This document shows, piece by piece, positions 1 to 32,295 of a stretch of DNA of 32,295 nt. Source of the stretch: a virus. The position numbers were made by a program, and so were the translations under genes. The notes under the pieces were generated by a model. That model saw nothing but the letters and a program-made list of their open reading frames with translations, had not been told where the DNA came from and did not search any database. The DNA is taken from positions 1 to 32,295 of IMG/VR virus record IMGVR_UViG_3300035034_000385, one strand, 5' to 3'. Position 1 is the first letter of the stretch. Every line of letters begins with the position of its first letter.

Positions 1-211
1 AAATGTTGTGGTTGATATACTTTACTCAAATGAAGAACTAATGGAATCTATTACCTTATCACATATTGGTGGAGGTGAGTACAGAGCAGACATCCCTATT
101 GAATTACCATTTGTTGATAATGGTGTTTACATATTGTTGACTAAAATTAATGTAGATGGCTTACAGGGTGAATGGGAAGAAATTGTAACTGCTAAAGTTC
201 GACGAAAATAG
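1..211 (+). CDS. 3' end of an unidentified gene (5' truncated by the window)
   Basis: The reading frame is open from position 2 and ends at TAG 209-211, so this is the C-terminal part (about 69 residues) of a gene beginning outside the window. The GTG at position 8 is only an internal codon with no visible ribosome binding site. The segment reads like a small beta-rich domain (alternating hydrophobic residues around LPFVDNGVYILLTKINVDG) and ends in the basic tail VRRK. I do not recognise the family. Its last 20 bases overlap the end of a convergent minus-strand gene, and no intrinsic terminator is visible between them. Confidence 0.6.
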   Translation, partial: NVVVDILYSNEELMESITLSHIGGGEYRADIPIELPFVDNGVYILLTKINVDGLQGEWEEIVTAKVRRK

Positions 212-365
212 ATTTGTTTATATTTGACAAACCCTCTACGCGACTCTCAGGCCACACAGAACCATCATCGAAGCGAACCCCATGCTTACTATCACCAAAG
301 TAGTTATGGATCAGTGTGTAAGTCTCAGGGCGTCCATTGTTCGGATTAATCGCTTTATTAACCAT
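192..365 (-). CDS. small hypothetical protein, 57 aa
   Basis: Reading the minus strand from ATG 365-363 gives a 57-codon frame ending in TAG (194-192). The product begins MVNKAINPNNGRPETYTLIH and ends KSIFVEL. A strong Shine-Dalgarno sequence (AGAAGGA) lies 7 bases upstream of the ATG, overlapping the end of the previous gene, which is the main reason to accept so short a frame. It is the last gene of a minus-strand string and runs 20 bases into the coding sequence of the convergent + strand gene. There is no signal peptide or membrane segment. The centre (YFGDSKHGVRFDDGSVWP) looks like a small beta hairpin. Function unknown. Confidence 0.6.
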   Translation of the reverse strand: MVNKAINPNNGRPETYTLIHNYFGDSKHGVRFDDGSVWPESRVEGLSNINKSIFVEL

Positions 366-369
366 TTTG

Positions 370-747
370 TTATCCTTCTCTCATTAGTTGACTCGCTAGT
401 TCGTTCATGGTTTTGTATTGTTCATAGGTCTGAATAGATTCAAACATATGAGAATACTTCTCAAACAACCTAGCCACACCTTTCATATTGTTGGTGTAGA
501 ATCCAGAAGTAGCAATGATGTAATCCCCTTCAAGATAACCATGAAAGTTGTGGGCCTTGGTTTTTGAGTTAAGCAATTCAAACATACTATTCGCACCCCA
601 AATCCAAGAAACATCGCATTCTTCACGAACTAAACGGATGCGAATATTTTTATCTGACTTAGACCATCTTAACGCATCATGCCCAAGTAGAGTGACCAAC
701 TTTGAATATTTTATTGTGGATGGCAAATACTTCACTAACGTTTTCAT
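370..747 (-). CDS. hypothetical protein, 125 aa
   Basis: The 125-residue product begins MKTLVKYLPSTIKYSKLV. Its ATG shares an ATGA overlap with the stop of the upstream gene (744-1112), so the two are probably translationally coupled; a GAGGGGG stretch sits upstream of the start. The sequence is mixed alpha/beta, mildly basic, and has no membrane segment. Two Trp residues near the middle (SWIWGANSMF) and a C-terminal helix (YEQYKTMNELASQLMREG) stand out. I do not recognise the family. The context is a string of small minus-strand genes next to a tRNA gene, typical of early accessory genes in T4-like phages; that timing is inferred. Confidence 0.6.
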   Translation of the reverse strand: MKTLVKYLPSTIKYSKLVTLLGHDALRWSKSDKNIRIRLVREECDVSWIWGANSMFELLNSKTKAHNFHGYLEGDYIIATSGFYTNNMKGVARLFEKYSHMFESIQTYEQYKTMNELASQLMREG

Positions 748-1112
748 TCTCTAAACCCCCTCATTATATAATATATCTTGTCACAATATTCAATATCAAG
801 GTCTGACGATACGGCTTCATTGAGAGATTCCATTAACTGAGATATAATTTTTTTATTGACTATATAATTTGGTGAGATTTTTTTAACTACAACTCCGTAT
901 CTGGAAAAATATTCTATTTGCTCTTTGGTTAACTCATCCTTGAATTCCATAATATAATAAAAACAATCCTTTCGTTTGCGTATAGTAATATTTTTACCAA
1001 AATACGCCAGAATAAGTGTTGTCAATTTTTCAAAAGTAAACCTACCATCTAAATTCATAGTTTCGAGAGTAAATAAACAATTATCTTCTATGACAAATAC
1101 ATATGGCTGCAT
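744..1112 (-). CDS. hypothetical protein, 122 aa
   Basis: The product (from MQPYVFVIEDNCLFTLE) is unrecognised and has a mixed alpha/beta pattern with several Tyr/Ile-rich strands. I place the start at ATG 1112-1110 because AGGA lies 7 bases upstream. The longer frame opens at 1142, but that ATG lies inside the 3' acceptor strand of the tRNA-Leu gene (CCATGTACCA) and has no ribosome binding site. The gene follows the tRNA directly and overlaps the next gene by ATGA, so tRNA and downstream genes probably share one transcript that must be processed. Function unknown. Confidence 0.6.
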   Translation of the reverse strand: MQPYVFVIEDNCLFTLETMNLDGRFTFEKLTTLILAYFGKNITIRKRKDCFYYIMEFKDELTKEQIEYFSRYGVVVKKISPNYIVNKKIISQLMESLNEAVSSDLDIEYCDKIYYIMRGFRE

Positions 1113-1134
1113 AATATAGTCCTGATCAATGAAA

Positions 1135-1212
1135 TGGTACATGGAGCGGGGGTCGAACCCGCAACTCAGGGATTTTAAGTCCCTTGCCTCTACCAGATTG
1201 GGCCACCCATGC
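1135..1212 (-). tRNA. tRNA-Leu (anticodon TAA) with a short variable loop
   Basis: The minus strand folds into a complete cloverleaf of 78 bases including an encoded CCA. The acceptor stem is GCATGGG/TCCATGT (7 pairs, two of them G-U), the discriminator is A, and the D-arm contains CAATCTGGTAGA. The anticodon stem AGGGA/TCCCT closes the loop CTTAAAA, giving anticodon TAA (reads UUA). The T-arm is GCGGG-TTCGACC-CCCGC. The anticodon arm and T-arm closely resemble bacterial tRNA-Leu(UAA), but the variable region is only GAGTT (5 bases) where bacterial tRNA-Leu normally has a long paired arm. It sits 5 bases after the glycosyltransferase stop. Confidence 0.92.
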
Positions 1213-1217
1213 TTAAT

Positions 1218-1883
1218 CTAAAATTTATAAGACCAATTAGTGCTCTTTGGTCTAGGCTTTCCATGATAACAGATGATCTTTGAATGTTCAATATTAACGC
1301 GGAGCGGTTTCAAATGCCTTGGATAATCTTTAATAACATGCACTTTATACGAAGCAATGTAATTTGGCAACAAATCATTCCAGCGATCAACTACTACCCC
1401 ATTTCTTTCTATAACATCCATGAGAAAATCCTGATCACCCCTAGTATTATTCATGATACCGTGTGGTGACACCATGAATTCATCCCAAAAAATCTTTTTA
1501 ATTTCATATGGAATATACATAATACCAGATGCAACTTTGTCTGGATAGTAAAAGTCACTCAGCATGATCATTCTATTACTACTATCACAAACATCATACA
1601 TCTCATCTATGTCTTCAATCTCATCACCAACAATAACGGTGTCAAGATCAAGATATAAGATATCCCCTCTAAGCATCTCTGGATTAAACAACTCCATCTT
1701 AGACCACCACCCTTTCCATCCAAATTGCAATGGGGTTTGTGGTACGTAACTAGGTACGTCTTTAGAGTCAGTTAAACAGACAAAATCATACTGTTCTCCA
1801 AGTTTAGCATAGAGAACTTCAACATACTCACTATCAAAATCCCCACCAGTTTTATACACACAAGCAATAGTTAGCTTAGCCAT
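1218..1883 (-). CDS. glycosyltransferase with DxD motif (GT8-like)
   Basis: This 221-residue protein looks like a nucleotide-sugar-dependent glycosyltransferase with a GT-A fold. It starts with a beta strand (MAKLTIACVYKTGG), has the metal and nucleotide-sugar binding DxD motif in LYLDLDTVIVG (D79, D81), and ends with a C-terminal HGKPRP segment resembling the HxxGxxKPW-type motif of GT8 enzymes. GDQDFL near residue 150 resembles the DQD acceptor-side motif of related families. The ATG follows the stop of the upstream gene directly and has GAGGAAGAA ahead of it, so it is probably co-translated with the DUF115-like gene. The pair may modify a surface glycan or DNA base; substrate and acceptor cannot be read from the sequence. 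The family is fairly sure, the role is not. Confidence 0.8.
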   Translation of the reverse strand: MAKLTIACVYKTGGDFDSEYVEVLYAKLGEQYDFVCLTDSKDVPSYVPQTPLQFGWKGWWSKMELFNPEMLRGDILYLDLDTVIVGDEIEDIDEMYDVCDSSNRMIMLSDFYYPDKVASGIMYIPYEIKKIFWDEFMVSPHGIMNNTRGDQDFLMDVIERNGVVVDRWNDLLPNYIASYKVHVIKDYPRHLKPLRVNIEHSKIICYHGKPRPKSTNWSYKF

Positions 1884-2531
1884 TTACAATTCTTCCTCTA
1901 ATGTGCTTCTACGTACAGCGTGTTCAGGGATAGCAGTTTCTAATGAGCAATTAACTACATCAATATCCCATTGTTTGTAATACGGCATCATATTCTCAAT
2001 TTCGGAACACCAACGTTCGCACATATTTGCATTTATAAACCCTTTCGGATGATCACCAAACCAATGCGACTTACCCCCTGAATGATGCATATCAAATCCT
2101 ACAAGGATAATTTTCTTCGGCTTGTGTACCTCTCCTAGAGAACGCACAAACTCCATTGCAAGTATACCTGAACAACCCCCATGATAGAGGGCTAAAGGGT
2201 TTACGCTGATCAACTCAACGTCCCTGAACACATAATCCCAATGCAGTGTCTTCCTAATCTTACCTTTGCGATTTTTGAATAGGGGCTTCGTCACATTCTC
2301 AATAGTTCGTAGTTCCGTGTATAATTCAACGGTATCACACACATCATCGTAATACAGTCTCCACCACTTTAAATCAGAAGCAAACACAAAATCACACCAT
2401 GGCGCTAATTTATAGTTGTCATTAACAGCTATAGTGGATGTATGGTGCCCATGTTCACGAAGATACTCAACTTGTCCGGTTGTTAGTGAAGGGCCACTGC
2501 CAATAATAACGTATGTGTCGTAATCAACCAT
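1884..2531 (-). CDS. DUF115/MptE-like Rossmann-fold protein, possible glycosyltransferase partner
   Basis: The 215-residue product opens with a Rossmann-type strand and glycine motif (VIIGSGPSL, residues 8-16), the signature of the DUF115/MptE-like group and of related sialyltransferase-like phage proteins. Further on are TIAVNDNYKLAPWCDFVFASD, a typical 'name-of-object' segment in this family, and KKIILVGFDMHH, a second parallel strand ending in a loop rich in His and Asp. DUF115 proteins often accompany glycosyltransferases, and here one follows immediately (TAA then ATG). The start overlaps the preceding stop by one base (TAATG). The fold call is good. The reaction (transferase or pyrophosphokinase-like) is open. 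Confidence 0.65.
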   Translation of the reverse strand: MVDYDTYVIIGSGPSLTTGQVEYLREHGHHTSTIAVNDNYKLAPWCDFVFASDLKWWRLYYDDVCDTVELYTELRTIENVTKPLFKNRKGKIRKTLHWDYVFRDVELISVNPLALYHGGCSGILAMEFVRSLGEVHKPKKIILVGFDMHHSGGKSHWFGDHPKGFINANMCERWCSEIENMMPYYKQWDIDVVNCSLETAIPEHAVRRSTLEEEL

Positions 2532-2734
2532 TATGTATTTTTCAAAATCTTTAGTTTGATTTCATCTGGTACATTTCTTGATTGGTGTTTGATAAAGTCA
2601 TTTGCTTTTCTACGTGAAGGGAAAGAAAGGTGATCAAGCCACCACTTATTATCTTTCCATTCAAGGCTATTTTCACAGTTCTTTCGAATGAAGCCAATTA
2701 TTCTATCAGCTTTTTTAAATTCATCATAAGTCAT
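2531..2734 (-). CDS. small hypothetical protein, 67 aa
   Basis: The 67-residue basic protein begins MTYDEFKKADRIIGFIRKN. It is preceded by AAGGA and overlaps the upstream gene by 11 bases and the downstream gene by one base. Its N-terminus matches that of the upstream gene (MTMDEMKEADKSIASLM) at MTxDExKxAD, which suggests the two arose by duplication or share a small helical domain. The middle (EWKDNKWWLDHLSFPSRRKANDF) is rich in aromatic and basic residues and could bind nucleic acid, but that is a guess. Function unknown. Confidence 0.6.
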   Translation of the reverse strand: MTYDEFKKADRIIGFIRKNCENSLEWKDNKWWLDHLSFPSRRKANDFIKHQSRNVPDEIKLKILKNT

Positions 2735-2894
2735 GTATGAATTTCCTTTTAAATTGAGCCTTGATCCTTTGCTGTTCTACGATACTACGAGAACGGAGAG
2801 TATCAAGATACTTGTACTCAATATGCCTTTCAAAATCGTAATCCATCAAAGAAGCAATTGATTTATCAGCTTCTTTCATTTCATCCATTGTCAT
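2724..2894 (-). CDS. small hypothetical protein, 56 aa, related to its neighbour
   Basis: ATG 2894-2892 opens a 56-codon minus-strand frame ending in TGA at 2726-2724; a second in-frame ATG at 2888 is also possible. The product starts MTMDEMKEADKSIASLM and is strongly charged and helical (EYKYLDTLRSRSIVEQQRIK), so a short amphipathic or coiled-coil helix is likely. The ribosome binding site is weak (AAGAA). It is accepted because it overlaps the following gene in the usual phage way and shares the MTxDExKxAD start with it. It begins 18 bases after the 3' end of the CAT-anticodon tRNA. Function unknown. Confidence 0.5.
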   Translation of the reverse strand: MTMDEMKEADKSIASLMDYDFERHIEYKYLDTLRSRSIVEQQRIKAQFKRKFIHDL

Positions 2895-2911
2895 ATATTA
2901 TTTTCTTAGTA

Positions 2912-2987
2912 TGGTGGGTCCATCAGGATTCGAACCTGAAACCGTCCTATTATGAGTAGTGCGCTCTACCAATTGAGCTATAGACCC
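2912..2987 (-). tRNA. tRNA with anticodon CAT (elongator Met or Ile2)
   Basis: The minus strand gives a 76-base cloverleaf with encoded CCA. The acceptor is GGGTCTA/TGGACCC, the D-arm GCTC-AATTGGTA-GAGC, the anticodon loop CTCATAA, the variable loop CGGTT and the T-arm TCAGG-TTCGAAT-CCTGA. The G1-C72 pair excludes an initiator tRNA, whose first pair is mismatched. CAT may be read as elongator Met or, if the C is modified to lysidine, as Ile2; sequence alone does not decide. The anticodon stem CACTA/TAGGA has only the three inner pairs, with A-G and C-A mismatches next to the D-arm. Confidence 0.88.
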
Positions 2988-2997
2988 TTTGTTTTAT

Positions 2998-3048
2998 ATA
3001 GTGTGTAGGTAATGTGGATTTATTCACCCCCTGTTACCTACACACTAT
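2998..3048. repeat. 15-bp perfect inverted repeat (long hairpin)
   Basis: ATAGTGTGTAGGTAA (2998-3012) and its exact reverse complement (3034-3048) enclose a 21-base loop. Neither side is followed by a T-run, so this is not a standard intrinsic terminator. On the minus strand it lies between the stop of the 117-aa gene and the tRNA at 2987, where an RNA hairpin could direct processing of a joint transcript. Variants of the arm (TATAGTGTNTNNGTA) recur near other minus-strand promoters. Confidence 0.75.
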
Positions 3049-3053
3049 CTATA

Positions 3054-3407
3054 CTATGCTAACTGAATCTTTTCATTCACATTGAAGGAACGGGAAGAAC
3101 CTATAAGCCTAACATACACTGAATTAGGACCAACATCAACATATTTTACAAATTCAATATGTTGGCCTGCCAATTTAATAGCGTTACCGGACTCTAAATC
3201 ACTAGCAAAAACTACTTTGTCTTGGGTCATGCCATCTTCGATAGAAGTTAAAAGACCGTCAAAATCTTCCTCTGATCCCAAAAGAGAAGCTGATTTGAAA
3301 ACTGATTCTGCATCAACCCCAAAATCTTTAGCGAGACTCAGTAGATAATCGTTACGGTCATCATAACCAAAATCGACATAGATGTTATCTGTTTCGCACT
3401 GGTTCAT
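3054..3407 (-). CDS. hypothetical protein, 117 aa
   Basis: The 117-residue acidic protein begins MNQCETDNIYVDFGYDD. Its first half is helical (DYLLSLAKDFGVDAESVFKS). Its second half looks beta-rich (KVVFASDLESGNAIKLAG, then VKYVDVGPNSVYVRL), like a small barrel or SH3-like domain. The start has AAGGAA upstream and a good sigma70-type promoter about 65 bases further up. The stop is followed by the 15-bp inverted repeat and then by a tRNA. Family not recognised; it appears to be a separately promoted early accessory gene. Confidence 0.65.
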   Translation of the reverse strand: MNQCETDNIYVDFGYDDRNDYLLSLAKDFGVDAESVFKSASLLGSEEDFDGLLTSIEDGMTQDKVVFASDLESGNAIKLAGQHIEFVKYVDVGPNSVYVRLIGSSRSFNVNEKIQLA

Positions 3408-3475
3408 ATATGGTATTTCCTTGTTTAAATTTTACTTCGTGGTTTGTTTAATTTGTATCCTTACCGTACTTTAAT

Positions 3476-3504
3476 AATATATCAACTCAGCCAACTGATG
3501 TAAA
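3476..3504 (-). promoter_or_regulatory. sigma70-like promoter of the 117-aa gene
   Basis: On the minus strand, TTTACA (3504-3499) and TATATT (3481-3476) are separated by exactly 17 bases. The predicted start is near 3469, about 60 bases before the ATG at 3407. The -35 element resembles the GTTTAC form favoured by T4 early promoters. Confidence 0.55.
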
Positions 3505-3552
3505 CCTCTGTTATGTATCGTAATGTAATATCTTGTAACGGTTTTTAAGATT

Positions 3553-3580
3553 AAAAAAATGCCCTGCGCGAACAGGGCAT
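3553..3580 (-). terminator. intrinsic terminator after the ParB-like gene
   Basis: The minus strand carries the 8-bp stem ATGCCCTG/CAGGGCAT with a 6-base loop (TTCGCG), followed by TTTTTTT. It lies 22 bases past the stop of the ParB-like gene, in the right orientation to end that transcript. Confidence 0.9.
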
Positions 3581-3601
3581 GAACTTTTGGTTTGAAATTT
3601 A

Positions 3602-4477
3602 TCAGTGTATCTTACTTTTAGAGCTTGAATCAAACCTTGGCGGAACTTCAACACCGGGGCGAAACCGCGCATTAACTCGATGCTTGATTGTGCGTCCCGC
3701 CATTGCACTTTTGTAATTTTTAATTACAGTGTACAACTTATGTTGCGCTCTCATCTTCGTCTGCCTAAGCTTAACAGACAGTAAGATGTGTCTGCAACTA
3801 TCCGCATTGGTCCCTTTCTCTATGTCGTAGCCTGTGCATACAGTGTTCAGGAAGTCATAGGCGGTTTCATAACCGTACTGTCTTGATGCCAGTACCAGAA
3901 ACACAATCGCCTGAGCTTTTGAAACTAGTACGTTCTGTCCTTTGATCGTTTCATGCGTCCATTCCGAGGCTTGTGTAATCTCATCATAATGATCAACGAA
4001 ATACTTCTGTACAGCTTGTTCAGTGAGGAACCTAGCGGTGGCATTATCACCTTTATCCGCTCTGGCCCAATCGTTTATCTCAGTGTTATCATGAGAGGTC
4101 AACATTCTGATAGCGGCTGCAATTGCCGCAGCTTGATTAGCTGGTACTCCCATTTCAAGCACCAGATTATCAGCAGTGCTACGAGCTTTCCCCTTGTCAA
4201 CAGTCGATTTTGCGTTGTGAGGGATGACTACAACATCTGATATGATCGTAACACCCGACTCAACACAAGCCTGTAATCTGTGATGTCCATCATGCAGAGT
4301 GTCATCTGTGAGGAATCGAATACGATCCCCATTATACTGCCAATCTCCGGCGATCATATCAGCTTTCAACTTCTCAACCCATGATTTAGAAATATGGCGA
4401 TTGCCTTTACTTTCTGTCAACCATTGTGAGGCCAGTTCTGGTGTGATTGATACGCTATTTTTAGTGGTATGTGTCAT
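3602..4477 (-). CDS. ParB/sulfiredoxin-fold N-terminal domain protein
   Basis: The 291-residue product has an N-terminal ParB/Srx-like domain. Residues about 25-90 contain NRHISKSWVEKLKADM, then the family signature DGHHRLQAC (residues 63-71), then a strand VTIISDVVVIP. In ParB and sulfiredoxin relatives this motif forms a nucleotide-binding site. The rest is helical with a basic C-terminus and no recognisable helix-turn-helix, so DNA binding is not shown. I start at ATG 4477 because GGAAA lies upstream and the ATG at 4552 precedes the predicted transcription start (about 4548) and has no ribosome binding site. It has its own promoter and terminator. Possible roles are DNA modification, nucleotide sensing or interference with host segregation; none is demonstrated. 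Confidence 0.75.
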   Translation of the reverse strand: MTHTTKNSVSITPELASQWLTESKGNRHISKSWVEKLKADMIAGDWQYNGDRIRFLTDDTLHDGHHRLQACVESGVTIISDVVVIPHNAKSTVDKGKARSTADNLVLEMGVPANQAAAIAAAIRMLTSHDNTEINDWARADKGDNATARFLTEQAVQKYFVDHYDEITQASEWTHETIKGQNVLVSKAQAIVFLVLASRQYGYETAYDFLNTVCTGYDIEKGTNADSCRHILLSVKLRQTKMRAQHKLYTVIKNYKSAMAGRTIKHRVNARFRPGVEVPPRFDSSSKSKIH

Positions 4478-4554
4478 AATATAGTTTCCATTTAGTTTAA
4501 AAAGCTTAAGGGTTTTACGTTGATACACCCCCGTACTCCATTCAACGTACATAC

Positions 4555-4584
4555 ACTATAACTTACAAAACTTAACAAGTCTAA
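4555..4584 (-). promoter_or_regulatory. possible sigma70-like promoter of the ParB-like gene
   Basis: On the minus strand TTAGAC (4584-4579) and TATAGT (4560-4555) are 18 bases apart. The -10 box is followed by GTATGTACG, part of a motif seen near other minus-strand promoters. Other A/T-rich -10 candidates lie between 4590 and 4640, so the exact choice is uncertain. Confidence 0.4.
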
Positions 4585-4652
4585 TATCGTTTTCGAATAT
4601 AAAATTCAATTATTATACTCTTTTATGGTGTGTCAGAAATACCACAGGCAAC

Positions 4653-4682
4653 AAAAAACCCAAGTCAGATGACTTGGGTTTT
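4653..4682 (-). terminator. intrinsic terminator, possibly bidirectional
   Basis: AAAACCCAAGTC (4655-4666) pairs perfectly with GACTTGGGTTTT (4671-4682) around the loop AGAT. On the minus strand the stem ends in a run of T, 33 bases past the stop of the 66-aa gene. The + strand copy also ends in TTTT and could work in reverse. Confidence 0.88.
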
Positions 4683-4714
4683 GATTTTCAAATTCAGTTT
4701 TCTATTTGATTATG

Positions 4715-4915
4715 TCATTCTCCTGAGTATTTACCGACATAACACACGTTCATGTAAACTTCATCGCTAATGTCACCAGCTTTGCATAGAGAGTCGGTCC
4801 AGTTATTGAAAGCTTCATTGAAGGCGATTCTATCGTCTGCATCATATAATTCAAGTACGGAAGGGGCAATTTCTTCATCAAAGCGGGCGGAAAAGTCACG
4901 ATCAGTGTTGCTCAT
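4715..4915 (-). CDS. small acidic hypothetical protein, 66 aa
   Basis: The 66-residue product starts MSNTDRDFSARFDEEIAPSV and is strongly acidic (many Asp and Glu) and helical. It has AGGAG 7 bases before the ATG, a clear sigma70-type promoter upstream and an intrinsic terminator downstream, so it forms a single-gene transcription unit. Small acidic early proteins of T4-like phages sometimes act by binding host enzymes or mimicking nucleic acid; the composition allows this but nothing here proves it. Family not recognised. Confidence 0.65.
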   Translation of the reverse strand: MSNTDRDFSARFDEEIAPSVLELYDADDRIAFNEAFNNWTDSLCKAGDISDEVYMNVCYVGKYSGE

Positions 4916-4960
4916 GGGGGAATCTCCTGAATGTTTTGGTTAATCTCTCAGTACAAAGGT

Positions 4961-4989
4961 ATTATCTCATACCGATAGAAAAAATGCAA
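4961..4989 (-). promoter_or_regulatory. sigma70-like promoter of the 66-aa gene
   Basis: On the minus strand TTGCAT (4989-4984) and GATAAT (4966-4961) are exactly 17 bases apart. The predicted transcription start near 4954 gives a leader of about 39 bases that contains the AGGAG ribosome binding site. Confidence 0.7.
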
Positions 4990-4997
4990 TAGGCTTG

Positions 4998-5342
4998 TTA
5001 AGCTTTTGTGTGAGGCTTGTCCCACTTCCCAACTTTGATGCTGTAGTAGAAAGCAGTATCAAAATAATCAGTCATGGCGTCAGAATTATCGTAATAATTT
5101 CCCTTCTCCCGAATAATTGAGTTAATCTTATTCAGGACTCGGTTGGAATCACCTTCAAAATATTTATCAATAAAACGATGATTAGGTTCAAATTCAACTC
5201 CATCATCAAAGTAAGGTGACTTCATGATGGAAACATTCAGCTTAGAGTAATTTGAGCATGTAACAGAGAACTTAATTTCTGGAAACTCGGCTTTCAGAGC
5301 GTTGCGGATAATCTTTACTTCTTCGGTTCTGATATAGGCCAT
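4998..5342 (-). CDS. LPD29-like domain protein, 114 aa
   Basis: The sequence MAYIRTEEVKIIRNALKAEF followed by a strand pair (IKFSVTCSNYSKLNVSIMKSP) matches my memory of the LPD29 domain, a small domain found in large polyvalent proteins of phages and conjugative elements and also as a free-standing protein. The ending YFDTAFYYSIKVGKWDKPHT fits the same pattern. Its biochemical activity is unknown; its occurrence in polyvalent proteins suggests a protein delivered to or made early in the host. The start is supported by AGGAG 9 bases upstream and by a promoter with TTGATT/TATACT. Confidence 0.65.
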   Translation of the reverse strand: MAYIRTEEVKIIRNALKAEFPEIKFSVTCSNYSKLNVSIMKSPYFDDGVEFEPNHRFIDKYFEGDSNRVLNKINSIIREKGNYYDNSDAMTDYFDTAFYYSIKVGKWDKPHTKA

Positions 5343-5382
5343 GTGTCTAATCTCCTGTAGGTATTTCTCAATTTATACACTC

Positions 5383-5410
5383 AGTATAGCATACTGATAT
5401 ATGGAATCAA
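5383..5410 (-). promoter_or_regulatory. sigma70-like promoter of the LPD29-like gene
   Basis: On the minus strand TTGATT (5410-5405) and TATACT (5388-5383) are 16 bases apart. The -35 box contains the stop codon of the upstream 69-aa gene, so the two minus-strand units are packed end to end. Confidence 0.65.
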
Positions 5411-5616
5411 CCCCTATTAGCTTTTCTTGCAACTTTATTTTGTTTTCTTTTATTGCGTCTAGCTTCGCGGGATGCTTGGGTTTTGCTGTTGTTGTGCTTC
5501 ATTCTACAAACTCGATTGGGATACTTTACCCAAAACGGTTCCTTATGTTCTTCAACCGATTCAAAAAAGTCACTCATAGCGGAAGCCATTGAATGAATAA
5601 TAATTGGTAATTTCAT
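5407..5616 (-). CDS. small basic hypothetical protein, 69 aa
   Basis: The 69-residue product starts MKLPIIIHSMASAMSDFFES and ends in a very basic tail rich in Arg and Lys (SREARRNKRKQNKVARKANR), suggesting binding to nucleic acid or ribosomes. I use ATG 5616, preceded by CGGAGAAAC (GGAG 8 bases upstream). A longer frame opens at 5646, but that ATG lies inside the -10 box of the promoter (5648-5643), upstream of the expected transcription start near 5636, and cannot be in that mRNA. It is the first gene left of the divergent non-coding region. No family recognised. Confidence 0.65.
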   Translation of the reverse strand: MKLPIIIHSMASAMSDFFESVEEHKEPFWVKYPNRVCRMKHNNSKTQASREARRNKRKQNKVARKANRG

Positions 5617-5642
5617 TTTGTTTCTCCGTTCAATGTAACCAT

Positions 5643-5671
5643 ACAATAAAGCACTTTGTATGGTGTGTCAA
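5643..5671 (-). promoter_or_regulatory. strong sigma70-like promoter of the 69-aa gene
   Basis: On the minus strand TTGACA (5671-5666, perfect consensus) and TATTGT (5648-5643) are exactly 17 bases apart. The stretch TGACACACCATA within it recurs near 4621-4635 upstream of the ParB-like gene. Confidence 0.75.
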
Positions 5672-6170
5672 CACAAATTTTAGACACAGCTTGGTCTATG
5701 ATAGGGTTGGTGGTATATAAGAGAAGTTAATAATCCTCTTAGGCGCGAAATGAAATTCCAGAAACATTCTGAATTTTGGCCTACTAAATATACTACGTCC
5801 TAGTGACGTTTTGTTTAGATTTCAAGCGAACAATTTATCGGGCATCGACTTTTCACAGGCATCGACCAGACCTCGGCAAGTTGACTAACAACTATGATAC
5901 ACACCACCATAAAACCCGTTTGTGTGACCTAAAAATTTCAACCAGAAATTGAAACCTCTCTAAATCACGGCTCCCCATCTAGAGCCTGTTCACGTAACTG
6001 CTTTTTTCGGCGTTGCACAGCGAGAGCAACATTTTTTATAGTGACCGTACCACTTACTAACACACTATATATAACAAATTATCACAGGTTTTTCCTAACC
6101 TTTCATTGATTTTTTCGATAAGGAATCAAATCGTTATTGATTTTCTCGATATAGACCTATGATCACTGCT
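5672..6170. other. non-coding region between divergent transcription units
   Basis: About 500 bases without a convincing gene separate the minus-strand early-type genes from the + strand late block. Visible elements are a short hairpin ACGTC/GACGT followed by TTTTGTTT (about 5795-5815), the 9-base direct repeat GGCATCGAC (about 5841 and 5859), an ACTAAATA late-promoter-like box at 5783-5790 with no gene behind it, a GGCTC/GAGCC hairpin near 5969-5986, and a minus-strand box TATATAGTGTGTTAGTAA (about 6052-6070) like the inverted repeat at 2998. A 33-codon minus-strand GTG frame (5965-6063) exists but lacks a ribosome binding site. A regulatory RNA or replication origin is possible but not shown. 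Confidence 0.5.
6105..6151 (+). repeat. two 16-bp direct repeats upstream of gp4
   Basis: ATTGATTTTTTCGATA (6105-6120) and ATTGATTTTCTCGATA (6136-6151) differ at one base and start 31 bases apart, close to three helical turns. They end 20 bases before the late promoter of the structural block, so they could be binding sites for a protein acting on that promoter or on replication. Confidence 0.65.
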
Positions 6171-6178
6171 TATAAATA
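6171..6178 (+). promoter_or_regulatory. T4-type late promoter TATAAATA before gp4
   Basis: This is a perfect match to the T4 late -10 element. Placing it at -13 to -6 puts +1 at 6184, the A of the gp4 start codon, so this promoter would make a leaderless gp4 mRNA. Confidence 0.8.
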
Positions 6179-6183
6179 CATGT

Positions 6184-6624
6184 ATGAGCAGATCATACTA
6201 TCAGGGAATATACCCTGTCAAGAACATAGATAAATACTTAGGCGATCCCAAAAAATGCGAATATCGTAGCGGTTGGGAGAGGAAAGTATTCAAAATGCTG
6301 GACGAAAACCCAAAAGTGTTGGGTTGGGGCGCTGAACCTTTCGCTGTCCCGTATTTGTCACCAAAGGATAACAAAGTTCACCGCTACTTTCCAGATATTA
6401 TTGTGGTAGCTGACAACAACGGTGTACAGGTAACAACCTTGATAGAGATTAAACCGTTAAAAGAAACAATGTTACCAAAAAAACAGGGTAAGAAAAAAGA
6501 TCGGTACATTTACGAAGTTATGACTTATCACGTAAACAAATCAAAATGGAAATCCGCAAAAGCTCTTTGTGACTCTAAAGGCTGGACTTTCAAAATTATG
6601 ACGGAGAAAGAAATCAATCCATGA
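6184..6624 (+). CDS. 4: head completion protein gp4 (TnsA/PD-(D/E)XK-like)
   Basis: The 146-residue product matches the size (150 aa) and pattern of T4 gp4, a minor protein that completes the filled head before tail attachment. An N-terminal segment with YRSGWER (E32) is followed by EPFAVPYLSP, RYFPDIIVV (D71) and LIEIKP (E88, K90), which together form a PD-(D/E)XK/TnsA-like nuclease signature. Homologues are proposed to trim or protect DNA ends at the head vertex. The ATG has no Shine-Dalgarno sequence and lies at the predicted start of the late transcript. The next Met (residue 37) would lose E32, so this start is nearly forced. It overlaps the next gene by ATGA. Confidence 0.85.
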   Translation: MSRSYYQGIYPVKNIDKYLGDPKKCEYRSGWERKVFKMLDENPKVLGWGAEPFAVPYLSPKDNKVHRYFPDIIVVADNNGVQVTTLIEIKPLKETMLPKKQGKKKDRYIYEVMTYHVNKSKWKSAKALCDSKGWTFKIMTEKEINP

Positions 6625-7538
6625 CAACTAAAACGCAACTAGAATATAATAAGCTGCTTAAGAATGATGGATATAAAGTTCTCTCATTTCCAAATGATAT
6701 TGATGTTTATGGTAATCAAAACATTATGTTTATCAATATCAATACAGTAATAGGTTCTCGCTATACTGGAAATCAGTATAAAGTGGTACAGGGTAATGGA
6801 GCACGAAAACCAACATATCATCAAGATAAATCAGGATCACTTGCTAGGAAGATGACTGGTCAAACTCACAGGATTGATAAGAGCATAGCCCTGTACATCC
6901 CTAACAACATACAAACAGCATATGGTGCTGACTGGTCAACTAGTGATCTAGGCATTACAGGTACGATCATAGACGCTGCAACAGGATTAGGTGATTTGAC
7001 TACCGTGGCGGGATGGAAACAAACATGGGATTCTGCAAAAGCTGTTGTTCCTAATGCATTACTTAATACATTGTCTGGTATAACCCAATCACTCACAGGG
7101 GTTAACGTTGATGATGCTAAAAAACTGTATACCAGAACCATCACAAACCCCTATACAGAGGTTATTTTTAACGGAGTGAGTAATAGAACATTCTCATTTA
7201 CTTTTAAGTTTATACCAAAATCAAAAAAAGAGCAAGATGCAATTAAAGAAATCACTGATCTGTTGAAATTTCACAGAGCGCCAGAAATCCGGTATGGGAA
7301 TGTAAACAACTATATGTTTTTCCCATCTGAGTTTGACATCATGTTCTTCAACAAAAATGTTGAAAACAAATATCTGTTCAAAATTTCAACATGTGCTATG
7401 ACCAACATGACTCTTAATCAGGGTGGCGATTCTCATTTTGCAACACACAATGATGGCGCACCTTTCTTTACAGAGATGACCCTTGAGTTTACAGAGTTAG
7501 AAGTTTTGACCAAAGCAAGACACTTAGAGGGTTTCTAA
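6621..7538 (+). CDS. 48: baseplate tail-tube cap protein, gp48/gp54 family
   Basis: The 305-residue protein has an N-terminal segment ending in YPNDIDVYGNQNIMF-like sequence (residues 19-35) and a C-terminal part with EVIFNGVSNRTFSFTFKF, then FFPSEFDIMFF and FTEMTLEFTELEVLTK. These are the conserved pieces shared by T4 gp48 (364 aa) and gp54 (320 aa), which cap the hub and start tube assembly. Only one member is seen here, so the symbol is by position and family; it could equally be called gp54. The ATG overlaps the gp4 stop (ATGA) and its stop overlaps gp53 by one base. Confidence 0.75.
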   Translation: MTTKTQLEYNKLLKNDGYKVLSFPNDIDVYGNQNIMFININTVIGSRYTGNQYKVVQGNGARKPTYHQDKSGSLARKMTGQTHRIDKSIALYIPNNIQTAYGADWSTSDLGITGTIIDAATGLGDLTTVAGWKQTWDSAKAVVPNALLNTLSGITQSLTGVNVDDAKKLYTRTITNPYTEVIFNGVSNRTFSFTFKFIPKSKKEQDAIKEITDLLKFHRAPEIRYGNVNNYMFFPSEFDIMFFNKNVENKYLFKISTCAMTNMTLNQGGDSHFATHNDGAPFFTEMTLEFTELEVLTKARHLEGF

Positions 7539-8035
7539 TGTCATATTTTAAGAAGTTTCCATTAACAGAATATGAATTGGACCACGAAAACTACTTGGTG
7601 GTTAATGTTACCAAAGAAGTTAATAGTTCTTTTGTATTTGATGACCCAATGTATTATCTTGAATATAACATTCAGGATGGTGATACACCAATCATTCTAG
7701 CAGACAAGCTTTATGGTGATCCCGATCTTGCATGGACCATACTTCTTTTCAATAAAATAGTAAGTCCTTTTGAAGATTGGCCGTTGGACTACACATCTTT
7801 GATCAATTACACAGAAGATAAATACGATGACGTATACGCAATTCATCATTATAAGTCACTCGATACTGATGTAGTGGTGGATTCAGATTTTCCATCATAC
7901 AACAGGTATCCGGTGACGAATTTTGAGCATGAGACAAATGTTAATGATAGTAAAAAGAAGATAAAAATTATTACGAGTGATTTCATTTCTGAATACGTTG
8001 AGTCTCATAATAACAAAGTGCAGGTTGAAATTTAA
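7538..8035 (+). CDS. 53: baseplate wedge subunit gp53
   Basis: The 165-residue protein (T4 gp53 is 196 aa) contains the conserved gp53 core: DPMYYLEYNIQDGDTPIILA, then KLYGDPDLAWTILLFNKI. This is a LysM-like helical domain that sits in the baseplate wedge next to gp25 and gp6. The start follows the previous stop as TAATG and the stop overlaps the hub gene the same way, so the tube cap, gp53 and the hub are translated as a coupled group. The identification rests on motif and gene order and is strong. Confidence 0.88.
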   Translation: MSYFKKFPLTEYELDHENYLVVNVTKEVNSSFVFDDPMYYLEYNIQDGDTPIILADKLYGDPDLAWTILLFNKIVSPFEDWPLDYTSLINYTEDKYDDVYAIHHYKSLDTDVVVDSDFPSYNRYPVTNFEHETNVNDSKKKIKIITSDFISEYVESHNNKVQVEI

Positions 8036-9246
8036 TGGCTAGTAAAGACTATAAGCAAAACGGTCAATATAATTTAAAAAGGGTAGAGCTTATTCTACCT
8101 TCTGGTGATAGTCTTGACTTAAAAACTTCCTTTCTTGATATTAGTTTATATGAATCTCTTATAACACCTACTATGTCGGGTAGTATATCCATTATAGACT
8201 CTGCTAACACATACAACTCTGAATTATTAGGTAATGGCGAAGAAATCCATATTGATTTTGAAACCGCTGGCTCTAGTAACAATATTTCATACTATGGGGT
8301 TGTGTACAAATCATCACCACCAACTAGATTATCAGAACATGCCAGTGGTATCATTTTGTACTTTTCTTCTAAAGAACGTATTACCAGTAGCAGAATGATA
8401 GTTTCTGATGCATTCAATAATCAGAGTAGTGAAATAGTAAAGACACTGTTTGGTCGAATCAAAAACAAAAAGAATATCGACATTAGACAAACAAAAAATA
8501 TCCACAAGTTTGTACCGGCATCCCATTCCCCATTTCAGATTATAGGTGATCTGGCTTCCAAGTCTATTTCTTCTCAGAATGAATATGGGTATCTATTTTA
8601 CGAAGACAATAAACAGTTTAATTTTAAACCCATTCAATATCTGTATACACAGAATCCTATTACGCAGTACGCATATAAAAATGCTGGCTACTTTAAGGAT
8701 GTAAATAAGAAAGAGGAAGAATCTTTCAACTCAATACAAGATTATGAAATTGTTTCTGTTAGCGATCTACTTCAACAGATTGATGATGGTGTGTTGGGTT
8801 CAACATCTGTAAACCTAAATATTCTTGAAAAATCAATAGTAACAAACACTTATGATAATGTTAGTGCGTTTGATAAGAATAAATCATCTGGTAAAACACC
8901 AAACATGAGAGATTTAACAAACCCAAACAAAACCGATATTAAAGAAATTGAGATAGGGATGAATAACGCCCCTTCTGATAAGGCCCGATTCTATAACATC
9001 AAAGAGATTTTAAACTCACAGAGATACGCGGCTAAGATTTCAGTATTTGGTGATACATCCACCAAGGCAGGGGATATTATTATTTGCGCCTTGCCAGTAT
9101 GGGGAACGGATGCACAGAATAATGACAAGGTTCCTGATCCCTACAGTGGTCGGTGTCTGGTTTTTGGTATTAAACACACTATCCAAAAAACCAAATACAC
9201 ACAATCGTTAAAGCTTGTTAAGAATGCTTTTGAGGTAGGCCAATGA
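8035..9246 (+). CDS. 27: baseplate central hub protein, gp27-like
   Basis: The 403-residue protein is close in length to T4 gp27 (391 aa). Evidence for a hub protein: an N-terminal beta domain (RVELILPSGDSLDLKTSFLD, then LYESLITPTMSGSISIID), a middle segment IGDLASKSISSQNEYGYLFY followed by a strand FNFKPI, and an end with DPYSGRCLVFGIKHTI. These are typical of the tandem beta-barrel gpD/gp27 hub family that forms the trimeric torus around the spike. It lies directly before the OB-fold spike gene and overlaps it (ATGA), as expected for partner proteins. T4 itself keeps gene 27 in a different cluster. Hub assignment is good; the exact symbol is by analogy. Confidence 0.65.
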   Translation: MASKDYKQNGQYNLKRVELILPSGDSLDLKTSFLDISLYESLITPTMSGSISIIDSANTYNSELLGNGEEIHIDFETAGSSNNISYYGVVYKSSPPTRLSEHASGIILYFSSKERITSSRMIVSDAFNNQSSEIVKTLFGRIKNKKNIDIRQTKNIHKFVPASHSPFQIIGDLASKSISSQNEYGYLFYEDNKQFNFKPIQYLYTQNPITQYAYKNAGYFKDVNKKEEESFNSIQDYEIVSVSDLLQQIDDGVLGSTSVNLNILEKSIVTNTYDNVSAFDKNKSSGKTPNMRDLTNPNKTDIKEIEIGMNNAPSDKARFYNIKEILNSQRYAAKISVFGDTSTKAGDIIICALPVWGTDAQNNDKVPDPYSGRCLVFGIKHTIQKTKYTQSLKLVKNAFEVGQ

Positions 9247-10256
9247 TCATATCAAATTCTTTTACTCCCTTCTTTGGCTTTGTAGAGGACGTTAAAGACC
9301 CTGAAAAAATTGGAAGGGTAAAGGTACGGGTAACGGGTTATCACAGCGAGAATAAGGGTGTACTGCCCACTGATGACCTTTATTGGTTCGTATGTCTGGT
9401 TAATAATTCAGAGGGGGATTCTGGCATTGGCACAAATCCCAAATACAATGTGGGTTCTCTAGTTTTTGGATATTTCATCGACAACGAACTACAAAATGGA
9501 TTTGTTGCAGGTGCATTTAATGGTCAGGACGATATTAACAAACTGGCTGCTAATACAGATATTGATTCTACGATTGTAAAAACCAAAAAAGATTCTGTTC
9601 AATCTGGAATTTCTAAAGCTGGTGGTGGGTCATGGTCAGAGCCTCAAACCCCCTACAAAGCAGTTTATCCAGAAAACAAGGTGACTGAAAGCAACAGTGG
9701 TCATGTGATCGAACTAGACGACACTGAGGGAGCAGAGAGACTACATGTATATCATCGGGCGGGTACGTTCTATGAAGTGCATCCTAATGGCTCTCAGGTG
9801 GTCAGAATCGTTAAAGATGGGTATACGATCATTGCAGGTGATGGGTATTTTTATATTGATGGTGAATCTAATGGTTTTATTGGTGGTAATCACGATCTAA
9901 ATATAAAGGGTAATAGCACTATAAATATAGATAAGGCTAATGACATCACCATAGGGAATTCTCAAAATATCGACATTGGGGGTTCACAAACAGTAAATAT
10001 TTCCACATCACAGACCGTTAGTGTTGGTGGAGCGGTTCAGATAGATGCTTCAAGTATTTCAATGAATGCTGGAACAATCTCGTTAACTGGACAATTGGTA
10101 TTCGCTGGTAATGTAACACATACAGGATCATTGGTTACAAGTGGTGCGCTTTCTGCAAGTACAATTGATTCAGGTAGCACAAGTCTTGATCAACACGTAC
10201 ATAATTATACTTGGACTGATCCAAGTGGTGCCGGAACTACTACACCGCCTGTGTAA
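9243..10256 (+). CDS. 5: baseplate spike protein, gp5-like without lysozyme domain
   Basis: The 337-residue product starts with an OB-fold-like domain (residues about 8-110: PFFGFVEDVKDPEKIGRVKV, then GSLVFGYFIDNELQNGFVAG), followed by a linker and HVIELDDTEGAERLHVYH, as in gp5/VgrG/gpV. Residues about 205-305 are a run of short strands with Ile/Val at alternate positions (NDITIGNSQNIDIGGSQTVN), consistent with the triple-stranded beta-helix needle. The end carries HVHNY, like the metal-binding HxH of P2 gpV-type tips. T4 gp5 (575 aa) has a lysozyme domain between the OB-fold and the helix; here the gap is far too short. The start overlaps the hub stop. Confidence 0.8.
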   Translation: MIISNSFTPFFGFVEDVKDPEKIGRVKVRVTGYHSENKGVLPTDDLYWFVCLVNNSEGDSGIGTNPKYNVGSLVFGYFIDNELQNGFVAGAFNGQDDINKLAANTDIDSTIVKTKKDSVQSGISKAGGGSWSEPQTPYKAVYPENKVTESNSGHVIELDDTEGAERLHVYHRAGTFYEVHPNGSQVVRIVKDGYTIIAGDGYFYIDGESNGFIGGNHDLNIKGNSTINIDKANDITIGNSQNIDIGGSQTVNISTSQTVSVGGAVQIDASSISMNAGTISLTGQLVFAGNVTHTGSLVTSGALSASTIDSGSTSLDQHVHNYTWTDPSGAGTTTPPV

Positions 10257-10273
10257 TTTAAGAGGTTAAATAT

Positions 10274-10711
10274 ATGTTTTACAGATGTAAACATTTTAGG
10301 GTAGAAGAATTGGTTCCTCCAAGGGTATTTAACCGTTGGGGTATTCAGTCGTGGTGGTTCATTGATCAGGAACTATGCCAAACTATTGATGAGATACGTG
10401 AACTATTTGGTACACCAATCACAATCAATAACTGGTTATGGGGTGGAAATTTTAGTCAGAGTGGGTATAGGGATGATAGTAGTGAATACTACAATGAGTT
10501 CTCTGCTCATAGTTTCGGTAAAGCCGCTGATATGAAAATCAGAAATATCCAATCGGATGTTGCTATTCAGATGATCATTGATTGGAAGAAAGAAGGCAAG
10601 CTAAAATATTTAACCCGTATAGAATTGGCTACGGATGGTTGGGTGCATGTTGATGTATTCAATGCAAAACCAAATGATACAAATAAAAACTTATATGTGT
10701 TCTACCCATGA
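10274..10711 (+). CDS. peptidase M15-type muralytic enzyme
   Basis: The 145-residue protein carries the zinc-site pattern of M15 D-Ala-D-Ala carboxypeptidase/L-Ala-D-Glu endopeptidases: HSFGKAAD (H79 to D86) and GWVHVDVF (H125), plus an N-terminal FRVEELVPPRV helix typical of the M15A/VanY-like group. It would cut peptide bonds in peptidoglycan. AGAGG precedes the ATG, and the stop overlaps gp25 by ATGA, so it belongs to the baseplate operon. Because gp5 here has no lysozyme domain, this enzyme may supply tail-associated wall digestion. An alternative is an endolysin for release; there is no signal peptide. Confidence 0.8.
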   Translation: MFYRCKHFRVEELVPPRVFNRWGIQSWWFIDQELCQTIDEIRELFGTPITINNWLWGGNFSQSGYRDDSSEYYNEFSAHSFGKAADMKIRNIQSDVAIQMIIDWKKEGKLKYLTRIELATDGWVHVDVFNAKPNDTNKNLYVFYP

Positions 10712-11073
10712 GAAAAGACCTAGACATAAATTTTCACCCACATCCACTAACGGGTGATCTTGCGACCAAAACAGGGGATAGTGCCGTAAAGCAGTCATTA
10801 AAAAATATTATAATGACTAACTTTTATGAGCGCGGGTTTAACACTGAATTTGGTAGTGATGTGACAAGTAACTTATTTGAAAATAACATCAATGGTGTGT
10901 TGTCACAGGGTATACGTCAAAATATTATCAATGCCATTGAAAACTATGAGCCTCAAGTAGAGATAATAGATGTAAGTGTAGTGAATGCAGAAAGTGGTCA
11001 TACGTTGGATATTAAAATTATATACAACATCACCAACGAACTAAAAGAACGTGAATTTACAATAAGAGTCTAA
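10708..11073 (+). CDS. 25: baseplate wedge subunit gp25
   Basis: The 121-residue protein (T4 gp25 is 132 aa) belongs to the gpW/gp25 family of baseplate wedge proteins also present in type VI secretion systems. It has the usual early segment TKTGDSAVKQSLKNIIMTNF, then YERGFNTEFGSDVTSNLFEN, and the final strand pattern LDIKIIYNIT. It joins gp6 and gp53 in the inner wedge that holds the sheath initiation ring. Despite an old family label it is not an active lysozyme. It is coupled to the M15 gene by ATGA and lies one base before gp6. Confidence 0.9.
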   Translation: MRKDLDINFHPHPLTGDLATKTGDSAVKQSLKNIIMTNFYERGFNTEFGSDVTSNLFENNINGVLSQGIRQNIINAIENYEPQVEIIDVSVVNAESGHTLDIKIIYNITNELKEREFTIRV

Positions 11074-11074
11074 T

Positions 11075-12811
11075 ATGAGCAACCGATTCCAAGTCACATC
11101 ACTTGATCCGCAAGACTTAAAACAGAGCTTGATCGAATTTTATAAACAGAATCCCGACTTTCAGGATTTTGATTATGAAGGTTCGACAATCAACACCATT
11201 ATTGATTTGTTGGTAAGAAACTCCCATTTTGCATCATATGAAGCTAATATGGTGGCTAATGAATCGTTCCTTGATAGTTCACAGATCAGGGGTAATGCAT
11301 CTGCACACTCACAAAAGCTTTCATGGGTTCCGCGATCACGTACAAGCGCAAGGCTTACTTGTGATATTAAGGTTACTCCAACAGAACAGTATATATTTTC
11401 TACTATTACTGCCAATGCTGGTTCATCTTTCCTAAGAGCAATTGGGGGTACAACGTATACATTTACTAACCCCAATGCTTTTGTATTGTTTAAAGAATCA
11501 AATGATAACTTTTATGCAGCTAGTGATGTAGAGCTTGTTCAGGGTCAACTTGTAACGAATCAATTTATTTATGATAATGTAAATTCAAGTAAAGTCTTTA
11601 TTCCCAATGGTAATGTAGATACTTCTAGCATTCGCGTGTTTATTAAAACTAGCCCAACAACAGAATCGAGAACTGAGTATAACAAAGTAGAAGATATTTC
11701 TGAGGTTTCTACTAACTCCAATGTGTTCTTTTTGGGAGAGACTAGAAACGAGCAGTATTACGTAGAGTTTGGTAAAAATGTTCTAGGCAATGAACCTAAC
11801 AATGGCGATGTTGTTGTAATTGAATACATCGTTACAGAGGAAGAACACGCTAATAAGGTATCACAATTAGTCGCTGGTACTACTATTGGTGGGTTCAGCG
11901 ATATTGATATTACAGTAACTACTCCGGCTTATGGTGGTGCTGATAAATCAACGATAGAAGAAATCAAGTTTATTGCTCCCCGCGCATACCAGAGTCAAAA
12001 CAGAGCGGTTCGTGAAAGTGATTATGTTGTGGAGATTAAAAAACGTTTTCCTTTTATTAAAGCTGCTAACGTATGGGGTGGTGAAAAGAATGATCCGCCT
12101 TATTATGGCCGCGTGTTTATAAGTGTTATCACTGATGAGAACACAATCCTTACGGATACAGTTAAGAGAGATATTGAAGAATCGCTGGATGCTGTAAATG
12201 TTGTTACAATAAGTCCTCAAATAGTTGATACACAGTATATAGATGTCGATCTTAATACAAGTATTATTTTTAACAACAAAGTAACGAAACAGTCATTCTC
12301 TGACGTAAGTTCTGTTGTATCAAACACCATAGAGGAATACAGAAATAAGGTATTGGAATTTGATTCTTACTTTAATGAAAGTGAATTGATCGACAATATA
12401 CGAGCTTCTGATGTTTCTGTTGAGAGTGTAGTTATTAAAAAGACAGCTTATGTTGAAATTCCTATTCAAACCAACACCAAACAAAGCTACAAGTTCAATT
12501 TCAGAAACTCTATTGTAGAGGGTAGCATTAAAGTATCAAATATTATAACAGATGTTACAGCTAGTAATGAAACCGTTTATGATGACGATGGGATAGTTTA
12601 TATTAGCAAGGTTATTAATGGGTCTACTATTATTGTTGGTATTGGTGGTGTCAATTATGAAACTGGTTTGGTTGAATTCTCGTTAACCAATATAAGTAGT
12701 GGTGATCTGATTTTAAAAGTCGAGCCAGAAGGTGCTAACTTTTACTCTGATTTGCAGAATGTAATAAGACTAAATAACAATAGCATAGATAGAATAATCA
12801 GGGATCGTTAA
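11075..12811 (+). CDS. 6: baseplate wedge protein gp6 (baseplate J family)
   Basis: The 578-residue protein (T4 gp6 is 660 aa) starts LDPQDLKQSLIEFYKQNPDF and IINTIIDLLV-like sequence, the N-terminal helical segment of gp6. Its middle, with NKVSQLVAGTTIGGFSDIDI, then PAYGGADKSTIEEIKFIAPR and QNRAVRESDYVVEIKKRFP, is the characteristic baseplate J-like core. gp6 dimers link wedges into the iris-like inner ring that switches during contraction. The gene follows gp25, as in T4 and in type VI systems, and ends in a TAATG overlap with the next gene. Confidence 0.9.
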   Translation: MSNRFQVTSLDPQDLKQSLIEFYKQNPDFQDFDYEGSTINTIIDLLVRNSHFASYEANMVANESFLDSSQIRGNASAHSQKLSWVPRSRTSARLTCDIKVTPTEQYIFSTITANAGSSFLRAIGGTTYTFTNPNAFVLFKESNDNFYAASDVELVQGQLVTNQFIYDNVNSSKVFIPNGNVDTSSIRVFIKTSPTTESRTEYNKVEDISEVSTNSNVFFLGETRNEQYYVEFGKNVLGNEPNNGDVVVIEYIVTEEEHANKVSQLVAGTTIGGFSDIDITVTTPAYGGADKSTIEEIKFIAPRAYQSQNRAVRESDYVVEIKKRFPFIKAANVWGGEKNDPPYYGRVFISVITDENTILTDTVKRDIEESLDAVNVVTISPQIVDTQYIDVDLNTSIIFNNKVTKQSFSDVSSVVSNTIEEYRNKVLEFDSYFNESELIDNIRASDVSVESVVIKKTAYVEIPIQTNTKQSYKFNFRNSIVEGSIKVSNIITDVTASNETVYDDDGIVYISKVINGSTIIVGIGGVNYETGLVEFSLTNISSGDLILKVEPEGANFYSDLQNVIRLNNNSIDRIIRDR

Positions 12812-14466
12812 TGTCCAAATTATCAAGTTCAATTCAATCTCAGCTATCGGGAACCATTCGACAAAGCCATCCTCGTTTTGTCGAATTTCTGCGTGCTTAT
12901 TATGAATGGCTGGAAAACCCTGATAATGCATACTATCATATAAGAAATCATTTATCGTTCTTAGATTTTGAAAATAGCCTTGATTCCTATGTAAGTCAGA
13001 TGAAAAAAGAATATCTGGTAAATATACCTGAATCTATTCTAGGTAATCCAGAACAATTTATCAAATATTCTAAGCAATTAAACCTTAGTATCGGTTCACA
13101 GAAATCATTCAATTTTGTCTTTAACATGCTTTATGGTGAAGACGTAGAGATTTACTTTCCCAAAGACGACATCCTACGAGGTAGTGATGGTAAATGGGTT
13201 GATAATGAATATAAACTCTTTATAACAAACAGCTTTTCTAGCGATAGGTTTCTTAATAAGAGAATCGTACAGAAAAAAGCAATTAGTTCTAATGTATTTG
13301 AAATATCTTATGGAACTGTATTACGTGTTAAAAACCGTTTTGCAGGGAGATATAAATTTAGTGAACTGGTCATCACTGATTTGGTTGGTGAGTTTGACTT
13401 TAGTTCCCCTGTATTTTTAGAAGGGGATGATACTAAACAAGAATGGTTCATGCCTGTTGGGTCTGATTACACAATAAACTTAGAGGGTATAAACTATCGT
13501 CAAGGTGATTTGGTTAAGTTGCCCCCCACTACAGACAAATATGTTATACAAAGACAAGCTAAAACATCTGGACGATTTGATACTAGGGTTACTAGTGACT
13601 TCAACAAAGCGGATATTGAATTCTATGTAAACGGTACTCTAATACCAAATAACCAATATCTATTTGATGGACGCACGGTTTTATCGAATGTTATAGCTGC
13701 GGGTAGTGATGTTGAAATTCGATTACCTGTTTACAATGGGTTCATGGTAGTTGATCAAGTTGGCGGCTCTCTAGGCAACATACAGTCGCTCAATATCATT
13801 GATCCGCCTATTGGTATCAATGGAATACTATATCAGTTAGACACCACTGAGGGTGGTTCTGGTGCTGATATAGATATTAAGCAAGGTACGACATTAATAA
13901 TTCCCGGATATTATAGGAATGATGACGGACACCTATCATCTACAAAGGTTCTTCAAGATGGTGAGTATTATCAAGAATATTCTTATGTAATTCGTAGTAG
14001 TCAGAACATTGATGCTTACCGTGATATAGTTATGGAAGTATTGCATCCAGCGGGCATGAAGATGTTTGGTCAGATCAACATTAAGTTCCTTATTGATCTG
14101 ATGATAAGAAATATAGACTTCAATATTAACATTAGACCCCCTGTTCAAATTATTGTTTCTCAATCTTCGCTTGGCCCAACTACTTCATTCCTTGACAGAA
14201 TGAAGAATACATGGAGTTCTGACTTTGTTCTGGTTAGTGATTATATTGATAGGGTGACTGGTGATATTATTGATACACCGTTAAAGCGTGATAATATAGC
14301 TGATTTTGAATATTCACAAAGAGCTTGTGTAGATCAATATACTACTCCAAGCTACTATGTACCCGGATACGTGTGTGAGGGTGTTAATGATATTGTTGAC
14401 TGCATTGATGATTATATTGACCCAAGTTATTACGTTTACGGATACGTCTGTGATCAAGTCGTATAA
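12811..14466 (+). CDS. baseplate or tail structural protein at the gp7 position
   Basis: The 551-residue protein begins with a helical domain (SHPRFVEFLRAYYEWLENPD, then YLVNIPESILGNPEQF) that I associate with structural proteins found between gp6 and gp8 in far-T4 phages. The rest is beta-rich, with a segment VLHPAGMKMFGQINIKF near residue 410 as in related tail proteins. T4 has the 1032-aa gp7 here, and I cannot show homology to it. The last 45 residues contain two copies of a motif of the form Dx-Y-x-x-PSYYVxGYVC, rich in Tyr and Cys. The stop codon TAA lies inside the next late promoter. Structural role likely; exact part uncertain. Confidence 0.65.
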   Translation: MSKLSSSIQSQLSGTIRQSHPRFVEFLRAYYEWLENPDNAYYHIRNHLSFLDFENSLDSYVSQMKKEYLVNIPESILGNPEQFIKYSKQLNLSIGSQKSFNFVFNMLYGEDVEIYFPKDDILRGSDGKWVDNEYKLFITNSFSSDRFLNKRIVQKKAISSNVFEISYGTVLRVKNRFAGRYKFSELVITDLVGEFDFSSPVFLEGDDTKQEWFMPVGSDYTINLEGINYRQGDLVKLPPTTDKYVIQRQAKTSGRFDTRVTSDFNKADIEFYVNGTLIPNNQYLFDGRTVLSNVIAAGSDVEIRLPVYNGFMVVDQVGGSLGNIQSLNIIDPPIGINGILYQLDTTEGGSGADIDIKQGTTLIIPGYYRNDDGHLSSTKVLQDGEYYQEYSYVIRSSQNIDAYRDIVMEVLHPAGMKMFGQINIKFLIDLMIRNIDFNINIRPPVQIIVSQSSLGPTTSFLDRMKNTWSSDFVLVSDYIDRVTGDIIDTPLKRDNIADFEYSQRACVDQYTTPSYYVPGYVCEGVNDIVDCIDDYIDPSYYVYGYVCDQVV

Positions 14467-14469
14467 ATA
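14462..14469 (+). promoter_or_regulatory. T4-type late promoter TATAAATA
   Basis: A perfect late -10 element overlaps the stop codon of the preceding gene. The predicted +1 near 14475 leaves a leader of about 24 bases with GAGAG before the fibre ATG at 14499. Confidence 0.75.
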
Positions 14470-14498
14470 CAATTACTAATTATAGAGAGTTATAAAAA

Positions 14499-15416
14499 AT
14501 GGCTACTTCCGATAAAACTAATGTTATCACTAGAGCGGAGAAAACTTCACCGCTAACATACAACGAAATGGATAATAGTTTTCTTGAACTGAAAGCTGTT
14601 ATTGATGACGCTACATCAAACGAAAATGCTATCATGGCTATTGATAATGCTATAAGTGGAAGTGGTGGCGTCGATGAACGATTATCTGGTGTTGAGAATT
14701 CATTATCAAATTACTTAACCAAGTCACAGAATCTTAATGACTTGCCAAACAAACCTCTCGCTAGGCTTAACCTGAATGTATATTCTCAGGATGAATCTAA
14801 TTCTAGGTTTTTACAGACTGGCGATCTAACTGATATTGACGCCCGTGTTAATACCAACGCAGATGACATTCAAACCAACTTAGGTTTTATCAATGGCAAT
14901 TCTGCTAGTATATCAAATCTTTCTGGTAGGATAACTGCTAATGATTCTGATATATCAAATCTTTCTAGTAGAATAAGTAGTAATGATTCTGATATAAGCT
15001 CATTACAAAGTGCTTCTTTATATTACAATGAAACAGAGACGTTTTGGGGCAATAGTGGCGATTTTTATTATGAACCTTTTGGCGATTTTGATTTTTTTGC
15101 AACTTCTTCATATGTAGTAAGAATAGGTAATAATGTTACTGTTACCGTTCCAAAGGGTTATCATAATGGAACTAGTGTTGCGACTTCGGGGGTTGTTATC
15201 CCATCATGGGCCAGACCAAATTTTACCATGGATACAATATACGGACTTGGTAATCAAAACTCGGAGAATAATACAATAGCCCCTGTTATATGTAAAATGC
15301 AAGTGTTAACGGGTGGGCAGGTAAGATTTAGATTTTATAGCGCATCAACTGGAAATCCTGTTAATTCTGGTGGTACTACTCACGATAATGCAACAATAAG
15401 CTATAACATAAGCTAA
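14499..15416 (+). CDS. tail fibre-like protein with 14-residue repeats
   Basis: The 305-residue protein has the layout of a short fibre. Its N-terminus (PLTYNEMDNSFLELKAVID) resembles baseplate-attachment segments of phage fibres. A region NLNDLPNKPLARLNLNVYSQ is typical of fibre shafts. Residues about 137-172 contain tandem 14-residue repeats (NLSGRITANDSDIS then NLSSRISSNDSDIS, and a partial third) with heptad-like spacing, probably a trimeric coiled coil. The last 130 residues form a beta-rich C-terminal domain that may bind the receptor. It has its own perfect late promoter. T4 places fibre genes 9-12 and the whisker gene later in the cluster. Which receptor it binds is unknown. Confidence 0.7.
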   Translation: MATSDKTNVITRAEKTSPLTYNEMDNSFLELKAVIDDATSNENAIMAIDNAISGSGGVDERLSGVENSLSNYLTKSQNLNDLPNKPLARLNLNVYSQDESNSRFLQTGDLTDIDARVNTNADDIQTNLGFINGNSASISNLSGRITANDSDISNLSSRISSNDSDISSLQSASLYYNETETFWGNSGDFYYEPFGDFDFFATSSYVVRIGNNVTVTVPKGYHNGTSVATSGVVIPSWARPNFTMDTIYGLGNQNSENNTIAPVICKMQVLTGGQVRFRFYSASTGNPVNSGGTTHDNATISYNIS

Positions 15417-15422
15417 TAAATA
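15415..15422 (+). promoter_or_regulatory. late-promoter-like AATAAATA before gp8
   Basis: One mismatch to TATAAATA. Predicted +1 near 15428, about 26 bases before the gp8 ATG, a leader length like that of the other late genes. Confidence 0.5.
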
Positions 15423-15453
15423 AAAATATAGGGTTCCAATAAAGGGTTAGAAA

Positions 15454-16779
15454 ATGCCAGCAATAATCAATAATGATCTAAGAATCTTTAACTCTGATGC
15501 ATTTACTAGGGCTGTTGCGGCGGTCCCTACGTATTTGTTCATTGGTAAAGAATCAACTTGGGTTAATGAAAATAACCCTCCGGTTCCAATAGATTCCAAT
15601 TTACAAAAAACTAAATTATATAAAGATATTGTAGCCATTAAAAAAGTAGTGCCTTCTAATATAGCATCTGTTATCCCGCGTATAGATTGGACTAATGGTA
15701 ACATATATGATGAGTATGACCATCGTGTTAACTTGATTGATGATCAATCACCAGATACAGGCAACTTTTATCAGCTTTATGTAGTTACCGATGAGTTCAA
15801 TGTTTATAAATGCATTTCAAATAATGGGAGAGTTGCATCTATTGTTAAACCTACGGGTTCTCCTATTACACCATTCCAAACCGCTGATGGTTATGTGTGG
15901 AAATATATGTACACAATCCCTGCGATTGATGTATTCTCGTACTTAACTAATGATTGGATGCCTTGCTATACAATTGATGTAAATGATGGCACTGCTCAGT
16001 GGCAAGTACAACAAACTGCTATTGATGGCGCTATTGATCATATTGTTGTGGAAAATGGTGGGTCTGGTTATGATCCAGTTACTCCCCCTGATGTGGTCAT
16101 TGTTGGTGATGGTTCCAGTGCTACAGCTACAGCTAATGTGGATAATGTTACAGGGGAAATTAAAAGTCTAACAATAACTAATGTTGGTTCAGGATATACA
16201 GATGTGTCAATCTCGTTACAAAATACTAATGGCGGGGCGGGATTTTCTTCAACTGCTATCCTGAGTCCTATCGGTGGGCATGGGTATGATGCTAAATCAG
16301 AGCTTGGCGCAATACACAAGATGATTCGAATGGAATTGTCAGGTGATGAGAATGGTACATTCCCTGCAACATCTTATAGACAAGCCGGTATTTTATCAAT
16401 GCCTTTGTCTACTGATACAGGATCGAAATTATTTTTTAATAATAAAAATGCTGTATTATTTAAAACAGGGCAGCTAGTAACAGGACAATCCTCTGGTGCC
16501 ACTGGTATTGTTAGATATATAGATATAGATGGTAAGTACCTGTACGTTGATAACATCACTGGTGCATTCATCCAAACAGAAACAGTACAGAATAGTATTT
16601 CAATAAGTGCGCCTCTTAACGACATTTCTACTGATGTGCTTATTCCAGAAATATCACTTGTTTCCGCTAAAAGTGGAATCACAAAAAGAACTGGTAAATT
16701 CTTGTACGTTTCAAATAGAACAGTTATCACTAGAACGGTTGATCAAACGGAAGATATTCGCGTAATAATTTCATTTTGA
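15454..16779 (+). CDS. 8: baseplate wedge subunit gp8 with an insertion
   Basis: Several blocks match T4 gp8 (334 aa) in order: FIGKESTWVNENNPPVP corresponds to the FGRSEPWSSNEN region, KKVVPSNIASVIPRIDW to VLPSMLDAVIPRRDW, DGYVWKYMYTIP to DGYVWEYLFEIP, and the final VDQTEDIRVIISF to MDQTEEINILFTF. gp8 forms dimers in the outer part of the baseplate wedge with gp10 and gp7. The protein is about 107 residues longer than T4 gp8, apparently because of a beta-rich insertion around residues 190-290 containing two GSGY motifs (204-206 and 245-248). AGGG precedes the ATG. Confidence 0.85.
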   Translation: MPAIINNDLRIFNSDAFTRAVAAVPTYLFIGKESTWVNENNPPVPIDSNLQKTKLYKDIVAIKKVVPSNIASVIPRIDWTNGNIYDEYDHRVNLIDDQSPDTGNFYQLYVVTDEFNVYKCISNNGRVASIVKPTGSPITPFQTADGYVWKYMYTIPAIDVFSYLTNDWMPCYTIDVNDGTAQWQVQQTAIDGAIDHIVVENGGSGYDPVTPPDVVIVGDGSSATATANVDNVTGEIKSLTITNVGSGYTDVSISLQNTNGGAGFSSTAILSPIGGHGYDAKSELGAIHKMIRMELSGDENGTFPATSYRQAGILSMPLSTDTGSKLFFNNKNAVLFKTGQLVTGQSSGATGIVRYIDIDGKYLYVDNITGAFIQTETVQNSISISAPLNDISTDVLIPEISLVSAKSGITKRTGKFLYVSNRTVITRTVDQTEDIRVIISF

Positions 16780-16781
16780 TA

Positions 16782-16789
16782 ACTAAATA
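16782..16789 (+). promoter_or_regulatory. late-promoter-like ACTAAATA before the giant structural gene
   Basis: The box shares TAAATA with the perfect late promoters. Predicted +1 near 16795 leaves about 31 bases of leader with AAAGGTT before ATG 16826. Confidence 0.45.
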
Positions 16790-16825
16790 GTATGATAGAA
16801 ACAAACATAAAAGGTTATAAGCGTA

Positions 16826-19800
16826 ATGGTTGATATTTCACAAGCGCCGTATTTTGATGATTTTGATGAAGACAAGGGTTTTCATCAAATTCTGTTCGTT
16901 CCCGCTAGGGCTGTGCAGGTAAGAGAACTGAACCAAGTTCAGACCATGATCCAAAACCAATTACAAAAATTTGGTGATCATGTATTTGAGAATGGCAGTC
17001 TTGTAATCCCCGGTGAACTTAACTACAATCTTGAGTATTCATATGTCAAGGTTACTATTGCTGACTACGATACTGTAAAGGGACAACTTGCAAACCAAAA
17101 TGTGTCCGTTTTTGGTGATACATCTGGACTTGAGGCTCAACTTATCGAGTCTATTGATGCAGAAGATGCAGACCCCGTTACTTTCTATGTTAAGTATCTC
17201 AATGGTGGTACGTCTGGTGATGAGTTAGTATTTAATGATTTAGAAGGGTTGACCATTAAAAACTCTACTGGTGATACAATATCTACAGCTACGGTTATCG
17301 GTACTGGCTTGGGTTCTAACCTAACCATTAATGAAGGTGTCTTTTATGTAAACGGTTTCTTTGTTAAGGTTGATAAACAATCAATCATTCTTGACAAATA
17401 TTCAACTTTACCTTCTTATAAGATTGGCTTTGAAGTTAAAGAAGATGAAGTTAACTTTAATGATGATCAAACTCTACTTGATAATGCTTCTGGTGCTACA
17501 AACTTTTCCGCTCCCGGTGCGAATCGCCGTAGAATCAAACTTAACCTTATCAAACTTGCTATCGGTGATGAGGGAAGTTTGGGTTCTAATGACTTTGTTG
17601 AAACTTTCCGTATCCGTGATGGTAGTGTAGAACGTAAAGCCCGTGGTCCTGAATACAACATTTTTGAAGATGTACTAGCACAAAGAACATATGATGAAAG
17701 CGGTGATTACACTGTAGAGCCATTTACCATTAACATTCTTGAGCATCTTGATTCCGGTGTAAATGATGGTGTGTATCTTTCTGGTGATGGTGGTGATGAG
17801 AGTAAATTTGCGGTTGCTGTAGAGCAAGGCCGTGCGTATGTACGTGGTTATGAAGTGGAAAATGAGTCTACGCTTTACTTGGCTGTTGATAAAGCCCGCG
17901 ATACCGATACAAACAACAATGGTGTGTTTACTGCTAATCTAGGATACTATATCGAAATTGAGGGTCTGAATAGACTCCCTACTTTCAATAATCTTGATGA
18001 AATAACTTTCTATGATACAGCAATTGTTACTGATGGGGCTGCTTCCGGTGTGGCAAAAGGTACTGCTAATGTACGCAGTATCTCAAAAGAAGCTGGTTCA
18101 ACCATCTATCGTCTTCACATTTTCAACATTAAAGCTATTAATGGTGACAATTCATCTATCTTTCTTAGTAGCGCCCGTTCTATCTATGCTGCGGGTTCTC
18201 CTGCTTTCACTGCTGATATATTTGAATCTGGTCTAGGTGATATTTCAATCAAATCACCAACTGATCGGGCTGGTGTGTTCTTTCTACCAAATCAGAATAG
18301 TAAATCTTTGCTTGATGGTGGGCAATCCGATACATCATTTCAGGTTATTAGACAGGTAACTGGTACTACTGATGGTACAGCTATATTTAACCTCCCCACT
18401 GCTGGCAACAATGAAGTGTATTCTGGTCAAAATGACCTATATAGTTACGTTTCCGTACCGTCTACTGGAGAAATATTCACTATATCTGGTAATTCTACCC
18501 TTAGTGGATCACCAACGGGCAAAGACCTATCTATTAACTTAGGGGCTGGTTATGAAAATGAGCCTGTTATTGCTAATGTAATTCTTACTAAGCAGATAGG
18601 CGCTCACAAAACCAAAACACCAACTACAGCCACTATTGATGGGTTGTTATCTCCTGATGACACCCTGAGTATACAAAATGCTGACGCATTTGAACTGGTA
18701 TCAGTGGTTGATGCTAACAATCTCTCTACAGACTTCACAGATCGCTTTGAGCTTGATCCTAATAATACACAGAGCTACTATGGCATTAGTTTCATAAAGC
18801 TAAGCAGTGGATTCTCAGCCCCTACAGAAACGTTACGGGTTACATTCAAATACTTCCAACATGGGTCTGGTGATTATTTCAGTGTTGATTCATACTCAAG
18901 TATTGATTATGCAGATATACCAAGTGAGGAAATTAACGGACGATTTGTAAGCCAATCCGATGTTCTGGATTTTCGCCCAACTGAAACTACAAGTGGGTCA
19001 TTCACAAATATCTCAGAATATCCAGTACCAAATTCAACTATTCGTGCTGATATTGAGTATTACCTACCGCGTGTTGATAAGATATTTGTTGACTTCGAAG
19101 GTAACTTTGGTGTTAAGAAAGGTTCATCCTCACTTAACCCAATTGAGCCAAACGATCCTGATAATGCCATGGTTCTTTATATTCTGGATGTCCCGGCATT
19201 TACTGCTGATGCAACTGAAATTAACAGTCGATTTGTTAATAACCGCCGTTACACCATGCGTGATATTGGTAAACTGGAAAAGCGCATTGAGAATATTGAA
19301 TACTACACAGTATTAAATGGGTTGGAAAAGTCTACCAGTGATCAACAGATTATTGATTCACAGACTGGTCTAAATCGTTTCAAAAATGGTTTTGTTGCCG
19401 ATCCTTTCATTGATCATAGCGTGGGTGAATTTACCAGAAGTGATTATAAGTGTTCTGTATCAAATGAAAATCAAGAATTGCGTCCAGAGTTTTCAACTGA
19501 TGTAATTGATATGGAATTTGATACTGTTTCTTCTAGTAATATTGTAGAACATGAGAACCTTATCACTCTACCATATACAGAGCAGTCTTATATTGAACAA
19601 TTGAAAGCATCATCTATGATGAACATTAACCCCTATGCGGTATTCCGTTGGGTTGGTGGTTTGAAGTTGATTCCTAATTCTGATGTATGGGTTGATACCA
19701 AGTATACAAGACCTAGTGTAACAAATAAAACGGTTCGCAATCTAGGAAATCTTAACCAATGGTGGCGTTCGTGGGTTACTCGTTGGGCTGGTTCTAAAAC

Positions 19801-21814
19801 GTCTGGCGACACTACTCAGTCAAGAACAAATACAACCACTAGCTTTTCTGGTACTAGAACAACAACACAATCTATCAATGCGTCTATTTCAACTGCCAGT
19901 CGTGTAGTTGGTGATCGTGTAGTAGAAACTGAGGTTATCCCGTTCATGCGTAGCCGCTTGGTTCGTTTTGAAGGGAAAGGTTTGAAGCCGCTTGGTCGTG
20001 TATATTGCTTCTTTGATGATGTTGACGTTACACAAGAATGCAAATCTGGTGCTGGTGGTTATGGACAGGCTATCTATGCAGATGCAGATGGTGGTGTTTC
20101 TGGTATATTCAAGATTCCTAACAATAGCTCACTTAGGTTCCGTACTGGTACTAAGAAATTTGTTGTAACTGATCAACCAGATAACAATAGACAGCTTTCG
20201 CAATCTTTCGCAGAATCAAACTATAGTGCCAAGGGTTTGTTGGAAACAAGACAGCGTTCTATCTTGACCACATCAACAATCAGTGCTTCACAAGAAAATA
20301 GCTCTACATTCCGTAGAGCGCGTAGACGCGACCCGCTTGCACAATCTTTCTATGTTGAGCGTGAAGGTGGTTTGTTCTTAACAAGTGTTGATATTTTCTT
20401 TGCAACAAAAGATGCTAATGCGCCTGTTACATTACAGATTCGTGAAATGGTTAATGGAATGCCGGGAACTAAAATCATCCCTTATTCTGAAACTGTTTTA
20501 AACACATCTGAGGTTACAATAAGCACAAATGCTACTGTTGCTACTACGTTCACATTTAGTGATCCCGTTTACCTGAAAAATGAAACAGAGTATTGTATCG
20601 TTCTTCTGGCTAACTCGATTGATTATAACGTATACGTTGCTGGCCTTGGTGAACAGGATATTACTACTCAGAAGTATATCAGCAAACAGCCGTACAGTGG
20701 TGTACTGTTCAAATCAGAGAATAACTTTACATGGACTGCTGATCAAACAAAAGACTTGACATTTGCTCTGAGATATGCAGAGTTTGATACTGCTATAGTT
20801 GGTACTCCAACATTTAATAATCTATCACCAGAGCCATTATTTTTGGATGCTAACCCCATCCAGACTAACATTTCAACTTCAACGGTTGGAATCACTATTC
20901 CCAATCACGGCTTGTTTGTTGGATCGCGTTTTTCTGTAACTGGCGCTGTAACAGGTAACGGTATAACGGGTACTGATCTAAACGCTACACATACAGTTAT
21001 TGGTGTATTGGATAATAACAATGTTGAATTTACCGTACCAAGTACAACCGCTACTGATACTGGCCTGATTGGCGGTGGAGATGTTGTTGCTGATAGAAAC
21101 TATCTGTTTAATAACATCACTCCCATGTTTGAAGAATTGAATTTTAATGGAACAGAAACGAGTTACCTTCTAACGGGTACTAGCGGCAAGTCAATTGATG
21201 GAACAGAAACCCCCTATCAAAACACAACGTATCAGGAATTTTTGATTCCCAAAGATGATCACAACTTACGTAATCCTTGGGTGATTCCTAATACAATTGA
21301 TAATGATACCAATAACAGTGGGGGTTTTGCATTAACTATTTCAGGCACAATGACTACAGAGAATGAATATCTTTCTCCTGTTATTGATAAAAACCGTATC
21401 GGTAGTATTGCTGTTTCTAACATTATTAATGATCCAGCATCATTAACGGAAACTGGCGCAGATCAGGATAGTGGAAATGCGATTGCTAGGTACGTTACTA
21501 AACCTGTAGGGTTGAAAGATTCCGCTGGTTCGATCAAAACATTCATGGATGTCAATCGTCCTCAAACGTCAAATGTTCGCGTGTATTACAGGGTGGGTAG
21601 TACAGATGAGGAAGTCATTGCTTCTGATTGGACTGAGTTTGATGTTATTGTTGCTGCTTCCCCTAATGACAGTGAAATATTTAATGAAGCTCAGTACGAG
21701 GCTGAATCAATTGGTTCATTCAACGTATTCCAAATCAAGATCGTTATGTTGTCGGCCTCTAATTCCAACATCCCTAGAGTTAAAAACTTTAGAACTATCG
21801 CCCTTGGTACATAA
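16826..21814 (+). CDS. giant DUF4815-type baseplate/tail structural protein, 1662 aa
   Basis: This is the largest gene of the window. The N-terminus (SQAPYFDDFDEDKGFHQILF, then PARAVQVRELNQVQTMIQNQ) is the hallmark of the DUF4815 group of large virion proteins in far-T4 and cyanophage genomes. Near residue 1168 the motif DPLAQSFYVE, also typical of the group, opens a lectin-like beta domain (LFLTSVDIFFATK, then PVTLQIREMVNGMPGTKI) that resembles carbohydrate-binding modules. Between them lie helices (TMRDIGKLEKRIENIEYYTV) and a Thr/Ser-rich linker near residue 1000. By position it replaces T4 gp9-gp12 and probably carries or is the peripheral fibre network of the baseplate. Exact subdomain functions are inferred. 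Confidence 0.75.
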   Translation: MVDISQAPYFDDFDEDKGFHQILFVPARAVQVRELNQVQTMIQNQLQKFGDHVFENGSLVIPGELNYNLEYSYVKVTIADYDTVKGQLANQNVSVFGDTSGLEAQLIESIDAEDADPVTFYVKYLNGGTSGDELVFNDLEGLTIKNSTGDTISTATVIGTGLGSNLTINEGVFYVNGFFVKVDKQSIILDKYSTLPSYKIGFEVKEDEVNFNDDQTLLDNASGATNFSAPGANRRRIKLNLIKLAIGDEGSLGSNDFVETFRIRDGSVERKARGPEYNIFEDVLAQRTYDESGDYTVEPFTINILEHLDSGVNDGVYLSGDGGDESKFAVAVEQGRAYVRGYEVENESTLYLAVDKARDTDTNNNGVFTANLGYYIEIEGLNRLPTFNNLDEITFYDTAIVTDGAASGVAKGTANVRSISKEAGSTIYRLHIFNIKAINGDNSSIFLSSARSIYAAGSPAFTADIFESGLGDISIKSPTDRAGVFFLPNQNSKSLLDGGQSDTSFQVIRQVTGTTDGTAIFNLPTAGNNEVYSGQNDLYSYVSVPSTGEIFTISGNSTLSGSPTGKDLSINLGAGYENEPVIANVILTKQIGAHKTKTPTTATIDGLLSPDDTLSIQNADAFELVSVVDANNLSTDFTDRFELDPNNTQSYYGISFIKLSSGFSAPTETLRVTFKYFQHGSGDYFSVDSYSSIDYADIPSEEINGRFVSQSDVLDFRPTETTSGSFTNISEYPVPNSTIRADIEYYLPRVDKIFVDFEGNFGVKKGSSSLNPIEPNDPDNAMVLYILDVPAFTADATEINSRFVNNRRYTMRDIGKLEKRIENIEYYTVLNGLEKSTSDQQIIDSQTGLNRFKNGFVADPFIDHSVGEFTRSDYKCSVSNENQELRPEFSTDVIDMEFDTVSSSNIVEHENLITLPYTEQSYIEQLKASSMMNINPYAVFRWVGGLKLIPNSDVWVDTKYTRPSVTNKTVRNLGNLNQWWRSWVTRWAGSKTSGDTTQSRTNTTTSFSGTRTTTQSINASISTASRVVGDRVVETEVIPFMRSRLVRFEGKGLKPLGRVYCFFDDVDVTQECKSGAGGYGQAIYADADGGVSGIFKIPNNSSLRFRTGTKKFVVTDQPDNNRQLSQSFAESNYSAKGLLETRQRSILTTSTISASQENSSTFRRARRRDPLAQSFYVEREGGLFLTSVDIFFATKDANAPVTLQIREMVNGMPGTKIIPYSETVLNTSEVTISTNATVATTFTFSDPVYLKNETEYCIVLLANSIDYNVYVAGLGEQDITTQKYISKQPYSGVLFKSENNFTWTADQTKDLTFALRYAEFDTAIVGTPTFNNLSPEPLFLDANPIQTNISTSTVGITIPNHGLFVGSRFSVTGAVTGNGITGTDLNATHTVIGVLDNNNVEFTVPSTTATDTGLIGGGDVVADRNYLFNNITPMFEELNFNGTETSYLLTGTSGKSIDGTETPYQNTTYQEFLIPKDDHNLRNPWVIPNTIDNDTNNSGGFALTISGTMTTENEYLSPVIDKNRIGSIAVSNIINDPASLTETGADQDSGNAIARYVTKPVGLKDSAGSIKTFMDVNRPQTSNVRVYYRVGSTDEEVIASDWTEFDVIVAASPNDSEIFNEAQYEAESIGSFNVFQIKIVMLSASNSNIPRVKNFRTIALGT

Positions 21815-21819
21815 ATAAT

Positions 21820-22023
21820 ATGTTAAAGGTAAAAGGTAATGAAAGCTTGGCCCGTGATCCTGAATCATGGGCCATAGTTAACACAGATTCGAATGCTTTA
21901 CGGAAGGCACAGCAAGCCAAGCGCACTATTATGGCGAGAATAGAAAGCGAAAATAGGCTTGAAAGTCGTATAGAAATGCTTGAAGCAAAGATAGAAGAAC
22001 TATTAAGGATAAAGAATGTCTAA
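21820..22023 (+). CDS. small coiled-coil protein, 67 aa
   Basis: The product begins MLKVKGNESLARDPESWAIV and then NTDSNALRKAQQAKRTIMAR, followed by a charged helix (ESRIEMLEAKIEELLRIK) with a clear heptad pattern. Short proteins of this form occur next to structural genes in many marine T4-like phages; I know no function for them. A CATAAATA box overlaps the gap, but its +1 would lie inside this gene, so translation must rely on transcripts from upstream. The stop overlaps the next start by 8 bases. Confidence 0.65.
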   Translation: MLKVKGNESLARDPESWAIVNTDSNALRKAQQAKRTIMARIESENRLESRIEMLEAKIEELLRIKNV

Positions 22024-22543
22024 ACTAGAAACGAATGATACGTTTAATGCATGGCGCACAAAGATAAATGACCTTATTGATAGCACTATTGCCGCTTCAT
22101 TTGAGTACGATGAAGCGGGTACTATCGGCTTTGATTTTGCTGTATCAGAGGGAAAAATCAGAACAGGTAGTAGTGTCCTTAATGTTGCTAGTGGTACTGT
22201 TACAATTCCAGCATCACAAATTAGTATTATTGGTTTGTATACCGACCCAAATATTACAGAGATTAGAGTGTATCAAGATGGTTCCGTTCCGGGTTCTTTC
22301 ATAATTCCTCTTTTTAAAGTTGTTACTGATGTTACAAGTATTACATCTATAGAAGATTTGAGAACTTGGGCTGATCTATCTGGTTCAGCAAATGACACCG
22401 ATAGTGGTATCCTTACATTTAGTCAACTTATAGAATTTGATAAGAATATTCCAACTGGTAAAAATGCTCTTAGTGTTAACCCTATGGTAGACACTGGTGT
22501 TACCGTTACCGTTAATCCAGATTCAACATGGGTGATCTTGTAA
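22016..22543 (+). CDS. virion structural protein, fibre or neck accessory, 175 aa
   Basis: The 175-residue protein starts with a helix (NDTFNAWRTKINDLIDSTIA) of a kind seen at the N-terminus of small T4-like structural proteins. It continues as a beta-rich domain with many Val/Thr/Ile strands (SVLNVASGTVTIPASQISII) and ends in NPDSTWVIL. It has no membrane segment. It lies between the giant structural protein and gp13 and overlaps both neighbours (8 bases before, TAATG after), so it is surely expressed late. A small fibre, whisker-like or collar protein would suit the position; the sequence does not decide. Confidence 0.55.
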   Translation: MSKLETNDTFNAWRTKINDLIDSTIAASFEYDEAGTIGFDFAVSEGKIRTGSSVLNVASGTVTIPASQISIIGLYTDPNITEIRVYQDGSVPGSFIIPLFKVVTDVTSITSIEDLRTWADLSGSANDTDSGILTFSQLIEFDKNIPTGKNALSVNPMVDTGVTVTVNPDSTWVIL

Positions 22544-23283
22544 TGGCTATTCCATCAACTAGAGAAGACCTAAAACAATATTGTCTTAGGAAGTTGGGTA
22601 AACCTGTTATCAGAATTAATGCTGCTGATGGGCAACTTGAAGACCGCATTGATGAAGCATTCCAGAAGTGGCAGGAACAACACTATGACGCAACACAGGA
22701 AACATGGATAGCCTACGCACTAACTCAATTGGACATTGATAACGGGTATCTGACGATGCCTAATGACATTCTTATTGTTGCTGAAACGATTAATCTAAGT
22801 GAAACCCTTGCTGGTTCTGGTATGTTCAGTTATCAGTATCAAGTTGCTTTACAGAATATTTCTCCATTTCAGTCTTTAGATTCACTGAATTATTACATGA
22901 GTATGGTCAATATCCAGTCCATTAATGATCTTGTGAATGCAGCCCCTAGATTGCAACATACAAGACATATGAATAGGGTTGAACTTTTCAATGACCTCGA
23001 TAACTATGCGGTTGGTACTATTATTGCATTCAGGGTGTTTAAACTTATAGACCCTAATGATTATACATCCGTTTTTAATGACTACTGGTTAAAGAAGTAT
23101 GTAACTGTTCTGTTCAAAGAACAGTGGGGTAGCAACATGAAAAAACATGGCGAGGTACAATTGCTAGGTGGTGTTAGTGTTAACGGACAACAGATTTACG
23201 ATGAAGCCCTGACAGAGAAACAACAGTTAGAGGAAGAATTAGAATCTCGTTATTCGCTCCCAATTGATTTTTTCATGGGCTAA
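22543..23283 (+). CDS. 13: neck protein gp13
   Basis: The 246-residue product (T4 gp13 is 309 aa) begins MAIPSTREDLKQYCLRKLGK and then PVIRINAADGQLEDRIDEAF, matching the start of T4 gp13. It forms the ring that joins the portal vertex to the tail. The frame is open from 22528, but the start at 22543 is preferred: it forms the TAATG overlap with the previous stop, places STREDLKQYCLRKLG at the N-terminus as in homologues, and has GGGTGATC upstream. The C-terminal half is helical and ends with EKQQLEEELESRYSLP. gp14 follows after one intervening gene. Confidence 0.87.
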   Translation: MAIPSTREDLKQYCLRKLGKPVIRINAADGQLEDRIDEAFQKWQEQHYDATQETWIAYALTQLDIDNGYLTMPNDILIVAETINLSETLAGSGMFSYQYQVALQNISPFQSLDSLNYYMSMVNIQSINDLVNAAPRLQHTRHMNRVELFNDLDNYAVGTIIAFRVFKLIDPNDYTSVFNDYWLKKYVTVLFKEQWGSNMKKHGEVQLLGGVSVNGQQIYDEALTEKQQLEEELESRYSLPIDFFMG

Positions 23284-23292
23284 AAAGTAGCT

Positions 23293-23300
23293 CATAAATA
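23293..23300 (+). promoter_or_regulatory. late-promoter-like CATAAATA before the membrane protein gene
   Basis: One mismatch to the late consensus. Predicted +1 near 23306, 11 bases before ATG 23317. Confidence 0.45.
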
Positions 23301-23316
23301 TGGAAAAGTATCAAGA

Positions 23317-23604
23317 ATGACAAAGCATGAAGAACTATCAGAACATGAGTTAGCAGAGAAAGAACGTAAACAAAATAGAGAAATGGATTTTAAAAAACGT
23401 AGATTTAGAAGAAATTCAGCTATTACGTCCTTTGTATTCCTTATATTCATCTGTTTATTTTATATGATTGGGGGTACATTCTACATGGACACAGAACAAG
23501 CAAAATCTGTTTCTGAGTTTAATGGAATTATCATTACTCAATGTGCTGTATTTGCATCTATTATACTTGGTCATCTCGGCTTTGATTATCTTACAAAACA
23601 ATAA
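23317..23604 (+). CDS. small two-helix membrane protein, 95 aa
   Basis: The first 33 residues are highly charged (KHEELSEHELAEKERKQNRE) and cytoplasmic by the positive-inside rule. Two hydrophobic helices follow, residues about 36-57 (TSFVFLIFICLFYMIGGTFYM) and 69-91 (NGIIITQCAVFASIILGHLG). The size and two-helix layout fit a holin-like or other small phage membrane protein, but neither activity nor family is shown. The gene lies between two neck genes and has its own late-promoter-like box. A strong terminator comes 28 bases after its stop, so it may be a discrete unit. The ribosome binding site is weak. Confidence 0.6.
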   Translation: MTKHEELSEHELAEKERKQNREMDFKKRRFRRNSAITSFVFLIFICLFYMIGGTFYMDTEQAKSVSEFNGIIITQCAVFASIILGHLGFDYLTKQ

Positions 23605-23632
23605 TAATAGTCAAACAATAATAATAAATCTT

Positions 23633-23662
23633 AGGCCGCTAATATGCGGCCTTTTTATTTTT
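23633..23662 (+). terminator. intrinsic terminator between gp13 block and gp14
   Basis: AGGCCGC (23633-23639) pairs with GCGGCCT (23646-23652) around TAATAT, followed by TTTTATTTTTT. Strong G+C stem and T-run. The next late promoter starts one base after it. Confidence 0.92.
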
Positions 23663-23670
23663 TATAAATA
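23663..23670 (+). promoter_or_regulatory. T4-type late promoter TATAAATA before gp14
   Basis: Perfect late -10 element directly behind the terminator. Predicted +1 near 23676, about 26 bases ahead of the gp14 ATG at 23702. It restarts transcription for gp14 to gp17. Confidence 0.78.
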
Positions 23671-23701
23671 CTAATAGATTCCACTAATTACGTGCATAAC
23701 C

Positions 23702-24346
23702 ATGACAACAAATTCATACGTTAGTAATTACAATGAAGAAAGCGAACAAGACCTACAGGATGATCTTGTAATTGAAGCTATCCAAATGAAAGGTATTGAT
23801 ATGAATTATCTACCTAGAACTTTGGTGAGCTACGATTCTCTGTTTGGCGAAGACCCGACATCTGCTTTTAACAATAGCTATGTAATAGAAATGTATCCCG
23901 CTAATGTTGACGGTTTTGGTGGGGGTGGTGATATGATCACCAACTTTGGGCTTGAAATAAAAGATACCGCTACTTTAATTGTTAGTAAGACAAGATTTAG
24001 CGAAGAAATGGACTTAAATGATGCCACTATTAACAAGCCTCAAGTCGGTGATCTGATCTATTTACCACTAACCAAGTCATTTCTTTCTATTAAACACGTA
24101 GAAGATGAAAGCCCATTCTATGAATTGGGTAAACAATATGTATGGGAAATTAAAACAGAAACATTCGATTTCTCTTATGAAAACTTCGCCACTGGTGATA
24201 ACACAATTGATGATCTAATCAATAACGATATTCTTAACTTTGATACAGCAACAGACACAGAGGAATATGGTGATAACGAAGACATTCAAACCGAAGCTGA
24301 TACTTTTGTAGATTTTAACGTCAATGATCCGTTTGGAGTGAAATAA
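23702..24346 (+). CDS. 14: neck protein gp14
   Basis: The 214-residue protein (T4 gp14 is 256 aa) contains the family pattern in order: DDLVIEAIQMKGIDMNYLPR, then TLVSYDSLFGEDPTSAF, then SYVIEMYPANVDGFGGGGD, and ATLIVSKTRFSEEM. gp14 forms the lower neck ring with gp13 and interacts with gp15 on the tail. The C-terminus is very acidic (DTATDTEEYGDNEDIQ). It is read from a dedicated late promoter and is followed after one base by gp15. Confidence 0.87.
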   Translation: MTTNSYVSNYNEESEQDLQDDLVIEAIQMKGIDMNYLPRTLVSYDSLFGEDPTSAFNNSYVIEMYPANVDGFGGGGDMITNFGLEIKDTATLIVSKTRFSEEMDLNDATINKPQVGDLIYLPLTKSFLSIKHVEDESPFYELGKQYVWEIKTETFDFSYENFATGDNTIDDLINNDILNFDTATDTEEYGDNEDIQTEADTFVDFNVNDPFGVK

Positions 24347-24347
24347 T

Positions 24348-25049
24348 ATGGCTGCACTAGAACAACACTTTTACCATAATTCTATAAGAACATACACTGC
24401 CGCATTTGGTACTCTCTTTAATAACATATCAATTGTTAGAAAAGATGGTAAGCAGATTAAGATTCCTTTGTCATATTCATCAAGACAGAAATTTGATATT
24501 GCACAAAAGTATGAAAACGATGATGCCCATTACCAGATTAAATTTCCTCGTATCGGGTTTGTTATGACTGGATGGAATCGTGACACTACTAGAATCCAGA
24601 ACAAACATGACTACATGTACCAACAAGGCGTGGATAGAACTATAGTTGGTGGCGTCAACAAACAACTTAATAGGGTTCCCTACATTTTTAACTACGAAGT
24701 TACTGTTGGAACTAAGAACTTGGACGATATGTTTCAGATTATGGAACAAATCGCGGCGTGGTTCAATCCATCATTGAATGTCAATATTACTGAGAATCCA
24801 GATTTAGGCATTGAAACATCATTGAATGTCAAGATGACTGATTCAACTTTGGCTGATGATTATCAAGGTATGATGGAAGATGAAAAGACTCTCATTTCTA
24901 CATTCAATTTTGAAGTAGAGGGGTTTTTGTATATGCCTTCAAGTGATCAGGGAGTTATTAGAACTATCACGCTTAATTACTACGATCTTAATGACCCTGA
25001 CACAATATTAGAAACGGATATCATAGGCGAAGGTGTTATTCAAACATGA
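24348..25049 (+). CDS. 15: tail sheath terminator/stabilizer gp15
   Basis: The 233-residue protein (T4 gp15 is 272 aa) begins MAALEQHFYHNSIRTYTAAF and GTLFNNISIVRKDGKQIKIP, a highly conserved start of the gp15 family, followed by RVPYIFNYEVTVGTKNLDDM in the middle. It forms the hexameric ring on top of the finished tail that contacts the neck. GGAGTG precedes the ATG. It ends in an ATGA overlap with gp16. The identification is secure. Confidence 0.92.
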   Translation: MAALEQHFYHNSIRTYTAAFGTLFNNISIVRKDGKQIKIPLSYSSRQKFDIAQKYENDDAHYQIKFPRIGFVMTGWNRDTTRIQNKHDYMYQQGVDRTIVGGVNKQLNRVPYIFNYEVTVGTKNLDDMFQIMEQIAAWFNPSLNVNITENPDLGIETSLNVKMTDSTLADDYQGMMEDEKTLISTFNFEVEGFLYMPSSDQGVIRTITLNYYDLNDPDTILETDIIGEGVIQT

Positions 25050-25537
25050 GCAAAAGAGATAAAATAAATAGAGATATAGAAGCCTTTATCGGTATCGAGT
25101 ATGACGTAAATTCTGAGCTAGATACGCTCAACGATGAGGGAGAATCCTCGCGTGAAAGCTTTGATCTTGTTGAATACACACCTGTAGAGTCTAAAGTCCC
25201 CGCAGAACAGCGTGACAGCGACGTATACGATGATTACAACTATACCAGAACCGTGCTTAGGGGTCTGATAGAACGTGGTACAAGCGCTTTAGAAGGCTCT
25301 CTCATGCTTGCTAAAGAATCTGAGCATCCAAGGGCTTTTGAGGTATCCAGCACTCTTATGAAGAATATCTCAGATATGAGTAAAGACCTTATGGCTCTAC
25401 ACAAACACTTAGATGAAGAAACTGGTTCTACTGGTAAAGTTGCAAAGACTGTACATAACACTCAAAACAATTACTACAATGACGAGAAACAACCAAAGGG
25501 CGTCGATGATCTGCTTGATGATTGTGATGACGACTAA
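25046..25537 (+). CDS. 16: small terminase subunit gp16
   Basis: The 163-residue protein has the length of T4 gp16 (164 aa). An acidic N-terminus is followed by the conserved helical core DVYDDYNYTRTVLRGLIERG and SEHPRAFEVSSTLMKNISDM, then SKDLMALHKHLDEE, which matches the T4 pattern with DDYGVVRRN and DSPRHMEVFATLM. The oligomeric ring recognises phage DNA and stimulates the gp17 ATPase. The C-terminus is Asp-rich. It overlaps gp15 and ends two bases before gp17. Confidence 0.9.
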   Translation: MSKRDKINRDIEAFIGIEYDVNSELDTLNDEGESSRESFDLVEYTPVESKVPAEQRDSDVYDDYNYTRTVLRGLIERGTSALEGSLMLAKESEHPRAFEVSSTLMKNISDMSKDLMALHKHLDEETGSTGKVAKTVHNTQNNYYNDEKQPKGVDDLLDDCDDD

Positions 25538-25539
25538 TT

Positions 25540-28278
25540 ATGCAAATTCATCCATTTAATATAAGAGAGTTTGTAAAAGACAATAGAACTCTAGTCAAGA
25601 AATACATTAAAAAGAATACCTATGGAATTCGAATTGATGATATTGAGCTTGGCAATGCATACTATTATCAAAAAAATGAACAAATTCTGAATAAGAAAGA
25701 AAAACCAGAATATTCATTAATGCAGAAGCTTGAATATATTAAGTGTATGAAAGATTGTTCGTACTTCACTCAGAAGTATATTAAGATTATTTCTATTGAT
25801 GATGGTGTAATTCCCTTCAACCTATACGATTATCAGGAAGAACTATTAGATAAGTATCAGAACAACCGATTTATTATCACTCTACAAGCCCGGCAAACAG
25901 GTAAGATGATTGATCTTGATACACCAATCATGACACCAAACGGATTTGTTAAAAATGGTGATCTTAAAGTTGGTGATACAATTTATGGTAGAAATGGAAA
26001 GAAGACTGATGTTACGTTTATAAGTGAACAACGTAATGATATGAATCAATATGAACTTATATTTGATAATGGACAAAAAATAAAGGCGTGTGGTGAGCAT
26101 CTATGGGCGTTTAAATCATCAAACAAAAATAAATCAGAATATGTTCGTAATACAGAATACATGATTTCTGAGTTTGAAAATGTTAGAAAATATAAAACTC
26201 CCGGTAGCTTGTGGATTGATATTACAAAACCTTTGGAATTTGAAGCAAAAGAAGTTCCTATTGATCCATACACACTAGGTTTGTGGCTTGGTGATGGTGA
26301 TAATCAAGGCGGTTCTATCACTGGTCATATTGATGATTTTAACTTTTATAATTCGATATTACCAATTACGAAGGGTAAGTTTTCTCTGGATAAAAGAACT
26401 GAATCCACGGGTAAATTTAGAATTGATGGATTACATAAAAATCTCAGATTAGAAAACCTAACAAATAACAAACACATTCCTGATAACTATATCTATAATG
26501 ATATAGAAACACGAATTAATCTCATTCGTGGATTAATGGACTCCGATGGGTATTGTGCTAAAAATGGATCATGCGAATTTTACCAAAAATCAAAATCTCT
26601 TATTGATCAAGTCAGGTTAGTATTATCTACATTGGGTATAAAAACCACAATCAGAGAAAAATATGTCAAGGGGTATAATGATCCATATTATACTTTGGTG
26701 TTTTGTGTACCTGTTGATAAATTTGAACTATTCAAATTACCAAGAAAACTTGAAAGACAGCATAATTGTAAGTCTCATCCAAAAAATGAAAGAATTTATC
26801 TATCATCATACAAGAAATTAGATGATGATAAAAAGGTTTATATGCAGTGTTTAACTGTTTCTGATGAAGATCATATGTTTTTGTGTGGCGAAACACTGTT
26901 ACCAACACACAATACGCAGACAACCGCTGCTTATATACTTTGGTTCAACACATTCAATGATTCAAAAGACTCTGCTATTTTAGCTAACAGATTAGCACAA
27001 GCACAAGAAATCATGGAACGTGTGCAGATGTCTTATGAAAATCTACCCAATTTTTTGAAGTGTGGTGTATCTGAGTATAACAAGCGTTCAATGAAGTTCG
27101 CCAACTACTCAAAGATATTCTGTGCTACATCCACATCATCTTCTATACGTGGTAAATCTATTTCACTGTTATATATAGATGAGTGTGCCTTCCTACGTAA
27201 TGATATGGCTTTTTATGAATCCACTTACCCTGTAATTACATCTGGTAAGAATTCACAAGTTATCGTGTCATCTACTCCAAACGGGGCGCGTGGGTTGTTT
27301 TACAAGCTGTATACCGAATCCAGAGAAAACATTAACAAATACGTTAACCATAAAGTTACTTGGGATATGGTGCCGGGGCGTGATCTGGAATGGAAACAGG
27401 AACAGATTGCAAATACTTCGCAGGAACAGTTTGATCAGGAACATGAGGTTCAATTTAGAGGGTCAATCAACTCTCTTATATCAGGTAATGTTCTGATGAA
27501 CTTGGTTGAACGTTCACCAGAAGAAATAAAGAACGATGTAAAGATTTATTTTGAGCCGGAAGCTGGTCGTGTATATGCAATGATGGTTGATGTGAGTCGT
27601 GGCCTTGGTCAAGATTATAGTGCATTCGTTGTGTTTGATGTAACAGAAATGCCTTATAGAGTTGTTGCTACATATAGGAATAACAAAATATCCCCATTGT
27701 TATACCCATCTATTATATACTCAACTGCGACATACTACAATGAAGCAATGGTATTAGTTGAGATAAATGATATAGGTGAACAGGTTTCATCTATTTTGTT
27801 TGATGAATATGAATATGAAGAATTATTGATGACTAAATCAATCAAAGGCAGACAAACTATGTGGTTTGGTGCTGATTGTAAGCAGGGTGTGCGAACTACA
27901 ACACCTGTTAAGTCTGTTGGATGTTCGAACATTAAGTCTCTTATTGAGAATGAAAGAATTGAGCTTAACGATAAAACGATCATTGATGAGTTTGGTACGT
28001 TTGTCCCTAAAGGGAAAACCTATAAAGCCGATTCTGGTGCTAATGATGATATGGTTATGTGTTGCGTATTGTTTGGATGGGCAACAACTCAACAATACTT
28101 TAAAGATATGACCAATATAAACACTAGAGAAGACCTAATTAAACAAAGGGAAGATAATGAAGATTTGATGCCCTTTGGATTTATAGATAGTGATGATGAG
28201 GAAATAGAAAAACCAACTAATCCTTGGGGAATTGCAGAAGGGAAAGTTACAAGCGATTCTTTCTTTGATGGGTTTTGA
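25540..28278 (+). CDS. 17: large terminase subunit gp17 interrupted by an intein
   Basis: The 912-residue precursor consists of a 576-residue terminase (T4 gp17 is 610 aa) and a 336-residue intein. The ATPase domain has Walker A split as ARQTGK (ending at K122) and TQTT (from T459), Walker B LLYIDECAF (D547, E548) and the coupling motif SSTPNG. The nuclease domain has MVDVSRGLGQDYSAF, VEINDIGEQV and NDDMVM, matching the T4 triad D401, E458, D542. gp17 pumps DNA into the prohead through gp20 and cuts the concatemer. The unspliced protein lacks a working P-loop, so packaging depends on splicing. Reading frames are intact throughout. Confidence 0.95.
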   Translation: MQIHPFNIREFVKDNRTLVKKYIKKNTYGIRIDDIELGNAYYYQKNEQILNKKEKPEYSLMQKLEYIKCMKDCSYFTQKYIKIISIDDGVIPFNLYDYQEELLDKYQNNRFIITLQARQTGKMIDLDTPIMTPNGFVKNGDLKVGDTIYGRNGKKTDVTFISEQRNDMNQYELIFDNGQKIKACGEHLWAFKSSNKNKSEYVRNTEYMISEFENVRKYKTPGSLWIDITKPLEFEAKEVPIDPYTLGLWLGDGDNQGGSITGHIDDFNFYNSILPITKGKFSLDKRTESTGKFRIDGLHKNLRLENLTNNKHIPDNYIYNDIETRINLIRGLMDSDGYCAKNGSCEFYQKSKSLIDQVRLVLSTLGIKTTIREKYVKGYNDPYYTLVFCVPVDKFELFKLPRKLERQHNCKSHPKNERIYLSSYKKLDDDKKVYMQCLTVSDEDHMFLCGETLLPTHNTQTTAAYILWFNTFNDSKDSAILANRLAQAQEIMERVQMSYENLPNFLKCGVSEYNKRSMKFANYSKIFCATSTSSSIRGKSISLLYIDECAFLRNDMAFYESTYPVITSGKNSQVIVSSTPNGARGLFYKLYTESRENINKYVNHKVTWDMVPGRDLEWKQEQIANTSQEQFDQEHEVQFRGSINSLISGNVLMNLVERSPEEIKNDVKIYFEPEAGRVYAMMVDVSRGLGQDYSAFVVFDVTEMPYRVVATYRNNKISPLLYPSIIYSTATYYNEAMVLVEINDIGEQVSSILFDEYEYEELLMTKSIKGRQTMWFGADCKQGVRTTTPVKSVGCSNIKSLIENERIELNDKTIIDEFGTFVPKGKTYKADSGANDDMVMCCVLFGWATTQQYFKDMTNINTREDLIKQREDNEDLMPFGFIDSDDEEIEKPTNPWGIAEGKVTSDSFFDGF
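25906..26913 (+). mobile_element. intein with LAGLIDADG endonuclease, class 3-like
   Basis: Residues 123-458 of the gp17 precursor. It opens MIDLDTPIMTPNGFVKNGDL, a block A pattern but with Met instead of Cys/Ser, and ends LLPTHN before Thr+1. Block B ends GEHLW (W67 of the intein). Block F reads MQCLTVSDEDHMF, with Cys (C315) at the usual Asp position. Block G has Thr (T334) before His-Asn (N336). W, C and T at these places are the class 3 intein signature, in which the block F Cys is the first nucleophile. Two LAGLIDADG motifs, LGLWLGDGD (124-132) and LIRGLMDSDG (206-215), keep their acidic residues. Boundaries follow from homology of the flanks to Walker A. Confidence 0.92.
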
Positions 28279-28285
28279 ATGTTCG

Positions 28286-28297
28286 AATAAATAAATA
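28286..28297 (+). promoter_or_regulatory. two overlapping late-promoter-like AATAAATA boxes before gp18
   Basis: AATAAATA occurs at 28286-28293 and 28290-28297. Predicted starts near 28299 and 28303 leave about 34-38 bases with TGAGGT before the gp18 ATG. A doubled element would suit the high demand for sheath protein. Confidence 0.5.
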
Positions 28298-28336
28298 GAA
28301 TAAAATCACTGAATTCACAAAAATGAGGTTAGTAAT

Positions 28337-29950
28337 ATGGATTCTCCTAGTGTAATTACCAGAGAAAAGGATTTGTCATTTTCTATTCAAAGTATAACGT
28401 CAAATGCTACTGGTTATGTCGGGCTTTTTAATTGGGGTCCGGTAAATAAAATATCCACCATCACAACTGGTGAGGGTGAGTTAGTACAACGTTTTGGGGA
28501 GCCTGATAGTCAGACAGCCCTATATTTTCATTCAGCCGCAAACTACATGCTATACAGCGTACCGTTGCGTATTGTGCGTATTGTTGGTGATCTTGCTTTA
28601 AACGCTATCGCTGCTGATGCTGATACCGCTGGTCAAAGTTCAATTCTTGTAGAAAATGAAGAAATGTTTGATGCACTTACTGATGCAACATTCACAATTC
28701 AGGCTCCATCATTCATTGGTCGCTATGCAGGTACTCTAGTTAACTCATTGCGTATCGTTGCTGCTGACTCTACTGGATTTTCTGGATGGGAATTTGAGGA
28801 AGAATTTGATTATGCCCCAACAGGCGATCAATTCAACATGATTGTTATTGATGCTTCTGGTTTAATCACTGGTGTTGTCGGTAGTGTTGTCGAGAAATAT
28901 GAACTTCTTACAAAAATCCAAGGCGATAAAAAAGTTGATGGTACTACGGCTTTTGTTTACGAAGCCCTGAAAAACCAATCAAATTATGTTTATTGCTACG
29001 ATGCAGACCAGATTGTTTTTACCACTGGTGTATATGATACAACTCTAGTTGGTGGTTTTGATGATAATGATGCAGCTAACGCAGATTTTGCAACAGGTTT
29101 TGATCTGTTCGACAATTCTGACACTGTAGATATCATTCGTCTGTTTACCGCTGGTTCTGATATCACTGGTCAAATCCGCGCAATTGATGTATGTGAAAGT
29201 CGTGGTGATGCTGTAGCGTTTGTAAGTCCTGAACTTGGTGATGTGTACAACAACTTAACCGTGATTGCAGATTTGAATGAATTTTTCAATGTCACGCTTA
29301 ATAAAAATACATCCTATGGATTCGCTACTGATAACTGGAAGCTTGTAAATGACAAATATAACGATAAGTCTATTTGGATTCCCTGTGATTCTGATGCCGC
29401 TGGCCTACATTCGCGTGTATTCGTTACCGCAGAGCCTTGGTTCTCGCCCGCTGGTTTGAATCGTGGACAGCTTAAAAACGTTATCAAGTTGGCATATAGC
29501 CCCAATAAAGCACAAAGAGATGGATTGTACAAGTCTTCAATCAACTCTATTGTAGCGTTTCCGGGTGAAGGCACTGTTCTATGGGGTGACAAGACTCTAT
29601 TGAAAGCACCTTCCGCGTTCAACAGAATCAACGTGCGTACATTGTTCATTGTTATTAAACGTGCTATTAGCCGTGCTGCTCGTTATCAGCTTTTTGAGCT
29701 TAACGATAATATCACACGTTCGCTGTTTAGAAATGCCACTGATCAATATCTTGAGAATGTTCAAGGTCGCCGTGGTATTTACGATAAGCGCGTTGTTTGT
29801 GATGAAACAAATAACACGCCACAGGTTATTGACTCTAACGAATTCGTTGGTGATATTTTCGTCAAACCTGCAAAAAGTATCAACGTGATTCGACTAAATT
29901 TTGTGGCCGTAGGCACAGGACTAGACTTCGATGAAATCGAAAACGCATAA
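28337..29950 (+). CDS. 18: contractile tail sheath protein gp18
   Basis: The 537-residue protein (T4 gp18 is 659 aa, so shorter by about 120) begins SPSVITREKDLSFSIQSITS and has GYVGLFNWGPVNKISTITTG and RFGEPDSQTALYFHSAANYM, matching the N-terminal domain of T4 sheath. The C-terminal part with WIPCDSDAAGLHSRV, NRINVRTLFIVIKRAISRAA and FVGDIFVKPAKSINVIRLNF is the conserved sheath core that packs on the tube. Size difference probably reflects missing outer protrusion domains. GAGGT lies 8 bases before the ATG. gp19 follows 14 bases later on the same transcript. Confidence 0.93.
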   Translation: MDSPSVITREKDLSFSIQSITSNATGYVGLFNWGPVNKISTITTGEGELVQRFGEPDSQTALYFHSAANYMLYSVPLRIVRIVGDLALNAIAADADTAGQSSILVENEEMFDALTDATFTIQAPSFIGRYAGTLVNSLRIVAADSTGFSGWEFEEEFDYAPTGDQFNMIVIDASGLITGVVGSVVEKYELLTKIQGDKKVDGTTAFVYEALKNQSNYVYCYDADQIVFTTGVYDTTLVGGFDDNDAANADFATGFDLFDNSDTVDIIRLFTAGSDITGQIRAIDVCESRGDAVAFVSPELGDVYNNLTVIADLNEFFNVTLNKNTSYGFATDNWKLVNDKYNDKSIWIPCDSDAAGLHSRVFVTAEPWFSPAGLNRGQLKNVIKLAYSPNKAQRDGLYKSSINSIVAFPGEGTVLWGDKTLLKAPSAFNRINVRTLFIVIKRAISRAARYQLFELNDNITRSLFRNATDQYLENVQGRRGIYDKRVVCDETNNTPQVIDSNEFVGDIFVKPAKSINVIRLNFVAVGTGLDFDEIENA

Positions 29951-29964
29951 TAAGAGGATATAAA

Positions 29965-30489
29965 ATGAGCATTAGTCAATTTAAAGCTAATCTTTCTGGT
30001 GGTGGCGCACGAAGCAACCGCTTTGAAGTCCTAGTTGAATTTCCCGCTTTTGCGGGGGGTTCTGAGGAAATTAGAAAAACACCATTTTTGGTTAGTTCAA
30101 CATCACTACCGGGATCAACCCTTGGTATTATTGAACGTCCTTTCCGTGGTCGTACATTGAAACTTGCGGGTGATCGTACATTTGAAGAATGGACAGCAAC
30201 GTTTGTTAATGATACAGACTTTGCATTACGTGACGCCTTCGAATTCTGGCACAACGGCATTAATGGATACAATTCAAATACTGGTATTACTGATCCAGAT
30301 GAATACTTTGCAACTGTAACAGTATATCAACTGGATTCACGCGATAACCGTATCAAAGAATATGTTCTTCGTATGGCGTGGCCTTCTGTTATTTCTCCAA
30401 TCGAACTTGGTCAAGATACCAATGACGCCATTGAAGAATTTGAGGTTAGTTTCCAATTTTCTGATATGAATTCAAACACAACTAGCTAA
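29965..30489 (+). CDS. 19: tail tube protein gp19
   Basis: The 174-residue protein is close to T4 gp19 (163 aa). SISQFKANLSGGGARSNRFE and FLVSSTSLPGSTLG, then EEWTATFVNDTDFALRDAFE and FWHNGINGYNS, follow the tube-protein pattern of N-terminal strand, beta-barrel and long loop. Hexameric rings stack into the inner tube within the gp18 sheath. AAGAGGAT precedes the ATG. An intrinsic terminator 20 bases after the stop ends the sheath-tube transcript. Confidence 0.93.
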   Translation: MSISQFKANLSGGGARSNRFEVLVEFPAFAGGSEEIRKTPFLVSSTSLPGSTLGIIERPFRGRTLKLAGDRTFEEWTATFVNDTDFALRDAFEFWHNGINGYNSNTGITDPDEYFATVTVYQLDSRDNRIKEYVLRMAWPSVISPIELGQDTNDAIEEFEVSFQFSDMNSNTTS

Positions 30490-30500
30490 TTATACCAATG

Positions 30501-30508
30501 ACTAAATA
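30501..30508 (+). promoter_or_regulatory. late-promoter-like ACTAAATA before gp20
   Basis: Same variant as at 16782. Its predicted +1 near 30514 lies inside the left arm of the gp19 terminator hairpin, so the new transcript would lack the full stem and escape termination. Confidence 0.4.
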
Positions 30509-30543
30509 GATCAGGGAGCTTTTATTATTCCCTGATCATTTTA
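30509..30543 (+). terminator. intrinsic terminator after gp19
   Basis: GATCAGGGA (30509-30517) pairs perfectly with TCCCTGATC (30529-30537) around an 11-base loop, followed by ATTTT. The tail is moderately T-rich, so efficiency is uncertain. Confidence 0.7.
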
Positions 30544-30555
30544 AAATAAAGGTCT

Positions 30556-32115
30556 ATGCTGATTATGCAAAAGAATACAATGTTTAACTGGCTTTCTAAA
30601 AAGTCATTACATGACGAAGACAAGATAGATTCAATTCACTCTAATCAAATAGCAACCAATAATGATGATGGTGCTGTTGAATTGGAAGACTCTATTAATG
30701 AGTTTATCCTAAATTATGACTTTACGTATAATAATCAAGCCGATCTTATTGAGAGGTATCGGGAAATTGCAAGCTATAATGAAGTAGATTTTGCTGTTGA
30801 GGATATTGTAAACGAAGCTGTAACGTTTGGTGATGATGACGAAGCCCCTGTAACAATTGATCTATCAAAAATAGACGAAGCTGATTTGTCTGAAAAGATA
30901 AAAGATGTTGTTTATGAAAAATGGGATAAGATCGCAGACATCCTTGATCTTAACTCAACTATCCATAGACGATTTAAAGATTTTTATGTTGATGGTCGCT
31001 TGTCATATCAAAAAGTTGTTGATAAAAACCAAGTAGCTAAAAATGGTTTGCTTGATATTATCGAACTTGATCCACGTTATGTAACCAAGTATAGAAATAT
31101 TCAGTACAGCAAACAAACAAATACCATTGAAGATGTCCTTGAATATTTCATCTATAACGAAAATATTCAAGACGACACTGCTAAGAATACTAAGAAAGGT
31201 TCAGACGCACAGTTTAAAGAAGCCCTGAAACTTGATAAGGACGCTATCACATACATTACATCCGGTATGAAGGATAGTAAGACAGGTTACGCTATAAGCT
31301 GGTTACACAAGGCTGTAAAGCCTGCTAACCAATTACGTATGATGGAAAATGCGCTAGTTGTTTATCGTATTTCCCGCGCACCAGAACGTAGAGTTTTTTA
31401 TGTAGATGTTACTGGCTTGACAAAGAGTAAAGCAGAACAGTACATGAAGAATTTGAAAGCCAACTATAGGAATCGTATGTCATACGATCCTGAGAGTGGT
31501 TCATTTAAAGATTCTCGCCACCTACAGACAATGCAGGAAGACTACTGGCTACCACGTAATAGTGGAACAGGTAAAGGCACAGAAGTTAGTACGCTTGCGG
31601 GTGGCTCAAACTTAGGCGACATTGAAGACGTTACATATTTTCTTAAACGCCTTTATAAAGCACTAAACATTCCAGTTTCAAGATTAGAATCTGATTCAAT
31701 CGTTTCACTTGGTAGAGATACCGAAATCAGTCGGGACGAACTAAAATTTGGTAAGTTTGTTTCTAAGGTCAAGAAACGTTTCAATATGATGTTTCTTGAC
31801 CTTATTAAAACCGAATTAATCCTAACTAGGGTTATGACTGTTCAAGAATGGAATAAGATCAAGACAAAAATACGCTTCATTTACTCACAGGATATGTACC
31901 TTGAGGAACAGAAGAAATTTGAAATGTTGCGGGACCGTCTTGAGATACTTAGGGATTTGAATGAGTATGTGGATAAATATTATTCACATGACTTCATTAG
32001 AAGGGAAATTCTTAAACAGACTGATGAAGAAATTGATGAGCAAGATAAGTTGATTGAAGAAGAAAAGAAATCCAAAAAATATGAACCGCCAGAAGATGAG
32101 TCTGGTGGATTTTAA
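30556..32115 (+). CDS. 20: portal vertex protein gp20
   Basis: The 519-residue protein (T4 gp20 is 524 aa) has the portal pattern: DLIERYREIASYNEVDFAVE near the N-terminus, then ISWLHKAVKPANQLRMMENA, LVVYRISRAPERRVFYVDV and NLGDIEDVTYFLKRLYKALN, PVSRLESD. The dodecameric ring sits at the DNA entry vertex, docks gp17 during packaging and gp13 afterwards. Start choice: ATG 30556 has AAAGGT 4-5 bases upstream; in-frame ATGs at 30565 and 30580 are alternatives, the last giving MFNWLSKKS, which resembles the T4 start better. The C-terminus is acidic and basic in turn (EEKKSKKYEPPEDE). Confidence 0.93.
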   Translation: MLIMQKNTMFNWLSKKSLHDEDKIDSIHSNQIATNNDDGAVELEDSINEFILNYDFTYNNQADLIERYREIASYNEVDFAVEDIVNEAVTFGDDDEAPVTIDLSKIDEADLSEKIKDVVYEKWDKIADILDLNSTIHRRFKDFYVDGRLSYQKVVDKNQVAKNGLLDIIELDPRYVTKYRNIQYSKQTNTIEDVLEYFIYNENIQDDTAKNTKKGSDAQFKEALKLDKDAITYITSGMKDSKTGYAISWLHKAVKPANQLRMMENALVVYRISRAPERRVFYVDVTGLTKSKAEQYMKNLKANYRNRMSYDPESGSFKDSRHLQTMQEDYWLPRNSGTGKGTEVSTLAGGSNLGDIEDVTYFLKRLYKALNIPVSRLESDSIVSLGRDTEISRDELKFGKFVSKVKKRFNMMFLDLIKTELILTRVMTVQEWNKIKTKIRFIYSQDMYLEEQKKFEMLRDRLEILRDLNEYVDKYYSHDFIRREILKQTDEEIDEQDKLIEEEKKSKKYEPPEDESGGF

Positions 32116-32118
32116 AGA

Positions 32119-32126
32119 TTTAAATA
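32119..32126 (+). promoter_or_regulatory. weak late-promoter-like TTTAAATA
   Basis: Two bases differ in the first half of the late element. Predicted +1 near 32132 leaves 18 bases with AGAGGTGG before ATG 32150. Confidence 0.3.
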
Positions 32127-32149
32127 AAAAGCAACCAGAGGTGGTTAAC

Positions 32150-32295
32150 ATGAATACAGAACAACAGTTTGTTGATCTTATTAAAGAAGGGAAAGTTGCT
32201 GATGCTATGCAACTTATCAAATCAAGTCTTACAGAAATGGCAGGTTCTAAACTAGTCGATTCTAAATTTGAGATTGCTGAAAAGTTTGGCATGAA
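32150..32295 (+). CDS. 5' part of a probable prohead core protein (3' truncated by the window)
   Basis: ATG 32150 with a strong AGAGGTGG ribosome binding site opens a frame that runs off the right edge. The visible 48 residues start MNTEQQFVDLIKEGKVADAM and are helical and charged. T4 has the small prohead core genes 67 and 68, then the protease 21, right after gene 20, and a short helical protein at this point fits gp67/gp68. The sequence shown is too short to tell which, so no symbol is given. Confidence 0.6.
   Translation, partial: MNTEQQFVDLIKEGKVADAMQLIKSSLTEMAGSKLVDSKFEIAEKFGM

Follow-up and report, generated by a model that had tools for sequence, protein, structure and literature searches.

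The window, the whole stretch of DNA that was analysed, is a 32,295-base IMG/VR virus record with a G+C content of 36.9%. Its plus strand carries T4-type genes for baseplate, sheath, tube, portal and terminase, and among named phages Pseudomonas phage pf16 has the most similar portal (57% identity). The terminase large subunit (25540-28278, plus strand, 912 aa) has a LAGLIDADG_3 match at residues 325-387, followed by a terminase N-terminal match at residues 459-642, and the insert is probably an intein or a homing-endonuclease insertion. The gene considered here, a tRNA-Leu(UAA) gene at 1135-1212, is on the minus strand (the original prediction had given no strand), flanked by a glycosyltransferase-like ORF (1218-1883) and an ORF at 744-1142. 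The first ATG of the latter, also on the minus strand, is within the tRNA acceptor stem, so that the ORF overlaps the tRNA 3' end; starting at an internal Met about ten codons further on would avoid the overlap. The two minus-strand ORFs upstream of the tRNA (1218-2531), with PHROG matches to a glycosyltransferase (phrog_1962) and an alpha-2,3-sialyltransferase (phrog_4603), could possibly form a surface-sugar module. A second tRNA in the window, tRNA-Met(CAU) at 2912-2987, could be of the elongator Met or the Ile2 type.

ARAGORN called the gene at 1135-1212 as tRNA-Leu(taa), 78 nt long with its CCA and with the UAA anticodon at gene position 36, and the Rfam tRNA family RF00005 matched 1138-1212 over the full model (1-71) with 53.7 bits, compared to a gathering score of 29 (E 4.9e-9). 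Read 5' to 3', the first half is laid out as GCAUGGG UG GCCCAAUCUGGUAGAGGC A AGGGA CUUAAAA UCCCU and the second half as GAGUU GCGGG UUCGACC CCCGC UCCAUGU A CCA. The D-arm, GCCCAAUCUGGUAGAGGC (1186-1203), combines a leucine-type loop (A14, A15, G18G19, U20 and A20a) with a stem containing C12-G23 and C13, as assigned from the sequence and from position statistics. It is followed by the anticodon arm AGGGA-CUUAAAA-UCCCU (1168-1184), identical to the one originally predicted, in which the anticodon (1175-1177) comes directly after U33 in a 7-nt loop. The variable region (1163-1167) is exactly 5 nt, GAGUU, the U48 of which pairs with A15, while a class II tRNA would have at least 10 nt there forming an arm. 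The T-arm GCGGG-UUCGACC-CCCGC (1146-1162), the discriminator A73 (1138) and an encoded CCA (1135-1137) complete the molecule. The covariance match therefore leaves no long arm that had been misplaced, and the prediction of an otherwise complete tRNA-Leu(UAA) with a 5-nt variable region and encoded CCA was borne out.

The minimum-energy fold of this tRNA is not the cloverleaf (z -0.24). Covariance scoring is in favour of the cloverleaf and thermodynamics alone is against it, so free energy neither supports nor excludes a tRNA. The discrepancy would count in favour of a decayed, non-functional pseudogene carried passively by the phage, and we consider this explanation very improbable, as the acceptor, anticodon and T stems are fully paired (with G-U allowed), the conserved loop residues and the CCA are intact and the covariance score is high. 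Furthermore, relatives have stems that differ in sequence and are still paired, and the short form is found in every genome searched of one bacterial genus (see below).

To place the tRNA among others, 1256 ARAGORN tRNAs of at least 68 nt were collected, of which 1116 could be parsed (the unparsed were dropped) and 818 remained after near-duplicates were removed; one Leu tRNA with a 7-nt variable region was excluded from both the short and the long group. In E. coli, the leucine determinants are A73, A15-U48, G18G19, A20a and D-loop/T-loop contacts (PMC9976931). We scored five identity features, A73, A15-U48, A20a, U8-A14 and U54-A58, all of which are present in the window tRNA and are shared with bacterial class II tRNA-Leu(UAA), together with the anticodon and the leucine-type D-loop. 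Since the motif GGTAGA was part of the pattern used to find short forms, we base the statistics on identity and on the D-stem chiefly on 53 short Leu tRNAs outside this pattern; these came mostly from loci fetched for their short tRNAs and are phylogenetically non-independent. All five features were present in 51 of these 53, in 28/30 long Leu tRNAs and in 0/484 class I tRNAs of other isotypes. Among all short Leu tRNAs the count was lower (173/231), mainly because 39 of the 231 have G15-C48 instead of A15-U48, so leucine identity is not uniform across the short-armed family.

The original prediction had left room for charging with another amino acid, and several observations favour such an origin, in which a class I tRNA (of the Lys, Met or Phe type, for example) acquired a UAA anticodon, kept its old amino acid and became a missense tRNA. 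The variable region and C13, as well as A9 in most relatives, are class I-like, and a typical class I D-arm would need only a change of U12 to C and one inserted G to become the short-form D-arm. There is also a precedent in a human tRNA-Leu-CAA, which is described as a mutated tRNA-Met (PMC8450103). However, the five features co-occur in leucine tRNAs and in none of the 484 other class I tRNAs, and over all compared positions the profile score of the short Leu tRNAs was 55.5, compared to 38.6 for Lys, 37.6 for Tyr and 37.4 for long Leu. When core positions alone were used, long Leu (21.9) was indistinct from several class I isotypes, so it is the D-loop features and the nearest neighbours that carry the argument on ancestry. 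Once the short set is left aside, the most similar tRNAs are long-armed tRNA-Leu(UAA), with 78% and 77% identity over the compared positions, and in Curtobacterium the short form is the only UAA tRNA. A missense tRNA is thus very unlikely, and the window tRNA most likely functions as a leucine tRNA, which agrees well with the description of a minimised leucine tRNA put forward earlier.

An arm-less leucine tRNA is compatible with what has been reported on leucylation. In E. coli, neither the sequence nor the folding of the long arm correlates with leucylation, and tRNA-Leu variants stripped of the anticodon arm as well as the long arm are still active (PMC9976931). The same review nonetheless tabulates a large variable region as a bacterial leucine identity element, so even within this source the arm is not weighted in the same way throughout.

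That the tRNA has lost its long arm was right in outline and incomplete in two respects. The first is the D-stem (positions 20a, 21 and 22 are numbered after our own alignment, not after a database). Viral long and short tRNA-Leu(UAA) sets selected in the same way differ at positions 9, 12:23 and 13: the long forms with the same D-loop pattern have G9 and G12-C23 in 102/102 distinct sequences and G or A at 13 in 101/102, while among 79 distinct short forms C13 was found in 73, C12-G23 in 69 and A9 in 70. Bacterial class II tRNA-Leu(UAA), with a variable region of 11-21 nt, also has G12-C23 and G/A13, whereas the window tRNA has C12-G23, C13 and G21, and yet keeps G9. It shares with the short-armed set a variable region no longer than 6 nt, C13, C12-G23 and complementarity between positions 13 and 21.

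Of the 53 unselected short forms, among them UAG, CAA, GAG and CAG isoacceptors, 49 had this complementarity, compared to 6/30 long forms (Fisher p 1.7e-11); it is made up of C-G in 38 cases, G-U in six, U-A in three and A-U and U-G in one each. When position 21 was shuffled, 49 was reached in 0/20000 trials (mean 32.9); relatedness inflates this statistic, as the six G-U sequences closely resemble one another. Other possible partners of position 13 were complementary less frequently (position 22 in one, 44 in 13, 45 in 15, 46 in 28 and 47 in 29 of the 53). Positions 13 and 21 therefore probably form a fourth D-stem pair, leaving A22 unpaired. As the loss of the arm goes together with a remodelled D-stem, it is more than a deletion.

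The second respect is that the loss is not private to this phage and recurs in tRNA-Leu with UAG, CAA, GAG and CAG anticodons. A pattern that admits only a short variable region and includes the D-loop motif GGTAGA gave at least 120 matches in viral contigs, 116 of those listed being called tRNA-Leu(taa) by ARAGORN, and at least 117 in bacterial contigs, with 112 of those listed called likewise. A pattern search of L361 gave no match. The short arm is therefore present in relatives from at least 116 viral and at least 112 bacterial contigs. Short forms were also found in named phages of unrelated families: UAG and UAA in Bacillus phage P59 and Vibrio phage VspSw_1, UAA and CAA in Vibrio phage phi-ST2, UAG in Vibrio phage KVP40 and UAA in Klebsiella phage Shiner, with further carriers in Enterobacter KKP_3711, Cronobacter GAP31 and Serratia Kamaji. 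The genes of P59, KKP_3711, Shiner, GAP31, phi-ST2, KVP40 and Kamaji are 77-78 nt long, short-armed and of the same D-arm type as the window tRNA; they differ in belonging to other phage families and are annotated plainly as tRNA-Leu. Long tRNA-Leu genes were found in Pseudomonas phage Viktualia (85 nt) and in T5, which was rejected as an example of the short arm because its tRNA-Leu(UAG) in the stretch examined is 85 nt; no UAA tRNA gene was seen within that stretch.

One relative, the tRNA-Leu(UAA) in record L115, is about 80% identical to the window tRNA over 79 nt, and its acceptor stem is wholly different and yet paired. The GAGUU variable region is common to the window, L115 and Curtobacterium tRNAs. 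With this identity, the shared GAGUU and hundreds of relatives, the short-armed tRNA of the window is not a chance feature. A tRNA search was carried out on 25 records, namely L115 and 24 of the 32 portal relatives of the window phage (the other eight were left out), and tRNAs were found only in L115 and in L014, whose contig is the longest among the portal relatives and which carries a long-armed tRNA-Leu(UAA) of 84 nt. An explanation by host or lineage was therefore rejected, the short form not being a trait of the lineage of the window phage. Comparing L115 with the window proteins gave no match at E 1e-2 other than the tRNA stretches themselves. As L014 is long-armed and L115 has the tRNA in common with the window but no matching protein, the tRNA was probably acquired separately.

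Some other unusual tRNAs were seen. L115 has at 711-786 a tRNA called His(gtg) with a leucine-like D-arm (GGCGGAACTGATAGACGC), and the viral contigs L132 and L158 have tRNA-Tyr(GTA) calls with variable regions of 4 and 5 nt, which are short for bacterial tRNA-Tyr.

Short forms are also found in cellular genomes. In Curtobacterium oceanosedimentum (genome G001, locus L170), 46 Rfam tRNA matches were located and their loci examined; the UAG, CAG, GAG and CAA leucine tRNAs were all long, and the single UAA tRNA was short. Within the genus, a short UAA match was present in 60/60 genomes, six of which had one extra pattern match each. In 17 Curtobacterium loci, mostly syntenic, 74 G+C-rich ORFs with a total of 30,689 codons contained TTA twice, and the codon read by the short UAA tRNA is thus very rare there; it is possible that this tRNA is a bldA-like rare-codon tRNA without the arm. 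Neighbours of the tRNA in L170 are, among others, ORFs for a pyridine-nucleotide oxidoreductase and a ThrE-type exporter, no phage gene was seen in the two neighbours scanned, and the neighbourhood looks chromosomal.

Outside the genus, the strict GGTAGA pattern matched 1/296 genomes of the phylum, this being the genome on which the search was centred, and it does not support the idea that the form is common across Actinobacteria. A looser pattern gave short-looking matches, judged by eye, in at least 9/60 phylum genomes including the centre; out of the eight new ones, G082 and G080 were checked with ARAGORN. In Bacteroidota, three loci (L173, L270 of Allomuricauda and L198 of Candidatus Uzinura) have short-armed tRNA-Leu(UAG) or (UAA) with a classical leucine D-arm instead of the C12-C13 form, which suggests a separate loss of the arm.

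A few comparable tRNAs have been described. The animal mitochondrial tRNA-Leu(UUR) also has a short variable region and is leucylated without a long arm (PMC9976931); it is, however, organellar, charged by mitochondrial LeuRS and weak in its anticodon branch, whereas the window tRNA has well-paired stems and is encoded by a T4-like phage contig that also carries portal, sheath and baseplate genes. Mycobacterium mucogenicum and relatives carry a short-loop tRNA-Leu in a tRNA cluster that looks acquired and includes an HNH endonuclease gene (PMC6582537). That tRNA differs in being UAG and is given a single sentence, with no family, structure or distribution. Some short-armed Leu, Ser and Tyr tRNAs appear in a database-wide tree, their organisms not being named in the part of the source consulted (PMC2474678). 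With the terms searched in the open-access literature, we did not find the short-armed family, its D-stem change or the Curtobacterium case described, and the one direct remark was that on M. mucogenicum (PMC6582537). If our reading is right, the function of these tRNAs is ordinary and their structure unusual, and they are wider spread than the literature suggests.

Taken together, the gene very probably encodes a phage tRNA that accepts leucine and would read UUA, and UUG by wobble, during infection, as a member of a short-armed tRNA-Leu family scattered among prokaryotes and their phages. The host LeuRS would most likely charge it through A73, the corner formed by A15-U48, G18G19 and A20a, and the U8-A14 and U54-A58 tertiary contacts, none of which would need the long arm. 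Expressed, charged and decoding UUA and UUG in the infected cell, it would supply the phage with a decoder for its AU-rich genes; in the counted ORFs of the window, TTA makes up 136 and TTG 133 of 670 leucine codons. The loss of the arm is accompanied by a change in the D-stem core from G12-C23 to C12-G23 and from G/A13 to C13, and probably by the 13-21 pair, presumably restoring packing that the class II variable arm otherwise provides.

Why the arm went is a separate question, and one answer compatible with a phage-encoded leucine tRNA is that the arm was lost as a target of defence: host systems that cut or grip class II arms would fail on the phage tRNA, which would replace the depleted host tRNA. 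The variable loop of tRNA-Tyr is cut by Septu and retron-Eco7, and the resistance of the T5 tRNA-Tyr has been ascribed to its distinctive variable loop (PMC13096335); phage tRNAs have also been reported to escape nucleases through changes in the anticodon loop (PMC10264068). A viral scan with a gap-neutral pattern is consistent with this, since among the 120 matches listed 109 had a variable region of 11-21 nt and 11 were short, with no intermediates and none at 7-10 nt. However, a nuclease that cuts tRNA-Leu in the arm was not found in the literature examined, and evasion gives no obvious reason for a chromosomal, sole short form such as that of Curtobacterium. In addition, Ser tRNAs stay long (0/37 short), which a requirement of SerRS for the arm would explain, and Tyr tRNAs are short in only 2/19. 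Evasion as the cause is therefore unlikely. Similarly, we regard as improbable the wider proposal of a prokaryotic and phage structural class, without arm, with a 13-21 pair and with A22 unpaired, that is favoured in phages by defence evasion and permitted by LeuRS, unlike SerRS; its structural part is better supported than the part on evasion.

A 2023 review describes the long arm as universal except in animal mitochondria (PMC9976931). The phage short forms and the one that is the sole UAA tRNA of a Curtobacterium genome, with the same form across the genus, would correct this claim. Such genes may be given low scores by isotype models in which a class II arm is expected. Short tRNA-Leu would offer natural minimal substrates for LeuRS and would make it testable which features the synthetase needs and why a phage drops the arm, while the scattered family in phages and bacteria suggests that the long arm is dispensable for leucine.

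Follow-up and report, generated by a model that had tools for sequence, protein, structure and literature searches.

A very probable class 3 intein, bearing a LAGLIDADG endonuclease domain, within the terminase Walker A motif of a T4-like phage

The terminase is an essential protein, and the locus described here raises the question of what a 336-residue insert is doing inside the Walker A motif of its large subunit. The window, by which we mean the whole stretch of DNA analysed (32,295 nucleotides, positions 1 to 32,295 of IMG/VR virus record IMGVR_UViG_3300035034_000385), had been read from its letters as encoding a class 3 intein within the gp17 of a T4-like phage. Following this analysis, we consider it very probable that the insert is a full-length, cis-splicing class 3 (Trp-Cys-Thr, WCT) intein with a LAGLIDADG homing endonuclease, lying between the Walker A Lys and Thr of gp17.

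The interrupted gene 17 and the limits of the insert

The gene and its surroundings comprise the following features.

25046..25537, + strand: gp16-like terminase small subunit, directly upstream of gene 17 (phrog_445/735)
25540..28278, + strand: gene 17 (TerL) precursor, 912 aa and predicted 576 aa once spliced, stop codon included (Pfam Terminase_6N/6C; intein-free homologues L028-L030 and pf16)
25540..25905, + strand: N-extein, 122 aa, whose C-terminal end ...RQTGK opens the Walker A motif
25906..26913, + strand: very probable class 3 intein, 336 aa (empty-site alignment; WCT; PDB profile match to 6rix/6bs8, E ~4e-38; model pLDDT 95.3)
26914..28278, + strand: C-extein, 454 aa plus stop, whose first residue Thr+1 is the Walker A Thr
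28337..29950, + strand: tail sheath (gp18-like), directly downstream of gene 17 (phrog_23)

Gene 17 is an uninterrupted reading frame of 912 codons, and precursor residues 1-122 and 459-912 correspond to a T4-type terminase large subunit (Terminase_6N 4.5e-19, Terminase_6C 3.9e-15), with both the ATPase and the nuclease domains of Terminase_6 present in the order gp16-gp17-gp18. The designation T4-like is confirmed by the neighbouring genes, which are homologues of gp16, gp18 and gp15 and of head-closure, portal and baseplate proteins, and the expected spliced length of 576 aa follows from 912 minus 336. Elsewhere in the window, the minus strand carries two tRNA genes (1135-1212 and 2912-2987; Leu-taa and Met-cat), which are adjoined by glycosyltransferase and alpha-2,3-sialyltransferase-like genes (1218-2531).

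The C-extein was used as a query, and 68 gp17 loci were fetched from IMG/VR. Three of these (L028-L030) share 87% identity with the window gp17 in the N-extein and 78% in the C-extein, and in their alignment, as in that of pf16 gp17, N-extein residue 122 abuts C-extein residue 1 with zero bases between. Because these empty alleles are gapless at the Lys/Thr site (a slash marks the point of insertion), the in-frame insert is exactly M1-N336, with junctions K/M and N/T, and M1 belongs to the intein. The coordinates 25906-26913, originally placed between the Lys and Thr of the P-loop, proved exact. A script check recovered ...LQARQTGK/ on the N-side and /TQTTAAYILW... on the C-side, and the predicted spliced-junction peptide is QARQTGKTQTTAAY. 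At the level of sequence comparison, the empty alleles are direct evidence for the predicted junctions that is independent of any reading of intein motifs.

Other ways of reading the N-terminal border were considered. A junction after the Met is ruled out, since the empty alleles read GK/T with no additional residue, and the empty-site alignment leaves no junction with Cys or Ser, the alternative that had been named as speaking against a class 3 intein. An internal start at Met1, giving a free endonuclease, is unsupported; the upstream CAGGTAAG is no more than the last part of the Thr-Gly-Lys codons, and relatives differ in it (AGGAAAA, GGTAAA).

Splicing residues, fold and class

The residues on which the class assignment depends are located as follows.

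25906..25944, + strand: block A, MIDLDTPIMTPNG, residue 1 being Met instead of Cys/Ser
26098..26106, + strand: block B H65-L66-W67, comprising the base His and the WCT Trp, with Cys62 three residues N-terminal of His65
26848..26850, + strand: block F Cys315, predicted first nucleophile
26905..26913, + strand: block G Thr334-His335-Asn336

M1, W67, C315, T334, H335 and N336 were all found by script where the original prediction had placed them, H65 is likewise present, and the precursor numbering W189/C437/T456 is correct. With the junction fixed by the empty alleles, the replacement of Cys/Ser by Met at position 1 is confirmed. The insert therefore carries Met1 where class 1 inteins have a Cys1 or Ser1 nucleophile, and it combines every residue expected of class 3, namely no Cys/Ser1, a block B Trp, a Cys at block F position 4 and, preceding His-Asn, a Thr at position 5 of block G.

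In the alignment with known class 3 inteins, H65, W67, the Cys of block F and the final Thr-His-Asn all line up, and C315, whose placement outside block F would have spoken against the assignment, falls on the catalytic Cys of 6rix/6bs8. The class 3 DnaB crystal structures even use the identical numbers His65 and Trp67 (PMC7664689, PMC6195587). Class 3 mycobacterial DnaB inteins were the first matches of a single-sequence search against solved structures, and a profile of 40 relatives matched 6rix (3.7e-38) and 6bs8 (4.1e-38) in the PDB, with gp41-1 inteins far weaker (1e-14 to 4e-11; class 1 gp41-1 intein 6qaz, 3.8e-11). The Pfam Intein_splicing model scored below its cutoff on the insert (13 vs 35.8 bits), plausibly because it was built mostly on other inteins and because the endonuclease interrupts the match.

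H65, C315, T334 and Asn336 occur in 101/101 aligned related inteins, and a Cys at residue 1 in a single one of them. W67 is found in 100/101, a figure inflated by the retrieval of part of this set with a pattern that includes the block B Trp; the phage tblastn set, free of this bias, has the Trp in 16/17. Given background frequencies of 1.3% for Trp, 2.0% for Cys and 7.0% for Thr, the near-invariance of H65, W67, C315 and T334 means that the residue set is not due to chance.

Structure prediction of the insert (AlphaFold pLDDT 95.3, pTM 0.93) gave a Hint splicing domain and a LAGLIDADG endonuclease domain. The intein-endonucleases PI-SceI/TliVMA were the best Foldseek matches overall, and the splicing domain matched class 3 DnaB inteins (6bs8/6rix/6riy chains), with a target-normalised TM of 0.80-0.86 in five of six full-length class 3 chain alignments, among matches listed above 0.80. 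In a comparison with viral predicted structures, intein-bearing phage DnaB proteins and terminases matched best. The model points to a hedgehog/intein fold like that of class 3 structures, and together with the residue set it supports the class 3 assignment, for which the splicing chemistry is taken from homology.

Variants of this signature were seen in other terminases. By its sequence, an intein at L149:863-1876 (site PPRH/SKS) is of mixed class 1 and class 3 signature, with Cys1 plus the full W-C-T and a penultimate Met rather than His, and two class 3 inteins (L143, L139) that lie in the P-loop of terminases end in TSN, with Ser for the penultimate His.

Block B of the window intein (26089-26106, including Cys62, His65 and Trp67) reads CxxH and not DxxH. 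Across the 101 relatives, residue 1 is Ala in 67 and Met in 11, and position 62 is Asp in 63 and Cys in 21. All 11 Met1 inteins have Cys62, Met1 appears on two separate branches, each in a Cys62 background, and in class 3 inteins Cys62 goes together with a bulky first residue (Met, Lys, Gln, Arg, Leu). Independent pairs differing in residue 1 amount to only 0-3 of 6 (median p 0.25 for a bulky first residue and 1 for Met1), too few contrasts for significance, so that this covariation is only a lead. In Msm DnaBi1, Asp62 is found near Ala1, with a presumed role in positioning the scissile bond (PMC6195587); the Met1-Cys62 pairing may offer a small handle on how the N-terminal scissile bond is positioned in class 3 inteins.

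The endonuclease domain and the mobility of the intein

The insert matches Pfam LAGLIDADG_3 (1.1e-12) and contains two LAGLIDADG motifs, both with their acidic residues.

26278..26298, + strand: LAGLIDADG motif 1 (GLWLGDG), catalytic Asp130
26527..26550, + strand: LAGLIDADG motif 2 (RGLMDSDG), catalytic Asp214

The embedded homing endonuclease is apparently intact. In one related lineage (L004-L007), motif 1 reads GGGD instead of GDGD (D130G) and every splicing residue is intact, which suggests decay of the endonuclease following homing.

The intein is more alike between phages than the gene that surrounds it. Compared with its counterpart in L008, the window intein has a nucleotide identity of 0.914 and a dS of 0.33, as against 0.759 and 2.5 for the C-extein, and peak conservation (0.91-0.96) spans the first two thirds of the intein. 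Its dN/dS of 0.13-0.18 indicates purifying selection and hence that the intein is maintained. Occupied alleles are interleaved with empty ones in a tree built from 90 gp17 C-exteins, with nine changes, at least six of them forced by well-supported branches; the tree is a quick one with several long branches, and the count is approximate. This sporadic occupancy, with an intein dS far under that of the surrounding gene, identifies a homing intein that has moved horizontally. The intein is clearly mobile, and its endonuclease may cleave intein-free alleles.

Closely related alleles differ in occupancy. L050, which carries a 320-aa intein, shares 93.7% C-extein nucleotide identity with the empty L051, and among L044-L055, whose gp17 C-extein DNA is 84-94% identical to that of L050, only L050 is occupied, the others being empty at that codon. 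These alleles offer a natural pair for a homing test, and the close intein-free alleles of the window gp17 (78-87% protein identity) could be homing targets.

Splicing route, alternatives and known relatives

The proposed route is modelled on experimentally studied class 3 inteins (PMC6195587, PMC7664689, PMC5222942). After translation of the 912-aa precursor the Hint domain would fold, and Cys315, aided by His65 and Thr334, would attack the Lys122-Met1 bond, so that the N-extein is held as a branched thioester. The N-extein would then be transferred to Thr+1, cyclisation of Asn336 with the help of His335 would release the intein, and an ester-to-amide shift would restore RQTGKTQTT and yield the 576-aa gp17 with its P-loop intact. 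Separately, by homology, the endonuclease would cut intein-free gp17 alleles at the Lys/Thr site and repair would copy the intein in. As the insert splits the Walker A motif, unspliced gp17 would be unable to hydrolyse ATP, and that the packaging ATPase is inactive until splicing can soundly be inferred.

Met1 by itself would also suit another chemistry, given that residue 1 is non-nucleophilic in class 2 inteins as well (PMC7664689). We regard it as very unlikely that Thr+1 attacks the N-junction directly and that Cys315 is not the branch point, because the WCT set and H65 are complete and nearly invariant in the family and the closest solved relatives are experimentally class 3 (PMC6195587). 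Inteins can also degenerate, as the lineage that lacks a LAGLIDADG Asp illustrates, and the insert might be a decayed, non-splicing Hint-endonuclease domain, with gp17 broken or tolerated in unspliced form. This is extremely unlikely, since no splicing residue has been lost, the reading frame is open throughout, dN/dS amounts to 0.13-0.18 and an essential terminase would otherwise have its P-loop split by 336 residues.

Conditional splicing, for instance redox-gated via Cys62 or Cys315, would refine rather than replace the class 3 explanation, with the intein timing the start of packaging. H2O2 inhibits the class 3 DnaBi1 via its catalytic Cys (PMC6195587), and position 62, which adjoins residue 1 in the DnaBi1 structure, is Cys here and in the 21 homologues mentioned above. 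DnaBi1, however, uses Cys48 and not position 62, and the intein is absent from many close relatives and hence dispensable, a pattern that fits a selfish element, so that we find such gating very unlikely. That an active site unusual in its combination of Met1 and Cys62 beside Cys315 senses redox or another late-infection cue is decidedly unlikely; if true, protein splicing would switch on the gp17 ATPase and hence packaging.

A full-length class 3 intein thus remains the preferred explanation, and the identification originally made is correct. The accompanying statement that such inteins are uncommon does not hold for phages, as the insert has matches in 736 of 50,697 phage records and 1,701 class 3 inteins, 82.5% with LAGLIDADG motifs, had been catalogued by 2020 (PMC7891396). 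WCT inteins occupy the gp17 Lys/Thr site in at least 35 of the loci fetched, among them RaK2, ECD7 and cyanophage B23; they also occur there in fENko-Kae01 and Slicko01, and L095-L129 all read RQxGK / intein / T or S. With dozens of close equivalents at the same site in other phages, the case is ordinary for its kind. Our literature search turned up no publication that names precisely this class 3 case in gp17, and a first report is not claimed; its value is that of a clean, complete example in an essential phage ATPase, and it corrects the impression of rarity, class 3 inteins being common and mobile in phage terminases.

The mycobacterial DnaB class 3 inteins (MchDnaB1 6rix/6riy, Msm DnaBi1 6bs8), its best solved-structure sequence matches, share the splicing fold, WCT with His65, the Cys in block F and the Thr-His-Asn ending, but they are endonuclease-free mini-inteins in a bacterial helicase (Ala1 in DnaBi1), whereas the gp17 insert has LAGLIDADG, Met1 and Cys62 rather than Asp62. 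Mycobacteriophage TerL1-a inteins lie between the invariant P-loop Lys and Thr, and class 3 inteins are found elsewhere in mycobacteriophage TerL (PMC5050341); the TerL intein of phage Bruin, compared with TerL1-a, has the GK/T site with W, C and T present, although these TerL proteins are of Terminase_1 type and identity is 28%. Escherichia phage ECD7 (Krischvirus, T4-like) and Synechococcus phage B23 share the T4-type gp17, Lys/Thr site, WCT and LAGLIDADG, but differ by Ala1/Asp62 at 34-39% identity. The gp17 inteins of Klebsiella phages RaK2 and K64-1, in whose TerL Hint plus LAGLIDADG were noted in 2017 without an intein class (PMC5259590), and of fENko-Kae01 occupy the same gene and site with WCT and LAGLIDADG at 37-45% identity, but these are jumbo phages and their inteins have Ala1.
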